DNA from: Candidatus Dormiibacter inghamiae | Lineage (GTDB): Bacteria > Chloroflexota > Dormibacteria > Dormibacterales > Dormibacteraceae | Assembly (NCBI GenBank): GCA_016464825.1 | Contig: JAEKNQ010000013.1 | Coordinates: 1 to 64,000 of the forward strand | Direction: 5' to 3' | DNA length: 64,000 nucleotides | Shown here: positions 1 through 64,000 of the stretch, piece after piece | Numbering within the stretch: the first letter of the stretch is position 1 | Layout of the letters: each line of letters begins with the position of its first letter | The notes under the pieces: generated by a model | The model's input: the letters and a program-made list of their open reading frames with translations, nothing else | Told to the model about the DNA's origin: nothing | The model's database searches: none | Made by a program: the position numbers and the translations under genes

Positions 1-66
1 GAGCAGCCGGTCCGCTTCGCGGAGCTTGCGGACAACCTGCTCCGGGGTGTGCTTTCTGCCTTTCAC
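1..66 (-). CDS. IS3-family transposase OrfA, N-terminal fragment (runs off the window)
   Basis: Reading the minus strand from a GTG at 66 gives 22 residues beginning VKGRKHTPEQVVRKLREAD, which matches the start of the helix-turn-helix OrfA of IS3-type transposases (K/R-rich start followed by T-x-E-Q-V/I). A GGAGGA ribosome binding site lies 5-10 bases upstream. The gene continues past base 1, so the HTH and any OrfA/OrfB frameshift region are outside the window. OrfA supplies the DNA-binding part of the transposase; OrfB would carry the DDE catalytic core. Confidence 0.75.
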   Translation of the reverse strand, partial: MKGRKHTPEQVVRKLREADRLL

Positions 67-141
67 TTCGGTTCCTCCTTGCCCTCTCGGGCGGTGTTGG
101 AACCCTCATATCAGATGGACCAGTTCTCGGGGGTCAGGTCA
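1..141 (-). mobile_element. End of an IS3-family insertion sequence (truncated by window edge)
   Basis: The minus strand holds the start of a transposase OrfA followed, on its upstream side, by about 75 bases ending in GGGGGTCAGGTCA at 129-141. Read outward-in this terminus is TGACCTGACCCCC, the kind of TGACCTG terminal repeat seen in many IS3-family elements. Only the left (transposase 5') end lies in the window, so the partner repeat, the target duplication and the integrity of the element cannot be judged. The outer boundary at 141 is inferred from the repeat. Confidence 0.7.
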
Positions 142-154
142 CGGGTTCCAGCTC

Positions 155-526
155 CTAGCGCCGCCTTTGCGCCAGCTCCCAGCCAGTCCAGGCCGTCAGG
201 GCGAGTGGCAAGCTAGCTGCGGCGGTGAGGAGCAGGGTCTCGCCAGAGAGGTTCGGGTGCTCGCGCGCGACCTTTCGCCGGGCCGCCGCGTCCGTGTAGA
301 GAGCTCGGATTCCCAAATCTGGCTCGCCTCCGGTCAGGGATAGGACTGCGTAGACGAGGACCACCACGCAGTTGGAGACGATCCCAAAGGCGATCAGAGC
401 CAGCAGCCATCGGCCACGGATCCCGAAATAGATTCCGAACGTCGCCACCAAGGCCACTATCAGGCCAAACTCGGCGCCCACGAAACGCGAGCCATTCAAT
501 CGGTTGTGGGTCTTGAGGTCAATCAT
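155..526 (-). CDS. Small hypothetical membrane protein
   Basis: This is a protein of 123 residues if translation begins at the ATG at 526 (MIDLKTHNRLNG); an upstream ATG would add 22 Arg/Cys-rich residues that look unlike a natural N-terminus. Three hydrophobic segments are visible: about residues 18-34 (GLIVALVATFGIYFGI), 40-63 and 98-115, the last followed by a positively charged tail (ELAQRRR). I recognise no family motif. It sits only 14 bases from the IS3 terminus, so its downstream neighbour is the mobile element and any former operon partner may have been lost. Confidence 0.55.
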   Translation of the reverse strand: MIDLKTHNRLNGSRFVGAEFGLIVALVATFGIYFGIRGRWLLALIAFGIVSNCVVVLVYAVLSLTGGEPDLGIRALYTDAAARRKVAREHPNLSGETLLLTAAASLPLALTAWTGWELAQRRR

Positions 527-734
527 CGGTCGCGCCCGAGCACACGAACATTCTGTCTGAGCTTCATGACTAAACCCCACCGCCGCCCTCAATCAGCTAT
601 CGCCCGCCTCCTTCTAGCATCGCAGTTCCGCCGTTCCTGCCGCCGCAGGTTGACTACAGTCGCTGAGAAGCGTCGACGACTACCGCTTTCCACAGCTGGT
701 AGGCAACGGCGAGACCAGGCGAAGGAGAACCAGC

Positions 735-1490
735 ATGCTGCTCGAAGGTAAGACTTCAGTGATTTACGGAGGCGGTGGGTCGATCGGTGGTGCGGTCGCA
801 CGTGCGTTCGCTCGTGAGGGGGCCAAGGTCTTTCTCGCCGGTCGCACGGAGGCCCGGCTCGATAAGGTCGCCGCGGAGATAAGAGCCGGCGGAGGCGTTG
901 CCCAGACGGAGGAGGTAGATGCGCTCGACGAGCGTGCGGTCGACGAGCACGCGGACGCTGTGGCGGCCGCGGCCGGCGGGATTGACATCGTGTTCAACCT
1001 CATCTCGCACGGCGACGTGCAGGGAACCCCACTGGCTGAGATGGCGCTCGAGGACTTCGAACGGCCGATCCGGACCGCGGTGAGAACGATGTTCCTCACC
1101 TCTCGAGCAGCTGCGCGCCACATGATCAAGCAAGGCTCAGGCGTGATCATGGCCTTCGGCGGCTACGGCGACCCGATGCCTGGCTACTACCTAGGAGGCC
1201 TCCAGGTCGCATTCCAGGCAGTGGAAGCGCTCCGAAGGAGTCTGGCCTGCGAGCTTGGACCACATGGCATACGCGTGGTGACCCTGCAGACAGCCGGCGT
1301 GCCGGAGTCGATCCAGGAATCCTTTGCTGGACGCGCGGCGATCACCCAAGCGATTGAGCGGAGGACGATGCTGAACCGCGCCGCGACGCTTGAAGATGTG
1401 GGGAATGTCGCCGTCTTCGCGGCCTCCGGCTGGGCGGCCGCAGTCACCGCCACAGCCATCAACATCACCTGCGGCGCTCAAGTGGACTGA
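735..1490 (+). CDS. Short-chain dehydrogenase/reductase-like protein lacking the catalytic lysine
   Basis: This 251-residue Rossmann-fold protein has the glycine-rich nucleotide site GGGGSIG at residues 12-18 and the SDR-type beta-4/5 region around NLIS (88-91). The substrate-side segment reads FGGYGDPMPGYYLGGLQVAF (141-160): tyrosines are present at 151/152 but the Lys four residues later, expected in the Y-x-x-x-K motif, is replaced by Gly/Leu. The following helix (EALRRSLACELGPHGIRVV) is typical SDR. A good AAGGAG ribosome site precedes the ATG. A divergent SDR subfamily with this substitution occurs in actinobacterial-type genomes, so reduced or altered chemistry is plausible; the substrate is unknown. 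Confidence 0.8.
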   Translation: MLLEGKTSVIYGGGGSIGGAVARAFAREGAKVFLAGRTEARLDKVAAEIRAGGGVAQTEEVDALDERAVDEHADAVAAAAGGIDIVFNLISHGDVQGTPLAEMALEDFERPIRTAVRTMFLTSRAAARHMIKQGSGVIMAFGGYGDPMPGYYLGGLQVAFQAVEALRRSLACELGPHGIRVVTLQTAGVPESIQESFAGRAAITQAIERRTMLNRAATLEDVGNVAVFAASGWAAAVTATAINITCGAQVD

Positions 1491-1795
1491 GGTGACGGTT
1501 CTGACCAGCCAGCGCGTGTGACGAGTGATGGCGGAGTGTGCGTCAAGCGAACTGCTGAGGCACCGCCCCACGATGATGGCTCCCGGACGGGACCCATTGG
1601 GCTCTAGGGCAGCGAGCGCTTGACGGCTGGCGAACGGGTTGCCACAATACGGGCTATAGCAGGAGGGGCCGCTTCGGCGGCACAGTTGAGGGGGTGGGCT
1701 ATGCCTGCGATGTCGCCGATGAGGGTTGGAGCCGAGCTCGCCAAGGAGCGCTGCGAGCGACGCAGGGCCGGCCGAAGCAAGGCGAGGAGGAATGC
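1491..1795 (+). other. Intergenic region, no gene seen
   Basis: This 305-base stretch separates the SDR gene from the secreted Asp-box protein. The reading frame of the downstream gene remains open to an ATG at 1694, but that extension (rich in Arg, Gly and Asp) would bury the signal peptide and the good GAGGAGG site at 1784-1790, so it is treated as untranslated leader. No convincing promoter or hairpin was found. Confidence 0.4.
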
Positions 1796-3352
1796 ATGAC
1801 TGACGTTCCAACGCTTCGTTTCGCCCGATCGATCAAAGTCGCCGCCACCTTGTCCAAACCAAAATGGGCTGGACGCGCCCTTGTTTTGTTTGCTGCATTG
1901 TCCACTGTTGGATTAGTGTCGGTCGTCCCCGCGTTTGCGGCCGCCGAGCAGTTGGTCCAGATCAGCAGTGATCCGTACACCAACCCCCAGGCTCAACACA
2001 GGACGCAGGTTGAACCAGATACCTTCGCCTTCGGTAAGACCGTCGTCTCGACCTTTCAGGTCGGGCGGGTCTTCAACGGGGGAGCTAGCAACATCGGTTG
2101 GGCCACCTCCCTAAACGCCGGACTGACCTGGCAGCATGGCTTCCTGCCGGGCACCACTGCGAATTCGACGCCAAGGGGTAAGTACTTCTCCGTGAGCGAC
2201 GCTTCAGTCGCCTATGACTCCCGGGATGACGTCTGGATAATCTCGTATCTCGGAATACTGGGATCCGGTGGCTCCGGAGGTGTCGACCTCCTGGTCAGTC
2301 GCTCGACCAACGGTGGGCTCAGCTGGAGCACACCTGTGCCCGTGGACGTGCGTGGGACCACCGCTCACCAATTCCTGGACAAGAACTGGTCTGTTTGCGA
2401 CAATACTCCAACCAGTCAGTTCTTCGGCAACTGCTACACCGAATACGATAACAACTCAGTGGGCGACCTGGAGCAGATGAGCACCTCCAGGGATGGGGGA
2501 CTCACCTGGAGCGCTGGGGTTGCGCCAGTGGATCAGCCCCACGGCATCGGCGGCCAGCCACTGGTCCTGCCGAGCGGAGCAGTAGTCGTTCCCTACATCA
2601 ACCTCGACGTCGGCGTGATGGCCGACTTCATCTCCACGGACGGAGGTCTCAGCTGGGGAGGTTCGACCTTCATCTCCGCAGCCGAATTTCACGTGCCGAA
2701 CGGTAATATTCGCGCCGGCCTGCCACTGCCGACTGCGGAGATCGACGGGTCGGGCAGGATCTACCTAGCGTGGTCCGACTGCCGCTTCGAGGGCCAGTGT
2801 TCCTCGAGCGACATCATCTTCAGTACCTCGGACAACGGCTTGGTCTGGTCACCCGTCCACAGAGTCCCCACTAACCGCGTCGGCAGCGGTGCCGACTACT
2901 TCATACCGGGCCTTGCGGTCGACCGCAGTTCGCCCAGCGCCCACGCCCGCCTGGCGCTGACCTACTACTTCTATCCCCAGGCCAATTGCTCTGAGGCGAC
3001 CTGCCAGCTCGAGGTCGGCTTCATCACCTCCACGAACGGAGGCGACACCTGGAGTACCCCAGAGACCCTGGTCGGGCCGATGAAGCTGAGCTGGCTGCCC
3101 CTGACCACTCAGGGTCGCATGGTCGGGGACTACATCTCGACCTCCATCGCGCCGGGGGCTCATACCGCGGCACCTGTCTTCGCACGAGCGACTGCGGGTA
3201 CAGGACCGCAGAACTTCCATGAGGCGATGTTCACAGTCCCCGAGGACGTTGCAGCAGTGCGCGGTGGGTCGCTCTCATCCGCAGCTCCGCAGATCGCGCA
3301 CACGTCGACCGCGCGCCCTCGGACCCTGCACACTTCGGCTACGGCCTTGTAG
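1796..3352 (+). CDS. Secreted sialidase-like protein with Asp-box (BNR) repeats
   Basis: Starting at the ATG at 1796 (GAGGAGG six bases upstream) the product is 518 residues with a signal peptide: a basic start, hydrophobic stretch ALVLFAALSTVGLVSVV and likely cleavage after AFA. The mature part has about six Asp-box motifs of the form S-x-[D/N]-x-G-x-x-W (for example STNGGLSW, SRDGGLTW, STDGGLSW, STNGGDTW), each capping a blade of a six-bladed beta-propeller as in exo-alpha-sialidases. The catalytic Arg triad of true sialidases cannot be confirmed by eye, so glycan cleavage is not claimed; many bacterial BNR proteins only bind. There is no wall anchor, so it is probably released. A hairpin terminator follows. 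Confidence 0.8.
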   Translation: MTDVPTLRFARSIKVAATLSKPKWAGRALVLFAALSTVGLVSVVPAFAAAEQLVQISSDPYTNPQAQHRTQVEPDTFAFGKTVVSTFQVGRVFNGGASNIGWATSLNAGLTWQHGFLPGTTANSTPRGKYFSVSDASVAYDSRDDVWIISYLGILGSGGSGGVDLLVSRSTNGGLSWSTPVPVDVRGTTAHQFLDKNWSVCDNTPTSQFFGNCYTEYDNNSVGDLEQMSTSRDGGLTWSAGVAPVDQPHGIGGQPLVLPSGAVVVPYINLDVGVMADFISTDGGLSWGGSTFISAAEFHVPNGNIRAGLPLPTAEIDGSGRIYLAWSDCRFEGQCSSSDIIFSTSDNGLVWSPVHRVPTNRVGSGADYFIPGLAVDRSSPSAHARLALTYYFYPQANCSEATCQLEVGFITSTNGGDTWSTPETLVGPMKLSWLPLTTQGRMVGDYISTSIAPGAHTAAPVFARATAGTGPQNFHEAMFTVPEDVAAVRGGSLSSAAPQIAHTSTARPRTLHTSATAL

Positions 3353-3367
3353 ATAGTTTCTGGCTCG

Positions 3368-3399
3368 GGATGGGCTCCGTCACAGGACGGGGCCCATCC
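3368..3399 (+). terminator. Strong hairpin after the Asp-box gene
   Basis: Two 14-base arms (3368-3381 and 3386-3399; GGATGGGCTCCGTC and its near complement) pair with a single T-G wobble around a four-base loop. The hairpin lies 15 bases past the stop codon. The following sequence (ACCGTTTG) has only a short T run, so termination may be intrinsic but weak or partly Rho-dependent. Confidence 0.6.
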
Positions 3400-3469
3400 A
3401 CCGTTTGCAGGCGTAGCATTTGAGTAGGACAAACTCATCTCACCATGTTCGATAGCCCACCGGCTTGAC

Positions 3470-3907
3470 ATGCGATCACTGACTGCCTCGGTGCCGCAGC
3501 TACGGGCGGCGGGCGCCTGGTTGATAGTTCTGGCGGCGGTTACCGGCGCGTCCTGTGGTTCCGTCAGCCGGATCGCTGATTCGACGAACTCAGCGCCGTC
3601 GAGTAAGCCATATGTGCCTCCGGGCGCTCCTACCCCTGACCCGAATGGGCCCTCGTTCCTGACGGTCGTCCTCAGGCCGGGGGAGGATCCAACTGCAGTG
3701 GGCCATCGGATTGCAGGACCCGATGCGCTGGTGCGCCAGGCGCCGCAGACACCCCAGGAGAACCTACCTGCGGCGATACGTCGTCGAACCTACCGCATCC
3801 GTTTACTCAAGGGTCAGGAAGCTGAGGCGCTCCGGAAAGCCCAGATCGATCCGGGAGTCATGCGCGCGTACCTTGGAGAATATCCGGGCCAGTACCCAGA
3901 GCAATAG
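3470..3907 (+). CDS. Hypothetical exported protein
   Basis: This is a 145-residue protein with a hydrophobic N-terminal segment (AAGAWLIVLAAVTGASC) ending at Cys29. The cysteine could be a lipoprotein site, but the preceding GAS lacks the usual Leu/Val at -3, so simple secretion is equally possible. A Pro/Ser-rich linker follows (residues about 40-62), then a compact 80-residue region with mixed charge and a C-terminal tail rich in Tyr, Pro and Gln. No family was recognised. It is transcribed in the same direction as the Asp-box gene but separated by the hairpin at 3368-3399, so it probably has its own promoter. Confidence 0.55.
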   Translation: MRSLTASVPQLRAAGAWLIVLAAVTGASCGSVSRIADSTNSAPSSKPYVPPGAPTPDPNGPSFLTVVLRPGEDPTAVGHRIAGPDALVRQAPQTPQENLPAAIRRRTYRIRLLKGQEAEALRKAQIDPGVMRAYLGEYPGQYPEQ

Positions 3908-4063
3908 CCCCACCTCCAGGCCAGGGCGAGCACCTCTTTGATGGAAGATATGGGCTACCGCTACTGATCCTTGCGGTTTGTCTAGGGGGATTTCTGGATC
4001 TACCGGTAGCGACCGTGCGACTGCACTGCGCAAGGTGCGCTTAGACCCGCAGCCCCGCCGGTC

Positions 4064-4534
4064 TCAGACCGCCTGCCGAGCCGGTGACACCTGAAGGGAT
4101 AGGTAGAGAGCGAACAGGTAGGCCACGACGGCGACCGCGAAGCCTGCCGCCATCAACATCGAGCTGAAGTTCTCGTTGTAATTGAGGAAGCTGCCCCCGT
4201 TGAAGCCCGCGCCGAGCGTGCCGATGAAGCCGAAAACTGTCGCCGTGACCAGGCTCCCCCGCCTCATGAGGATGCCCTGGATCAGCAAGTAGACGGAGCC
4301 CACAACCAGCACCAGCCCGAAGCCGGCGTGGAGTTGGAGCAGCAGCGGCCCATGCAGCACTGCCCAGGTGACGCTGGCCACCACGCCGCCGAAGTACTCC
4401 GGCGGCTTAGCGCCGGGGTGGCTGGTAGGGATCGTCACGAATAGGTTGACGGCCATGCCCAGCAGGAACTGCATCACCAGTGCCAGGAGGGCAAACAGGC
4501 TGGCAGAGGCCAGCGCCCTGGCTCGTAGGCCCAT
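4064..4534 (-). CDS. Four-helix hypothetical membrane protein
   Basis: The 156-residue product has four clear hydrophobic helices at about residues 8-35, 50-80 (containing a His pair in WAVLHGPLLLQLHAGFG), 82-112 and 126-150. A GAGGGG site precedes the ATG. Histidines placed inside helices are reminiscent of small heme-binding or DoxX-like membrane proteins, but no family signature is strong enough to name it. It stands alone on the minus strand, downstream of dinB with a 156-base gap. Confidence 0.6.
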   Translation of the reverse strand: MGLRARALASASLFALLALVMQFLLGMAVNLFVTIPTSHPGAKPPEYFGGVVASVTWAVLHGPLLLQLHAGFGLVLVVGSVYLLIQGILMRRGSLVTATVFGFIGTLGAGFNGGSFLNYNENFSSMLMAAGFAVAVVAYLFALYLSLQVSPARQAV

Positions 4535-4690
4535 CCCCTCATTTTGCCGACCCGCCTGTCCACGGTGTCACAGCCCCGAGCTGCCCTGCGGGCATTTTCC
4601 TTGGGTGGCGCGGGTCGTGGTGATCGCTGACACCCGCCCTGCCGGGTCGACGCTCGCGCGCCGGCGCGAGGCTGGCCAATGTAGATCGAG

Positions 4691-5965
4691 CTAGCCCTGG
4701 CCACCCAGACGGCCGCCCGACCGCTCGGCCAGCTGTCTAAACGCTTCGGGCACCCGTCCGCCCTCGGAGAACATGACAGTCGCGTAGCCCACCGCATCCC
4801 GCCCGAACCGGTCTCGGATCGCGTCCACCGCTCGGTCGACAGCCCAACGTGCCGAACCTGAGGCGGTTCCCGGCCGGCTTCGATCAACGCCCAGGCCGAG
4901 GGGCAGCTGGAGTTGGAGGATGGAGTCGTCCACCAGCTGCGAGACCGACACAGCCAGGAGCGTGATCTCGTGCTCGCGCGGATGGTCGGCAAGAGCTGCG
5001 CATGCCAGTTCGGCGGACAGCTCGGTAAGGGTGAGTGAAGCGGAAATGGGGATGGACAACGTGAGGGACCGGGTGACCGAGCGCAGCCCCGTGAAGCGCA
5101 CCCTGACGGTGATGGTGCGCCCAGATCGACCCGCCGCCCTCAGCCGGCCCGCCACACGATCGGCGAGGTAGCCGAGCGTGGACCGAAGCAGACCGGACGT
5201 GGGCCGCCGGCGGCCAAGCGCAGACTGTGCTCCGACCGATGCCACCTGCCGGGTGGTTTCGATTCGGCGAGGATCTGCGTTGGTGGCCAACGATCCGAGC
5301 TTGTTCCCAACTGCCCGACCGAGCATGCGCCTCAGCACGGGATCTGAAGTAGCAGCCAGGTCGCCGATGGTGCGGATGCCCACGCTGGTCAGTCGAGCAA
5401 GCGTGACATGCCCGACGCCCCACATCAACTCAACCGGCAGGGGATGCAGGAACTCAAGCTCGCGGTCGGGCTCAACCAGGACCAGACCATCCGGCTTCGC
5501 TGTTTGGGAGGCGATCTTGGCGAGGTGTTTCGTTCGCGCCACGCCGACAGACACAGCCAACCCGATTTCACGCCGCACCCGCCTGCGGATCGCCGCGCCG
5601 ATCTCCCCGGGCGAGCCGAACAGGTGCTCCGTCCCAGCAACGTCGAGGAAGGCTTCGTCGATCGAGATCCGCTCGACCAGCGGCGTGAAGTCCCGGAGAA
5701 CGTCGATGACCTGATCGCCGAGGCGCTGGTAATCATGGAAGTGGCCGCCGACGAAGCGCAGGTCTGGACACAGCCGCCGCGCTCTCCACCCTGGCATCCC
5801 GGCTCGAATCCCGAATGCCTTGGCCTCGTACGAGGCGGCTAGCACCACTCCGCCTCCGACCGCCACCGCTCTGCCGCTCAACGAGGGGTCGAGCAGCTGC
5901 TCGACTGACGCATAGAAGGCATCCAGGTCCGCGTGCAGGATCGTTGCCTCGCCCGCCCTGGCCAT
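4691..5965 (-). CDS. dinB: DNA polymerase IV (Y-family translesion polymerase)
   Basis: The 424-residue protein carries all Y-family landmarks: the palm motif HADLDAFYASVEQ at residues 11-23 with metal-binding Asp, the steric region AASYEAKAFGIRAGMP, the second catalytic block ISIDEAFLDV around residue 101-110, and SVGVARTKHLAKIAS. A helix-hairpin-helix thumb (GVGHVTLARLTSVGIRTIGDL) and a little-finger domain follow. Length is somewhat above the usual 350-400. It copies past damaged bases and extends misaligned primers at low fidelity. No beta-clamp peptide was confirmed and no SOS box was identified upstream. It appears to be a single-gene unit. Confidence 0.93.
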   Translation of the reverse strand: MARAGEATILHADLDAFYASVEQLLDPSLSGRAVAVGGGVVLAASYEAKAFGIRAGMPGWRARRLCPDLRFVGGHFHDYQRLGDQVIDVLRDFTPLVERISIDEAFLDVAGTEHLFGSPGEIGAAIRRRVRREIGLAVSVGVARTKHLAKIASQTAKPDGLVLVEPDRELEFLHPLPVELMWGVGHVTLARLTSVGIRTIGDLAATSDPVLRRMLGRAVGNKLGSLATNADPRRIETTRQVASVGAQSALGRRRPTSGLLRSTLGYLADRVAGRLRAAGRSGRTITVRVRFTGLRSVTRSLTLSIPISASLTLTELSAELACAALADHPREHEITLLAVSVSQLVDDSILQLQLPLGLGVDRSRPGTASGSARWAVDRAVDAIRDRFGRDAVGYATVMFSEGGRVPEAFRQLAERSGGRLGGQG

Positions 5966-6062
5966 TTAGCCTCAGCTTAGCCAAACGTCTGTTCGGGCGG
6001 GGCGGCCCCTTCCCCCAGTCAGCTCCAGCGGGGAAGTGCCGTAGCGTGTTGGCCGCCAACCG

Positions 6063-6470
6063 CTACGTGACAGTAATCGTTCCCTGCATCCCCTGTTGCC
6101 GGTGCGAATCAACCGCACACCACATGTCGTACGTGCCTGCCTGAAGCGTGACTGTGAAGCTCGTCATGCCGCCGGCCGTCATGCGCTGGGCTGCACCGAC
6201 ATCATTCGTCGTGCCCTTGGGCGCGATGTGCAGGTCGTGCGGAAACTTGCCGTCGTCCATCAGATTGAAGGTGATGGTGCCGGCTTTGACGGTCACCAGC
6301 GCGGGGTCGAGCTTGAACTCGGTTTCGTGGATCGTCACGACTTGGGCTGTGGGCGTTGGCGACGTGGTTGCGGACGGCGCCGAGGTGCCCGCGGTGCCTG
6401 ACCCTGACGAACCGCCGCCACATGCGGCAATGACGAGGACCGCGAGGGGCAGCAGGAGAAATCGGTGCAT
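6063..6470 (-). CDS. Cupredoxin-domain lipoprotein
   Basis: This 135-residue protein starts with a lipoprotein signal (LAVLVIAAC, lipid Cys17), then a Gly/Ser/Thr/Pro linker (18-42) and one cupredoxin beta-sandwich. Candidate type 1 copper ligands are His78 (in FPHDLHI), Cys118 (MWCAVDSH), His123 and Met128 (QQGM), with the usual C-x4-H-x4-M spacing. It likely sits on the outer face of the membrane and carries electrons or binds copper. An AAGGAG site precedes the ATG. No copper or respiratory gene is adjacent, so its partner is unknown. Confidence 0.85.
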   Translation of the reverse strand: MHRFLLLPLAVLVIAACGGGSSGSGTAGTSAPSATTSPTPTAQVVTIHETEFKLDPALVTVKAGTITFNLMDDGKFPHDLHIAPKGTTNDVGAAQRMTAGGMTSFTVTLQAGTYDMWCAVDSHRQQGMQGTITVT

Positions 6471-6805
6471 CAGAGCTCCTTGGATACGGTGGCTGCCAGC
6501 GTCTACCTATTCATACGAGCCGGGGTTACAGGAAAGTTCATACCCCGTCCGAGGTGCGGAGCTCGGCGCTAGCAGCGCTCCGCGATAAGTCCCCCTGTTT
6601 TGCTGCTGTTTCGACCTGAGTGCGCCACGTTCTCGCTCCCCCCGGGGGCGGGTGAGAGGATGAGGCCGACGGGCTGTATCGCCGAGAAGCCGAGGAAGAG
6701 CCCCACGAAGCGCTCCATCGCCCTTGTTACGCAGGATCTCGTCCACGAGGCCGGCTGGTTGGGAAGCCGTAGATGTCGTGGCTGCCGCACTCGGACCCTT
6801 GACGG
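6471..6805. other. Intergenic region, no gene supported
   Basis: This 335-base stretch lies between the cupredoxin gene and the frameshifted P-loop gene. Open frames exist on both strands, but they lack ribosome sites, have irregular composition and match nothing I recognise. It contains a C/G-run (CCCCCCGGGGGCGGG near 6638-6652) and may be remnant DNA. Confidence 0.35.
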
Positions 6806-7365
6806 CTAACGAGGCCCCACTGTCGACTGTGCAGTAATGTCTCGCATCCACTCGTCAATGTCGTGCCGTGTCGCTAACACGGCCAGACGGTCATTAGCCT
6901 TCGACGCGAAGCGCAACGTCGCGACCAGAGTCGTGCGGTCCGGGTTCTCCGGCCAGCTAACGTCCGGGTTTCGGTTCCGGTGATAATCCACGATCTCGAA
7001 ACAGAATTGGAAGAGCCTCACGACACCGCCATGTTGATTGGGAAGGCCAGCCGCAAGGTGGCGACGAACGACCCTCCAGAGACAGCGCAGTAAAGCGTCT
7101 TGAGGACGACCACCTGGCTGGCTCGATCGCGCAGAGCCTCGGTCCATCCGATAAACACTCCCTCGGCGATCCAGGTGTCCTGGCCGGCGAGCCGCGCGGC
7201 CTCTCGGACGAGGGGCCCAACAGGTCGTGGGCGCAGACCGGTTCTGTATGCAATGGCGGCGACGGCATCAAGGTCAGTTGCACGGACACCGGTTGAGGCT
7301 GACAGTGAACGAGCAAACCTAGACTTACCGCTTCCCGGACTACCCAGAATCAGCACTCGTGGCAT
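6806..7365 (-). pseudogene. P-loop nucleoside-kinase-like gene broken by one frameshift
   Basis: The first 91 or so residues start at an ATG at 7365 and show a Walker A loop GSPGSGKSR (residues 8-16) and an LDAVA segment, as in adenylate-kinase-like (topology modulation type) proteins. The frame then stops at 7018 with unrelated residues, while a different frame continues the expected pattern LLRCLWRVVRRHL and NQHGGVVRLFQFCFEIVDYH to 6806. The switch falls near 7090-7098 and equals loss of one base. Either the gene is inactivated or the assembly dropped a base. The complete product would be about 185 residues, normal for the family. Its substrate is unknown. Confidence 0.7.
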
Positions 7366-7547
7366 CGCGGCCTGACAGTACGGTAGATGAGGAGTCTCGA
7401 GCTGTCAGCCGACGGCGGATCAACGCCGCTGTGAGTGCCTTAAGTGATGGCGCGCCGACAAACTGGAGATGGCCTCCCCCGTTGGTGCAACGGCAGGCCG
7501 GCACGTCGACCCGGCAGACCCAAACGCGGCTGAATCTGTGCCACGCC

Positions 7548-7982
7548 TCACGACGTCCGTGGGTGGTGCGGATAGCCCAGAACGCCCATCTGTCGCAGGA
7601 GGCCGAGTTGGCCGAGTTCCTCCCAGTGCTTACCGATACGACCCTGGCCAATGCGATGGAAGTGCATGCCCGTGACGGTGACCGGACGTCCGGTGGCAGC
7701 GACACCGGCGAAACTGCCAGTATGGGTGGCCGACGCACTCCAACGGGTGGTGACTCTGTCCGGCTCGGCGACCTGGTCTTCGACGGTCACCACGAGGTCC
7801 GCGAATGCACCATGGGTCGCCTCCACCGCGGCGGTGTAGACCTCAATGCCGACGACCGGACCGCCAGACACATGGCTGACGAAGGACGGGTCGAGCAGTT
7901 GCGCAAGGAGTCTCCGGTCCCGGCCGGTCAAGACCTCGTTGTAGTACCGGCGTACCAAGGCCTTGTTCTCCTCCAACCCCAC
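7548..7982 (-). CDS. SnoaL-like ester cyclase family protein
   Basis: The 144-residue protein begins EENKALVRRYYNEVLTGRD and contains the cone-shaped alpha+beta barrel pattern of SnoaL/NTF2-like polyketide cyclases, ending with a conserved KHWEELGQLGLLRQMG. In studied members an Asp/His pair in the cavity acts on a small hydrophobic ligand; many homologues are of unknown substrate. The start is a GTG at 7982; a TTG three codons in is also possible. It lies on the same strand as the NmrA-like gene upstream, but a 75-base inverted repeat separates them. Confidence 0.8.
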   Translation of the reverse strand: MGLEENKALVRRYYNEVLTGRDRRLLAQLLDPSFVSHVSGGPVVGIEVYTAAVEATHGAFADLVVTVEDQVAEPDRVTTRWSASATHTGSFAGVAATGRPVTVTGMHFHRIGQGRIGKHWEELGQLGLLRQMGVLGYPHHPRTS

Positions 7983-8034
7983 CCCTACATGCTGACCGAC
8001 ACTGCCGCAGCGGGCAGCAGCCAGTCCCGTAAGC

Positions 8035-8109
8035 GGATCCGCTTGCGAGAATGATCAAGCCGTCCAGGCGCCCGGCGGCACCCGCCAAATCGTCGTCGCA
8101 AGCGGATCC
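8035..8109. repeat. Perfect 14-base inverted repeat enclosing 47 bases
   Basis: GGATCCGCTTGCGA at 8035-8048 is exactly inverted as TCGCAAGCGGATCC at 8096-8109. The left arm is also part of a second, overlapping 14-base palindrome (AAGCGGATCCGCTT, 8031-8044). The core GCAAGCGGATC occurs a third time at 9876-9886, after the TetR gene. The element sits between the NmrA-like and SnoaL genes and could be a hairpin acting on the transcript, a regulator site, or a small mobile repeat. Confidence 0.6.
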
Positions 8110-8150
8110 CCCTGTCGGACGGACCCGCGTGGCCGTGCGGGTGCGTGCGT

Positions 8151-9008
8151 CTAATGGGTGATCGGTGCGGCGAGCACGTCGAGCACAGTTCGCGGATCGC
8201 GGCTGAGGAGTGTGCCGAGCAGCGGATCGGTTGCGGCGAAGAAGCCCTCGTTGGCGGCCTGGTACATGCTGAGCGAGAAGCGCGCCATGAACTCTTGCTG
8301 ACCTGCCGCGATTTGCGTGGCAACCCAGTCCTCCGGATCGAGCACCACTCGCTTGATCGACTGTCCGGTCAGCTCGGCCGCCATTGTGGCGATCTCGTCG
8401 AAGGTGGGCGCGGCGTTCGCGGTGATCGTCGTCGGGCCGTTGTAGGCGCCGTCGGACTCGAGGATGACGGCCGCAGCCTCGGCGGCGTCCTCGCGCGCGG
8501 TCCACGACACCGCCCCGTCAGCGGGCACAGCGATTACACCGGTCTCGCGCCACGGTCCGGCCAGCCACGTCAGGCTGTGTGCGTAGAACCCGTTGCGCAG
8601 CGAGGTCCAGGCGATGCCGGACTCGGCGAGCAGCTGCTCGGTGGCGAAGTGGTGACGCCCCGGTAAGAACGGGGTGTCGGGTGCGGCCCCCTGGTGGCTC
8701 GTGTAGAGAATCCGTCCGACGTCTGCCTTCACCGCCGCATCGATCGCGGCGCGGTGCAGCTCGACCGTGTCCCCCGTTGGGTCGTTCGAGGACACGAGCA
8801 GCAGCTGGTCGGCGCCGTCGAACGCGCCAGGCAGGGACGTGGGGTCGGCGTAGTCGCAGCGCCTCACCTCGACGCCACGCTCAGCGAAGCGGCGGGCCCT
8901 GGCTGGGTCGCGGACAGCTACGGCGACGTCGCTGGCCGGCCTGCGAGTGAGCAGGTGATCGGCGGTGGCGCTGTTCAAGGCGCCCGTTGCGCCAGTGATG
9001 ATGATCAT
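8151..9008 (-). CDS. NmrA-like NAD(P)H-binding quinone oxidoreductase-type protein
   Basis: The 285-residue protein starts with the extended-SDR dinucleotide motif ITGATGALNSA (residues 4-14), here with GATGALN in place of the usual GATGxLG. It continues with the NmrA-type pattern VAVRDPARARRFAERGVEVRRCDYADPTSLPGAF and LLLVSSND, as in the QOR2/atypical SDR group that reduces quinones or senses NADP(H). A strong AGGAGG site precedes the ATG. It is divergent from a TetR regulator across 86 bases, a layout typical of a regulator controlling its neighbour. Confidence 0.88.
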   Translation of the reverse strand: MIIITGATGALNSATADHLLTRRPASDVAVAVRDPARARRFAERGVEVRRCDYADPTSLPGAFDGADQLLLVSSNDPTGDTVELHRAAIDAAVKADVGRILYTSHQGAAPDTPFLPGRHHFATEQLLAESGIAWTSLRNGFYAHSLTWLAGPWRETGVIAVPADGAVSWTAREDAAEAAAVILESDGAYNGPTTITANAAPTFDEIATMAAELTGQSIKRVVLDPEDWVATQIAAGQQEFMARFSLSMYQAANEGFFAATDPLLGTLLSRDPRTVLDVLAAPITH

Positions 9009-9054
9009 CGGTCAACCTCCTGTGTTATCGACGGAATCAATCGCACCGTATCGA

Positions 9055-9064
9055 TGGTATACCA
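9055..9064. promoter_or_regulatory. Candidate operator between NmrA-like and TetR genes
   Basis: TGGTATACCA is a perfect ten-base palindrome centred in the 86-base divergent spacer. GTTATCG also occurs twice nearby (about 9023-9029 and 9081-9087). This is the expected place for a TetR operator; binding is inferred from position only. Confidence 0.45.
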
Positions 9065-9094
9065 CGGGAAGCAGTCATGCGTTATCGTTGGTAA

Positions 9095-9820
9095 GTGACC
9101 AGAGCGACCAGCAGGCGGGACACCCGGGCTCGGATCGTCGATGTCGCTGCACGCCTGCTGCAGGAAGAGGGACCGGTGGCGGTCACCACCCGCGGCGTCG
9201 CCGAGCGTGCGGGTGTGCAGGCACCCACGATCTACCGGCTGTTCGGCGATAAGGACGGCCTGCTCGAAGCGGTGGCTGAACACGTGATGTCCACCTACGT
9301 GTCCGCGAAGGCCGAGATCGTCGAAGCAGCCTCGGCCGCCGACGTCGACCCAGTCGAGGAGCTGCGCGATGGCTGGACCATGCAAATTGACTTCGGCCTC
9401 GCCAATCCGGCCCTATTCCGGCTGTTGAGCGATCCGGATCGCGTGAGGCACTCGCCGGCGGCCCGATCCGGCAAACAAGTTCTCCAGGCCCGCATCCGCC
9501 GGATCGCACTGACCGGCCGGCTACGCGTCAGCGAACACCACGCCGTCGACCTCATCCAGGCCGCCGGAATCGGAGCCATCCACACGCTGCTGTCGACCCC
9601 GCCCGATCAACGCGATCCCGATCTCGCCCCGAGCATCCTTCAGGCCGTACTCACCCGAATACTTGCCGACACGCCAGAACCCGCACATCAAGCACCGATC
9701 GAGGCCGCAGTCGCTTTGCGAGCCATCGCACCCCAACTCGACGTGCTCAGCCACCCCGAACGCCAACTCCTGGCCGAGTGGCTCGACCGCGCAATCAAAG
9801 CTATGTCGGCAAACCTCTGA
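9095..9820 (+). CDS. TetR-family transcriptional regulator
   Basis: The 241-residue protein has a TetR N-terminal DNA-binding domain: RARIVDVAARLLQEEG (helix 1), VAVTTRGVAERAGVQAPTIYRLFGDKDGLL (HTH, residues 28-57). The rest is the ligand/dimer domain, unlike named subfamilies. Translation starts at a GTG. It is divergent from the NmrA-like reductase and probably represses that gene and itself through the shared spacer. The effector is unknown. Confidence 0.9.
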   Translation: MTRATSRRDTRARIVDVAARLLQEEGPVAVTTRGVAERAGVQAPTIYRLFGDKDGLLEAVAEHVMSTYVSAKAEIVEAASAADVDPVEELRDGWTMQIDFGLANPALFRLLSDPDRVRHSPAARSGKQVLQARIRRIALTGRLRVSEHHAVDLIQAAGIGAIHTLLSTPPDQRDPDLAPSILQAVLTRILADTPEPAHQAPIEAAVALRAIAPQLDVLSHPERQLLAEWLDRAIKAMSANL

Positions 9821-9984
9821 CGGCGACAGGCGCGATCGGGCGCGCGACACGCCAGGTGCTCATGCCGCCTGTGCCGCAAGCGGATCGGGCTACGAGACAT
9901 GGGCATTCTGCGTCGGCAGGTCAGGGTCTGGGTCCGGGAGGTACCGGATGCCGCCCGCGTACCTACGTCAGCGAGCATGAGCCC

Positions 9985-10471
9985 ATGAAAATGAGTGGCG
10001 TTGCCTCAACCACCAGGCGTGTGCCCGGAGGTTTCGTCGCAGCCAGCGCGTTCGGGGTGATCCATGCGGGGTTCAGTCTCTACTGGGCTGCGGGTGGGAC
10101 GTTGCTCGTGCCCTCGCTGGGGACAGCCCTGGTAGAGAGCTTCGAGGACGGGAGTGGCTGCTCGCCCCAATTGGCGCGGTCAAGCTGGTCGCCGCCATGG
10201 CTCCGCTCGCGCTGGCCCGGTCGGGCTGGCCGGCCCGGCGCGTCACACGATGGACGTGCTGGCTGGGCGCCCTTCTACTCATGGGCTGGGGTGGTCTGAA
10301 CACCGCGGTGGGAAACCTGGTGCTCGCCGATGTCATCCAACCCGAGCCGGCTTCGACCGGCCCGGCATGATTGGCCACGCCTACCTGTGGGATCCGCTGT
10401 TTCTCGATTGGGGTGCGGCCCTGATGATCGGTCTGCTCGCCTCACGCGGTAGAGCGACCGCAGCCCACTGA
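9985..10471 (+). pseudogene. DUF3995 membrane protein gene with two frameshifts
   Basis: Three reading frames in succession together spell one DUF3995-type membrane protein. Frame one, from ATG 9985, gives ASAFGVIHAGFSLYWAAGG. A second frame from about 10,150 gives APIGAVKLVAAMAPLALA and LLLMGWGGLNTAVGNLVL, and a third from about 10,360 gives MIGHAYLWDPLFLDWG up to the stop at 10471. Each switch equals loss of one base. The product would have four helices and about 160 residues. It follows the TetR gene by 164 bases and is probably not functional unless the breaks are assembly errors. Confidence 0.75.
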
Positions 10472-11352
10472 CCTCGCATAAGAGCCGTCCCGCTGCGGGA
10501 ACCCTCTAGCGGTACTGATCGGCCTTAGCTGTCGTCCCTGGCCAGTTCGGAGGAGTCATTCCCATAAGACCCGCCCGATGAAATGCCCGGTGAGGGTGGG
10601 CTAACCGCTACAAGCGCCCACAGGTCTGGATGCTCATCGGATAGGCCCGATACGAGAACAATGGTCTGGGCGCACTTTAAGCCGATTCTTGAGTCGGCCG
10701 ACATCCAGGTGGTCGCCGAGGCGCACGACCGCGCGGGTGGCGTCGACTCGGTGCTTTGGCGCTCCTGCCCAAGCCTTCATGTTTAGTCGTATGTGGTGCC
10801 GTCCGGACCAATAGATGGGCCGCGGCCCCATATTTCTTGCTACCGCCGAAGGTGGTCACCTTGCCTCCAAAGAGTCAGGACCGACTCCGGGTCAAGGACC
10901 AGTGATCGCCGACAGCCGCTGATTGGCCGGGGTCGTTCAAGGGTTCCGGCGACGCCTGGACGACGGTAGCGCCGCCCAGATCGCTGGCGCCCAGTGGTCG
11001 AGTTGCCTCAACGTTACGTTTCCCCATCGTCCGCGGACGGTGGCACTTGCCGTGTGAATCGCCATGGTCTTCGGAGGGCTGCCCCCACGTCGGTGCTGAC
11101 CTGGTGTCGCGGTCTGGAGGCACCCCTCTGTGGTCGCTGTCGGCGTCGTTCCACCGCTCCGCAACGTCGCGGCCGCCGTGACGCAGTCGCTGATCAGGCC
11201 CCTACCATGTCGCGTTTCCACCAGCCTCCGTCCGCGGCGGCCGAAAGCGCCGACCCTTGCCGTGCGGATTGCGAGGCAGGTTCTTCTGCAACCCCTAACA
11301 GACAGCAAGTGTGATTGGGAACGCTTCTACTGAACTCGAAGCGGCAGGAGGG
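10472..11352. other. 880-base region without a supportable gene
   Basis: Several short open frames occur on both strands but none has a ribosome site plus a recognisable protein. One plus-strand piece near 10,660-10,740 reads FKPILESADIQVVAEAHDRAG, which resembles the receiver-domain start of a LuxR-type response regulator and may be a decayed fragment. A small hairpin TCCCG-CTG-CGGGA lies near 10,488-10,500. The region looks like genomic debris bordering the tRNA. Confidence 0.4.
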
Positions 11353-11425
<73 letters not shown>

Positions 11426-11488
11426 ACTCTGGGACGCCAGCCCCAAGGTGTCGTCCGCTCGCCGATTCTAGCCGCCTGGCCGGCGGCC

Positions 11489-11722
11489 CTAGCTGCTCTC
11501 CACAGTCCCCACGGCAGTGTGGATCTCCGCCCTGCCGCGGATCTTGATGGCGGCAGTCGTCGAGGTGAACTGAGCCACCAGTACCTCGCCACGATCGAGC
11601 CGCTCGGAGTGATGCGAGCGGGTGTCGCGCCCTCGCGTCAGGCCCATGATCACCACACCATCCTCCAGCGCCTTGATCAGGACGTAACCGCCCGCCTGCT
11701 CCTGTGGCTCAGAAACCGACAT
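11489..11722 (-). CDS. mtrB: TRAP-like tryptophan RNA-binding attenuation protein
   Basis: The product is 77 residues from the ATG at 11722 (GGAAG site seven bases upstream; an ATG at 11734 would add four residues). It aligns along its whole length with Bacillus TRAP: YVLIKALEDGVVIMGLTRG, then DTRSHHSERLDRGE, AQFTSTTAAIKIRG and a final TAVGTVES. Of the KKR triad that contacts RNA, Lys56 and Arg58 (Bacillus numbering) are kept (AIKIRG) and Lys37 is Arg. Tryptophan-pocket positions Gly23, Thr25, Gln47, Thr49 and Thr52 are kept; Ser53 is Ala. In Bacillus an 11-mer ring binds tryptophan and wraps (G/U)AG-repeat leaders of trp genes. The start overlaps the dnaE stop by 14 bases, suggesting translational coupling. 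Target RNAs are not evident here. Confidence 0.88.
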   Translation of the reverse strand: MSVSEPQEQAGGYVLIKALEDGVVIMGLTRGRDTRSHHSERLDRGEVLVAQFTSTTAAIKIRGRAEIHTAVGTVESS

Positions 11723-14700
11723 CGAAGCTTCCATTGCCGGTCCCGCCCCACTGTCCGTTTCCGTTACCCGGCGCGCTCGGCTGGCGCCCTTCCCGGCTCT
11801 TCTTCACTCTGACCATCTCAAAGCTGGTCACGTCCTGACCAAAGCACTCGTCCAACTCCGTCTTCAGAGCCGGTCCAGCCGTGACTCGGAAGTGCTCACC
11901 CAGGCCCACCTCCACCAGCTTCGCATCGACCTCGATGCTGAGGACCACCGGATCATCGCCCGGGTGCCGGCCAAAGACAGGTACCAATCGTTTCATCAGA
12001 TCAGGAGCGGTTCCCGCCGGCACCTTGACCACTGCCTTCTGCTGACGCGCCACTGGTACGCACTCGGGGTCGTCCCACGCCCAGACGAGATCAGCTATCA
12101 CTGCCGCCCGCTCAGTCTCCTCCTCGGTGACCATCTCCTCGCTCCCGCCAAGGGTCGGCGCGGGCGCCCCGCCGCCTCGCGCCAGCTCGACGGTTCCCTG
12201 CACTACCACCACCCGATCCGGCTCGAACAGGTGCCTGTACTCCTCGTACGACCGAGGAAAGAGAGTCACCTCGATGCTGCCCGTCAAGTCCTCCAGCTCG
12301 GCATAGGCCATGATCTGGCCGCGCCTGGTCACCACACGGCGGATCTGTCGAATCAGACCGCCCACCCTCACCTCGGATTGGCTGAGCTCGCTCGTCACCT
12401 GCGCTGCCTGTGTGTCCGTCAGCTTGGCCAGCTCGGTCTCGATGCGGTTCAGCGGATGATCCGAAAGGTAGAGGCCGAGCAGCTCCTTCTCCAGCCGCAG
12501 TTTCTCCTCTCCGCTCATGGGCGGCACCTGCTGCAGCCCGTAGTCGAGGGGCTGCTCGATGGGAGTGTCGACCAGTCCGAAGAGCGACGTCTGGCCGGAC
12601 TCCCGATCGCGCCTCGCCTGCTCCGCCCGCTGACGCGCCCGTTCCATGGACATGAGCAGCTGGCTGCGTTCGCCCAGCGCATCGCACGCCCCACAGGCGA
12701 TCAGCGACTCCACCGCCCGCGAGTGCAGCTCCTGGTTCCCGGCCAGGCGCTCACAGAAATCATCCAGCGAGCTGAACGCACCGCCCTCCAAGCGCTGAAC
12801 TACTATCTGCTCCACCGCACCCCGACCGACATTCCGGATCGCCGCCAGCCCGAACCGAATGCTGCCGTCGCTGATCGAGAAGTCGGTCCCCGACTCGTTC
12901 ACCTCCGGCGGCAGAACCTCGATCGCGCGCTTCTTGCAGTCGACGATGGTCGTCGCCACCTTCTCCGCGCTGCCCTGCTGATGGATCAGGAGCGCCGTCA
13001 TATATTCAATGGGGTAATTGGCCTTCAGGTAGGCGGTTCGAAAGCTGACCACTGCGTAGGCAGCTGAGTGGGACTTGTTGAAGCCGTACTCGGCAAACTT
13101 GGCGATCGCGTCGAAGAGCTCGATCGCCTTGCCCTCCGAGATGCTGTTCTCGCCGCAGCCGGCGATGAACTTCTCGCGCTGCAGCGCCATCCTTACCTTG
13201 TCCTTCTTGCCCATCGCGGCTCGCAGGAGATCCGCTTCGGAGAGCGTGTACCCTGCCAGCTCGCGAGCGGCCATCATCACCTGTTCCTGGTAGATCATCA
13301 CGCCATAGGTGTCGCGCAGGATGCCCTCCAGACGGTCGTGCATGTACTCGATCGGCTCCCGCCCCTGCTTGCGGGCGACGTAGGCGGGAATGTTCTGCAT
13401 GGGCCCGGGCCGGAAGAGGGCGACGGCCGCGGTGAGATCCGCGAAGGACTGCGGCCTCATCTCCTGCAGCATCCGCCGCATGCCGGCGCCATCCAGCTGG
13501 AACACGCCGCCCGTGTCGGCGGCGGCGATCAACTCATAGGTCTTGGCGTCCTCCAAGCCGATCTGCTCAAAGTCGAGCTTCAGCCCCCGCTGCTCCTCCA
13601 GCAGGCGCAGGCATGTGCTGATGATGTCCAGGTTCAGAAGCCCCAGGAAGTCCATCTTCAGGAGCCCGATCTCACCGACCGCCTTCATGTCGTACTGGGT
13701 GATGACCTGGCGCTGGCTGTCGTCGGCGACGCTCGAGCGGGGACCGTACTGCAGAGGCGCGTAGTGCACCAGCGGCTCAGGGGCTATGACGACGCCCGCC
13801 GCGTGGACGCTCACGTTGCGCGACACCCCCTCTAGCGCCCGGCCGACGTCAAGCAGCCGGCGCACGTCGTAAGTGCCGCTGGGGCCCGGCTTAGGCCCAG
13901 CGTGATACGCCTCCCGGAGCTCGGGCACCTCTTTCAGTGCCTCGTCCAACGACTTGGACCGGCCCTGGTACACCGGGATCAGTTTGGAAAGACGGTCGCA
14001 TTCCTTGAGCGGCACGTCCAGCACCCGGCCGACGTCGCGAATCACCGCCTTGCTGGCCATCGTGGTGAAGGTGACTATCTGCGCCACCCTGTCGCTGCCG
14101 TACTTCTCGGTCACGTAGCGAATCACCTTCTCGCGTCCCTCGACCGAGAAGTCGCAGTCGATGTCAGGCATCGAGATGCGGTCCTTATTGAGGAAGCGCT
14201 CGAAGATCAAGCCGTGCGGCAGCGGATCCAGGTCGGTGATGCCGAGGCAGTAGGAGACCAGGGAGCCGGCCGCGCTGCCACGGCCGGGACCTGTCACGAC
14301 CCCGTTCTGACGGGCGAAGCTGTAGAAGTCCCAGACGATCAGGAAGTAGGAGGCGAAACCGGTCTGGGCGATGACTGCCAGCTCTTCCTGGACTCGTTCT
14401 CTGGCGCCCGTCGGCGGCCCGGCAGGATAGCGCCAACCCATGCCCTCATCCACCTTCTGGGCCAGGTACGCCTCCGCAGCCATGCCGGCCGGGACTTGGA
14501 ACGGCGGCAGCAGGTGATGGCCCAGCTCAAGCTTGAGATCCACCCGCGAGGCCACCTCCAGTGTCGCCGCGAGAGCCTCAGGTGAATCGGCGAAAACAGC
14601 CGCCATCTCGGCCGACGTCTTCAGATAGAAGTCCTGCGAATCAAAGCGCCAGCGCTTGGGATCGTCGAAGTTCTTGCCAGTCTGCAGGCAGAGCAGTACG

Positions 14701-15365
14701 TCGTGCGCTTCGGCGTCGCTCTGGTGGACGTAGTGCAGGTCGTTGGTGGCTACCGTCCGGAGTCCGAACTCTCGGGCCAGGCCGCGCAGGGTCTCGTTGA
14801 CCTGCTCCTGTTCGGGGATGCCGTGTCGCTGCACCTCCAGGAAATAGCTGTCGACGCCAAACATGTCGCGGTAGGTGGCGACTGTCTCCCGCGCCCCGTC
14901 CAGATCGCCGCCCAGAATCTTCGTCGCGACCTCGCCGCCCAGGCAGCCGGAGAGAACAATCAACCCCTGCGAGTGTTGAGCCAGCACGGTCCGGTCGATC
15001 CGAGGCTTGTAGTAGAGGCCCCGCATCTGACCGATCGAGCAGAGGGCCATCAGATTGCGGTAGCCCTTGGCGTCAGCCGCCAGGACCGTGAGGTGATAAG
15101 GGTCACGGTCCACCCGGCCTTCACGGTCGTCCAGGCGCCGGGGCGCGACGTACAGCTCACAGCCGAGGATCGGTTTGATGCCCTTGCTGAGGCAGGCCTT
15201 GTAGAAGTGGATGGCGCCGTACATCACACCGTGGTCCGTCAGCGCCAGCGCGGGCATCTCCAGCTCGGCCGCCCGCGCGACCATGGCCTGGATCCGGCTC
15301 GCCCCGTCCAGCAGGGAGAACTCCGTGTGGTTGTGCAGGTGAACGAACTGGTCAGGAGCTTTCAA
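11709..15365 (-). CDS. dnaE: DNA polymerase III alpha subunit (replicative polymerase)
   Basis: The 1218-residue protein opens with a PHP domain (HLHNHTEFSLLDG, residues 9-21; ALTDHG; TNDLHYV) and contains the C-family palm with the acidic motif PDIDCDFS at 400-407 and VTGPGRGSAAGSLVSYCLG just before it. The finger region (ADTGGVFQLDGAGMR, IYQEQVM), a helix-hairpin-helix segment and a C-terminal OB fold (VRVGGLIRQIRRVVTRRGQIMA) follow. This is the DnaE1-type replicase core, without a built-in DnaQ exonuclease; an intact PHP may provide proofreading. Translation appears to begin at TTG 15365. The 3' end overlaps the TRAP-like gene, so the two are probably co-expressed. Confidence 0.95.
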   Translation of the reverse strand: MKAPDQFVHLHNHTEFSLLDGASRIQAMVARAAELEMPALALTDHGVMYGAIHFYKACLSKGIKPILGCELYVAPRRLDDREGRVDRDPYHLTVLAADAKGYRNLMALCSIGQMRGLYYKPRIDRTVLAQHSQGLIVLSGCLGGEVATKILGGDLDGARETVATYRDMFGVDSYFLEVQRHGIPEQEQVNETLRGLAREFGLRTVATNDLHYVHQSDAEAHDVLLCLQTGKNFDDPKRWRFDSQDFYLKTSAEMAAVFADSPEALAATLEVASRVDLKLELGHHLLPPFQVPAGMAAEAYLAQKVDEGMGWRYPAGPPTGARERVQEELAVIAQTGFASYFLIVWDFYSFARQNGVVTGPGRGSAAGSLVSYCLGITDLDPLPHGLIFERFLNKDRISMPDIDCDFSVEGREKVIRYVTEKYGSDRVAQIVTFTTMASKAVIRDVGRVLDVPLKECDRLSKLIPVYQGRSKSLDEALKEVPELREAYHAGPKPGPSGTYDVRRLLDVGRALEGVSRNVSVHAAGVVIAPEPLVHYAPLQYGPRSSVADDSQRQVITQYDMKAVGEIGLLKMDFLGLLNLDIISTCLRLLEEQRGLKLDFEQIGLEDAKTYELIAAADTGGVFQLDGAGMRRMLQEMRPQSFADLTAAVALFRPGPMQNIPAYVARKQGREPIEYMHDRLEGILRDTYGVMIYQEQVMMAARELAGYTLSEADLLRAAMGKKDKVRMALQREKFIAGCGENSISEGKAIELFDAIAKFAEYGFNKSHSAAYAVVSFRTAYLKANYPIEYMTALLIHQQGSAEKVATTIVDCKKRAIEVLPPEVNESGTDFSISDGSIRFGLAAIRNVGRGAVEQIVVQRLEGGAFSSLDDFCERLAGNQELHSRAVESLIACGACDALGERSQLLMSMERARQRAEQARRDRESGQTSLFGLVDTPIEQPLDYGLQQVPPMSGEEKLRLEKELLGLYLSDHPLNRIETELAKLTDTQAAQVTSELSQSEVRVGGLIRQIRRVVTRRGQIMAYAELEDLTGSIEVTLFPRSYEEYRHLFEPDRVVVVQGTVELARGGGAPAPTLGGSEEMVTEEETERAAVIADLVWAWDDPECVPVARQQKAVVKVPAGTAPDLMKRLVPVFGRHPGDDPVVLSIEVDAKLVEVGLGEHFRVTAGPALKTELDECFGQDVTSFEMVRVKKSREGRQPSAPGNGNGQWGGTGNGSFDVGF

Positions 15366-15573
15366 TGGCGTGCTTCAACGGATTGCTGGAGTGGCGGGCT
15401 CCCCCGGCCCTCGATTCTAGTGGACACCGGTCGCCCTCCGGTGCTGCTTGGCCGGCGGCGCTTGAAGGCAAGCGCACCCCCTTGCCAGCGTGTGGCGGCC
15501 GGCGCTTGGACTTAACATGTCCCTGTGAAGAGTTCCGAAACGAGATGAACGAGTCAATCCGGGGGACGCAGCT

Positions 15574-16035
15574 GTGACGAGCGTCGGCCTGCTCCTGCTC
15601 CGGCTGGTCGCTGGGGGAACCCTCATGGTGCATGGCTATCCCAAATTGTTCGGAGGGCCCGGCCAAAAGGCGCCGGAGCCGATGGCGAAGCTCTTGGGCT
15701 CCAACTACCCCGCCGCCGTGGAGGCAGGTGGGCCCAAGGCGTTTGCCCAGAACTTGGAGCGTATGGGCGTGCCACAACCGGAGCTGGCGGCCTATTTGTC
15801 GGGCCTGGCGGAGTTCGGCGGGGGGCTGCTTTTGGCGGTGGGGGCGTTTACGGGAATCGCATCCGCCGCTGTGATCTTCAACATGGCAGTGGCTGTTCAA
15901 AAGGTGCACTGGAAGGTTGGCTTCTACGGTCAGGGAGGGTATGAATTCCCTGCGCTGCTGGCTGCAGCCGTCGCCACCATCGGCCTTTCAGGTCCGGGTG
16001 CTCTTTCGCTGAGCGGCTCACGCGCGCGTCGCTGA
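15574..16035 (+). CDS. DoxX family membrane protein
   Basis: The 153-residue protein has four helices and the DoxX signature start LLLLRLVAGGTLMVHGYPKLFGG, then LAAYLSGLAEFGGGLLLAVGAFTGIASA. DoxX proteins are small quinone- or thiol-linked membrane proteins tied to redox homeostasis, though individual functions are mostly unknown. Translation starts at GTG 15574 after a GGGGG site. It is a single plus-strand gene between two minus-strand blocks, divergent from dnaE and convergent with the RNA methyltransferase gene. Confidence 0.85.
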   Translation: MTSVGLLLLRLVAGGTLMVHGYPKLFGGPGQKAPEPMAKLLGSNYPAAVEAGGPKAFAQNLERMGVPQPELAAYLSGLAEFGGGLLLAVGAFTGIASAAVIFNMAVAVQKVHWKVGFYGQGGYEFPALLAAAVATIGLSGPGALSLSGSRARR

Positions 16036-16053
16036 TCCAGCACGGCCACCTGC

Positions 16054-16075
16054 CAGCGGGCATTTGGTCTTGCCC
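16054..16075. terminator. Hairpin between convergent genes
   Basis: GCGGGCA (16054-16060) and TGCCCGC (16069-16075) pair perfectly around an eight-base T-rich loop. It lies 18 bases past the DoxX stop and 66 bases past the stop of the convergent methyltransferase gene, so it could serve both. No long T tract follows on either strand. Confidence 0.5.
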
Positions 16076-16141
16076 GCGCCGGCCTAACAGGCGCTCGGCA
16101 GTCCTAAGCGACCCGACGTCAGCTCCCCGACATCTGGGCAG

Positions 16142-17392
16142 CTAGCGTTCGAGCAGGGCGACCGACTCGACGTGGTACGTCTGCGGGAACATGTCGATCA
16201 GAGCCGCTCGCCGAACCCGATAACCGCCCTGCACCAGCAGTGCGAGGTCTCGGGCGTGGGTCGAAGGCTCGCAGCTGACGTAAACCAGGCGCTCGCAGCC
16301 CAACCGGAGAAGCTCAGCGATGGCGGCCGGCTCGCAGCCCGCCCGCGGCGGATCCAGCACCACTGCCTGATGGTCGCCGAGCCGGATCTGCCGCAGCGCC
16401 AGCTCGACCCGGCCGGGCAGCGGGTGGAAGTTGTGACTGCCGTTGATGCGCGCGTTGAGCTGCGACAGCTGGACAGCGGCCGGGTTTTCCTCCACAGCTG
16501 TCACCGAGCCGGCTTGGCGAGCGACCGCCAGGCTGATGGTCCCGATGCCTGCGTAGAGGTCCAGGACCGCGTCACCCGGTCCCGCGGCCAACATGCCAAG
16601 CACTACCTCGTAGAGCGCGAGCATCTGGCGGTAGTTGGTCTGCAGAAAGGTGTCGCTCCGGCAGCGAAAGCTCAGATCCCAAAACGAGAGCGTCATGGCG
16701 TCGTCGAGCAGCACCTGATCGGGTAGCAGGTCGCTGGCGGCCGCCGCCAGCTCACTGTTTCCGGCAGCGTCCCGGAGGCTCTTCCAGCGCGTGCGCCAGA
16801 GCAGGCCTCGACCCATCGGCTCCAGAGTCAGCAGGAGGCTGGCCAGGCCCTGAGCGCCGATCGACTCCATCGCCTGCCGGAAGGCCAGCATCGCCCGCTC
16901 GATGCGTTGTTCATGGATGGGGCAGGTGCGGACAGGAAGCACCGCGTGCGAGCGCATGCGGTGGAAACCGAACTCGAACGATTCGCCCCCGTACCGGGCT
17001 TCGAACTCACCGCGGATTCGGTAGCGCCAGGGGTCGGCCATGCCCAGCACAGGCGTGTCTGGGGGCAGCCGCAAGCCCGCCCGCTGCCAGGCGGCAGCCA
17101 CCACCTGGCGCTTGATCTCCAACTGCTGCGGATAGATCGCGTGCTGCCACTGGCAGCCACCGCAGGCGCCGAAATAGGGACAGGTGGGCTCGACCCGCGT
17201 GGCCGCGGCCTCGACCACGCGCTCGACGCTGGCGTAGGTCAGGCCCCCGCGCCTGCCCCGCGCCTGAGCCTTGACCAGTTCGCCTGGCAGGGCGTAGTAG
17301 ACGAGGTAGGTGCGACCCGCGTCGTGGGCGATGGTCGCCCCCCCGTGGGCGGCCGCCTCGGTCCGAAGCAGCAGGTCGGGCTCCGCGCTCAA
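16142..17392 (-). CDS. RNA uracil-C5 methyltransferase (RumA/TrmA family)
   Basis: The 416-residue protein has an N-terminal TRAM-like RNA-binding region, an iron-sulfur motif with Cys71, Cys77 and Cys80 (CPYFGACGGC) plus a later Cys (VRTCPIHEQ), then a SAM-binding domain with DLYAGIGTISLAVA. The catalytic region shows VVLDPPRAGCEPAAI and the nucleophile loop YVSCEPSTHARDL. Family members methylate uracil at C5 in 23S rRNA or tRNA; the exact site cannot be told from sequence, so no specific symbol is given. The start ATG overlaps the stop of the PHP gene by four bases, indicating coupling. Confidence 0.9.
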   Translation of the reverse strand: MSAEPDLLLRTEAAAHGGATIAHDAGRTYLVYYALPGELVKAQARGRRGGLTYASVERVVEAAATRVEPTCPYFGACGGCQWQHAIYPQQLEIKRQVVAAAWQRAGLRLPPDTPVLGMADPWRYRIRGEFEARYGGESFEFGFHRMRSHAVLPVRTCPIHEQRIERAMLAFRQAMESIGAQGLASLLLTLEPMGRGLLWRTRWKSLRDAAGNSELAAAASDLLPDQVLLDDAMTLSFWDLSFRCRSDTFLQTNYRQMLALYEVVLGMLAAGPGDAVLDLYAGIGTISLAVARQAGSVTAVEENPAAVQLSQLNARINGSHNFHPLPGRVELALRQIRLGDHQAVVLDPPRAGCEPAAIAELLRLGCERLVYVSCEPSTHARDLALLVQGGYRVRRAALIDMFPQTYHVESVALLER

Positions 17393-18198
17393 CGCAGCCA
17401 GTGCCCGGCCGGGTCGTCGTTAGCTCGAAACCCTGCCGCCTCCGCCAGCTGAGCGGCTTCCCGGAACCCTGCGGCGATGAAGGCCGGCTCATGTGAGTCG
17501 CTGCCGAAGGAGATGGCTCGACCCCCCTCCTCCGCCCACCAGCCCAGCACGCGCGCACCGGGACAGAGACCGCGCTCGGCGGGCGCGCCGCGAGTTGTGT
17601 TGACCTCCAGCGCCGCACCGCGCCGGCCAAGCTCACGGAGAACTTCGCGCAGCTCAGCCTCGAACTCGCCTTCCGCGTAGGTCAGCTCGTGATGCGGCCA
17701 GTAGCGCTTGTAGTAGTCAAGGTGAGCCAGGGCGGCGAATGTCTGGGAGGAGGTGACCAGCGCCAGCGTCTCCGCCAGGTAGGCGCGAACGGCCGCCGGC
17801 GCCTCGGCCGTGGTCAGCTGCTTCATCTGCGAGGCGTCGATCTCGCGGCCTCGCCAGGAAAAGCAGTGAACCGAGCCCAAGACCCGATCCAGCGGGCCGG
17901 CTCCCAGAACTTCGGCCACTTCCTCCGCATGCCTGTGCGGCTCGCCGAGTTCGACTCCACTCACTATGCGGAGTTCGGGAAAGAGCGATCGGCAGCGCTT
18001 GATCTCGACCAGGTATGCCTGCACATCAAGGGGCCGCATGTCCGCATGGACGCTGAAGGCGAAGTCGGCGTGCTCGGTGAAGGCGACAGCGCGCAAGCCG
18101 ACTTTCACAGCCTGCCTGCAGGTCGCCTCCATGTCGCCCCGAGCTGCATCCCAGGAGAACTGGGTGTGCACGTGGAGATCACCGGGCAGCTCACACAT
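17389..18198 (-). CDS. PHP-domain metal phosphoesterase (histidinol-phosphatase-like)
   Basis: The 269-residue protein carries the four PHP motifs: DLHVHTQFS (residues 7-15), FTEHADF, the GVELGEP segment, and a C-terminal GSDSHEP. These His/Asp residues hold a trinuclear metal centre that hydrolyses phosphate esters. The overall pattern (LGSVHCF, LAHLDYYKRY, LEVNTTRG) resembles HisK/PHP histidinol phosphatase, but no histidine genes are near, so the substrate is open. It is translationally coupled to the RNA methyltransferase gene downstream. Confidence 0.85.
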   Translation of the reverse strand: MCELPGDLHVHTQFSWDAARGDMEATCRQAVKVGLRAVAFTEHADFAFSVHADMRPLDVQAYLVEIKRCRSLFPELRIVSGVELGEPHRHAEEVAEVLGAGPLDRVLGSVHCFSWRGREIDASQMKQLTTAEAPAAVRAYLAETLALVTSSQTFAALAHLDYYKRYWPHHELTYAEGEFEAELREVLRELGRRGAALEVNTTRGAPAERGLCPGARVLGWWAEEGGRAISFGSDSHEPAFIAAGFREAAQLAEAAGFRANDDPAGHWLR

Positions 18199-18312
18199 TC
18201 GTTCAGCCTACGGAGTGGCCCGTCAAGGGAAAAAGCGCCGCTGACCCGGGAACCGAAGCTGCCGACCAGGCATTAGACGGGGCCGGCCAGCCCCTCACCG
18301 ATCGGCGATTGC

Positions 18313-19062
18313 TTAGCTGATCGAGCCGGCCAGTTGAGATGCCTGCGTTGGAGCGGAGGCGCCGTCGGGGCCTGCCTCGAGCGTCACTGCCACCTTTCGG
18401 ACCGTGCGCACATCCCGGTTGACGACCAGCGTGTAAGTCCCCCGCTGATCGGGTGTGAAGACACCCGCCGGCAGCGGCCGGCCATCGTCGCCGATGAGCC
18501 ACAGCTCGTAGACCTTGCCTGCGGGCGCCTGCGGCATCTTCTCGAACGAGACCAGAGCCAGCCGGTCCTGCGAAACCGTCGTAACCGTCGCCTGGGAACC
18601 CGCCATTTCCCCCTGGCCGAGGATCTGATGCGAGGTGGGCGGCCGATTGAGCTGTTGCTGGAGATTCACGTTCCAAGCCCCCAGCCCGAGGAGTCCTACG
18701 GTGAGCACCGCCACCGCCGCGTTGGCTGCCCACGACGGCCACTGCCAGCGTGGCTGAGAGGATCGCCGCCCGGTGCGAAGCCGCTGTAGGGGCAGCACGC
18801 GAGCCGGTCCCCGCTCGGCGCGCTCACCCGGCGGGCTGGCTGCGGCCGCGCTCAGAATCTGAGTCCGGAGCCGGCTGGGCGGCCGCACTTCGGCCACCGC
18901 CAGGGGAATCGCCGCAGCGGCCATCGACAGCCGGTTCAGCAGCTCCCGGCAGCTGGCACAAGCCTCGACGTGGGCACTGACGGTCTCGCGCTCATCCGGC
19001 TCCAGGGCCCCGAGGGCGTACGCCGCCACCATCTCTTCCAGGCTGTCGTGGTTAGGCGTCAT
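18313..19062 (-). CDS. Membrane anti-sigma factor (zinc-finger ASD, RskA-like C-terminus)
   Basis: From the ATG at 19062 the product is 249 residues. The N-terminus holds a zinc anti-sigma domain with the H-x3-C-x2-C motif at His31, Cys35, Cys38 (HVEACASC). One transmembrane helix follows at about 120-140 (ANAAVAVLTVGLLGLGAW). The outer domain matches the RskA C-terminal family (GKVYELWLIGDDGRPLPAGVF, and a final VTLEAGPDGASAPTQ). It should hold the neighbouring ECF sigma factor inactive at the membrane until an external signal triggers release. The start overlaps the sigma gene stop by 11 bases. An upstream ATG would add 16 residues lying inside the sigma gene and is less likely. Confidence 0.9.
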   Translation of the reverse strand: MTPNHDSLEEMVAAYALGALEPDERETVSAHVEACASCRELLNRLSMAAAAIPLAVAEVRPPSRLRTQILSAAAASPPGERAERGPARVLPLQRLRTGRRSSQPRWQWPSWAANAAVAVLTVGLLGLGAWNVNLQQQLNRPPTSHQILGQGEMAGSQATVTTVSQDRLALVSFEKMPQAPAGKVYELWLIGDDGRPLPAGVFTPDQRGTYTLVVNRDVRTVRKVAVTLEAGPDGASAPTQASQLAGSIS

Positions 19063-19642
19063 CGATAAGACCTCTGCCCTGCAGATACGAATGAAGTTTC
19101 TCCAAGGCAAGCCGCATCCTGCCTTTGATGGTGCTCAGCGGCACGTTTACGCTCTCGGCTATCTCCTTCTGCGTGTAGCCGTGGTAGAAAGCCAGCTCCA
19201 CCGCCTGGCGCTGCTCCTGAGGCAGGCGCTCCAGCGCCTCCTGGATCAGCTCTCGCTCCATCCCCTGCACCACCTCGCGCCAAGGATTCGAGCCCTCGCC
19301 GGCTGCCTCGGCGTCGAAAGGTATCTCACGCTCCCGCCGTTCGTGCGCGGCCCGGCCTCGGAGGTGGTCGATGGAACGGTTGCGGACGGCGGTGATCAGC
19401 CAGGTGCGCAGCGAGCCGCGGTTGATGTCGAACCTGGAGGAGCTGTTCCAGAGCTTCAGGAAGCACTCCTGAACGACGTCCTCCGACCGACCGTGGTCGC
19501 CCAGGACACGCATGGCGACTGAATACGCAAGCGTGCCGTAGCGATCGTAGAGGCGCTCCAAGCCGGCGACATCTCCTCGCTGCAGTGCCTCCGCGATGGC
19601 GCCGTCTGAGTCGTCAGCGTCCTCCCTCAACCGGATTGCCAT
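19052..19642 (-). CDS. ECF RNA polymerase sigma factor (SigK-like)
   Basis: From the ATG at 19642 the protein is 196 residues. Region 2 is visible as YDRYGTLAYSVAMRVLGD and SEDVVQECFLKLW, and region 4 as LPQEQRQAVELAFYHGYTQKEIAESVNVP with the helix-turn-helix STIKGRMRLALEKL. There is no region 3, as expected of group 4 sigma factors. A longer frame to 19726 would overlap gatB, so the internal ATG, 25 bases after the gatB stop, is preferred. The next gene is its anti-sigma. The pair belongs to the SigK/RskA type, which responds to envelope or redox stress in other bacteria. Confidence 0.9.
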   Translation of the reverse strand: MAIRLREDADDSDGAIAEALQRGDVAGLERLYDRYGTLAYSVAMRVLGDHGRSEDVVQECFLKLWNSSSRFDINRGSLRTWLITAVRNRSIDHLRGRAAHERREREIPFDAEAAGEGSNPWREVVQGMERELIQEALERLPQEQRQAVELAFYHGYTQKEIAESVNVPLSTIKGRMRLALEKLHSYLQGRGLIDDA

Positions 19643-19667
19643 GCAAGAGAGGTACGCAGCGCGCGTC

Positions 19668-21060
19668 TCACTGCGACAATCTATCCCTGAGCAGGCGGCT
19701 GGCGACCTTGAGATTGGCAGTGCCACCTGTTCTCTCCTTCACGGCGCCCAGAAGCGCGCCCACCGCCTGCTGCCTGCCTGCCCGGAAGTCGGCAACCGCT
19801 TGGGGTTGCGCCGCTATGACTTCCTCGATGACGCCTGCCAGCGCTGCCTCGTCGCTCACCTGGGCCAGACCCAGCGCTTGGACCACCTCCTGAGGCTGCC
19901 GCCCGCTAGCCTCGGCCTCGCGCTGAACCTCGCGGCCCTGGTCCCGGTTGATGACAGCCTGCTCGATCAGCCGCAGCAGCTCCGCCAGGTGTGCCGGGCC
20001 GAGCTTCGGGTCGGCGGCAATGATCCAGTTGGCAGTGATCCTAGCCTCGGCGCCCGCTGCCACTGTCTCCTCCAGCAGGCGGGAGCGGTCCGGATCTTCC
20101 ACGAACAGCCTGGCGTCGGATTCGGAGAGCCGGTACTGGCTGCGGAAGCGCTCCCGCTTCCGGGCCGGCAGCTCCGGCAGAGCCTGGCGAAGATGGCTCA
20201 CCCAGCCACTGTCCAAGTGGAGCGGCGGCAGGTCGGGCTCGGGAAAATAGCGGTAGTCGTGCGCCTCTTCCTTCGAGCGCTGGGTGAAGGTTCGCTGCTG
20301 CGCCTCGGACCAGCCGCGCGTCTCCTGGACCACCTGGCCGCCCTCCTCCAGCACGTCGACCTGGCGCTCGATCTCGTGCGCCACCGCTCGCTGCAGGGCG
20401 CGGAAGGAGTTGATGTTCTTGAGCTCGGTCTTGACGCCAAGAGCACTCTCCCCGACTTTTCGCACTGACACGTTGGCTTCTGCCCGGAGCTGGCCCTTCT
20501 CCATGTCGGCCTCCGAGACGCCGACGGCTCGGAACAGATCCCGGAGCTCGATCGCGTAGTCCCGGGCCGCCTCGGCGGAGTGAAGGTCAGGCTCGCTGAC
20601 CACCTCCATGAGCGGCACGCCGGCGCGGTTCAGATCGACCAGCGACTCCTCGGCGCTGTGCAGCGCGTCTCCGGCGTGAAGCAGCTTGCCCGTGTCCTCC
20701 TCCAAGTGGACTCGGGTGATGCGCACAGTCCGCTCGCCGACCAGAAGGCTGCCGCCGCGCGCGATGGGCAGGTCGTACTGGCTGATCTGATAGCCCTTGG
20801 GAAGGTCGGGATAGAAGTAGTTCTTGCGATCGAACTTGGTGTGCTCGGCCACCTCGCACTGCAGGGCTACGGCCGCCTTGACCACCTTCTCAACAGCGCT
20901 CTCATTGGCGGTTGGCAGGACGCCTGGGAGGCCGAGGCAGACCGGGCAGACGTTGCCGTTCGGCGGCGCCGCCAGGTAGTCGCTGGAGCAACCGCAGAAC
21001 ATCTTCGTGCGGGTGGCGAGCTGCACATGCACCTCCATGCCGATCACTGGCTCCCAGTCG

Positions 21061-21071
<11 letters not shown>
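19668..21071 (-). CDS. gatB: Asp-tRNA(Asn)/Glu-tRNA(Gln) amidotransferase subunit B
   Basis: The 467-residue protein (start ATG 21071) begins WEPVIGMEVHVQLATRTKMFCGC and carries the zinc-binding cysteines (CGCSSDY, VCPVCLGLPG). The kinase core shows FDRKNYFYPDLPKGYQISQYDLPI and DLNRAGVPLMEVVSEPD, and a YqeY-like tail (about 320-467) holds the tRNA. GatB phosphorylates the misacylated tRNA and, with GatA and GatC, turns Glu-tRNA(Gln) or Asp-tRNA(Asn) into Gln- or Asn-tRNA. The start overlaps the gatA stop by 11 bases. Confidence 0.96.
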
Positions 21072-22487
<1,416 letters not shown>

Positions 22488-22488
<1 letters not shown>

Positions 22489-22784
22489 TAAGCGTCGCCG
22501 GAATCCTGGATGGCCTTCACCACGAAGTAGCCGTCACGCGCTTCAGGTGCATTGGCCAGGGCTTCTTCGGGGCTGAGCCGGGGCAGCGGCTCGTCCTGGC
22601 GCAGGCGGTTGGCCAGGGGCACCACCTGCGCTGTTGGGGGAATCGCCTCGGTGTCGACCTCTCGCAGGCGATCGATATGGGCCAGTATCCCGCCCAGCTG
22701 AGCGGCGTAGAACTCCTCTTCCGCTGGCTCCAGCCCCAGCCTGGCGAGCAGGGCCACATGCCGGACGTCCTCACGGGAAAGCAC
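22488..22784 (-). CDS. gatC: Asp-tRNA(Asn)/Glu-tRNA(Gln) amidotransferase subunit C
   Basis: This small subunit (98 residues from GTG 22784) clamps GatA to GatB. It starts LSREDVRHVALLARLGLEPAEEE, the family pattern, and continues with AQLGGILAHIDRLREVDTE, PLANRLRQDEP and a C-terminal RDGYFVVKAIQ. A TTG at 22811 is another possible start and would overlap the zinc-ribbon gene; alignment with typical GatC favours the GTG. No clear Shine-Dalgarno sequence precedes either, so translation may be coupled to the gene upstream. Confidence 0.93.
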
Positions 22785-22794
22785 GCGCGGCAGT

Positions 22795-23328
22795 CTACCG
22801 GCGGCCGCCAAAGGCTGAGCCCGAGGCAGACAGCGGCCGCCAGAGGTAGAAGATGACTACAGCCGCCACCGGCAGTGCCACGCAGGTGAGGCTCCAGAGC
22901 ACCGCCGCCACAGTCGCCACAGGCTTGGCCCAGCGCTTTCCGAGCGTCAGGCCGATCGCCGCCACGAGGTGACACAGGGAGAGCAGCCCCAGATAGACGA
23001 CCACGAGGCTGACCACCTGGCGAAGTGCGCCGCTGTCGATCTTTTGCGCTGCAGCAGCCTGGTTCAGTGTGTCGGGGAGGACCAGCCCTATCGCGTAGAG
23101 CAGGCAGAGAGCCATGCTGAGCCCGGCGCCGAGCCAGTAGAGCACTGTGATCCAGATGCGCACCCGCCCCGGCCGCGCAGGTGCCTGTTCAACGGTTGGC
23201 TGCGAGCTGGCTGCCGGCCAGGCCGAGCTCGCCGTCGGCGCGCCGTTTCCGCTCAGGTGAGCGCCGCAGTAGCCGCAGAACCGTGCCTCTTGCGGGAGCC
23301 GGCCTCCGCAGCGCGGGCACGCTGTCAC
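22795..23328 (-). CDS. Zinc-ribbon membrane protein of unknown function
   Basis: The 177-residue protein opens with a zinc ribbon (CPRCGGRLPQEARFCGYCG, Cys4, Cys7, Cys18, Cys21), then a Ser/Pro/Ala linker (about 25-52) and three or four transmembrane helices (about 57-83, 103-127, 133-162). Such ribbons plus helices are common in uncharacterised bacterial envelope proteins. The GTG start overlaps the ligA stop by four bases (GTGA), so it is translated with ligA, and gatC follows directly. A link with replication or translation is not shown by anything except the operon. Confidence 0.75.
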   Translation of the reverse strand: MTACPRCGGRLPQEARFCGYCGAHLSGNGAPTASSAWPAASSQPTVEQAPARPGRVRIWITVLYWLGAGLSMALCLLYAIGLVLPDTLNQAAAAQKIDSGALRQVVSLVVVYLGLLSLCHLVAAIGLTLGKRWAKPVATVAAVLWSLTCVALPVAAVVIFYLWRPLSASGSAFGGRR

Positions 23329-25301
23329 CTGCCGAGCAGCGCGAAGAACGCTTCCTCATCCAGCACCCGAAGCTTCAGCCTCTGTGCCTTCTCCAGCTTG
23401 GAGCCCGCCGCCTCCCCGGCCACCACGTAATGCGTGCGGGCACTAACGCCACCTGTGGCCTTGCCGCCTAGCTGCCTGACCAGCTCCTCCGCCTCGGGCC
23501 TGCTCATCCGCTCCAGTGTCCCCGTGAAGACGAAAATCTTGCCGGACAACGCTCCTTGCGGCGCAGCGGCCACCGGCTGCGGTCGGACTCCGGCGTCCAG
23601 CAGGCGGCGGGCGAGCTCGCCCCCGGTGCCGGCAAAGAACCGATGGATCTCGGCGGCCATGCTGGCGCCCACTCCCTCCACATTGATCAGCTCTGCCTCG
23701 TCGGCTTCTGCGAGCCGCTCCAGGGTGTTGAACTCGCGTGCCAACAACTCGGCGGTAGCGCTCCCCACCTGCGGGATGCCGAGGGCGTAGAGGAAGCGAT
23801 CCAGCGGCCGGTCGCGGCTCTCCTGCAGTCGCTGGAACAGCTTCTGGGCCGACTTCACGGCAAAGCGATCCAGGTCGATCAGCTGCTCGACCTGCAGCCG
23901 ATAGAGATCCGAGGGGTCTTGAACCAGCTCACGCTGGATCAACTGCTGCAGCGTGGAGAGCCCCAGCCCATCGATGTCCATCGCGCCCCGGCCGGCAAAA
24001 TGGCGAAGCCGCTCCAGCCGCTGCGCCGGACAGAAGGGATTGATGCAGCGATGGGCGATGTAGGGCTCTTCTCGCACCACGTCGCCGCCGCAGACGGGGC
24101 ACTTGGCAGGCATCTTCCAGCCTGGCTTCGGCTCGGGGACGGAGACTACTTCGGGGATGACGTCACCCGCCCTCTGGACCACCACTGTGGCGCCGGGATA
24201 GACGCCCTTCTGGTTGACCAGGGCCTCGTTATGAAGGGTCGCGTTGCGAACTGTCACTCCCCCGACGATCACCGGACGCAGGTGCGCCACGGGCGTCAGC
24301 ACTCCTGTCCTGCCGACGTAGCAGACGATCTCCTCAACCTGCGTCTCCTGCTGCTCGGCCGCGTACTTGTAGGCGACCGCCCAGCGCGGCGAGCGGGCGA
24401 CGAAGCCCAGCTCCTGCTGCTGGTCGTGGCGATCGATTTTGACCACCACCCCGTCGATCTCATGGTCGAGTTCGTGGCGGTGCTGCTGCCAGTGGTGGTG
24501 ATACTCGATCACTCCTTCGATATTCTCGAAGCGAGCTCGGTTGGGGTTGACCCGGAGGTCCATGGCTGCCAGGCCTTCCAGCACCTCCCACTGGCTCCGG
24601 CTGCGCCCGGCGGGATCGAGGGCGTACATGAACGTCTGCAGGTTCCGGCCGGCGGTGACCCCGGGATCGATCTGGCGCACGCTGCCGGCGGCAGCGTTGC
24701 GCGGGTTCATGAAGGGCTGGCGGCCGGCGGCCTCCATGTCCCGATTCAGCTTCTCGAATGCGGCCAGAGGGAAGTAAACCTCCCCGCGCACCTCAAAGGT
24801 GACCGGCAGGCCCGCCAGCGGCTCGATCGCCAGCGGCACGCTCCTCAACGTTCGGACGTTGGCTGTCACGTCTTCTCCCACCTGTCCATCGCCGCGCGTA
24901 GCCGCCCGCACGAGCTTGCCGTGGTCGTAGGTAAGGCTCATGGCCAGCCCATCGATCTTCAGCTCGCAGACGTAGACCAGGCTCCGGCCTGCAAGTGCCC
25001 TAACCCGCCGGTCGAAGGCCAGAACCTCCTCCACATCGAAGGCGTTCTGCAAGCTCAGCATCGGTGAGCGATGGCGGACCTTGGCGAACTGTTCACTGGC
25101 GGTCCCGCCGACCCGCTGGGTGGGCGAATCAGGCTCGACCAAGTCGGGATGCTGCTCCTCCAGCTGGCGCAGCTCCAGGAAGAGGGCGTCGTACTGAGCG
25201 TCGGTCAGCTCGGGCTGATCGAGAACGTAGTAGAGGTGCTCGTGGCGGCGGATCTCGGCCCGCAGCTGCTCCAGCCGCCGCGTCGCCGGGTTGACTTTCA
25301 C
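23325..25301 (-). CDS. ligA: NAD-dependent DNA ligase
   Basis: Starting at GTG 25301 the product is 658 residues. The frame stays open for 131 codons upstream inside pcrA, but that extension is Arg/Gly-rich and not ligase. Domain Ia holds YYVLDQPELTDAQYD; the adenylation motif is CELKIDG with nucleophile Lys115. An OB fold, a four-Cys zinc finger (CPVCGG...HRCINPFCPAQ), helix-hairpin-helix repeats and a C-terminal BRCT domain (GKIFVFTGTLERMSRPEAE) follow. It seals nicks using NAD in replication and repair. The start overlaps the pcrA stop by four bases (GTGA). Confidence 0.96.
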   Translation of the reverse strand: MKVNPATRRLEQLRAEIRRHEHLYYVLDQPELTDAQYDALFLELRQLEEQHPDLVEPDSPTQRVGGTASEQFAKVRHRSPMLSLQNAFDVEEVLAFDRRVRALAGRSLVYVCELKIDGLAMSLTYDHGKLVRAATRGDGQVGEDVTANVRTLRSVPLAIEPLAGLPVTFEVRGEVYFPLAAFEKLNRDMEAAGRQPFMNPRNAAAGSVRQIDPGVTAGRNLQTFMYALDPAGRSRSQWEVLEGLAAMDLRVNPNRARFENIEGVIEYHHHWQQHRHELDHEIDGVVVKIDRHDQQQELGFVARSPRWAVAYKYAAEQQETQVEEIVCYVGRTGVLTPVAHLRPVIVGGVTVRNATLHNEALVNQKGVYPGATVVVQRAGDVIPEVVSVPEPKPGWKMPAKCPVCGGDVVREEPYIAHRCINPFCPAQRLERLRHFAGRGAMDIDGLGLSTLQQLIQRELVQDPSDLYRLQVEQLIDLDRFAVKSAQKLFQRLQESRDRPLDRFLYALGIPQVGSATAELLAREFNTLERLAEADEAELINVEGVGASMAAEIHRFFAGTGGELARRLLDAGVRPQPVAAAPQGALSGKIFVFTGTLERMSRPEAEELVRQLGGKATGGVSARTHYVVAGEAAGSKLEKAQRLKLRVLDEEAFFALLGR

Positions 25302-27499
25302 AGCCTTTCGAGCGGAGCCAGAGAGGCGCTCAGGATCTTGAGCCCCGCCCCGTCGAACTGCACCACCAGCTCCTCGTCGGTGCGCGTCAGGGTGCTCTTC
25401 ATCACGCTGCCGGCGCCGAAGCGAGGATGCGCCACCCTGTCTCCCGCCGAGAAGCGCTGCTCGAGCGGCGGGGCGGGCGCGGCTGCCACTTGACGCTCCT
25501 GCAGTCGTTCCCTGTAGCCGCCGCGGGGCGGCGCCACCGGAGCCGCGCCACGGCGCGGCGGGGCGATCAGGGCCTGGGGAATCTCCTGCAGGAACCGGCT
25601 CGGAAAGCCCGGCTGGGCCTGCCCGTACAGGTGGCGTCGGAAGGCGCAGGTCAGGTACAGGCGATCGCGCGCACGCGTGATGCCCACGTAGCACAGGCGC
25701 CGCTCTTCAGGCATCTCCTTCGCGTCCTCCACCGCCCGGCGATGAGGAAGCAGATTCTCCTCCAGGCCGGCCAGAAAGACAACAGGAAACTCGAGCCCCT
25801 TCACCATGTGAAGCGTGATCAGGGTCACGCCCTCTTCGTCCTCGGCGTAGGCGTCGACGTCAGAGCGCAGCGTGATTTCGGTCAGGAAGAGCTCCAACGC
25901 CTCAGCCCGATCAGCGTGGGTGTCGAACTCCTCGGCCAGACCGCGCAACTCGCGCAGATTCTCGAGCCGAGCGTCACCCTGCGGCGTGCCGTCCTGGTAA
26001 TGGGCGGCCAGGCCGGTTACGTCGATGACCTGATCTATGAGCTCGCTGGGCGCCAGCGCGCCGACTGTCGCCCGCAGCGACTCGAGCTGACCTCGGAACT
26101 GGCCCAGCGGCGTCAGCGCCGCCTTGGGCAGCCCGGCCACCGTTGTGGTTTGGGCCAGTACCTCCAGCAGCGAGCGATTCTGCGCCCGCGCGGCGGCGAT
26201 CATCGCCTCGACGCTGACCGGACCCACCTTGCGCCGCGGCACATTCACCACGCGGGCGAAACTGACAGCGTCGGCCGGATTCTGGAGCAAGCGCAGGTAA
26301 GCCAGCAGGTCCTTCACCTCCCGGCGCTCCCAGAAGCGCACCCCGCCCACCAGACGGTAGGGGACGCGGCGGCGGCCGAAGACGTCCTCGAAGGCGCGGG
26401 ACTGGGCGTTGACCCGATAGAGGACAGCGAAGTCGCCGTAGCGGCGGCCCTCTTTCCGGCGCAGGCGCTCGACCTCGTCGACTACGAACTCAGCCTCCTC
26501 CACCTCGTTGTAGAGCTGGGCCGCGTTGACGCGCTCGCCGCCTATACGGTCGGTCCAGAGCCTCTTCGGCGCTCGCTCCGAGTTGTGCCGGATGACGTGG
26601 TGGGCGGCGTCCAGAATCGGCTGAGTGGAGCGGTAGTTCTGCTCCAATCTGACGACTTTGGCCTCCGGATAGTCCTTCTGAAAGTCCAGGATGTTGCGAA
26701 TGTCAGCGCCGCGCCAGCCGTAGATCGATTGATCGTCATCACCCACGACAGCCAGGTTTCGGTGTTCAGCCGCCAGCAGGTTGGCAAGCACATATTGGGC
26801 CCGGTTGGTGTCCTGATACTCGTCCACCAGCACATAGCGGAAGCGATCCTGCCAGCGCCCGAGCGCCTCCTCATCAGCCTGGAGAAGCCGCACAGTTCGG
26901 GCCAGAAGGTCGTCGAAGTCCAAGCCACCAGAGCGGCGGAGCAGGTCGTCGTAGCGCTCGAAGCAGCGGCGGACTATCTCGTCGTTGTAGCTGCGGTTGG
27001 GGTAAGTCTCGTGCGTCTGCAGTTCGTTCTTGGCCTGCGAGATCAGCGCCCGGATCAGCGCGGGCGGGTTCCGCTTCGGGTCGAGCTTCAGCTCGTCCAT
27101 CACCCGCTTCAGGGCCGCCCGGCTGTCGTCCTCATCGAAAATCGTGAAGCTGCGGTTCAGCCCGATCTTGTCGGCATCCCGCCGCAGCATCTTGACCGCC
27201 GTGGAGTGGAAGGTGCCCACCCACATGTCCCCAGCCCCGTTGACGAGCCGCCCGACCCGCTCCCGCATCTCCCGGGCCGCCTTGTTGGTGAAGGTGACGG
27301 CGAGGAGTCGGTCGGGCCAGACCCTTCGCCTGGCAATGAGATTGGCGATCCTGGTGGTCAGGACCCGGGTCTTCCCACTACCCGCGCCGGCAAAGATCAG
27401 AAGCGGGCCGTCAAGGTACTCGACGGCTTCCCGCTGAGCTTCGTTCAGCCCGGCTATCAGCTCTTCGAGAGCGGCAGGCAGAAGCTCGGTCGAAGGCAT
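25298..27499 (-). CDS. pcrA: ATP-dependent DNA helicase of the UvrD/PcrA type
   Basis: The 733-residue protein shows superfamily 1A motifs in order: LNEAQREAV (Q motif), Walker A GAGSGKT at 38-44, AVTFTNKAAREMRERV (Ia), VDEYQDTNRAQ (II), VVGDDDQSIYGWRGAD (III), LEQNYRSTQPIL (IV), TLHMVKGLEFPVVFLAGLEE (V) and EERRLCYVGITRARD (VI). A C-terminal ~60-residue domain (RVAHPRFGAGSVM) is the RNA-polymerase/Tudor-like tail of PcrA. It unwinds DNA 3' to 5' in repair and replication restart. It is the first gene of the long minus-strand block running to gatB and the sigma factor. Confidence 0.96.
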   Translation of the reverse strand: MPSTELLPAALEELIAGLNEAQREAVEYLDGPLLIFAGAGSGKTRVLTTRIANLIARRRVWPDRLLAVTFTNKAAREMRERVGRLVNGAGDMWVGTFHSTAVKMLRRDADKIGLNRSFTIFDEDDSRAALKRVMDELKLDPKRNPPALIRALISQAKNELQTHETYPNRSYNDEIVRRCFERYDDLLRRSGGLDFDDLLARTVRLLQADEEALGRWQDRFRYVLVDEYQDTNRAQYVLANLLAAEHRNLAVVGDDDQSIYGWRGADIRNILDFQKDYPEAKVVRLEQNYRSTQPILDAAHHVIRHNSERAPKRLWTDRIGGERVNAAQLYNEVEEAEFVVDEVERLRRKEGRRYGDFAVLYRVNAQSRAFEDVFGRRRVPYRLVGGVRFWERREVKDLLAYLRLLQNPADAVSFARVVNVPRRKVGPVSVEAMIAAARAQNRSLLEVLAQTTTVAGLPKAALTPLGQFRGQLESLRATVGALAPSELIDQVIDVTGLAAHYQDGTPQGDARLENLRELRGLAEEFDTHADRAEALELFLTEITLRSDVDAYAEDEEGVTLITLHMVKGLEFPVVFLAGLEENLLPHRRAVEDAKEMPEERRLCYVGITRARDRLYLTCAFRRHLYGQAQPGFPSRFLQEIPQALIAPPRRGAAPVAPPRGGYRERLQERQVAAAPAPPLEQRFSAGDRVAHPRFGAGSVMKSTLTRTDEELVVQFDGAGLKILSASLAPLERL

Positions 27500-27605
27500 C
27501 GGGTGAAAGCCAGTCTAGTGGGCGCCGGTCCCCCGGCCGGCCAGCGCTGAGCCAGACGAGTACAAGACTGCCAAACCTCATCAAATCTCTCTATTCTTCG
27601 CAGCA

Positions 27606-28622
27606 GTGAGCGCAATGAACGTGCTGCTGCCTTCCCTCTCCAGTCTTGTCAGCTTCGTCTTCGCTGGCCTCGTGCTGCAGCAGTGGGCGCGCCGCCGCCG
27701 CGCCTTTCAACTGGTCTGGGCGGTGGGCCTGCTCTGGTACGGCATCGCCGCCGGCACCGAGGCGCTGGGCAGCGCTTTGGGCTGGAACCCACTCCTCTAC
27801 CGCCTCTGGTATCTGATCGGCGCCTTCTATGTAGCCGCCTATCTCGGCGCGGGGACCGTGTACCTCCTAAGCAAGACCCGCTTCGGCTATGTAGCAGCTG
27901 TCTCCGTCCTGATCGGGGGCCTTCTCATGCTCGCCTTCTCCCCTCTCTACCCCGGCTCCGGACCCACCGCCTGGGTGGCTTTTGCCGGCGCCGCTGTGAC
28001 AGCCGTGGCGATGGTTTGGGCCACGCCGCGGGGCCTGTCGGGCCACGTGCTCATGCTGTTCCTACTGGCTGCCTCGGTCGCGGGCGCAGCGCTGGTCCTG
28101 ACAGTCCCGCTCAGCGGCCAGGGATATGCGGTCGATCCCCACAACCACGTCCCGGTGGGATCGGCCTTCCCGCCCGCCGTGCGCGTGGTGACCGGGCCCT
28201 TCAACATCCTGGGCGTTCTCTGTCTGGTCCTCGGCGCCAAGTTCTCGTTCTACATCTACATGCCCAAGCACAAGGTGCTCAGAGCTCGCCGGTTGGCGCC
28301 TGTGATAAGGCAGATGTACGGCTTTGTGGCTGTCCTCGTCAACCTGTTCGCCTCGCTGCCGAGCGCGATTCCGGCCATCGTGCGGGGGCAGGTCAACTCG
28401 CGTGTCCCGGCCACACTCTGCATTGCGCTGGGCGCGGCGGTGCCGGGCATCACAAGTGGACTGGACCGCTTCGGCATTACCTGGTCGTTCTTCCTCGGCG
28501 AGTTCCTGGGCGTGCTGCTCATCTTCATAGGCTTTCTGGTCAGCGAGGACGTCTTCGCCCGCCGCCGGGCCGCCCCCGCGCCGGCCGGCACCTGGCAGCC
28601 GGTCAGCTCATCCGCTGACTAG
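27606..28622 (+). CDS. Polytopic membrane protein of unknown function, first gene of the redox locus
   Basis: The 338-residue protein (GTG start; an ATG three codons on is possible) has about nine hydrophobic helices and only short loops. Distinct segments are RRAFQLVWAVGLLWYGIAAG, YRLWYLIGAFYVAAYLGAGTVYLL, and a loop with DPHNHVPVG between helices. The tail RRRAAPAPAG is cytoplasmic-like. I do not recognise a named family. It is co-directional with the small anchored protein, ApbE, cytochrome b and flavoprotein genes that follow, so it may form the membrane base of that redox complex; this is inferred from position only. No heme-ligand pattern is obvious. Confidence 0.7.
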   Translation: MSAMNVLLPSLSSLVSFVFAGLVLQQWARRRRAFQLVWAVGLLWYGIAAGTEALGSALGWNPLLYRLWYLIGAFYVAAYLGAGTVYLLSKTRFGYVAAVSVLIGGLLMLAFSPLYPGSGPTAWVAFAGAAVTAVAMVWATPRGLSGHVLMLFLLAASVAGAALVLTVPLSGQGYAVDPHNHVPVGSAFPPAVRVVTGPFNILGVLCLVLGAKFSFYIYMPKHKVLRARRLAPVIRQMYGFVAVLVNLFASLPSAIPAIVRGQVNSRVPATLCIALGAAVPGITSGLDRFGITWSFFLGEFLGVLLIFIGFLVSEDVFARRRAAPAPAGTWQPVSSSAD

Positions 28623-28711
28623 CCGGCCATCGCCCTGGGGGTTGGCGGCGACTTCGGGGGCAAACTAACCTCGTAACGAACCCGAAAGGTGAGGAGTGCG
28701 AGGATTGGCGT

Positions 28712-29053
28712 ATGACACAGCCCCGGCGACTCTCCCCTGACGCCCGCGAGAGGGCGTTTCGAAGACTGCGCCGCCTCACCATCAGCACAGTGGTCGGCGC
28801 CTTCGCGGCCACCGTCGGCCTGGGGACCCTGGCGGCAGCAACCTACTCAGGTACCAGCAAGACCACGGCGCCCACTCCCAGCGGAGCACCTGCCGCACAG
28901 CCGAGCGCCAACACCGCTCCTCAGCCAACCGACCCGAGCGCGCCCACCTCCGACCCCAACTCGCCCGGTAGCGGAAGCCTGCAGCCGACACCTCAGCCAC
29001 CAGCGAGTGGCTCGTCGGGCAGCGGTCACGCCACCACCGGCGGATCCCGGTGA
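28712..29053 (+). CDS. Small membrane-anchored Ser/Thr/Pro-rich protein
   Basis: The 113-residue protein has a basic N-terminus (about 1-22), one transmembrane helix (about 23-44, ISTVVGAFAATVGLGTLAAA) and a 65-residue outer tail composed almost only of Pro, Ser, Thr, Gly and Ala. Immediately after the helix is SGTSKT (46-51), which resembles the S/D-G-A-S/T-x-T motif at which ApbE attaches FMN, with Thr in place of Ala. The stop overlaps the apbE start by four bases, so a role as a minimal flavin carrier is possible. Low-complexity tails often produce such matches by chance, so this is only a hypothesis. Confidence 0.6.
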   Translation: MTQPRRLSPDARERAFRRLRRLTISTVVGAFAATVGLGTLAAATYSGTSKTTAPTPSGAPAAQPSANTAPQPTDPSAPTSDPNSPGSGSLQPTPQPPASGSSGSGHATTGGSR

Positions 29054-30009
29054 GCGTCACGCCGCGCAGCTGGCGAGCGTTGGGCTCCAACGTTCAGCTG
29101 GTGGTCACACACGCCGAGGCCGCCGAGCCGGCGGCGCTGGCGGTGAGAGAGGTTCTGGCCGCTGTCGACGCCACCTACAGCAGGTTCCGACCTGACAGCG
29201 AGCTGAGCCGGCTCAACGCGCAGGCTGGGAGGCGGACGCGCGTCAGCCCGTTGCTCGCGCAGGCGATCGGGGAAGCCCTCCGCGGCAGCCGGCTGAGCGG
29301 CGGCGCAGTCGATCCCACAGTGGGTCGAGCGATTCGCCGGATTGGCTACGAGAGGGACTTCTCTCTCATCGCCGAGCAACGCGGTCCCCTGAAGCTGACA
29401 GCTGAGAGGATCCCAGGCTGGCAGCTGGTGGAGCTCGACCCGATCTCGCGACTTGTCTCGATGCCGATGGGCGTGGAGCTCGACCTGGGTTCGACGGGCA
29501 AAGCGCTTGCCGCTGACCTGGGTGCGGCGGAGGCGATGAAGGCAGCCGGCCGCGGCGGCATCCTGCTCAGCCTCGGCGGTGATATCGCAGTCGCCGGCGA
29601 ACCGCCGAAGGGCGGCTGGCGCGTGCTGGTCGCTGAGGACTCAACAGTCCCGCCCGACGGCGAGGGGCAAACCATCCGGATCACCTCCGGCGGCCTCGCG
29701 ACCTCGAGCATCACAGTGCGTCGCTGGCAGCGTGGCAGCGAGGAGATGCACCACATTGTGGATCCCGCCACCGGCCTGCCGGCACGCGGCGCCTGGCGGA
29801 CTGTGACAGTCGCCGCCGTCACCTGCGTCGACGCCAACATTGCGGCCACAGCGGCTGTCGTCAGGGGTGAGCAGGCGCTGGAGTGGCTCGAGGCGATAGG
29901 CCTGGACGCCCGGCTCATAGCCCTCGACGGCCGGGTCGCATACGGTGGCCGCTGGCCGGCGGAATCCAGCTCTGGCTCGGTGCGCCCTCCAATTCGGCGA
30001 ACAACTTAA
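29050..30009 (+). CDS. apbE: FAD:protein FMN transferase (ApbE)
   Basis: The 319-residue protein starts with GTG and shows the ApbE pattern: ALGSNVQLVV, SRFRPDSELSRLN, GGAVDPTVG, then the metal/FAD region ELDLGSTGKALAADLGAAEAM and GGILLSLGGDIAVAG, and HHIVDPATGLPA. The enzyme splits FAD and attaches FMN to a Thr of target proteins by a phosphoester bond, usually outside the cytoplasmic membrane. No signal peptide is visible here, as in some actinobacterial ApbE. Targets are expected nearby; the small anchored protein upstream is the only candidate with a similar motif. Confidence 0.92.
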   Translation: MSVTPRSWRALGSNVQLVVTHAEAAEPAALAVREVLAAVDATYSRFRPDSELSRLNAQAGRRTRVSPLLAQAIGEALRGSRLSGGAVDPTVGRAIRRIGYERDFSLIAEQRGPLKLTAERIPGWQLVELDPISRLVSMPMGVELDLGSTGKALAADLGAAEAMKAAGRGGILLSLGGDIAVAGEPPKGGWRVLVAEDSTVPPDGEGQTIRITSGGLATSSITVRRWQRGSEEMHHIVDPATGLPARGAWRTVTVAAVTCVDANIAATAAVVRGEQALEWLEAIGLDARLIALDGRVAYGGRWPAESSSGSVRPPIRRTT

Positions 30010-30026
30010 ATGGGTAGGAAGCCACA

Positions 30027-30641
30027 GTGACCGATTCGGTGCTCTGGTATGCCGCGCGGGGCGCGGGGGCGGTCTCCCTCCTGCTCCTGACGGGCGTAGT
30101 GGCGCTGGGCGTTCTCGCCGCGCTGCGCTGGCGAACGAGTGCCTGGCCCCGATTTCTCACAGTCGCCTTCCATCGCAACCTGGCGCTGCTTTCCATCACC
30201 TTCCTCAGCCTGCATATCGTCACCGCAGTGGTGGACCCGTACACCTCGCTGGGCTGGAGTGCGGCGCTGATCCCCTTCTCGTCGTCGTACAGGACCTTCT
30301 GGCTGGGTCTGGGCGTCATCGCAGTGGACCTTTTGCTGGCCGCTTTGCTGACCAGCCTGGTTCGCGGTGTGATAGGACACCGAACCTGGCGGCTCATCCA
30401 CTGGTTGGCTTATGCCTGCTGGCCGCTCGCCCTGGCACATGGGCTCGGCACTGGCTCTGACAGCTTCAGCCCATGGCTGTTCACCATCGAGCTCGCCTGT
30501 CTGGGCACAGTTCTGCTGGCAGTTGCACTGCGTCTACTCCTGCAGCCAGCCCCGCTGAAGCCCGCGGCGGCGGACGTCTCCATCCCCGACTGGGCGGATC
30601 TCGGTGACGTCAGCGCCGCCGCCACCAGGCAGAGACGTTGA
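30027..30641 (+). CDS. Ferric-reductase-like transmembrane cytochrome b
   Basis: The 204-residue protein has about six helices and two histidine pairs at heme-like spacing: His49 and His63 in one helix region (FHRNLALLSITFLSLH) and His125 and His138 in another (IHWLAYACWPLALAH), with His118 close by. This is the bis-His pattern of ferric reductase/NOX-type membrane domains that pass electrons across the membrane through two b hemes. It lacks the flavin and NAD domain of full ferric reductases; these functions may be supplied by the NuoF-like protein encoded next, whose start overlaps this stop by four bases. Confidence 0.85.
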   Translation: MTDSVLWYAARGAGAVSLLLLTGVVALGVLAALRWRTSAWPRFLTVAFHRNLALLSITFLSLHIVTAVVDPYTSLGWSAALIPFSSSYRTFWLGLGVIAVDLLLAALLTSLVRGVIGHRTWRLIHWLAYACWPLALAHGLGTGSDSFSPWLFTIELACLGTVLLAVALRLLLQPAPLKPAAADVSIPDWADLGDVSAAATRQRR

Positions 30642-31882
30642 TGCTCCAACGCAAGCCGGGGTTGCTGGACGGTCCGCCATTCGCGGCCGGCGCTGAGAGC
30701 CCGGCGGCACACCAAGGTCGTCTGGGCTTACTGCCCGCCCGGCGGGACCGGCTGGGGCTGGTCGCAACGCTGGAAGCGAGCGGCCTCCAGGGCCGGGGTG
30801 GCGCCGGGTTTCCGGTTGGCCGCAAGTGGCGCACGGTGGCGGAGCGGGCCCGTGGCAATGCAGTGGTGCTGGCCAACGGCGCCGAGGGCGAACCGCTGAG
30901 CGCCAAGGACCGCACCTTGATGGCAGCCCGCCCGCACTTGGTCCTCGACGGCGCGCTGCTGGCCGCCGATGCGGTGGGCGCGGACAGGATAGTTCTGTAT
31001 GTCGGGGAGGAGCATCACACAGCGGTCGCGGCTCTCGAGCGCGCCCTGGGGGAGCGCAGGCGCGAGTTCGGTCGCAGGGCTCGCTTGGTCAGGGCACCCG
31101 TCGGCTACGTGAGCGGTGAGGAGACAGCTGCCGTCCACTATGTGAACGAGGCCGACGCCCGGCCTACCTCCACCCCACCTCGCCCGTTCCAAAGGGGCGT
31201 CGACGGCCGCGCCACGCTGGTGCAAAACGTGGAGAGCCTGGCCCTGACGGCACTGATCGCTCGCTTTGGCGATGACTGGTACAGGACCGCCGGCCGGGGC
31301 TCCGCAGCGGGATCGGCCCTGGTGACCGTCTCGGGTCCTGTCCCCTATCCGGGGGTTCGCGAGATCGAGCTCGGCACCCCTGTCGGCGAGGTAGCCGCCG
31401 CGGCCGGACATCTCAGAGAGCCGCTGGAAGCGGTTCTGCTGGGCGGCTATTTCGGCGCCTGGGCGCCGATCGAGGAAGCCTGGCATGCCGCGCTCGATCC
31501 GGCCGCCATGCGAGCTGCGGGTCTTGCCTTCGGCTGCGGCGTGGTGGGCTTCCTCCCCGGCGAGGTCTGCGGAGTTGCGGCCACCGCCAGAATCCTTCGC
31601 TACATGGCCGCCGCCAGCTCAGGTCAGTGCGGGCCCTGCGTCTTCGGTCTGGCAGCTGTGGCCGAGGCCACCACCAGGCTGGCTACCGGGGCGGCGCTTC
31701 CTGACGACCTGGACCGGCTCAACCGCTGGTGCGGGCAGCTGGCCGGACGTGGAGCCTGCCGACATCCTGACGGAGCCGGCGGACTGCTGCAGAGCGCTCT
31801 CCGGGTGTTCGGCGCCGAGTTTGCCGCCCATCAGTGGCATCGGCGCTGCAAGCATGGCCACCTGCTGCGGAAGGCGGCCTGA
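30638..31882 (+). CDS. NuoF-like NADH-binding flavoprotein with Fe-S cluster
   Basis: The 414-residue protein has the FMN/NADH site of complex I subunit F: GRGGAGFPVGRKW (52-64), NGAEGEP (80-86), VGYVSGEETAAVHYV and NVESLALTALIARFG. A soluble-ligand-binding beta-grasp part (TVSGPVPYPGVREIELGTPVGEV) and a 4Fe-4S C-terminal domain (SSGQCGPCVFG, later GACRHPDG) complete the fold. It should oxidise NAD(P)H and pass electrons to iron-sulfur carriers. It is coupled to the cytochrome b gene upstream and the ferredoxin gene two bases downstream, not to a nuo operon, pointing to an NADH-to-membrane electron route distinct from complex I. Confidence 0.88.
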   Translation: MMLQRKPGLLDGPPFAAGAESPAAHQGRLGLLPARRDRLGLVATLEASGLQGRGGAGFPVGRKWRTVAERARGNAVVLANGAEGEPLSAKDRTLMAARPHLVLDGALLAADAVGADRIVLYVGEEHHTAVAALERALGERRREFGRRARLVRAPVGYVSGEETAAVHYVNEADARPTSTPPRPFQRGVDGRATLVQNVESLALTALIARFGDDWYRTAGRGSAAGSALVTVSGPVPYPGVREIELGTPVGEVAAAAGHLREPLEAVLLGGYFGAWAPIEEAWHAALDPAAMRAAGLAFGCGVVGFLPGEVCGVAATARILRYMAAASSGQCGPCVFGLAAVAEATTRLATGAALPDDLDRLNRWCGQLAGRGACRHPDGAGGLLQSALRVFGAEFAAHQWHRRCKHGHLLRKAA

Positions 31883-31884
31883 GA

Positions 31885-32115
31885 TTGTCTGAGGTCATCA
31901 GCGTCGACCGGATCCGCTGCGATGGGCACGGTCTCTGCGCTGAGCTGCTGCCCGAGCTGATCGACCTCGACGACTGGGGCTATCCGCTGCTTCGATCGGG
32001 TCAGGTTCCCCATCACCTACGCGATCACGCCAAACGAGCAGTGGCCGCCTGCCCTGTCCAGGCTCTGCGGCTCCAAACTGGCGTGCAGGCAGCCGGTCCC
32101 AGCCGGAGGGCCTGA
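31885..32115 (+). CDS. Small ferredoxin with C-x2-H-x2-C motif
   Basis: The protein is 76 residues from TTG 31885, two bases after the flavoprotein stop. It has Cys12, His15 and Cys18 in RCDGHGLC and Cys56 in ACPVQAL, the pattern of actinobacterial 3Fe-4S or His-ligated 4Fe-4S ferredoxins that serve P450s and oxygenases. An upstream frame to 31834 exists but lies inside the flavoprotein gene. It is probably the soluble acceptor or donor of the NuoF-like protein. The response regulator gene begins four bases after its stop. Confidence 0.82.
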   Translation: MSEVISVDRIRCDGHGLCAELLPELIDLDDWGYPLLRSGQVPHHLRDHAKRAVAACPVQALRLQTGVQAAGPSRRA

Positions 32116-32119
32116 GGGC

Positions 32120-32791
32120 ATGCGAGTCCTGGTTGCAGAGGATGACCCAGGGCTGCGGGAGGTCCTGGTCGAGGGCCTGCAGGAGGCCGGCTACCAGGTG
32201 GACGCCGTTCAAAGGGGGGACGACGCCGTCGAACAGCTGAAGTTCTACGACTACGACGTGGCGGTGCTGGACTGGCGTATGCCCGGGCTCCCCGGCGTGG
32301 AGGTCGTGGCCTGGCTCCGGCGGCACCATCGCCCCACCGGCATCCTCATGTTGACTGCGCGAGACACAGCGGCCGATCGCATCTTCGGCCTTGATGCGGG
32401 CGCTGACGACTACCTCGTCAAGCCGTTCGACTTTGGCGAGCTGGTAGCGCGGATCCGGGCGCTGCAGCGGCGGCCGCGAGGGATCGACGGAGCCCAGGTG
32501 GTGCGTGGACGCCTGTCTCTTGATCCTGCTCGGCGGCAGGTGAGTCTGGACCGGGGGCCGCCGCTCAGCCTGACGCTTACCGAGTACAACATCCTGGAAC
32601 TGCTCATGCGCCGCTCCCCGGCAGTGGTCAGCCGCAAGCTCATCGCTGAACACGCCTGGCAGGACGAGACTGAGCCGCTTGGCTCCAACGCCATCGACGT
32701 CCAGCTCAGCCGGATGCGCGGCAAGCTGTCCGAAGCTGGGGTTCGAATAGTGACTGTGCGGGGCGCCGGCTACCGGCTGGAGGAGGTATGA
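32120..32791 (+). CDS. OmpR-family response regulator
   Basis: The 223-residue protein has a receiver domain (VLVAEDDPGLREVL; phospho-acceptor Asp51 in AVLDWRMPG; Thr in MLTARD; Lys in DDYLVKPFDFGEL) and a winged-helix effector domain (LSLTLTEYNILELLMRRSPAVVSRKLI, VRGAGYRLEEV). It binds DNA as a dimer at direct repeats. The gene follows the ferredoxin by four bases and overlaps the histidine kinase start by four bases, so sensor and regulator are expressed together and probably with the redox genes. Confidence 0.95.
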   Translation: MRVLVAEDDPGLREVLVEGLQEAGYQVDAVQRGDDAVEQLKFYDYDVAVLDWRMPGLPGVEVVAWLRRHHRPTGILMLTARDTAADRIFGLDAGADDYLVKPFDFGELVARIRALQRRPRGIDGAQVVRGRLSLDPARRQVSLDRGPPLSLTLTEYNILELLMRRSPAVVSRKLIAEHAWQDETEPLGSNAIDVQLSRMRGKLSEAGVRIVTVRGAGYRLEEV

Positions 32792-34101
32792 AACCCTGGC
32801 GCGCTCTGCGCCTCTCGCGGGTCGCGGTCCTGTCTGTCCGGGTCGCGCTCATCACCACAGCGATAGTGGCATTGGTTTACCTAGGGATCGCGGCGGGAGT
32901 GGTGCTGATAGTCCAACGCAACCTGACAGCGCAGGTCGACCAGCAGCTGCAGGGGTCACTTGGCCACCTCGCCAATGAGCCACACGGCGACCAGGGTGCG
33001 TTCCACCCCGCGGCGGGCGTCCCGCCCGGAGGCGACCGTTTCGGACCCCCTGTGCTGACCTGGACGATTCACAGCGACGGCACGGTGACCAGCTCCGATG
33101 CCACCGCCGACCTCCCCAGCCAATACAGGGCAGTGAGAGATCCCCAGACGATCACGGTCGGCGGATCGTCAATTCGAGTGGCAGGCGCCTCGATCGGGGC
33201 CGACTACGTCGTCGCCGGGATGTCGATGAACAGCATGGAGCAGGCGAGGAGTGAGCTGATCCTGGCGGAGGCGATAGTGGGGCCCATCCTGCTCTTGGTG
33301 GTCTTTCTCGGCGCGCTGACGATCGGCCGCCGCGTGGGGGCGCCTATCGAGATGGCCCGCCGCCGCCAGATGGAGTTCACAGCTGATGCCTCTCACGAGC
33401 TGCGCACGCCGCTCTCCGTCATCGAGGCCACCACCACGCTGGCCCTCTCCCGCGACCGAGATCCTGCCTGGTACCGCACGGGGTTCGAACGCGTCCACGT
33501 CGAGAGCCAGAGGATCCGGCACTTGGTGGAAGACCTACTCTGGCTGGCTCGCTTCGACGCCACCCGCGGCCAGCCGAATGCCGAACCGGTTGACATCGCC
33601 GTGCTTGCCGAGCAAGCAACTGCTCGCTTCGCAGCGAGGGCCGAAGCCCGCGGGCTCACACTGTCGCTGCATTCAGGGGCTGAATCGGCGGTGATCAGCG
33701 CACCGCCTGAATGGCTCGACCGCCTTCTCGGCATCCTGCTCGACAACGCCTGCAAGTACTCCGGCGAGAACGGAACAGTGACGGTGGCGGTCGGCTCGGA
33801 GGGCAGCCGAGTGCGTGTCAGCGTGGACGATTCCGGACCTGGCATCCCTGCCGGCGAACGCGAGCACATCTTCGATCGCTTCCGCCGTGCGACCGAACAG
33901 CCGGGGGGCGCCGGTCTGGGCTTGGCCATCGCCGATGCAGTCGTACACGCCACCAACGGTCGCTGGGCTCTCGGCACTTCAGCAGCCGGCGGAGCCAGCA
34001 TGTCGGTCAGCTGGCCCCGATCCCTGGCGGGGACACTGGGCGCGGCCCGCTCTACAGCCGAAGGGGCTCAGCGGCGGCCGGCGGCGTTGCCTGGCGAATA
34101 A
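32788..34101 (+). CDS. Membrane sensor histidine kinase
   Basis: The 437-residue protein has two transmembrane helices (about 17-42 and 160-180) enclosing a ~115-residue outer sensor domain rich in Gly, Pro and Asp with no recognisable fold. The cytoplasmic part shows the H-box ADASHELRTPLSVIEA with His203, the N-box LLGILLDNACKYS, the G1 box VDDSGPGIP and the G2 region GGAGLGLAIADAVV. No HAMP domain is evident between the second helix and the H-box. It phosphorylates the partner encoded just upstream. The signal is unknown; neighbours suggest redox or envelope state. Confidence 0.94.
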   Translation: MKPWRALRLSRVAVLSVRVALITTAIVALVYLGIAAGVVLIVQRNLTAQVDQQLQGSLGHLANEPHGDQGAFHPAAGVPPGGDRFGPPVLTWTIHSDGTVTSSDATADLPSQYRAVRDPQTITVGGSSIRVAGASIGADYVVAGMSMNSMEQARSELILAEAIVGPILLLVVFLGALTIGRRVGAPIEMARRRQMEFTADASHELRTPLSVIEATTTLALSRDRDPAWYRTGFERVHVESQRIRHLVEDLLWLARFDATRGQPNAEPVDIAVLAEQATARFAARAEARGLTLSLHSGAESAVISAPPEWLDRLLGILLDNACKYSGENGTVTVAVGSEGSRVRVSVDDSGPGIPAGEREHIFDRFRRATEQPGGAGLGLAIADAVVHATNGRWALGTSAAGGASMSVSWPRSLAGTLGAARSTAEGAQRRPAALPGE

Positions 34102-34158
34102 CCTCACCACTGCGTGGTCCTGCCCCAGTCGACCAACTCGGCTCGACCGTTAGCGTCG

Positions 34159-34177
34159 CCTTAACCCGCGCCTAAGG
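34159..34177. promoter_or_regulatory. Candidate response-regulator site
   Basis: CCTTA and TAAGG form an inverted repeat with a nine-base spacer; the same bases also read as two direct copies GCCTTA/GCCTAA twelve bases apart, a spacing near that used by OmpR-type regulators. The site is upstream of the secreted-protein gene and just after the two-component genes. Function is inferred from position. Confidence 0.3.
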
Positions 34178-34265
34178 GACTGGCGTGCACGCTGCAGCAG
34201 GGGAACTTGAGGCAGTTGGCCGCCCGCCCCAGCTTTTCGGGGAGGCCTTAGCAGGAGGAATGGCG

Positions 34266-35363
34266 GTGCTCATATCGGTGGCGATTCGTTCTGTAGTCGT
34301 TGGGGTGGTGGTGGTCCTACTCGCGCTGGGCACGAGTCGGACTGGTGCGGCAGCCGGTCCAATGCCCGCACCCGGCTACGACCTGACCACGTTTGCAACT
34401 GGAGGTCGTTCCTTCAATCCCGACTCGGTGACCTCTGGCGGCGGCCACATCTTCGTCGGCTACCAGAACGCCACGCCCCCCGACGGCTCCGCAGGTACGA
34501 GCACGATTGTGGAGTACGGGATGGACGCCAAGGTGGCCCGCTCCTGGACTGTGGCCGGCAAAAACGATGGACTGCGTCTGGACCCCTTCACCGGCAAGCT
34601 CTGGGCGACGCGCAACGAGGATGCCAATCCAGCGCTGACCATCATCGACCCCAAGACAGGCAACAAGACCGACTACAGCTTTCCCGCGCCCCCGCATGGC
34701 GGTGGTTACGATGACATCGCATTCACGCGGCAGGGCACCTTCATCGTCGCCTCCAACCCGGCGACTCCCGGAGCCCACCTCCCGGCCGTGCAGCGAGTGA
34801 CAAGCCTGGCCGGTGGTGTGGTCGGTCTAGAGCCGATCCTCTATGACGATTCAGCGGCCATCGATCGCAGCTCCGGCAAGACCACCAAGCTGGCGCTGAG
34901 CGATCCCGATTCCCTCTGGATCACATCCGGCGGCAGCCTCGCACTGACCGCCCAGGCCGACCGCCAGGTGATCTTCATCAAGCATCCCGGCAGTCAATCG
35001 CAGCGCAACGAAGTGGTCAACGTTACGACGGCCGGGGCTGCTGAAGAACTGGACGACAGTGCGGCTGTGAAGTCCCGTCAGGGGTTCCTGCTGGTGGTGG
35101 ACCATGACACCAACACCATCTACAAGCTGACCAAGGACGGCGGCTTCCACAGCGGTCCGACGTACTCGCAGGCTCCGAAAGGATCACCAGTTGCCGGCGT
35201 CGTGGGTACGTTCGACACGCGTACCGGAAAGCTGAGCCCTGTCGCCACAGGCTTTGTCAACCCAACCGGCTTGCTCTTCGTAGCGACTGGCGAGCCCTCC
35301 GGGGATGATCAGGGCGACAACGGCGGCGGCGACCACAACAACCAGCAGGGCGGTAATGACTAA
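34266..35363 (+). CDS. Secreted protein of unknown function, beta-propeller-like
   Basis: The AGGAGG at 34253-34258 is ideally placed for GTG 34266 and too close to ATG 34260, so the GTG is preferred; this gives 365 residues. A signal peptide (SVVVGVVVVLLALGTSRTGAAAG) is followed by about 310 residues with recurring short beta-strand units (HIFVGYQNA, LRLDPFTGKLWATRNED, TIIDPKTG, GTFIVASNP) as in YncE/NHL-type propellers. The C-terminus is Asp/Asn/Gly/His-rich (GDDQGDNGGGDHNNQQGG). It follows the two-component genes on the same strand and is closed by a strong terminator, so it may belong to that regulon. Confidence 0.7.
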   Translation: MLISVAIRSVVVGVVVVLLALGTSRTGAAAGPMPAPGYDLTTFATGGRSFNPDSVTSGGGHIFVGYQNATPPDGSAGTSTIVEYGMDAKVARSWTVAGKNDGLRLDPFTGKLWATRNEDANPALTIIDPKTGNKTDYSFPAPPHGGGYDDIAFTRQGTFIVASNPATPGAHLPAVQRVTSLAGGVVGLEPILYDDSAAIDRSSGKTTKLALSDPDSLWITSGGSLALTAQADRQVIFIKHPGSQSQRNEVVNVTTAGAAEELDDSAAVKSRQGFLLVVDHDTNTIYKLTKDGGFHSGPTYSQAPKGSPVAGVVGTFDTRTGKLSPVATGFVNPTGLLFVATGEPSGDDQGDNGGGDHNNQQGGND

Positions 35364-35434
35364 AACGATCTGCAAGCCCATGGCCAGCGCGACGACTGAG
35401 CCGACCGCCTGAGTCCGGCCGATCCAGACCAGAG

Positions 35435-35466
35435 GAGGGCGGGGCTGGCGCTACCCCGCCCTCTTT
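35435..35466 (+). terminator. Rho-independent terminator
   Basis: GAGGGCGGGG (35435-35444) and CCCCGCCCTC (35454-35463) form a perfect ten-pair stem with a nine-base loop, followed by TTTCCTTGT. It ends the plus-strand redox/two-component block and faces the convergent amidohydrolase gene. Confidence 0.85.
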
Positions 35467-35535
35467 CCTTGTCGCTAACTGCGCCGAACCGGGCGCCTCG
35501 GCAGAGCTCCTGCCTGATCTCGCGTCTAGCCTCGT

Positions 35536-36786
35536 TCAGGCCAGTGCCGACAAGAGGTGATTGGTGGCTACCACACGGCCTTCAAAGAGAACGATCTCTG
35601 GCCGCAGCTGCAGCGTCAACGCCTCCTGCCAACTGCTGGCAGCGTAGAGCACCAGGTCGGCGCGAGCGCCCTCCTCAATGCCGTAGGCATCGAGCCGCCA
35701 TGTCCGGGCCGCGTTCTCACCGACTGCCTGGAGTGCGAAGTCCAGCTCTTGGGAGGTGCCCAATTGGGCGGCGTGGGCCGAGATCAGAGCCACTTCCAGC
35801 ATGTCGCCGCGCCCGAACGGATAGAAGCCATCCTGAACGCAATCCTGGCCAAAGCAAAGGTTGACCCCCGCCTCCCGCAGCTCCCTGATGCGCGTGATCC
35901 CGCGGCGGACCAGACCGCGATCGGCACGCCCCTGAATCATGAGGTTGGTCACCGGGTTCGAGACGATCGTCATTCTCGCCTGCCGGCACTTATCGATGAC
36001 CCGCCTCACGTACTCCACATCGGCCGCCGACAAGGAGCAGACGTGCCCAGCCGTGACGCGGCCCTGCCAGCCTCTGGCGAGCGCTTCGTCGGCAACCATC
36101 TCCAGGGTGCGGACAGCGCCGTCGTCAGTCTCGTCAACGTGGAGATCGAGATCGCGATCGAACTCCTGCGCCAGGTCAAAGCAAAATTTGACGTGCTCGA
36201 GCTGGTCCTCTGGCGTCCGCTCCCAGTGAGGCATCCCACCGACCAGATCGCAACCCATCTCCAGCGCTGATCGCATCAGCCGAGCGGTCCCAGGATCGCT
36301 GAGGATGCCCTCCTGGGGGAAGGCTATGGTGCGCACCTCGGCCAGATGACGGCAGTCCTGCGCCGCCTGCATGACCCCGGCCAGGGGAACCAGGCCTCCG
36401 ATGGTGTCGACGTCCACGTGAGAGCGGATCCGAGTCGTTCCATGGCGAACGTGGCTGCGGATGACCTCTGCGGCGCGCTTGCGAACGTCGTCCTCTGTGT
36501 AGAGCCGCTTTCGCTCATGGCTGGCAGCTATGGCGCTCGGAAGGGTGCCGTCGTGGTCCGCCAATTGGCTCCGGATCAGCGCCTTGTCGAGGTGCATGTG
36601 GGTGTCTATGAAAGCGGGCAGCGCGAGGTACTCGGCGCAGTCAAGCACGAAGCCGCCGGCGGGGGCCGGCCCTGACCCAAGCCTGCCCTCCCGGATGGCC
36701 AACTGGGCCCTACGGCCGTCTGACAGGTGCAAATTCTTGAGCAGCGCGACCTCCGTCCCGACGGCGATCGCAGAAGGCACGCTCAT
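35536..36786 (-). CDS. Cytosine deaminase-like amidohydrolase
   Basis: From ATG 36786 the product is 416 residues. It has the metal-binding HxH in FIDTHMHLDKALI, a later His/Glu block LHVDETDDGAVRTLEM, TAGHVCSLSAAD, and the catalytic Asp region FGQDCVQDGFYPFGRGDMLEVA, all as in CodA/N-isopropylammelide-type deaminases of the amidohydrolase superfamily. It probably deaminates a pyrimidine- or triazine-like ring; the true substrate is not set by these motifs. No clear ribosome site precedes the ATG, and the frame stays open to 36879 through the tRNA-like repeat, so the start is less certain. Confidence 0.85.
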   Translation of the reverse strand: MSVPSAIAVGTEVALLKNLHLSDGRRAQLAIREGRLGSGPAPAGGFVLDCAEYLALPAFIDTHMHLDKALIRSQLADHDGTLPSAIAASHERKRLYTEDDVRKRAAEVIRSHVRHGTTRIRSHVDVDTIGGLVPLAGVMQAAQDCRHLAEVRTIAFPQEGILSDPGTARLMRSALEMGCDLVGGMPHWERTPEDQLEHVKFCFDLAQEFDRDLDLHVDETDDGAVRTLEMVADEALARGWQGRVTAGHVCSLSAADVEYVRRVIDKCRQARMTIVSNPVTNLMIQGRADRGLVRRGITRIRELREAGVNLCFGQDCVQDGFYPFGRGDMLEVALISAHAAQLGTSQELDFALQAVGENAARTWRLDAYGIEEGARADLVLYAASSWQEALTLQLRPEIVLFEGRVVATNHLLSALA

Positions 36787-36837
36787 GTCGCAATTGTTGC
36801 GTCCGCTGCGTCTCAGGTCGTAGGTCGGGCATCGGGA

Positions 36838-36859
36838 TGCCGGCGCGGGGATTCGAACC
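36838..36859. repeat. att-like copy of the tRNA-Lys 3' end (22 bases, direct repeat)
   Basis: TGCCGGCGCGGGGATTCGAACC at 36838-36859 is identical over about 22 bases, in the same orientation, to the last 22 bases of tRNA-Lys at 37573-37594. Flanking sequence is unrelated and the T stem cannot form here, so it is not a second tRNA. It lies on the 3' side of the tRNA, where a tRNA-targeting integrase would leave the far attachment site. Confidence 0.75.
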
Positions 36860-36877
36860 GGCGCCGAGACTGCGGTC

Positions 36878-37343
36878 ATGAGGGCTAAAGAGCGCCGGGA
36901 GCTGCTGGCGCGCTACAGCGCGGGTTACGACGTGCTGGCTGCCGCGGTTGCGGGTTGTCGGAAGCAGAGCTGGACACTGAGCCCGCCGACGGCGGCTGGT
37001 CGCCGCGCCAGGTCGTTCACCCACTGTGCCGACAACGAGATGACATCCGCTATCCGGCTGCGGCGTTTGCTGGCCGAAGACGAACCCATGATTACCGGTT
37101 ACGACCAGATGGAGTTCGCCCAGCGGCTGCACTACGAACGGCCAGTGGAGGCGTCCCCTCCCCGCCGTCCAAGGGGCGCGGACCACGAGCGTCCAGATCC
37201 TGGAGCGCGTCGCGGAGGTGGACTGGGCCCGCAATGGCACCCATACCGACCTCGGCTCGTACGGCGTGGAGGACTGGCTGCGTATCTATGCCGACCACTG
37301 TCACGACCATGCTGCGCAGATACGGGTCGCGTTGCAGCGCTGA
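36878..37343 (+). pseudogene. DinB-like four-helix-bundle hydrolase gene, multiply frameshifted
   Basis: Pieces of one DinB/YfiT-type protein appear in order but in changing frames: RRELLARYSAGYDVLAAAVAG from ATG 36878; then SEAELDTEPADGGWSPRQVVH; then DNEMTSAIRLRRLLAEDEP and YDQMEFAQRLHYERPVEAS; then TTSVQILERVAEVDWARNG and VEDWLRIYADHCHDHAAQIR to the stop at 37343. At least three indels are needed. The metal-site histidines (one near PRQVVH, two in DHCHDHA) remain. It is the only recognisable gene between the two 22-base repeats. It is unlikely to be expressed as a whole protein. Confidence 0.75.
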
Positions 37344-37572
37344 AAAGGTCTGGCGCAACCCGTGCTGCAGATCGAGGCTAGTCAGGGCTCCCGGGGGTTC
37401 GCCCGTAGGCGCCTTGGATCAGTGCGGCTGGGTTTAGCACCATGGTCGCGGCGAGACTGTCGCTTGTGAGCTAGCCAAGAAGCGGATGACTGACGTCCTG
37501 ATGAGATTCAAGAGCCACCGCGAGAATCCGTTCCCCTGAGCGGCCTGTTAGCGGCTCACTCGAATGGGAAGG

Positions 37573-37644
37573 TGCCGGCGCGGGGATTCGAACCCCGGAC
37601 CATCGGCTTAAAAGGCCGCTGCTCTACCGCTGAGCTACACCGGC
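37573..37644 (-). tRNA. tRNA-Lys (anticodon TTT)
   Basis: The minus strand forms acceptor GCCGGTG/CGCCGGC, D arm GCTC...GAGC, anticodon loop CTTTTAA, and T arm CGGGG-TTCGAAT-CCCCG; discriminator A, CCA not encoded. The outer pair of the anticodon stem is G-A. Its 3' 22 bases are duplicated at 36838-36859. Confidence 0.94.
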
Positions 37645-37723
37645 ATGGGTCGGCCCGGCGTCAGCCTGGCCGAAGCTACAGGCTAGCGTCGGCGCGCTCC
37701 CCCGAGCGACAGGCTGATCGCCG

Positions 37724-37797
37724 TAGCCCCGAGGGGATTCGAACCCCTGATCTCTGCCTTGAGAGGGCAGCGTCCTAGTCCACTAGACGACGGGGCC
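37724..37797 (-). tRNA. tRNA-Glu (anticodon CTC)
   Basis: The minus strand gives acceptor GGCCCCG/CGGGGCT (one G-T pair), anticodon stem TGCC/GGCA with loop CTCTCAA, and T arm AGGGG-TTCGAAT-CCCCT, with discriminator A. The anticodon CTC reads GAG. It is 79 bases from tRNA-Lys on the same strand, so the two may share a transcript. Confidence 0.93.
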
Positions 37798-37934
37798 GCG
37801 GCAACGAAAAAGCAGAATACCAATGCCCCAGCCTCGCCAGCTTGCAGCTCGGCCGCAGCCCGGGAACGAACGGAACGCCTCATGGTGGCGACCGAGATTG
37901 ACACCTTCCAGCTGCAAGCTGTGGCGGCTCGAGG

Positions 37935-38984
37935 TCAGTCTGCGCCATTCGGGAGCGGCCAGGCGCGGTCTAGGCGCCAGGTGACGTTCTCACCCGCGCG
38001 CGCCACCGGCGGCCCCGGCTGGCGGACCTCGACCTCACCCCCCTCGGTGGCCAGGCGGTAGTCGGTGTGAGCGCCTCGGTACCAGGCCCGGCGCACAGTG
38101 CCCGGCAGCTGACCGCCGAGTTGCGCCCATTCGGGGCGCACCAGCAAGTGCGCCCGGCGGCCGGTGAAGGCGCCGCCGACGGCGACAGGCACCCGGCGGG
38201 ATCCGATGGCCACCTCGGCGCAACCCTGCCCAACCGCTTCCACTTCGGCGATCAGCACCGAAGCCGGGCCCGTGAGCCTCGCGACTTCCACGTCAGTGGG
38301 TTGGGCGTAGACCTCGGCCGGAGGACCGGCCTGAATTATGCGGCCGGCCCGCAGCACCGCCAGCCGGTCGGCCATGGACATCGCCTCTTCGACGTCGTGA
38401 GTGGCGTGCAGGACCGCCGCCCCGGAGGCAGCCCGGATCTCGGCCAGGACGTCGAGCAGCCGGCGCCGGTGAGCCGCGTCGAGGTGCGCTGTCGGCTCGT
38501 CCAGAAGATGGACGGCGGCGCCCCGGGCAAAGGCGCGGGCGACCGCAACCCGCTGCTGTTCGCCGCCGGAGAGCTCCGCCGGCCGCCGCTCGGAGAGCGC
38601 GCCTACGCCCAGCTTGTCGAGCAGCTCCAGAGCCGCGGCGCGCGCCCTGGATCGATCGACGCCCTGCCGGCGCAGCGGGTAGGCCACTGTCTCCCCGGCT
38701 GTCATGTGCGGCCAGAGGGCCGTGCCCTGGAAGACCACCCCGAGCGCACGGCGTTCTGGCGCCACGGACCGCCGCGGACTGGAGACCATGCGCCCCTGCA
38801 GCCACACCTCGCCAGCCTTTGGCCGCACGAAACCGGCGATAGTGCCGAGCAGCGTGCTCTTGCCCGAGCCGGAGACGCCGAGCAGGCCTACCACCTCGCC
38901 CGGCGCGAGCTCGAGGTCGATCCCCCGGAGCACCTCCGTGCTCCCCCGCTCCACAGTTAACGCCAGGCACTGGAGCGCGCTCAC
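37935..38984 (-). CDS. Iron/thiamine-type ABC transporter ATPase
   Basis: The 349-residue protein has Walker A GVSGSGKST (about 36-44), Q-loop GVVFQGTALWPHMT, the ABC signature LSGGEQQRVAVARAFARG, Walker B VHLLDEPTAHLD and the switch His in LHATHDVEEAM. A ~110-residue C-terminal TOBE-like domain follows (VEAVGQGCAEVAIGSRRVPV, LLVRPEWAQ). It powers the permease encoded immediately upstream, whose stop it overlaps by four bases. The architecture is that of FbpC/PotA-like ATPases for Fe(III), sulfate, polyamine or thiamine; the binding protein favours iron. Confidence 0.9.
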   Translation of the reverse strand: MSALQCLALTVERGSTEVLRGIDLELAPGEVVGLLGVSGSGKSTLLGTIAGFVRPKAGEVWLQGRMVSSPRRSVAPERRALGVVFQGTALWPHMTAGETVAYPLRRQGVDRSRARAAALELLDKLGVGALSERRPAELSGGEQQRVAVARAFARGAAVHLLDEPTAHLDAAHRRRLLDVLAEIRAASGAAVLHATHDVEEAMSMADRLAVLRAGRIIQAGPPAEVYAQPTDVEVARLTGPASVLIAEVEAVGQGCAEVAIGSRRVPVAVGGAFTGRRAHLLVRPEWAQLGGQLPGTVRRAWYRGAHTDYRLATEGGEVEVRQPGPPVARAGENVTWRLDRAWPLPNGAD

Positions 38985-40564
38985 AGCGCACTCCGGGCGG
39001 GCCGCAGTCCGAGCAGGGCTGCTGCCGGCAGTGCGAGCAGCAGGGTCAGGATCACTCCCAGGGCGGAGGTGACTGTCGGGTCGCCGAGCTGCTGGAGGTT
39101 GAGCACCACCACCGCCAGCGTCTCACTCCCGGGACCGTAGAGGAGGCTCGACATCGTCACCTCATGGACTGCGGTGACGAAGACGAGCAGCCAGGCGGCC
39201 GCCAGCACCGGCCGGAAGAGCGGGGCCACCACGCTGACCAGCATGTCGATGGGACCCGCCCCGCTGGCGCGCGCCGCGCGGAAGACGTCCGCCGGCAAGC
39301 GGTCGGCAGCGCCCGCCAGCGGCCGGTGGCCGAGCGCCCAGAACTTGGCCAGGTAAGCGATGAGGATCAGTGCCAGGGTGTCCCGCAGCCACTCTCCGTA
39401 CACAAGCAGGACCGCCACCGCCAGCGCGGAGCCGGCAATCGCGAAGCTGGCAGTGACAGCCGCGCCCACCGCGCGGGCGGCGCGACCACCCGTCACTACC
39501 ACCACGGCGCCCATGGCCACAGACAGGCTGGCTGCCAGCGCCGCCAGGAGCAGGCTGTTGAGGAGGGCTCGGAACGCATTCCCCTGAAGGGCCGCTGCAA
39601 AATTGGCAAGCGTCCAGTTGGCAGGCGTGGGAGGCAGTCCCGCCGCCCGGGTCACCGCCTCCAGCACTAGAGCCAGCAGCGGCAGCCCGACCAGCAGCAG
39701 CAGTGCGAAGGCCACCGGCAGGAGTGCCCAGGCGCTGCCCGCTCCGCTCCCCGGCTCGGCCGGACCACCCGGCCGGTCACGGCCGCGGCCGAGGGAAGCG
39801 TCAGCAGCTGTCGCCGCCAAGAGAGCCAGGACGAGCAGCACGCAGGCCGCCACGAGCACCCGCGCGAAAGCTGCCTCGTCGGTCGCGAAGTTCAGGTCCC
39901 GGTAGATCCGGGTGGCGAGCGTGGAGAACCCCGCCGGCGAGCCGAGAACCTGGGGCACGCCGAAGGCGCTGGCGGCGCTGGCGAAGCTGAGCACTGCAGC
40001 CGCAACCAAGGCCGGCCGCAGCAGCGGAAGTGTGATCCCGGCCGCCGCCCGCAGCGGTCGGGCGCCGCTGACGCGGGCCGCGCGCTCCCGGTCTGGCTCC
40101 GCAGCTGCCGTCAGCCCCCCGGCGATGATCAGGTAAGAGAGGGGTACCGCGCCCACCGCCATGACCAGCACGATCCCTGCCGGACCCTCTAGGCCGGGCA
40201 GCGTCAGGCCCAGCAGCTGGTCGGTCAGGCCGGCGCGGCCGTAGGCGCGCTGCCAGGCGATGGCAGCCACGTAGTTAGGCACCAGCAGCGGCCCGATGAT
40301 GGCGACCCGGAGCCAGCGCCGGCCCGGAGGCCGCCGCCGTTCGGTCAGCAAGGCTGTCCCGGCGCCGGCGGTGACAGCCAGAACCGTGACTGCCAACGCC
40401 GTCCAGCCGGTGTTGATGAGAGCTGCCAGGTCGGGCCCGTCGAACGCGGCAGCCAGGCCCACCGTCCCGCCCGCCGCGACGGCGCTGATCAGGCGCAGCA
40501 ACGGGAGGACCACCAGCAGGCCCAGCAGCAAGAGGGCGCCTGCTGCGCAGAGGCGCCTTCCCAT
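38981..40564 (-). CDS. Iron-type ABC transporter permease (fused two-domain)
   Basis: The 527-residue protein has about twelve hydrophobic helices arranged as two repeated permease domains, as in FbpB-type proteins. EAA-like loops that dock the ATPase are seen in each half: AEPDRERAARVSGARPLRAA, and LPADVFRAARASGAGPIDML near the end. The middle linker is charged (RGRDRPGGPAEPG). It forms the channel for substrate delivered by the lipoprotein encoded upstream. Its ATG overlaps the stop of that gene by one base (ATG at 40564). Confidence 0.9.
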   Translation of the reverse strand: MGRRLCAAGALLLLGLLVVLPLLRLISAVAAGGTVGLAAAFDGPDLAALINTGWTALAVTVLAVTAGAGTALLTERRRPPGRRWLRVAIIGPLLVPNYVAAIAWQRAYGRAGLTDQLLGLTLPGLEGPAGIVLVMAVGAVPLSYLIIAGGLTAAAEPDRERAARVSGARPLRAAAGITLPLLRPALVAAAVLSFASAASAFGVPQVLGSPAGFSTLATRIYRDLNFATDEAAFARVLVAACVLLVLALLAATAADASLGRGRDRPGGPAEPGSGAGSAWALLPVAFALLLLVGLPLLALVLEAVTRAAGLPPTPANWTLANFAAALQGNAFRALLNSLLLAALAASLSVAMGAVVVVTGGRAARAVGAAVTASFAIAGSALAVAVLLVYGEWLRDTLALILIAYLAKFWALGHRPLAGAADRLPADVFRAARASGAGPIDMLVSVVAPLFRPVLAAAWLLVFVTAVHEVTMSSLLYGPGSETLAVVVLNLQQLGDPTVTSALGVILTLLLALPAAALLGLRPARSAL

Positions 40565-41547
40565 CAGCCCGGAAAGACACCTCGGTAGGCGGCTATCAAC
40601 TCGGACTGCCGCCGAGCAATGGCCGTCCAGTCAGGGCTGACCTGGGCGCCCAGCGGCGTGGGGCCCTTGATGTCGGCACGCACGGGCTGCCAACCCGAGC
40701 CCGCGATCAGCTGCTGGCCCTGCCGGCTGATGATGAAGTCAACGAAGGCGCGCGCGGCTGTAGCGTCTGCCGCCGTACGGAAGATGGAGATCGGGCTGTA
40801 GAAGGTGATAGCGCCCTCCACCGGCCAGGCAAGCTTCAAGGGCGAACCCTTGGCGATGGCGGTGCGGATGTCGTTGTCGAGTCCCATCCCGGCCTTGTAG
40901 CGTGCCTCGGCCACGCCGGTGGTCACGTCGCCCATAGCTCTCAATTGGACTGCTCCGTTGTTTTTCAGCGACCTGTAGTAGTCGATGCCGAACCCAGGTG
41001 CCTGGGACAGGTAGCCAAGCGCCGCCAGCGCCCCGCCGGCGAAGCCTGGGTCGGGTAGCGCTACTCCGTTCTTGAAATCGGGCGAGGCGAGATCGTGCCA
41101 ACCGGACGGCGCCGTCTGGTTGGACCGGTAGACGATGACCACGTTGAGCAGGCGTGTGCCCCAGAGCGTGCCGGTGTGGTAGGCCGCCGGGACCGCCCCC
41201 GCGTCCTTCGGCTTGTAATCGGCGAAGAGACTCTGCTGGTCGTACTGGAAGCTGGAGAGGGGATCGGTGCCCCAGAGAATGTCCGCCTTCACCTGACCGG
41301 CGCGCCGGTCGGCGGCGATCCGGGCGTTGATCTCGCCGGTCGGGGCGCGGAAGACCTGGACCTTGGTCCCAGGGTGCGCGGCCTGGAAGCCGGAAACCAC
41401 AGGGTCGACGGTGGTCTGCACGACCGAGGTGTAGATCCGCACGGCCCCCCGCGGGGCGCTGCTCTCGGGCGCCTTCGCCAGGCCGCCGCACGCTGTGCCG
41501 AGCGCGAGCAGCAGCGCCAGACATGCGCAGCGCGCGAGCCGGGTCAT
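40564..41547 (-). CDS. Iron-type ABC transporter substrate-binding lipoprotein
   Basis: The 327-residue protein starts with a lipoprotein signal (ACLALLLALGTAC, lipid Cys20) and a two-lobe binding fold of the FbpA group: VRIYTSVVQTTVDPVVSGFQAAHPG, INARIAADRRAGQVKADILWGTDP, VALPDPGFAGGALAALGYL and FVDFIISRQGQQLIAG. The family binds Fe(III), phosphonates or thiamine; a pair of tyrosines typical of iron sites is not certain here. It is first in a three-gene unit with permease and ATPase. The upstream DUF6390 gene ends only six bases before its start and is probably co-transcribed. Confidence 0.88.
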   Translation of the reverse strand: MTRLARCACLALLLALGTACGGLAKAPESSAPRGAVRIYTSVVQTTVDPVVSGFQAAHPGTKVQVFRAPTGEINARIAADRRAGQVKADILWGTDPLSSFQYDQQSLFADYKPKDAGAVPAAYHTGTLWGTRLLNVVIVYRSNQTAPSGWHDLASPDFKNGVALPDPGFAGGALAALGYLSQAPGFGIDYYRSLKNNGAVQLRAMGDVTTGVAEARYKAGMGLDNDIRTAIAKGSPLKLAWPVEGAITFYSPISIFRTAADATAARAFVDFIISRQGQQLIAGSGWQPVRADIKGPTPLGAQVSPDWTAIARRQSELIAAYRGVFPG

Positions 41548-41553
41548 CGGCAG

Positions 41554-42375
41554 CTAGAACTCGCGCTTGACGCTGCCGAGCGTCATCGGGCCGGGGTGCC
41601 GAACGCGCTCGTTGGTCACCTCGAGCTGGTGCTCCGTATAGCGCTTCAGGTTGGCCAGCTGACGCGGCGTCAACCTGTCGCAGAGCCAGTGCCAGTGAAG
41701 GCTCACCCAGTCGCCGGGGGATAGGTCGTCGCCGCCCACAAAGCCTTCGCCGTCTAGTGCCCGCGTCACGGTCTCCAGCTCCGGGGGCCCGAGACCCAGG
41801 CGGAGCCCGTCCCAGGTCAGCCGCTGGTATTCGACCACCACCTGGTCACCCTCGATCGCTTTCACCTGTCCCCAGCGGATCCGGCACCGGTCGAGCACCT
41901 CCAAAGAGGTGGAGTTGCGGTCACCGCCGCGCTCGCCGCGCAGCCGGCCGACCCAGGGATAGACCCCGAAGACGTGGAAGCTGTGGTGCGGCACGGCGCC
42001 GGCGGGGAGCGCCTCGGTCAGATAGTTCCAGGAGCTGTCCGCGCGGTAGCGGAACCGGTCCCAGAGAGAGTTTGCGAAGAGCGTCCGATCGACTCGGTCG
42101 AGCAGCTCATTGCCCACCCAGTAAGCCTCCACCACGCGGCGGTCGAAGGGATCCTTGATGCCCGTGGCCTGAGCGATGAGCTGCATGTAAGGAAAGGCAC
42201 CCTCGAAACCGCGCAGGTGCTGCTCCAGGCCGCCGTCGACAACGCCCTCGGCTCCGTAGTGCAGGAGCGAGCGGTGGTCGGGCGGCCCACAGTAGCCCAG
42301 CTCGTTCGGCGGGTAGGAGTAGCGCGCCCAGAGCAGGGCTCCGGGCAGGGCCGGGCTTCGCAGCTGCGTGCTCAT
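41554..42375 (-). CDS. DUF6390 family protein
   Basis: From ATG 42375 (GGAAGGGGA site upstream) the product is 273 residues. It opens with ARYSYPPNELGYCGPPDHRSLL, continues with LRGFEGAFPYMQLIA, DPFDRRVVEAYWVGNELLDRV and HSFHVFGVYPWVGRL, and ends with LSPGDWVSLHWHWLCDRL and YTEHQLEVTN. This pattern fits DUF6390, a soluble family of unknown function that I recall near hydrogenase genes in actinobacteria. Conserved Cys, His and Trp residues suggest metal or redox binding. Here it leads an iron-type ABC operon with no hydrogenase in view, which could link it to iron handling. Confidence 0.75.
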   Translation of the reverse strand: MSTQLRSPALPGALLWARYSYPPNELGYCGPPDHRSLLHYGAEGVVDGGLEQHLRGFEGAFPYMQLIAQATGIKDPFDRRVVEAYWVGNELLDRVDRTLFANSLWDRFRYRADSSWNYLTEALPAGAVPHHSFHVFGVYPWVGRLRGERGGDRNSTSLEVLDRCRIRWGQVKAIEGDQVVVEYQRLTWDGLRLGLGPPELETVTRALDGEGFVGGDDLSPGDWVSLHWHWLCDRLTPRQLANLKRYTEHQLEVTNERVRHPGPMTLGSVKREF

Positions 42376-42507
42376 ATCTTCCCCTTCCGACTGCGGTGGT
42401 GGAAAAGCCCTGTGTTCAGGGCGCCGACTTTGTCGCCAGCAACAAGCAGCGGCACCGATCGGCAAGATACACCGACGGCGCTCGGAGCGCTGGTTTTCAC
42501 GACGAAG

Positions 42508-42579
42508 TGGGCGGCGCTGGTATCGAACCAGCGACCTCTTGCGTGTGAAGCAAGCGCTCTCCCACTGAGCTAGCCGCCC
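42508..42579 (-). tRNA. tRNA-Val (anticodon CAC)
   Basis: The minus strand folds with acceptor GGGCGGC/GCCGCCC, D arm GCTC...GAGC, anticodon stem CTTGC/GCAAG with loop TTCACAC, and T arm GCTGG-TTCGATA-CCAGC; discriminator A, no encoded CCA. It reads GTG codons. It lies between the DUF6390 gene and the peptide-transport operon. Confidence 0.94.
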
Positions 42580-42645
42580 GAGCGCCCGATTCTAGCCCGA
42601 CGGACAGTTTGGCCACCCCTTTCGCAGGGCCGCCACGGGGCCGGC

Positions 42646-42674
42646 TTGACTTTACGCAACTCCATTCCAATAGT
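42646..42674 (+). promoter_or_regulatory. Possible promoter of the peptide ABC operon
   Basis: TTGACT at 42646-42651 is followed after 17 bases by AATAGT at 42669-42674, a fair -35 and weak -10. A roughly 170-base leader then runs to the ATG at 42847. Assigned by pattern only. Confidence 0.35.
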
Positions 42675-42846
42675 TAGGTACTGAGTAAATGAGGCGGCTC
42701 CCTCGCTCAGGAGGGACCGTCGCCCTTCGTCGGCGCGCTCTCGCCCCGCGCTCTGCGGGAAGATGGCGAAGGGAGAAAAAGGCCAGCTCGCTTGCTGCGA
42801 ATCCGGCGGGACGGCAACAACTTCTCAAAGAAGGGGGAACGATTAT

Positions 42847-44538
42847 ATGAGTAGGATTCGGTTCCGGGCGCTGGCCCTGGCGGGGATTGGGGCCTTTGTC
42901 GCCTTCGCCTGCGGGGGTGGCGGCGGCAGTACGGGGCAGGATCTGGCCTCCGAGCAGACGCTCCATACGACCATCAAGGATGACATCGGGACGCTTGATC
43001 CCGGCCACGTCTCCTCGGGCGTCGACATCTCGTTCACGCAGCAGATCTTCAGCGGGCTCTACAAGTTCGACCAGAACCTGAAGGTCGTGCCCGACATCGC
43101 CTCCGGCATGCCTGACGTGTCTTCCGACGGCAAGACGTATACCTTCCATCTGCGCAAGGGCGCCAAGTTCTGGAACGGCGATCCCATCACCTCCAAGGAC
43201 TTCCTCTACAGCTGGAACCGAACAACCTATCTGGCTGACGCCTACAGCACAGTCTTTCAGCCTGTCGTCGGGTATTCCGCGGTGGCTCCCGACGATCCGA
43301 AGGCGCCCAAGGCCAAGACCTTGGAGGGCCTGACAGCTCCTGACGACTACACCATCAAGGCCCAGCTCACCGATCCCGCTGGCTACTGGCTGACTGAGCT
43401 GGCGCTCTGGACCGCCAACGTGGTCGATCAGAAGGTCATCGGCGACTACACGGATAAGAACAACCAGGCCAATGACGTGTGGTGGACCAAGCCCGAGACC
43501 GCGGTTGGCTCGGGTCCGTTCAAGATGACCCAGCGCACTGCCAAGCAGTCGATGGAGTTCAAGCCTGTGGACGGCTGGTGGGGCGGCTCGCCCGGCTCAC
43601 TGACCGACATCAAGGTCGACATCGGCGTCGACGAAGTCTCGGCCGTCAAGAAGTTCGAATCCGGCGGCTACGATATCTACGGCTTCGCCAACCAGTCGCC
43701 CTCGGTGGACGACATCCTGCGCTACAAGGGCGATCCCACCAAGAAGAAGCTGCTCCACATCTATCCCTCGGCTCGCAGCAGCTGGCTTGGCTTCAACTTC
43801 CAGCAGGGCCCCTTCAAGGGCATAGCTGAGGGCCACGATGGCCGCGAGTCTTTCGCCCACGCCATCGACCGCGCTCAGGTGGTCGACATCGGCTGCGGCA
43901 AGGGTGCAACATGCACAGCTGCCAACGGCGGCCTCATCGCCAAGGGCCTGAAGGGCTATCTCGGCGACAACACCGACCCACTGGCCAAGTTCGACGCCGC
44001 CGCCGCCAAGGCCGAGTACCAGAAGTGGGACCCGAACGGCGCCAAGGTGGCGGGCCTGAAGCTCAGCTACAACACCAACGCAGTCAACGACACTCTGTAT
44101 GGCAATGTGCAGTCGCAGATCAGGGCCAACCTGGGCGTTTCCTTCGCCCTGGATCCCTCGGACTTCCCGAGCCTGATCAAGAAGCGCAATGCCAAGCAGG
44201 CGCTCATGTTCCGCGACTCCTGGGGTGCCGACTACGACCACCCGCAGGACTGGTTCGACAACCTCTGGAACTGCGCCCAGGCCAAGCCGGGCGGTCAAAA
44301 CTCAGCTGGCTACTGCAGCAAGCCGGTTGACGATCTGGTCCAGAAGGCCGACACACAGCCCATCGACCAAGCAGTTCCCGCCTACAAGCAGGCACAGCAG
44401 TTGATGATCAAGGACGCTTTTGACGCTCCCTTGACCTATGGCACCCAGACCTACTTGAGCCAGACCTATGTGAGCGGCAGCGGTTACAACTCCCTCTACG
44501 ACTACTCCTGGACTGGCTATAAGATCCTGAAGCACTAG
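42847..44538 (+). CDS. Peptide ABC transporter substrate-binding lipoprotein
   Basis: From ATG 42847 (GAAGGGGGAA site) the product is 563 residues. It has a lipoprotein signal (ALAGIGAFVAFAC, lipid Cys22) and the SBP family 5 pattern: GTLDPGHVSSGVDISFTQQI, LVPDI-type LKVVPDIASGMPDVSSDGKTYTF in the N-lobe with FHLRKGAKFWNGDPITSKDF, and a C-lobe with ADYDHPQDWFDNLW. Such proteins catch di- or oligopeptides or related solutes outside the cell. It is the first gene of a five-gene importer; a hairpin after it probably allows higher expression than the permeases. Confidence 0.92.
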   Translation: MSRIRFRALALAGIGAFVAFACGGGGGSTGQDLASEQTLHTTIKDDIGTLDPGHVSSGVDISFTQQIFSGLYKFDQNLKVVPDIASGMPDVSSDGKTYTFHLRKGAKFWNGDPITSKDFLYSWNRTTYLADAYSTVFQPVVGYSAVAPDDPKAPKAKTLEGLTAPDDYTIKAQLTDPAGYWLTELALWTANVVDQKVIGDYTDKNNQANDVWWTKPETAVGSGPFKMTQRTAKQSMEFKPVDGWWGGSPGSLTDIKVDIGVDEVSAVKKFESGGYDIYGFANQSPSVDDILRYKGDPTKKKLLHIYPSARSSWLGFNFQQGPFKGIAEGHDGRESFAHAIDRAQVVDIGCGKGATCTAANGGLIAKGLKGYLGDNTDPLAKFDAAAAKAEYQKWDPNGAKVAGLKLSYNTNAVNDTLYGNVQSQIRANLGVSFALDPSDFPSLIKKRNAKQALMFRDSWGADYDHPQDWFDNLWNCAQAKPGGQNSAGYCSKPVDDLVQKADTQPIDQAVPAYKQAQQLMIKDAFDAPLTYGTQTYLSQTYVSGSGYNSLYDYSWTGYKILKH

Positions 44539-44565
44539 GCACCGGCCCGAGAACGGGATCGAACG

Positions 44566-44593
44566 AGGGGGCTTGCCACCCGGCAGGCCCCCT
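44566..44593 (+). terminator. Intercistronic hairpin (partial terminator or stabiliser)
   Basis: AGGGGGCTTGCC and GGCAGGCCCCCT pair as a 12-base stem with one T-G wobble and a four-base loop, followed by TACCCC. It lies between the binding-protein gene and the first permease gene. Such hairpins commonly protect the upstream mRNA or trim read-through so that the binding protein is made in excess. Confidence 0.65.
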
Positions 44594-44628
44594 TACCCCT
44601 ATCCACAAGAGAGGTCAAAAAGGCTGAG

Positions 44629-45576
44629 ATGACCCGGGGAACCCTGCTCTACATAGGTCAGAGGACGCTGCTCATCGTCCTCACTGCGTTCATCGTCTCC
44701 TCAATCGTTTTTATAGGCGTTCATCAGCTGCCCGGCAACGCATTCGTGGGTGAGCGGCGCACGAGTGCGGCCTCCCAGCAGGCTCTGCTTCAGCATTACG
44801 GGCTGGACAAACCCTGGCCCCAGCAGTACGGCACCTGGGTGACGGGCGTCCTGACCCGCGGCGACCTGGGCGAGTCGCTGAAGCAGCGGGGTCAGAAGAT
44901 CACCCCTCTGCTACTGCGGGAAGCCCGCGTCAGCGTCAGTCTCGGGCTTTTCGCCATGGCGTTCTGCATCATCTTCGGCATGGGCCTCGGCATCCTCGCG
45001 GCGGTGAAACAGAACACCTGGATCGACTACGTGGCCTCTTTCTTGGCCACCGTCGGGTACAGCATGCCGAACTTCGTCACCGCATTCCTGCTCATCCTGC
45101 TCACCGTTACGGGCTTTTACGCCTGGAGCGGGGGCAACTTCTATGAGGACATCGGCTGGGGCAAGCTCGAGCAGATCCCGGTGCCGGCGATCGCTCTCGG
45201 TCTGCTGCCCATGACGCTGATCACCCGGCTCACCCGCGCCAGCATGCTGGAGGTCATCAGGCAGGACTATGTCAGGACCGCCTGGGCCAAGGGCCTGCGC
45301 TCTCGGGTCGTCATCGTCCGGCACGCCCTTCGCAACGCTCTGATACCCGTCATCACTGTGCTCGGGCCCATCACCACAGGGGTGATCACCGGCTCAGTGG
45401 TGATCGAGTATCTCTTCGGCATCCCCGGACTGGGCAAGGAGTTCGTCTCCAGCATCTTTCAGCGGGACTACAACGTAGTCATCGCCGTCTTCACGTTCTA
45501 TGCTGTCCTGGTCGGGCTGGCCAACCTGGCAGTCGACCTCGTCTACCCCATTCTGGATCCGAGGATCAGGTACTGA
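44629..45576 (+). CDS. dppB: Peptide ABC transporter permease (DppB-like)
   Basis: The 315-residue protein has six helices and the DppB/OppB pattern: start LLYIGQRTLLIVLTAFIVSSIVF, PGNAF, QQALLQHYGLDKPW, GDLGESL, and the EAA loop VIRQDYVRTAWAKGLRSRVVIVRHALRNALIPVIT. The C-terminus VDLVYPILDPRIRY is typical. It forms half of the membrane channel with the next gene, whose start overlaps its stop by one base. The exact substrate (dipeptide, oligopeptide, nickel) is not set by permease sequence. Confidence 0.93.
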   Translation: MTRGTLLYIGQRTLLIVLTAFIVSSIVFIGVHQLPGNAFVGERRTSAASQQALLQHYGLDKPWPQQYGTWVTGVLTRGDLGESLKQRGQKITPLLLREARVSVSLGLFAMAFCIIFGMGLGILAAVKQNTWIDYVASFLATVGYSMPNFVTAFLLILLTVTGFYAWSGGNFYEDIGWGKLEQIPVPAIALGLLPMTLITRLTRASMLEVIRQDYVRTAWAKGLRSRVVIVRHALRNALIPVITVLGPITTGVITGSVVIEYLFGIPGLGKEFVSSIFQRDYNVVIAVFTFYAVLVGLANLAVDLVYPILDPRIRY

Positions 45577-46493
45577 TGGCCACCGCTCCCTCCGACTACG
45601 TTTTTCAGGACGAGTTCACCGCCGACTCGACTTACGAGGTCGGCGAGGCGGTATCGCTCTGGAAGGACGCCTGGCGCAGGTTGACGAGCAACTACTTCGC
45701 CCTCTTCGGCCTGGCGGTCATCGTGCTGCTCCTTCTGGTGGCCATCGTGAGCCAGTTCTGGACCCCCTATCCGACCTGGAAGCAGGGGATCGGTCCCACC
45801 TACGGCGGTCCCTCAGCCGCTCACCCCTTCGGGCTGGACCAGGTCGGCCGTGACATTCTCAGCCGGCTCATGGGCGGCGCCGCCATCGCCCTGGCTGTCG
45901 GCCTGGGCACTGCATTGCTAAGCTCGGTCATCGGCATCGCCTTGGGCCTGCTGGCCGGCTTCTATAGGGGCTGGGTCGACACTATGATCTCCCTCCTCAT
46001 CAACGTGTGGTACGGCATCCCCGACCTCCTGGTGGTGATGCTCTTCGTGGTCATCATCAACAGCCGGGAGTTGAAATGGATCATCGTGGCCATCTCCATC
46101 ACCGCCTGGCTCAACATGGCCCGCCTGGTTCGCGGCCAGACCCTTGCCCTGCGGGAGAGGGAGTTCGTGGAAGCGGCCCGGTCCATCGGCACTCGAGACG
46201 TGGGGCTCTTGACCCGCCACATCCTGCCCAACGCCCTGGGCCCGATCATCGTCCAGGCCACCTACCTCATCCCGGCGGCGATACTCTTCGAGGCGTTCCT
46301 GAGCTTCCTCGGGCTGGGGGCTCCCCCGCCTGAACCATCCTGGGGCGCCATGTGCGCTGAGGGCTACAAGTCACTCCAGCTGGCGGCTCATGTAACACTC
46401 GTTCCCGCGTTTGCACTCGCCATCACCCTGATCGCCCTCAACGCCTTCGGTGACGGGCTCCGGGACGCGCTTGATCCCCGCATGCGGAGATAG
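45576..46493 (+). CDS. dppC: Peptide ABC transporter permease (DppC-like)
   Basis: The 305-residue protein has six helices plus a ~50-residue N-terminal cytoplasmic extension. Diagnostic segments are HPFGLDQVGRDILSRLMGGA, the EAA loop LREREFVEAARSIGTRDVGLLTRHILPNALGPIIV, EAFLSFLGLGAPPPEPSWG and a C-terminal FGDGLRDALDPRMRR. It partners the DppB-like subunit. The following ATPase gene begins two bases after its stop. Confidence 0.93.
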   Translation: MATAPSDYVFQDEFTADSTYEVGEAVSLWKDAWRRLTSNYFALFGLAVIVLLLLVAIVSQFWTPYPTWKQGIGPTYGGPSAAHPFGLDQVGRDILSRLMGGAAIALAVGLGTALLSSVIGIALGLLAGFYRGWVDTMISLLINVWYGIPDLLVVMLFVVIINSRELKWIIVAISITAWLNMARLVRGQTLALREREFVEAARSIGTRDVGLLTRHILPNALGPIIVQATYLIPAAILFEAFLSFLGLGAPPPEPSWGAMCAEGYKSLQLAAHVTLVPAFALAITLIALNAFGDGLRDALDPRMRR

Positions 46494-46495
46494 GG

Positions 46496-47595
<1,100 letters not shown>

Positions 47596-47599
<4 letters not shown>

Positions 47600-48621
47600 C
47601 TCTCGAAACCTCACCGGAAGTCGAAAGCCGGGTCGTCGACAAGCAGCTGGCACTGGTCAGCGTCGAGGACGTGACCAAGCACTTCCCGATAGGCGCCGGC
47701 TTGCTCGGTGGCGGCAGCGCCGTCCGCGCAGTTGACGGGGTGAGCTTCGAAGTGCGCGCCGGGGAAACGCTGGGCCTGGTCGGCGAGTCAGGCTGCGGCA
47801 AGTCCACTTTGGGGCGCGTGATCGCACAGCTGCATCCGGCGACGAGCGGCAAGGTGATCTTCCAAGGTCAGGACCTGGTGCCCATGAGAGGCGAGAAGCT
47901 CCGGCGCATGCGCCAGGAGCTGCAGATGATCTTCCAGGATCCCTACGCCTCGCTCAACCCCCGCATGACTGTGGGCGAGATCATCGGCGAACCGCTCAAG
48001 AACTTCGGGCTGGCCCGAGGCAAGGAACGCTCGAACCGCGTCCATGAAGTCATGCGCACGTGCGGCCTCAACCCCAACTTCCTGAACCGCTATCCGCACG
48101 AATTCTCCGGCGGCCAGCGGCAGCGCATAGGCATCGCCCGAGCGCTGGTGTTGAATCCGACCTTCATAGTGGCCGATGAGCCCATCTCAGCGCTCGACGT
48201 CTCCATCCAGGCGCAGATTGTCAACCTGATGGAGGACCTGCAGAATCGCTTCAAGCTGACCTACCTCTTCATCGCCCACGACCTCTCCGTGGTGCGCCAT
48301 CTGAGCGATCGCGTGGCGGTTATGTACCTGGGCAAGATCATGGAGATCGCCGACTCCCACTCGATCTACGAGAACCCGCTGCATCCTTACACCAAGGCTC
48401 TGCTGAGCTCGATCCCGATTCCAGATCCGGACCTCGAGGCCAAGCGCCAGCCGATCCTGTTGCAGGGGGAGATTCCCTCCCCTGTCAACCCGCCCTCGGG
48501 CTGCCGCTTCCACACGCGCTGTCCGATCGCCCAGTTTCCCATCTGCTCCGAGCAAGTGCCACCCTTGGAGAGCAAGGTGGACGGCCACCTCGCCGCCTGC
48601 CACTTCGCAGGTCAGCTCTAG
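47596..48621 (+). CDS. dppF: Peptide ABC transporter ATPase (DppF-like)
   Basis: The 341-residue protein has Walker [15 protein letters not shown]-loop [15 protein letters not shown], signature [19 protein letters not shown], Walker [17 protein letters not shown] and switch His [14 protein letters not shown]. The C-terminus has the conserved [20 protein letters not shown] cluster. It pairs with the DppD-like ATPase. This is the last gene of the transporter operon; no strong terminator was seen directly after it. Confidence 0.94.
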
Positions 48622-48704
48622 ACTCCAGGCCGGGCCGCCTGGCAACCTCTGCGTAAAGGCTCCGGCTGCCCCCCGCGGGCCAGACCGACGCATGTAGTTG
48701 GCCG

Positions 48705-49181
48705 GTGGGCGGCACCCATGCGAGGCTGCGCGCTTCTAGCGACCCTGTTACTTACTCTGGTCGCTGCGGCTCCCAGCAGCCGGCCACCGCGACCAGTTCC
48801 AAATCGCCCACCGAGCCGCCCGGACCGGCGCTCAGCCAGTACTGCCTCAGCCCCCAGGAGCACCCGCAGCCGGTCCACTTTTGGGGGACGAATGGGCAGG
48901 TCGTCGGCGCGGGCAGCACGGGCGTCGTCATCGCGAACGAAAGCGACAACAACGTGTGTCCGTGGCAGCCCTTGGTCCGGCAGCAGCCGGCGGCTGGACG
49001 GTGCCGAGTGTTGGTTTACTTCTTCGCCAGTGCGGGCTCCAGCGACGTCCTCTCTGCTGCCGCAGCCCTTCGCCGGCAGGGCGCCCGGCTGGCTCTGGTC
49101 GGCGCCAAGGAAAAGAAGCTTGTCCTGCGGCCGGGAACCAAGCATGGGGTGGAATATCTGAAGGGCGAGCTCGCCGCCTGA
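48705..49181 (+). CDS. Hypothetical protein, possibly exported and frameshifted
   Basis: This frame encodes up to 158 residues; the last 110 look protein-like (QYCLSPQEHPQPVHFWG, AGSTGVVIANESDNNVCPW, CRVLVYFFASAGSSDVLSAA, GTKHGVEYLKGELAA). Its own N-terminus is unconvincing. In another frame, an ATG at 48718 starts MRGCALLATLLLTLVAAAP, a clear signal peptide. A one-base shift near 48775-48840 would join the two into a normal secreted protein. I cannot tell real frameshift from sequence error. No family was recognised. Confidence 0.45.
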   Translation: MGGTHARLRASSDPVTYSGRCGSQQPATATSSKSPTEPPGPALSQYCLSPQEHPQPVHFWGTNGQVVGAGSTGVVIANESDNNVCPWQPLVRQQPAAGRCRVLVYFFASAGSSDVLSAAAALRRQGARLALVGAKEKKLVLRPGTKHGVEYLKGELAA

Positions 49182-49371
49182 GCGCTGGTCGAGATCACGG
49201 GCTCCTGGACGCCCATTCCGGCTGATTCCCGGACACCTACTCTTACAAACCTGGTCAGCCGGCCGACGCTGATTAATACGGCAAACTTGGCCATGAAGAG
49301 CGCTTTTCAGGAGCCGGACACTGTAGGCCCCCCACCGAATGCAATGCGGCTTTGAGGCAGGATTAAGGCAC

Positions 49372-49444
49372 GCCGACGTAGCTCAGCCCGGTAGAGCAAT
49401 CGCCTTGTAAGCGATCGGTCGAGGGTTCGAATCCCTCCGTCGGC
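49372..49444 (+). tRNA. tRNA-Thr (anticodon TGT)
   Basis: The plus strand folds with acceptor GCCGACG/CGTCGGC, D arm GCTC...GAGC, anticodon stem ATCGC/GCGAT with loop CTTGTAA, and T arm GAGGG-TTCGAAT-CCCTC. Anticodon TGT reads ACA (and wobble) threonine codons. CCA is not encoded. A decayed transporter fragment starts about 60 bases downstream. Confidence 0.95.
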
Positions 49445-49507
49445 CCCCAGTCCCGTTCTGGGCCAGCCGACTCATCCCCGCCGGGCACCGAGAGTGCCCT
49501 CTCGAAT

Positions 49508-49942
49508 ATGACTGTCATCTTCGCCAAGGCGAAGCCCGCTCAGATAGTGAAAATGCCTCTTCTCATCGCGGGAGTGACCTCCCTATCGTCTCCCTGCTCG
49601 GCAGCCTGGTGGACAGGGCTCCTATCGCGTTTGCCCTCGCGCTGTTTGCGGTGGCGGCCTTGACCACCAGTCAGTCCGGGGTGACCCGGGCCATAGTCCC
49701 CATCGGAATCGCCCTCGGAACTCCCGGCGCAGTTCTTGATGGCCATGTGGCCGGCGGTCATCGGCATCTACTTCTTCCCGGCCAACGGATCGCAGATCGC
49801 CGCCATTGGTGTCGATCAAACCGGCACCACAAGGATCGGCAAGTACGTGGTGAACCATTCGTTTCAGCTGCCGACCCTCATCTGCTGGGTGGTGGCAGTG
49901 CTGGTCGGCCTCCTCATCGCCGGCGTGCTCCACGGGTTCTAA
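49508..49942 (+). pseudogene. 3' remnant of a Dcu-type C4-dicarboxylate transporter gene
   Basis: Only the C-terminal third of the family is present, in two alternating frames: FAKAKPAQIVKMPLLIAGVTS from about 49508; then LVDRAPIAFALALFAVAALT and SGVTRAIVPIGIALG; then MAMWPAVIGIYFFPANGSQ and RIGKYVVNHSFQLP up to the stop at 49942. These match the end of DcuA/DcuB (GTT-R-IGKYxxNHSFxLP). Two frame changes (near 49583 and 49733) and loss of the first two thirds show decay. The fragment lies directly after tRNA-Thr, a common insertion point. It should not be functional. Confidence 0.72.
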
Positions 49943-50014
49943 GGCTCGGCCGTCGCCAGACAAGCGACCAGCCACTGCGCTGGGCACCTGCCGGCGCTGC
50001 TAACCTCGTTTGAC

Positions 50015-51247
50015 ATGGACCAGGAGCAGTGTCGGCGCCTCGACGCCGCCGACCCCCTGGCCGGCTGTCGGGCCGCATTCGAGCTGCCGCCCGGCGTCAT
50101 CTACCTCGACGGCAACTCGCTGGGTCCGCTCAGCAGGAGCGCCCGGCAGCGCCTCGACTTGGCGCTGGGGAACGAATGGGCCCAGGGTTTGATACTGGGC
50201 TGGACGGAGAGCGGCTGGCTGGAAGCTCCCCAGCGCGTAGGCGACCGGATCGGAAGCCTGATCGGAGCGGCGCGGGGCCAGGTGGTCGTGAGCGACAACA
50301 CTACTGTCAACCTCTACAAGCTGGCCTCCGCTGCGCTGACGCTCCGGCCCGACCGGAGGACGGTCCTGATCCAGGACGACGACTTCCCCACCGATCGCTT
50401 CGTGGCCGCCGGCCTCGCCGCGCGTTCCGGCGGTCGCGTGCAGGTGCGGCACTTCAGGCCTGACGCCATGGCAGGTTCGCTGGATGCAGGCACCGCCCTG
50501 GTGATCCTGAGCCAGGTGGACTACCGGACGGGACGGCTGCACGACATGCCGAGCCTCACTCGGACGATCCATGAGGTCGGGGCGTTGGTTCTGTGGGACC
50601 TGTCGCACAGCGCGGGCGCCGTGCCAGTCGCGCTGGACAGCTCTGGCGTGGACCTCGCCGCCGGCTGTACTTACAAGTTCTTGAACGGGGGCCCCGGTTC
50701 GCCCGCCTACTGCTATGTGGCCCGGCGGCTCCAGTCCCAGGTCCGCTCTCCGATCTGGAGCTGGTTGGGTCATGTCGAGCCATTCGCCTTCGGCCCGAGC
50801 TATGAGCCTGGTCCCGGCCCGAAGAGCTTCATAACTGGCACGCCGGGCATCCTCGGCCTGGCCGCGCTCGAGGGAGCGCTCGAAGCCTGGCGCGGCGTCG
50901 ACCTGGCCCTACTCCGCCAGAAGTCGCTTGATCTGGCGGAGACCTTCATCGCGCTGGTCGAAGCACGCTGCGCCAGTGCTGGGCTGGAACTGCTCACCCC
51001 GCGAGAGCCTGAGCTGCGCGGCTCGCAGGTCTCCTGGCGGCATCCCGGGGCGCAGCAGATCATCGCGGAGCTGATCCGGCGGGGCGTGATCGGCGATTTC
51101 CGTCCACCTGATATCTGCCGCTTCGGCCTGACGCCGCTTTACTTGGGCTTCGAGGATGTCTGGCACGCCGTCGAGCAGTTGCGCTCGGTGCTGCAGAGCT
51201 TCGCCGTCGGCGAGCCAACCACGGCAGTGGTTCCGGCAACTCCCTGA
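50015..51247 (+). CDS. kynU: Kynureninase
   Basis: The 410-residue PLP enzyme has the family features: [11 protein letters not shown] (30-39), [23 protein letters not shown], the PLP-contact Asp195 in [13 protein letters not shown], and the Schiff-base Lys221 in [14 protein letters not shown]-terminal SWRHP and [15 protein letters not shown] complete it. It cleaves kynurenine to anthranilate and alanine (and 3-hydroxykynurenine to 3-hydroxyanthranilate). No tryptophan dioxygenase or formamidase gene is adjacent, so the upstream steps are encoded elsewhere or it recycles kynurenine to anthranilate. Confidence 0.95.
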
Positions 51248-51281
51248 ACTCGGCTCTGAACCGGCAAGCGCAGATGAAGGA

Positions 51282-52922
51282 TTGAGCCGCCACCCGAGGG
51301 CCGGCCAAGGAACGCTCCCGCAGGATCTGATCCCAGTCGACCGTCTGGTCGACGCTTACTACGATCGTCGGCCCGATGCTGCCGATCCCCAGCAGCGCGT
51401 CAGCTTCGGCACCTCGGGACACCGGGGCAGCGCCCAGGCCGGCAGCTTCAACGAAGCGCACATCGTCGCCATCAGCGAGGCGATCTGCCGTCACCGGCGA
51501 GCGCAGGGGATTCGCGGTCAGCTCTTTTTGGGCCGGGACACCCACGCGCTGTCGGAGCCGGCCCAGCGCACCGTGATCGAGGTGCTGGTGACCAACCAGG
51601 TGACTGTGCTGATCGACGCTCAAGATGGCCCCACGCCCACGCCGGCAGTTTCGCACGCCATCCTGAAGCACAACGGCAACGGGGCGGCGGCGGCCGACGG
51701 CATAGTCATCACGCCCTCCCACAACCCGCCGGAGGACGGCGGTCTCAAATACAACCCACCCGATGGCGGCCCCGCCGACACGGAGGCGACAAGCCGGATC
51801 GAGGCCGAGGCCAACCGGCTGCTCAAGGCTGTCAAGCGGATAAAGCGCGTGCCGCTGGAGCGGGCTCTGGCCTCCAGCTTCGTCCAGCGGTTCGACTACG
51901 TGAGAGACTACGTCGAGGATCTCCCCCTGGCGCTGGACATGGACGCCATCCGGCGGGCGGATCTGAGACTGGGCGTGGATCCTCTGGGAGGCGCGAGCCT
52001 CCCCTACTGGCTGGCGATCCAGCAGCGATTCGGGCTTAACCTCGAGATCGTCAACGACCGGCTGGACCCCACCTTCAGCTTCATGACCCTCGACCACGAC
52101 GGCAGGATCCGCATGGACTGCTCCTCCCCCGACGCCATGGCCGGACTGGTCGGCCTCAAGGATCGCTTCGACGTCGCCTTTGCCAACGACCCTGACGCCG
52201 ACCGGCACGGAGTCGTCACGCGCTCCTCCGGCTTGCTCAATCCCAACCACTATCTCGCGGCCGCCATCGACTACCTCTTTCGGAATCGGAGCGGCTGGCC
52301 GCGTTCCGCAGCGGTGGGCAAGACGCTGGTCTCGAGCGCCATGATCGACAGGGTCGCCGATGCATTGGGTCGAGAGCTGATCGAGGTCCCTGTCGGCTTC
52401 AAATGGTTCGTCCAGGGGCTGCTCCGGGGCAGCCTTGGCTTTGGCGGTGAGGAGAGCGCCGGCGCCTCATTTCTCGATCTGCGCGGCCGCGCTTGGTCCA
52501 CCGACAAGGACGGGATCCTCCTCGCGCTCTTGGCGGCCGAGATGACAGCTCGCCAGCGTTGCGATCCCGGCCAGAGCTACAGCGCACTGACCCAACGCTT
52601 CGGCGCGCCGGTCTACCGGCGCCTGGATGCGCCCGCCAGCCCGGAGCAGAAGGAGGCGCTCAAGAGGCTCTCCCCGGAGGAGGTGCCGGCCCGGGAGCTG
52701 GCGGGTGAACTTGTGCTGCAGGTCCTGACGCGAGCTCCCGGCAACGACGCGGCCATCGGTGGCCTCAAGGTGGTGACTGAGAACGGCTGGTTTGCTGCGA
52801 GGCCCTCCGGAACCGAGTCGATCTACAAAATCTATGCCGAGAGCTTCCGCGGTGAGGAGCACCTGAACGAGATCATCGCCGAGGCGCAGACAGTGGTCGG
52901 CAGCGCGCTCGGTCAGCCGTGA
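51282..52922 (+). CDS. pgm: Phosphoglucomutase (alpha-D-glucose phosphate-specific)
   Basis: Taking TTG 51282 as start gives 546 residues, exactly the length of E. coli Pgm, with aligned start SRHPRAGQ. Key blocks are [17 protein letters not shown], the catalytic Ser loop [12 protein letters not shown] near residue 146, the metal loop [10 protein letters not shown], the sugar loop [11 protein letters not shown] and the phosphate site [17 protein letters not shown]. It interconverts glucose-1-phosphate and glucose-6-phosphate. AAGGA lies directly before the TTG, an unusually short spacing. The gene follows kynureninase by 34 bases and may be co-transcribed. Confidence 0.94.
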
Positions 52923-52943
52923 GCGCTGCCTGCCCGAGCCTGG

Positions 52944-55661
52944 TCACCCCGTATTCTGCAGGCCCGCAGCCACGCCGCTGACAGTGAGGCGCACCAACGC
53001 CGAAAGCTGCCGGCTTCGCGCACCGTCCGCCTCTTGCAGCTCCCGCAGGAAGCGCAGCTGCAGAAATGAGAGCGCATCCACGTAAGGGTTTCGCAGGTCG
53101 ACAGCCAGCTGGAGGATCGGATGCCCAGCAAGCAGGCGTTGGTGCCCGGTGACGGCTAGGACCAGACGTCGCGTCAGCCGGTATTCCTCTCGGATCAGGT
53201 CCACCAGCTCGGGCCTTCTTCCGCGCGCTAGGTACAGCCCGGCGATCATCGGATCCGCCTTGGCGAGGCTCATCTCCGCGTTGTCGATGACCGAACTGAG
53301 AAAAGGCCACTCCGCCACAATCCGGCGCAAGTAGGCGAGGCCGCTGCGGTCGACGATCGCTTGAAGGCCGCTGCCCAGTCCGTACCAACCCGGCAGGTTG
53401 CAGCGGTTTTGGGTCCAGGCGAAAACCCAAGGAATCGCCCTGAGCTGCTCGAGCTCACTAACCTGCGCGCCGCCGCGCCGAGCCGGCCGGGAACCGATTG
53501 CGAGCTGGCCGATCTCGTCCAGCGGCGTGACTCGAGCGAAGAACTCCGCGAAGTCGGGTGCCTCGACAAGCCCTCGGTAGACAGCCTCCGACGTGCTCGC
53601 CATCAGCTCTGCAGCGTCGAAGAAGCGCTCCTCGGCAGCCGCCAACGCTTCTTGGTGACGCGCTGTGGACGCGGTCACGACGGCGCTGCTGACCTGCTCC
53701 AAATGGCGCAGCGCAATTGCCCGGTTGCCGTAGCGCGCGAAGATCACCTCGCCCTGCTCAGTCACCTTGAAGCGGCCCTGAAGCGACCCCGGAGCCTGGC
53801 TCCTGATGGCCCTCCCCGCCGGGCCGCCCCCGCGCCCGACGGCCCCACCGCGGCCGTGGAAGAGAGTGAGCTGGATGCGATTTCGGCGAGCCCAGGCGAC
53901 CAGCGTCGACTGGGCGCGATAGAGCGCGAGGTTGGCCGCCAGGAAGCCCGCGTCCTTGGTGGCATCGGAGTAGCCCAGCATCACTTCCAACCGGCGTCCT
54001 CGCTGCTCGAGCGATCGCTGCCAGCCGGGGAGGCCCAAGAGGCTATCCAGGACACCAGGCGCCGCTTCCAGATCGGCTCGGGACTCGAAGAGGGGAACCA
54101 CTTCGAGCTCGAGACTGCCCTCGGGCACTGCCACTCGCGCGAGCGCCGCCACTGCGACGACATCGGCCGGCGAGCGTGTGAAGCTCACTACGTAGCGAAC
54201 ACACGAGTCGGTGCCGTAACGCGCCTGCAGACGAGCTATGGCCTGGAAGGTCGCCAACGCCTCCCGGGCAGCCTCCGAATGGGGCTTCACAGCCATTGGG
54301 TGGTCGCCGTCGGCCAACGCGTCCAGGGCCGCGGCGTTGTCCTCAGCTCCAGGCAGCAGCTCGGCGATTGCGTCGCTGTGGACCGACGAGTGCTGGCGGA
54401 CCTCGAGCGACGCCAGGTGAAAGCCGAACGTCTCGGCCTGCCAGATGAGGTTCTGCAGCTCACCGCCGGCGACGCGGTCGGCGCCTGCGGCGAGAAGCGA
54501 CCGCTGGATGGTGCGCAGATCGGCAATGAACTCGCCGGCAGAGTCGTAGCTGCCCGGGCGGTCGAGGCGGGTCGCCAGCAGCCGGTCCGCAGAGAGCATG
54601 AGAGCGTCGCGGTGAGGCTCCCCGGACGAGCGGGCGCGTGGAGCACGGCCGGCCCTGCCGAGCGCCGCCTGGGTCCTTTGCAGCCAGCGGCGGAGCTCCT
54701 CGGAGGGTGGCGTCGACTCCTCCGAGAGCGTCAGGCAGCTGGCGACCCGGCGCGCTCTGCTCTCGAGCTTGAGCAGGACCCGATCAGCCTGGACCTCCAG
54801 CGCCGCCTCGGTGACCGCGTGATTGACGTGAGGGTTGCCATCCCGGTCGCCCCCGACCCAAGTCCCCCAGCGCAGAAAGGGACGGATCCGCGTGGCGTCG
54901 ATCCGCCTGGCTGACGTTAGCTGGTTCTGCTCCAACGCCCGCCCCAGCTCGCGATAGAGCACTGGGACCAGCGGGAAGAGCGACTCGTCGAAAATGGAGA
55001 GCACTGTCCTCACCTCGTCCAGCGGCGTCGGCCGGTGGCGCCGCAACTGCGGGGTCCGCCAGAGGATGCTGAGCTGCTCGCGCAGCCGGCGTTCGGCCTC
55101 GGCCCGCTCGTAGGCGGAGAGCCGCTGATCATCGAACAGATCCATCACGTCAGCGATCCTTCGGAGAGCGTCGACGACCGCCCGCCGGCGCGCTTCGGTC
55201 GGATGGGCGGTGAGGACGAGCCGGATGTCGAGCTGAGCGAGCAGTTCGGCGAGAGCGGCGTCGCCCACCTCCCTGCGCAGCTGACCCACCGTCGCTGCCA
55301 GGGACTCAGCTACCTCCGCCTGGGACCGCGCCCGCTGGCGCAGGATCCTAATCCGGTGGCGCTCTTCGGCCAGGTTGGCCAGCTGGAAGTAGACGGTGAA
55401 AGCACGCGCTACCGATTCGGCCTGGTCCAAGTCGAAGCTGTCTACCAGGTCGATCAGCTGCTTCAGTCGTTCCTCGGCGGCCGAGCCGCGGCTCTGTCGC
55501 AAGTCGATAGCGGCCTGGCGCAGGCGCTCGACAGCCTCGAGCAAGCCGGCACCGTCCGACTCGGCGATCAACTCTCCCAGCGCCGAGCTGAGCCGCCTGA
55601 CGTCAGCCCGCAGCGGCCCCGAAAGGTTGTCCAACTCCTTGACGAGCGCGCGCCTGGTCAT
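52944..55661 (-). CDS. ppc: Phosphoenolpyruvate carboxylase
   Basis: The 905-residue protein has the catalytic His block VLTAHPTEARRRAV (about 149-162), GTWVGGDRDGNPHVN, EVMLGYSDATKDAGF-type MLGYSDATKDAGFLA, the mobile loop FHGRGGAVGRGGGPAGRAI, the RPARRGG region and the terminal signature ending in QNTG, as in bacterial Ppc. It fixes bicarbonate onto PEP to make oxaloacetate, refilling the TCA cycle. Length is normal. It is convergent with pgm (21-base gap) and divergent from arsC. Confidence 0.96.
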   Translation of the reverse strand: MTRRALVKELDNLSGPLRADVRRLSSALGELIAESDGAGLLEAVERLRQAAIDLRQSRGSAAEERLKQLIDLVDSFDLDQAESVARAFTVYFQLANLAEERHRIRILRQRARSQAEVAESLAATVGQLRREVGDAALAELLAQLDIRLVLTAHPTEARRRAVVDALRRIADVMDLFDDQRLSAYERAEAERRLREQLSILWRTPQLRRHRPTPLDEVRTVLSIFDESLFPLVPVLYRELGRALEQNQLTSARRIDATRIRPFLRWGTWVGGDRDGNPHVNHAVTEAALEVQADRVLLKLESRARRVASCLTLSEESTPPSEELRRWLQRTQAALGRAGRAPRARSSGEPHRDALMLSADRLLATRLDRPGSYDSAGEFIADLRTIQRSLLAAGADRVAGGELQNLIWQAETFGFHLASLEVRQHSSVHSDAIAELLPGAEDNAAALDALADGDHPMAVKPHSEAAREALATFQAIARLQARYGTDSCVRYVVSFTRSPADVVAVAALARVAVPEGSLELEVVPLFESRADLEAAPGVLDSLLGLPGWQRSLEQRGRRLEVMLGYSDATKDAGFLAANLALYRAQSTLVAWARRNRIQLTLFHGRGGAVGRGGGPAGRAIRSQAPGSLQGRFKVTEQGEVIFARYGNRAIALRHLEQVSSAVVTASTARHQEALAAAEERFFDAAELMASTSEAVYRGLVEAPDFAEFFARVTPLDEIGQLAIGSRPARRGGAQVSELEQLRAIPWVFAWTQNRCNLPGWYGLGSGLQAIVDRSGLAYLRRIVAEWPFLSSVIDNAEMSLAKADPMIAGLYLARGRRPELVDLIREEYRLTRRLVLAVTGHQRLLAGHPILQLAVDLRNPYVDALSFLQLRFLRELQEADGARSRQLSALVRLTVSGVAAGLQNTG

Positions 55662-55803
55662 GTCTCCATGGTGCTGGATCTCGTTGCGTTGTTCGTCTTC
55701 AGATGCAGTCTGTCAGGATGAGAATTTGATGGCCGTCTATATGGCTGGGAAAGTACGGTGTTCCGGTGAGTGAGGTCTTCGATCCGGTCAATCCAGGGGT
55801 GAG

Positions 55804-56223
55804 ATGACGAAGGAAGTTCCCGAGGTCCTTTTCGTGTGCGTCCACAACGCCGGTCGCAGCCAGATGGCGGCCGGCTTACTTGATCACCATGCGCAGGGAC
55901 GGGTCCATGTTCGCTCGGCCGGCAGTGCACCGACCGACGAGATCAACCCGGTGGCGGTCGAGGCGATGAGGGAGGTCGGCATAGACCTCTCCCAAGAGTT
56001 CCCAAAGCCCATTACTGACGAGTTCGTGACAGCCGCGGACGTGGTCATCACCATGGGCTGTGGCGATGCCTGCCCGATCTACCCGGGCAAGCGCTACGAA
56101 GATTGGGAGCTCGAGGACCCGGCCGGCAAGAGTCTGGCGGAGGTCCGCGGCATTCGAGACCAGATTATGCACCGAGTCACCGCACTCTTGGCCCAGCTGG
56201 TGGAGGCGCCGCGGCCCAGCTGA
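55804..56223 (+). CDS. arsC: Arsenate reductase (thiol-coupled, LMW phosphatase fold)
   Basis: The 139-residue protein has the P-loop CVHNAGRS with Cys12, followed by QMAAGLLDHHAQGRV and RSAGSAPTDEINPVAVEAM. The resolving cysteines are Cys86 and Cys90 in MGCGDACP, then YPGKRYEDWELEDP, as in actinobacterial-type ArsC. It reduces arsenate to arsenite. The spacing MGCGDACP resembles the mycothiol- or thioredoxin-linked group; which reductant serves it is unknown. It is convergent with arsM. No arsenite efflux gene (arsB/acr3) lies in view. Confidence 0.93.
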   Translation: MTKEVPEVLFVCVHNAGRSQMAAGLLDHHAQGRVHVRSAGSAPTDEINPVAVEAMREVGIDLSQEFPKPITDEFVTAADVVITMGCGDACPIYPGKRYEDWELEDPAGKSLAEVRGIRDQIMHRVTALLAQLVEAPRPS

Positions 56224-56250
56224 GAACAGCCGGACTGCAGCTTCAACGTT

Positions 56251-57012
56251 TTAGCTGGTCAGCGGCTTGCGGCCTCTGATCGCCGCGCTGGCGATCGCGC
56301 CCGCGATCCCCTCGACGTCGTGCTGCTGGGTGATTTCGATCTCAGCGCCTTCGAATCCCGCCTCGACCAGAAGCCCACTGTAGGTATCGACCGGGATGGT
56401 GCCGGAGACGCAGCCGGCCCAGGCGTCGACCGTCTGCTTGACACCGGGCGGCAACTGCTTGAGCGCCACCATATCAGAGATGGCCAGACGACCGCCAGGC
56501 TTCAGTACCCGGAAGGCCTCGCGGATCACGGTTCCCTTGTCCTCGGCCAGATTGATCACACAGTTGGAGATCACCACGTCGACGGCGCCGTTCGGGAGCG
56601 GCACCTGCTCGATGGTGCCCTTGAGGAAGGTCGCGTTGTCGATCGCCACCCTTGCCCGATTGGCGTTGGCGACCTCAAGCATCTCGTCGGTCATGTCGAC
56701 ACCGTAGGCATGACCGCCCGGCGCCACCCGACGGGCCGAGAGCAATACGTCGAGGCCTCCGCCACTGCCCAGGTCGAGCACCGATTCGCCAGGGTGCAAC
56801 TCGGCCAGGAGCAGCGGGTTGCCGCAGCCCAAGCTGATCGAGCTGTCGAGCCCGAGCTCGGTCAGCTCGCTGGATTCGTAGTGCTGGCCGCAGCTGATGG
56901 ACTCCTCGGCGGCCGGAGCGCAGCAATCGCTTCCGCAGCAGCTCTGGTCAGCGCTGAACGACTTCGCCTTGGTCGCGTAGCGATCACGCACAGCGTCTCG
57001 GATTTCGCTCAT
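56251..57012 (-). CDS. arsM: Arsenite S-adenosylmethionine methyltransferase
   Basis: From ATG 57012 (AAAGGAGG site) the product is 253 residues. The Rossmann SAM motif is LDLGSGGGLDVLLSA (79-93), followed by VDMTDEML and FLKGTIEQVPLP. Arsenite-binding cysteines match the family: Cys63 (LGCGNP), Cys151 (ISNCVINL) and Cys201 (WAGCVSG). A Cys-rich N-terminal patch (CCGSDCC, 25-31) may add metal affinity. It converts As(III) to methylated, partly volatile forms. It is divergent from arsR across shared palindromes and has a good promoter. Confidence 0.94.
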   Translation of the reverse strand: MSEIRDAVRDRYATKAKSFSADQSCCGSDCCAPAAEESISCGQHYESSELTELGLDSSISLGCGNPLLLAELHPGESVLDLGSGGGLDVLLSARRVAPGGHAYGVDMTDEMLEVANANRARVAIDNATFLKGTIEQVPLPNGAVDVVISNCVINLAEDKGTVIREAFRVLKPGGRLAISDMVALKQLPPGVKQTVDAWAGCVSGTIPVDTYSGLLVEAGFEGAEIEITQQHDVEGIAGAIASAAIRGRKPLTS

Positions 57013-57052
57013 CGGGTCCTCCTTTACTAATCGATGGTTGTCGATGGAGCAA

Positions 57053-57081
57053 ATCCTAGCACAGGCATTGATGACTGTCAA
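57053..57081 (-). promoter_or_regulatory. Promoter of arsM
   Basis: On the minus strand TTGACA (57081-57076) is a perfect -35, separated by exactly 17 bases from TAGGAT (57058-57053) as -10. The arsM ATG is about 40 bases further. The -35 lies inside the right arm of the CATTGA/TCAATG palindrome, so a bound ArsR would block polymerase. Confidence 0.75.
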
Positions 57082-57097
57082 TGAGCTGTAAGCTCAT
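57066..57097. promoter_or_regulatory. Two overlapping palindromes, likely ArsR operators
   Basis: CATTGA-N6-TCAATG (57066-57083) is a perfect 18-base palindrome, and ATGAGCT-GTA-AGCTCAT (57081-57097) is a perfect 17-base palindrome that overlaps it by three bases and ends four bases before the arsR start. A third, weaker pair ATCGA-N6-TCGAT lies at about 57031-57046. ArsR/SmtB proteins bind such imperfect 12-2-12-like dyads; the assignment is from position and symmetry. Confidence 0.65.
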
Positions 57098-57100
57098 TCA

Positions 57101-57556
57101 GTGACCGTGCGAGAGCTACCGGTTCGGCAACCCGGCCAGGCCTGCTGCCAGCCCCTGGTCGGAATCGACGAGGCGTGGGCCCAGGAGACGGCTGAGATTC
57201 TAAAGGTGCTCGGAGAGCCCACCCGCCTGAGCATGATCGCCGCCCTGTGGCGGGCTCAGGAGCCGATCTGCATCTGCGACTTCACCGCCTCCCTTGATCT
57301 CAGCCAGCCGACCGTCTCGCACCACATGGCCAAGCTCAAGGTCGCTGGCTTGGTCGAGTCGACCAAGCGGGGGATTTGGATCTATTACCGCCTCCGTGGC
57401 GACCTAGCCCCAGCGACCCAGGTGCTGCTTCGCACGCTGCTGGGCCAACGGAAAGCCGGTCTTCGAGCGAAGGACCTCGCGGTCCCAAAAGCGCCCACGC
57501 GCACGTTCGACGTCAGTGCAGCGGGGCTCGGCGAGTTGAGGACGCGGATCACTTAG
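57101..57556 (+). CDS. arsR: ArsR-family metalloregulator
   Basis: The 151-residue protein has a winged-helix domain: AEILKVLGEPTRLSMIAALW, recognition helix SQPTVSHHMAKLKVAGLV, and wing KRGIWIYYRL. Arsenite-sensing cysteines are likely Cys57 and Cys59 (ICICDF) at the start of the DNA-binding helices, perhaps with the N-terminal Cys15/Cys16 pair. It represses arsM, and itself, until As(III) binds. The start GTG lies four bases after a palindrome with no Shine-Dalgarno sequence, so the mRNA may be leaderless; GTG 57107 is an alternative start. Confidence 0.93.
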   Translation: MTVRELPVRQPGQACCQPLVGIDEAWAQETAEILKVLGEPTRLSMIAALWRAQEPICICDFTASLDLSQPTVSHHMAKLKVAGLVESTKRGIWIYYRLRGDLAPATQVLLRTLLGQRKAGLRAKDLAVPKAPTRTFDVSAAGLGELRTRIT

Positions 57557-57890
57557 TGTTCCGACCGCCAGCAGTGGGTGCCCGTCCGCCCGGGGGGTTG
57601 CCACAGCAGTTGCTGAAGGCCAGTTGACCTATTTGGGCAGCGCCGGCCGCAGTGCGGATGACCAAGACCTCGGAGTACGTCCCGCTAGCGGGCGATAGCG
57701 TCTTGAGGCTGACAACTGGCCGGTCTATCAGCCCTGAGGTCGCCGGGTGCCGCACAGCCCGCGGACCCAGAAGTCGCTGGGCTCGGGTTGCGGCCTGAGG
57801 GGGTATCAGAGTTGACAGCCCGTATCCCCGCCACTAAGCTGGCGATGCTCACCAGTACCAAATACATAGGCAGACGATGGCGCGCCCCAC
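57557..57890. other. Intergenic region with possible promoter
   Basis: No gene is seen in these 334 bases. TTGACA at 57812-57817 followed after 17 bases by TAAGCT (57835-57840) may be the promoter of the DUF2203 gene, whose ATG is 50 bases on. The rest shows no strong repeat or hairpin. Confidence 0.35.
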
Positions 57891-58295
57891 ATGAAACATG
57901 TGAAAGATGGCACCGGCGTCAGATGGACGCTTGAGGAGGCTAACGCCGCCCTAACAGAGGTGAGTCAGCCGATGGGGATGGTCGTGGAGAACTCCAGCCT
58001 GCTGAGAGATCTCAGAGTGCCCGCGACCGGGCGGTTTGAAGGTCGGGTTTGGTTGTTGACAGCGGGTTCGCAGGCCAGAGAGGAGCTCGCAGACCGGGCA
58101 GCCGAACGAATTGAGACCGCTCAGTCAGCCTTGCGGGCCCTTGGAGTGACTATGAAGGATTGCGCCCTGGGGCTCGTCGACTTCGAAAGCATCCGGGAAG
58201 GGCGTCGGGTCGAGTTGTGTTGGATGCTGGGGGAGGAGAACATCAGCTACTGGCACGAGGCGGACGCCGGCTTCAGCTGTCGTCAACCTTTGTGA
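57891..58295 (+). CDS. DUF2203 family protein
   Basis: The 134-residue protein has RWTLEEANAALTEVSQPMG at the start, a central helical part (LRALGVTMKDCALGLVDFESI) and the family-defining end GRRVELCWMLGEENISYWHEADAGFSCRQPL. DUF2203 is a short soluble family of unknown function, widespread in Terrabacteria and archaea. Its 3' end overlaps the convergent TetR gene by 23 bases. The context gives no functional clue. Confidence 0.82.
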   Translation: MKHVKDGTGVRWTLEEANAALTEVSQPMGMVVENSSLLRDLRVPATGRFEGRVWLLTAGSQAREELADRAAERIETAQSALRALGVTMKDCALGLVDFESIREGRRVELCWMLGEENISYWHEADAGFSCRQPL

Positions 58296-58935
58296 CCTGG
58301 ACGCTCGGGGGCGCGACGAGCAGTCCACGCAACACCAATCGAGAAATGGACCGAGCAGTCTCTGCGACAGACCCGGGTTGGATTCGCAGCGTGACTAGAA
58401 GTAAGTTCGTTATGATCTCGGCTGCCTCTCTTGGCTCAATGTCGGCAGAGATCTCGCCGCGCTTCTGACCGGTCCGAATGAGGATGCTCAGCGGGGCCGC
58501 AAGGGAGATGAGGTAGCGCGGAGAATTGTCTGGCGCTTGCGTCCAAAGGTCCGACCCACCAGGTGCTGCGGTTGCCCATACACCTTCTGAGAGTGCCAGG
58601 TCCTCGCTAACCCTGGTGGCTAAGCGGAGCAGGTGGTCGCTCAGCGCTTTCTCTATCGGTGTCGAGTTCGCCTCTCGCGCAGCAATGGCCACCAGAGGCG
58701 CCATCTTCTCGGCGAAGATGGTAGCGCCGATGCCCGACTTGCTGCCGAATCGCTTGTAGAGGGTAGCTACGCCGACTCCAGCGCGATCGGCGATCATCTG
58801 CATGGTTGTTTTGGAGTAACCGGGCGACTTGAACAGCGAGCGAGCCGCCTCCCGAGCGCGGTCCTCCGTCCGCCGCCGGCGAGACGCCGCGCCGCGAGCG
58901 TGCCAATCCAGCTCAACCGGCTGATCGGTAGTCAC
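58273..58935 (-). CDS. TetR-family transcriptional regulator
   Basis: The 220-residue protein has a TetR DNA-binding domain: REAARSLFKSPGYSKTTMQMIADRAGVGVATLYKRFGSK is split here as helix 1 (REAARSLFKSPGYSK) and HTH (MIADRAGVGVATLYKRFG). The C-terminal part (ISADIEPREAAEIITNLLL) is the all-helical ligand domain. It is divergent from the frameshifted DUF998 gene, and three heptamers in the spacer may be its sites. The target may therefore have decayed. Confidence 0.88.
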   Translation of the reverse strand: MTTDQPVELDWHARGAASRRRRTEDRAREAARSLFKSPGYSKTTMQMIADRAGVGVATLYKRFGSKSGIGATIFAEKMAPLVAIAAREANSTPIEKALSDHLLRLATRVSEDLALSEGVWATAAPGGSDLWTQAPDNSPRYLISLAAPLSILIRTGQKRGEISADIEPREAAEIITNLLLVTLRIQPGSVAETARSISRLVLRGLLVAPPSVQVTKVDDS

Positions 58936-58946
58936 CCTTGGAGCTG

Positions 58947-59010
58947 AGTGTAGGCAGAGACGTTGGCTGCTGAAGTGTAGACAGTCTCACTGAGAGGGAA
59001 TATAGTGTAG
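58947..59010. repeat. Three AGTGTAG heptamers in the TetR upstream region
   Basis: AGTGTAG occurs at 58947-58953, 58974-58980 and 59004-59010, spaced 27 and 30 bases, close to whole helical turns. A small dyad CAGT-CTC-ACTG lies between the second and third. Position between divergent genes suggests regulator binding; chance is not excluded. Confidence 0.4.
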
Positions 59011-59014
59011 GGGA

Positions 59015-59829
59015 ATGCCCCAAGTACCTGGACCAGCCCGGGGTGAGGATCGGCAAGCCGGATTCAACAGATCAGCCTGGGGCCCTGCGAAGTGGATTAG
59101 GCGGCCGGATCCACCGGGCATTGTGAAGACCCAGTCTCGCCTTGACGGAGCCTTGCTCGACCGCACGACACTGATGTTGATCGCCGCCGGCACCGCTGGG
59201 GGGCTGCTCTTCACAGCGGTCTATCTGGTGGAGGGCGCCACCCGGCCCGGCTACGACGCCTGGACCGATGCCATCAGCGCGCTGAGCCTCGGTCCCGGCG
59301 GCTGGCTGCAGCAACTGAACTTCATGGTCTTCGGTGTGCTGATGCTCTGCTCGGCGCTTGGCTGGCGGCGCGCGCTGACACCCGGCATCGGAGCACTTGC
59401 CTACCCAGTCCTCCGAGGCATCGCCGGCGTGAGCCTGATCCTGATCGGGTCTTCTCGCAAGACCCGGCCGCCCGATATCCGCCAGGGTCAGGGGCGGCGG
59501 TGACCGGCCGCACAGTACATGCGCAGCTCCACGACGTGTTCTCCGTTCTGACGATCACCACGCTGGCAATCGGCTACTTCGTGCTCGCCTGGCGGTTCGC
59601 CAATGAGCTCCGGTGGCGATTTTGGGTGCTCCCGGCGGTCATCACAGGACTTCTGACGATCGTCTTCATCGCCGCCTTCGGGGCGATGCTCGGCCACAGA
59701 CCGGCCGGTCTCTTCGAGCGCCTCTCCAGCGGCGTTGGATCCGTGCTCATCCTCCTGGTGTTGGCGCGCCTGCTCACGCAATCTCTCGGCGCCGCTGAGA
59801 ATGCCGCTGCCTTCGGGCCGCGACGGTAG
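59015..59829 (+). pseudogene. DUF998 membrane protein gene with one frameshift
   Basis: Frame one (from ATG 59015) carries GGLLFTAVYLVEGATRPGYD, DAISALSLGPGGWLQQLNF and ALAYPVLRGIAGVSLILIG. The expected continuation VFSQDPAARYPPGSGAAVTG then appears in the next frame from about 59447, leading into HAQLHDVFSVLTITTLAIGYF, VFIAAFGAMLGHRPAGLFERL to the stop at 59829. One missing base explains the break. The joined product would be a five- or six-helix DUF998 protein of normal size. Function of the family is unknown. If the break is an assembly error, this is one intact gene. Confidence 0.78.
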
Positions 59830-59841
59830 AAGGAAAGAGTT

Positions 59842-60516
59842 ATGTCGGAATCGAGATTGCGGAGGACGGGGGGCCTGGCGGGCATCCTCGGTCCGGTTTC
59901 GTTGACGATCTACTTCGTCGCCCCCGCTCTGACTGGCTGGCCTTTCAGCGGGGCAAGCGACGCTCAGCTGGTGGTCTACGCCAACCGCCACCAGCAGCTC
60001 TTCTACGCCGGAGCCTGGTTCCAGGCCACCGGCGCGCTCCTCAGCATCGTGTTCTTCTTGGCCATTCTCCAGCTGGCCGGCGCGCGACCAGTCGCCTGTC
60101 GGGCCTGCTGACCATCCTGGCCTCTGCAGCGCTCTTGAGCGTGGTGCTGGTGGAGTCGGCCTTCCTGGTGGCCGTCCCGATGGCGGCGGCCTCCGGCGAC
60201 GTGGGCACTGTTCGCACCAATTTTTGCCCTGAGTAATGGTGTCTTCGTCCGGGTCTTCCCCCTGGCTCCCGCCTCGGCCTCCTTCATCGGGCTGGGCGTA
60301 GTCATTCAGGGCTCAACCGTGCTCCATCGCTGGTTCGGCTATTTCGCTGTCGGTCTCGGCGCCGCTTTCGAGCTGGTGGGGATCGCCGCCATCTTCAGCG
60401 GTGTGGGATTGATCCTGGCCATCGTCCTCTCCGTGGTGCAAGAGTTCTGGATAGTCGCCGCGGCAATAGCACTCATGCTTTCGGCGCGGACGGCGTTCTC
60501 GCTGAGTCGAACCTGA
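59842..60516 (+). pseudogene. DUF4386-like membrane protein gene with two frameshifts
   Basis: Translation from ATG 59842 gives RRTGGLAGILGPVSLTIYFV and YAGAWFQATGALLSIVFFLA, then the frame shifts near 60090 to RLSGLLTILASAALLSVVLV and AASGDVGTVRTNF, and shifts again near 60223 to FALSNGVFVRVFPLAPAS and VLHRWFGYFAVGLGAAFELVG, ending at 60516. Together this is one six- or seven-helix protein. It starts 12 bases after the frameshifted DUF998 gene, so the pair decayed together. Family naming is tentative. Confidence 0.68.
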
Positions 60517-60734
60517 TCAAAGCTCCCTGACGTGCGGACGGTCAAGGCTCGCGCAGGCAGCCGCCGGCCGGTCAGATGGGCGCCATGTCCTCGCCCCTGA
60601 GACGGCGAATCGAGCCACTGCAGTAGGAATCGCAATTGGTCGCGGCCGGGCCGGGCTGGTGCACTGGAGTGTCAATCCGAACAGGGCAAGGGGGGTGTGT
60701 GATGTGGCTCTTATCGAACACGCCGCGACCGCGA

Positions 60735-61187
60735 TCACCCGACCGTAGTTGCGATTTGGAGCGCGGTCCGTCGCGCGATAAGGTCAAAGTCGGAGTCGGC
60801 ATGGAGCAGCGGCACCCCAGCGTTGATCGCGACGGTCGCGATCAGGCAGTCCACGAGCCGTCGGACGGTTAGTCCGGCCCGCCGGCAGGTGCGGTAGGTG
60901 GCGGCGGCCTCTTCGTAGTCGGAGAGGCCGCGAAGCGGGATCATCTGGCACCCGAGCACAAGCCGTCGAAGCATTTTCAGGTGGCCGTCGTCCCGAGCTC
61001 CCGCCAGCACCTCCATCACTATTGGCTCGGTCGTGGCGAGCATCGCCGTGCCCTCCAGCAGGGTGCGCACTTGGGTGTTAACTGAACTGCCCGTGCCGCG
61101 CAGGAATTCGACCCAGGCCGACGAATCGATCAGGATCAGCTCGCCGTGCGCCGCGATTGCCGCAACTCCGCCAGGTCGGCATCCCAA
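60735..61187 (-). CDS. vapC: VapC-type PIN-domain toxin
   Basis: The core begins LILIDSSAWVEFLRG and continues with the PIN acidic residues: Asp in LIDSSAW, Glu in TTEPIVMEVLAG, Asp in VDCLIATVA and HADSDFDLIA. These bind Mg and cut RNA, often tRNA. From ATG 61187 the protein is 150 residues, with 16 residues ahead of the conserved start that overlap the antitoxin gene; a CTG at 61139, just at the antitoxin stop, would give a more typical 134 residues. It is translated after and blocked by the VapB partner. Confidence 0.88.
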   Translation of the reverse strand: MGCRPGGVAAIAAHGELILIDSSAWVEFLRGTGSSVNTQVRTLLEGTAMLATTEPIVMEVLAGARDDGHLKMLRRLVLGCQMIPLRGLSDYEEAAATYRTCRRAGLTVRRLVDCLIATVAINAGVPLLHADSDFDLIARRTALQIATTVG

Positions 61188-61342
61188 CCCGATCCTTCGA
61201 GGGCGAGAGCCTGAGCAGGATCGAGAGGCTCGTCAACCAGCCTCCTGAGGGCAAGATCCACGGCTTCCCTCTTGGTCTTCAAGCGATACCGTCGCCTGAT
61301 CTCGCTCACGAGGCGATCGTCTAGGTCCACATTGGTGCGCAT
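61136..61342 (-). CDS. vapB: VapB-type antitoxin
   Basis: From ATG 61342 the product is 68 residues: MRTNVDLDDRLVSEIRRRY, then KTKREAVDLALRRLVDEP, the DNA-binding N-terminus of VapB antitoxins, and a flexible C-terminal tail (LEGSGWDADLAELRQSR) that wraps the toxin. An ATG six codons upstream is possible. The gene overlaps vapC, the standard order, ensuring the antitoxin is made first. The complex usually represses its own promoter. Confidence 0.86.
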   Translation of the reverse strand: MRTNVDLDDRLVSEIRRRYRLKTKREAVDLALRRLVDEPLDPAQALALEGSGWDADLAELRQSRRTAS

Positions 61343-61575
61343 CTCTACACCACCATACACCCGGCGTCCCGGACCTTCCGCGACCCCCGAAGTGCACTGA
61401 ACTCGATCTCTATCCCCGCCCTGCGAGTGCCGACGGCTTCGGCCGGAGCTGCCTAGACCGTTTCTCGAATACGGCCTCGCCGCTTCCGCTGGCCAGAGCT
61501 CGTGTCCCCGTCCAGCTAATGCCGGGCGACCCGCTTGAACAGGGTGTCAATGGTGTCCTGAGACACGACAAAGGG

Positions 61576-61629
61576 CGGAGAGGGTGGGATTCGAACCCAC
61601 GATAGAGTTGCCCCTATAACGGTTTTCGA
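61576..61629 (-). pseudogene. 3' fragment of tRNA-Ser (CGA), att-like
   Basis: The minus strand reads as a tRNA-Ser from the anticodon loop to the 3' end: TCGAAA loop remnant, ACCGT stem half, a long variable arm (TATAGGGGCAACTCTA), T arm GTGGG-TTCGAAT-CCCAC, acceptor half CCTCTCC and discriminator G. The 5' half (acceptor, D arm, 5' anticodon stem) is absent, and the neighbouring bases cannot replace it. This is the shape left by integration at a tRNA 3' end. The intact tRNA-Ser is not in the window. Confidence 0.75.
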
Positions 61630-61910
61630 GTTCGGCTTTCGGGCGTTCACGGTGTGTTCCACAGTGCCGTTTGAATACCCAACAGAGCGGATGCGCAGTC
61701 GAAAATGCCACCTGATGCCATTGTTTCGTGGCGGCATTCCAGTAGTGATTGCAGTAGAAGGACGCGTCCTCAGACGTACTGAGCATCCAACTCCTCGCCC
61801 GGCTTCCAGGTCAGCGGAAGCTGCCACCGGTCTGCAGACGGCAGTCGATCCGCTACGAGGCGTTCATGGACGTGGGTCGGAAGGAGTTCAACGCCGGCTG
61901 AGCCAGCTGT

Positions 61911-62152
61911 TCAGGTCGAGCTTTTCATGAATCCGAGGAGACCCAACGGTGAGGACCCGCAGCCAAACCCCGACACGCCGCCAGACTCCGTCGATCCAGT
62001 GCCCTCGTTCGGGCGCTCGACCTGGGACAGCAGCCTCATCAGTGTCGACTTGCCGGCCCCGTTCCCTCCGGCGACCACGCTGGGGAGGAAGTCGAGAGGT
62101 CAACGTTGTCGGTGGCAACCACGCCCGGGAACTTTCTCGTCACCGCCCGCCA
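61911..62152 (-). pseudogene. Remnant of a sugar-type ABC transporter ATPase gene
   Basis: On the minus strand one frame gives AVTRKFPGVVATDNVDL, the usual start of ribose/xylose-type ABC ATPases, and another frame gives VVAGGNGAGKSTLMRLLSQ, the Walker A site expected just after it. Between them part of the usual linking sequence is lost and the frame changes. After the P-loop no further domain is recognisable before the stop at 61911. It is a short decayed fragment. Confidence 0.6.
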
Positions 62153-62313
62153 GCGGACGACACGTTCCTTGTCAACTGCAGCCACAATCCCCCCAAACGT
62201 CCCGAGCTCTCCCCTAGACCCACAGCCCACCCGCGGGCGCCACGGAGCAATTGTCGCCTCTCTCCGACCGCTGACCGGGGCGCTCGAGCCGCCTCGCAGC
62301 TCGGCAACACCGG

Positions 62314-62487
62314 TCAATACTTGCTCGGCGCCTTGCAGCTGAAGGCCGAGACGAGCTGCCGGGTCGTCACCTTGCCGCACTTCGGACAGGGCGGCGGCTG
62401 GCGCTTCCAAGAGTCGTGCTCGCTCATCGAGACGCTCACCTCGAAACGCTGGCCGCAGGACTGGCACTCACATTCGTAGACGGCCAT
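62314..62487 (-). CDS. FmdB-type small zinc-ribbon protein
   Basis: A 57-residue protein starts at ATG 62487 with a GGAGG site nine bases upstream. It begins MAVYECECQSCGQRFEV and has a second pair CPKCGK, giving the four-cysteine ribbon of the FmdB/CxxC regulatory family, ending LVSAFSCKAPSKY. The first pair is C-x-C-x2-C, slightly unlike the normal C-x2-C, so one extra Cys is present. Family members are thought to act in regulation or metal binding, but evidence is thin. It lies between decayed genes and is compositionally normal, so probably functional. Confidence 0.75.
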   Translation of the reverse strand: MAVYECECQSCGQRFEVSVSMSEHDSWKRQPPPCPKCGKVTTRQLVSAFSCKAPSKY

Positions 62488-62803
62488 GTGCCCACACCTC
62501 CATACCCAATGATGCCGATCTGGGCGCCGAAGTCAAGAGGCTCCTCTCGATTCGATTCCTGCGCCGCTTCATAGTGCTGAGCCGCACCGCCTGGACGGCG
62601 AGGCTGACCACTGTGGTTCTTTCGCCGGCTGCGCTAGCGCGAGTACTTGACGGGTGGGTTCCAGAGCGGGTGGAACGCTGGACGGCGGCCTGCCGGTTGG
62701 GATCATCGTAGGCGTCAGATATTCTGTAATAGCCCTTTGCGTTCAGGTGGTGCCGATTGTCGGGCCCCAGCGTGTTCAATTCGCCTGAGGAGCAGAGACC
62801 AAC
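62488..62803. other. Intergenic region, no gene seen
   Basis: These 316 bases separate the zinc-ribbon gene from the divergent alcohol dehydrogenase gene. Open frames are short, lack ribosome sites and match nothing recognisable. A GAGGAG site at its right end (about 62788-62793) belongs to the dehydrogenase. Confidence 0.35.
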
Positions 62804-63829
62804 GTGAAAGCTGCACGGCTATACCAGTACCAGCACCGCCCGGTGATCGAGGAGGTCCCGGAGCCGAGGATCGCCGGGCCACTCGACGTGATCGTGAAGG
62901 TTGGCGGCGCGGGTCTGTGCCGGACCGATCTGCACATCATCGAGGGGCAGTGGCAGTCCAGGAGCGGCGTCACGCTGCCGTACACGCTCGGCCACGAGAA
63001 CGCGGGCTGGGTCCATGAGGTCGGCTCGGCGGTCACCAACGTGGTGCCCGGCGACACGGTGATCCTGCACCCGACCCCGACCTGTGGATTGTGCCGAGCG
63101 TGTCGAGCGGGCGACGACATGCACTGCCCCTACGGCTCGTTTCCTGGGATCAATACCGACGGTGGCATGGCCGAGTACCTGCTCACCTCCGCCCGCGCCT
63201 GCGTCAAGCTCGACCCGCGGACCCAGCCGAAGGACGTGGGTGCGCTGGCCGATGCGGGCATCACCGCTTACCATGCCGTGCGCAAAGCCGCGCCGCTCCT
63301 CTACCCGGGCACAACCTGTGTGGTCATCGGGGCCGGCGGGCTTGGCCACGTCGGAATCCAGTGCCTGGCCGCACTGACCGCGACCACGATCATCGTGGTG
63401 GACAAGAACGCAGACGCGCTCAAGCTCGCCGAGCAGCTCGGCGCGCACCAGACGGTGGTGGCCAACGGCAGACACGTGGACGCGGTGAAGGACCTGACCG
63501 ACGGCAACGGGGCCGAGGTCGTGATCGACTTCGTCGCCGAGCAGGGCGCCGAGAAGGATGGGTGGGAGATGACCCGCCGTGCCGGCTCGTACTACGTGGT
63601 CGGTTACGGCGGCACAGTCAACGTCGAGACGATCGACATCATCTCCACCGAGCGGAACGTCGTAGGCAACCTCGTCGGCACCTACAACGATTTGACCGAG
63701 CTGATGGTCCTGGCCCAGGCCGGCAAGGTGACCCTGCACACCAAGACCTACCCGCTGGACGCGGCGCTCGATGCCATCGACGACCTTGACAACGGCCGTA
63801 TTCGCGGTCGCGGTATCCTCGTTCCGTAG
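62804..63829 (+). CDS. Zinc-dependent alcohol dehydrogenase (NAD(P)-linked)
   Basis: The 341-residue MDR enzyme starts at GTG 62804 after GAGGAG. Catalytic zinc ligands are Cys39 (GLCRTDLH), His64 and Glu65 (TLGHENAG); structural zinc ligands are Cys94, Cys97, Cys100 and Cys108 (CGLCRACRAGDDMHC). The Rossmann fold has VVIGAGGLGHVGIQ and the Asp of IVVDKNADAL that favours NAD over NADP. The pattern is close to propanol-preferring and related medium-chain dehydrogenases. Substrate unknown. It may lie in an island if the tRNA-Ser fragment marks an att site. Confidence 0.92.
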   Translation: MKAARLYQYQHRPVIEEVPEPRIAGPLDVIVKVGGAGLCRTDLHIIEGQWQSRSGVTLPYTLGHENAGWVHEVGSAVTNVVPGDTVILHPTPTCGLCRACRAGDDMHCPYGSFPGINTDGGMAEYLLTSARACVKLDPRTQPKDVGALADAGITAYHAVRKAAPLLYPGTTCVVIGAGGLGHVGIQCLAALTATTIIVVDKNADALKLAEQLGAHQTVVANGRHVDAVKDLTDGNGAEVVIDFVAEQGAEKDGWEMTRRAGSYYVVGYGGTVNVETIDIISTERNVVGNLVGTYNDLTELMVLAQAGKVTLHTKTYPLDAALDAIDDLDNGRIRGRGILVP

Positions 63830-64000
63830 ACAGCTGATGCGCCATGATCAGCGTACGTAACCGAGCAACGATCCTTGGCTGGGACGCCAAGGACCCGGTT
63901 GTGCGAACTTGGGATGGGGGCCAGCAGGCGCGGGGTCACCCGGACGAACGCTCACGCGGGAGCGACCTCGCCATGCTCTTGAAGGCCGCGCTGGCCCCGG

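Follow-up and report, generated by a model that had tools for sequence, protein, structure and literature searches.

A TRAP homologue in Dormibacteraceae and its probable target, a NAG-triplet array on the trpE start codon

The TRAP (MtrB) protein of Dormibacteraceae, once activated by tryptophan, very likely represses translation of the trp operon at the trpE leader. From sequence comparison we propose a short series of interlinked steps. The TRAP ring would bind free tryptophan, and the tryptophan-bound ring would then wrap the trp operon mRNA around itself at the NAG triplets of the trpE leader. Bound there, TRAP would mask the ribosome-binding site and the trpE start codon, repressing the translation of trpE, and the downstream trp genes would be repressed through their coupling to trpE; without tryptophan, TRAP would let go of the leader. 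Sequence shows which family the protein belongs to, and it shows the array, where the array lies, that it is conserved and that it occurs together with mtrB; that the protein forms a ring, binds tryptophan and RNA and acts as a repressor we infer. In Bacillus, TRAP is known to block the ribosome directly at trpG, trpP and ycbK (PMC11255114), and this mode of action is favoured here because the array lies on the trpE start, is preceded by a hairpin and stands in a leader with no terminator-like site.

The window, a 64-kb stretch of DNA, contains an 81-codon open reading frame on the minus strand (11489-11734), which a sequence-only reading had taken for a TRAP homologue. Searches against Pfam TrpBP and against TRAP structures bore this out with strong matches to both. 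TrpBP (PF02081) matches residues 16-80 (E = 2.7e-33; 114 bits, where the cut-off is 21.3) and its model positions 4-68 of 69 are covered, which makes this a full-domain match, and solved TRAP structures in the PDB match with E-values down to 2.5e-45. In the profile search this was the sole TrpBP match in its own genome. The best NCBIfam model is MtrB at 115.6 bits, 1.4 bits short of the equivalog cut-off of 117, which is a curated name threshold and not a biological feature; the shortfall is likely due to family-specific substitutions. An upstream in-frame ATG at 11734 would give a protein of 81 residues. The second ATG (11722, 77 residues) is the more likely start, since GGAAG lies five bases upstream of it and relatives start at about the same position. 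The overlap with dnaE in Table 1 is counted from this second ATG and would be 26 nt if the first were used.

Table 1 Coordinates of the features discussed (positions in the window unless another sequence is named)
Feature	Position	Strand	Evidence or remark
mtrB (TRAP), 77 aa	11489..11722	-	Pfam TrpBP 114 bits, PDB TRAP matches, start region kept in relatives
dnaE, DNA polymerase III alpha	11709..15365	-	NCBIfam 1351.8 bits, above cut-off; overlaps mtrB 5' end by 14 nt
tRNA-Thr (GGT)	11351..11425	-	ARAGORN; first gene after mtrB, adjacent but outside the mechanism
Kynureninase	50015..51247		
trpE leader of the window's genome	G000:C3:54953-55007		outside the window
M29 metallopeptidase gene	L108 12835-14040 (G000:C3)		between trpC and trpF

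The suspicion of a high-GC host outside the Firmicutes proved right, as the DNA belongs to a soil bacterium of Ca. Dormibacteraceae, with the nearest named contig from Ca. Dormiibacter spiritus (96% identity). Across a sample of the phylum, TrpBP/TRAP was found in 17 of 301 genomes, every one of them in Dormibacteraceae, and at the level of the class it was present in 34 of 42 Dormibacteraceae genomes against none of 68 others. The eight Dormibacteraceae genomes with no TRAP match are estimated to be 59-93% complete, and clear trpE-leader arrays are present all the same in three (G309, leader L066; G311, L063; G315, L056); some of these absences are therefore probably assembly gaps. The MtrB proteins of Dormibacterota form one group (support 99/94, in a tree built on few alignment columns). 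One contig titled Bacillota (L040) carries a DnaE near that of the window and an MtrB within the Dormibacterota group, and its record is probably misnamed. A literature search in an open-access collection yielded no paper on TRAP in Dormibacterota.

The regulon, as far as sequence can indicate it, is most likely the trp operon, because of the NAG array in its trpE leader. In the window's genome this array has 11 NAG triplets spaced 2-3 nt apart (z = 12.0 against dinucleotide shuffles): CAG cc GAG ag TAG ac GAG ac CAG cgt CAG ac CAG ttc TAG aa GAG ag GAG at GAG. Four of the 11 triplets are CAG and fall outside the classical (G/U)AG, the first CAG lies within the 3' arm of the preceding hairpin, and the trpE ATG lies inside the final 'GAG at GAG'. 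A fixed-spacing pattern search of the same genome gave no excess over the reversed control, and a spacing-tolerant scan was therefore used. A sequence-only NAG model, derived from shortened arrays, placed the trpE leader first both in the window's genome (E = 0.07) and in many relatives; the ranking is partly circular because those arrays come mostly from these trpE leaders. The genes that follow the leader are trpE, trpG, trpD, trpC, an M29 peptidase gene, trpF, trpB and trpA. The order trpEGDCFBA is the same in the 12 genomes read, one of which is cut by a contig end; the M29 insert occurs among them only in the window's own genus and is absent from the ten genomes outside it.

The position of the array bears on how TRAP would act. 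In 21 of 23 Dormibacteraceae leaders its 3' end overlaps the trpE start codon or lies no more than 6 nt from it, and in 14 Bacillota leaders from genomes with mtrB the array ends 64-178 nt before trpE (median 85), the trpE start codons having been hand-picked for these distances. Weak arrays also cover the trpE start in two Bacillota leaders (L222, L223), and the arrangement may thus not be unique to Dormibacteraceae. The genome of the Bacillota MAG L047 gave no trpE match, and other Bacillota genomes supplied the comparison leaders. Just before the array stands a short 5' hairpin. Across 14 aligned leaders its nine pairs are formed in 97.6% of cells, with compensatory changes on both sides in 11, and no shuffle reached this level of pairing; in the window's own genus the hairpin has a different sequence at the same position. 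The fold energy of the whole own leader is not unusual (z = -0.78), a search for terminator-like or consensus promoter-like sites in it found none, and comparison with Rfam gave nothing over the gathering score. That TRAP acts on this leader mainly by transcription attenuation, as at trpEDCFBA of Bacillus, is improbable: the protein family and the operon are those of Bacillus, a 5' hairpin likewise stands ahead of the array, and in B. subtilis TRAP can bring about termination even when the attenuator is not intact (PMC3913778), but no terminator-like stem with a T run was found between the promoter and trpE, and the array reaches the trpE start codon so that no leader is left after it.

Translational repression at trpE also agrees with the distribution of the array. 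For 24 Dormibacteraceae trpE leaders the mean z was 5.45 against dinucleotide shuffles, with p <= 0.05 in 21 of them, and for 16 trpE leaders of the mtrB-less sister families f2-f4 it was -0.23, with p <= 0.05 in none; the score counts NAG triplets with gaps of 2-3 nt upstream of trpE, the use of 300 shuffles limits p, and leaders that are related do not count as independent. The arrays are weak in three Dormibacteraceae leaders (L060, L062, L079). The leaders L060, L061 and L062 have only three or four triplets, as might be expected if the repeats were a mere purine-rich ribosome-binding sequence that TRAP does not use, a reading to which we give very little credence since neither the dinucleotide-keeping shuffles nor the sister-family leaders give such arrays and the window's own genome has 11 triplets in a leader that is its best match. 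What counts against the repressor model is that Ser32 and Arg37 replace the base-stacking Phe32 and Lys37, that three leaders are weak, that the array of L059 is out of frame with trpE and that the NCBIfam cut-off was missed.

The overlap of mtrB with the end of dnaE had been pointed out from the window alone; it was seen again here, and the comparison with relatives found overlap or near overlap in most of Dormibacteraceae. A tRNA-Thr (GGT) gene also lies 3' of mtrB in seven of the ten relatives checked. The same early reading had called dnaE an unexpected partner, a view that did not hold. TRAP is found in 152 of 300 sampled genomes of the Bacillota phylum to which L047 belongs, and among 30 mtrB loci from that phylum a dnaE match lies just upstream in 23 and an accD match downstream in 18; in L047 itself the order is dnaE, malic enzyme, mtrB, accD. 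The Bacillota and Dormibacteraceae neighbourhoods are alike in that mtrB lies downstream of dnaE. They differ in that Dormibacteraceae mtrB overlaps or abuts dnaE, and in that the window has a tRNA-Thr gene after mtrB instead of accD. The pairing thus looks like an inherited or repeated neighbourhood, which is weak ground for a role in replication, and no link to replication is needed since the neighbourhood is also common in Bacillota. A joint transfer of dnaE and mtrB from Bacillota was considered and is not supported, as the DnaE of the family groups with its own class (100/99). A functional overlap, by which TRAP dosage or activity would be tied to replication, would fit the conservation of the arrangement across Dormibacteraceae, yet we consider it highly unlikely given the frequent dnaE upstream of mtrB in Bacillota, often with an accD match next, and a dnaE vicinity without a NAG array.

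The TRAP of this family has changed at several positions. The window protein has Ser for Phe32, Arg for Lys37, Thr for His51 and Ala for Ser53 of Bacillus TRAP; the change at position 37 had been recognised at the outset, and the alignment adds three further contact-region changes, at 32, 51 and 53. Ser32 and Arg37 each occur in 30 of 30 Dormibacteraceae TRAPs and Ala53 in 29 of 29, and 28 of 29 carry Leu or Thr at position 51, with Leu in most relatives. In 31 Bacillota TRAPs, Phe32, Lys37 and Ser53 are present throughout and His51 in 29. The basic triad is Arg37, Lys56 and Arg58 in the window protein and Lys37, Lys56 and Arg58 in Bacillus. Thr25, Gln47, Thr49, His51 and Ser53 are tryptophan-pocket residues of TRAP, and the first three are invariant in Dormibacteraceae wherever they are aligned. 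By alignment, each of the four near-fixed changes (F32S, K37R, H51L/T, S53A) falls on or close to a known contact with RNA or tryptophan. The TRAP crystal structure shows Phe32 stacked against the third base of the triplet and Lys37 against the first (PMC4854314). In the Dormibacteraceae arrays 22 of 115 triplets are CAG, and in those of Bacillota 5 of 149 (Fisher p = 4.7e-5), although triplets cannot be treated as independent and base composition accounts for some of the difference, as Dormibacteraceae spacers are richer in C. A changed RNA code, in which TRAP with Ser32 and Arg37 would accept CAG besides GAG and UAG, is a tentative proposal that we hold less probable than its contrary. Residue 11 of Dormibacteraceae TRAP is Leu and the C-terminus is short. 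In Bacillus TRAP, the V11L and E71stop changes give a 12-mer (PMC3184956), and by analogy Leu11 and the short C-terminus suggest a ring of 12 subunits here.

Other candidate targets were sought in the 64-kb window. Kynureninase is encoded there, as first reported, and no NAG array anywhere in the window rose above the reversed-sequence control, at kynureninase, dnaE and mtrB included, in agreement with the earlier failure to spot a repeat leader in front of kynureninase. A search of 31 genomes for anti-TRAP (PF15777) brought no match above the cut-off. In L150 and L151, near position 1501, an array of five GAG triplets lies on the start codon of a gene for a putative B12-binding corrinoid-like protein. 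It is possible that this array is a second TRAP target or that it arose by chance; it is seen only in these two near-identical genomes of genus g7, and we do not claim it as a target.

TRAP is a textbook example of a regulator, and most descriptions of it come from Bacillus; the B. subtilis trp leader has a 5' hairpin before its array. A second, distant lineage with a matching protein and RNA target offers a natural experiment on RNA recognition by TRAP, because the array stays although residues believed to stack on its triplets are replaced. The present results also suggest direct ribosome blocking on trpE itself and show the dnaE pairing to be a common neighbourhood. The Dormibacteraceae system resembles that of B. 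subtilis and Geobacillus stearothermophilus in the protein family over the full domain and in a trp operon leader with NAG triplets spaced by 2-3 nt, and resembles that of B. subtilis in the 5' hairpin ahead of the array. It differs from Bacillus/Geobacillus attenuation in that the array overlaps the trpE start codon, with no terminator-like site in the leader and no anti-TRAP match in the genomes searched, and from the TRAP proteins of these genera in having Ser32, Arg37, Thr51 and Ala53 at or near the RNA and tryptophan contacts. With the repression of trpG, trpP and ycbK in B. subtilis (PMC11255114) it shares a binding site, here a putative one, in the translation initiation region and a predicted ribosome block, but the target here is the first gene of the trp operon itself, trpE.
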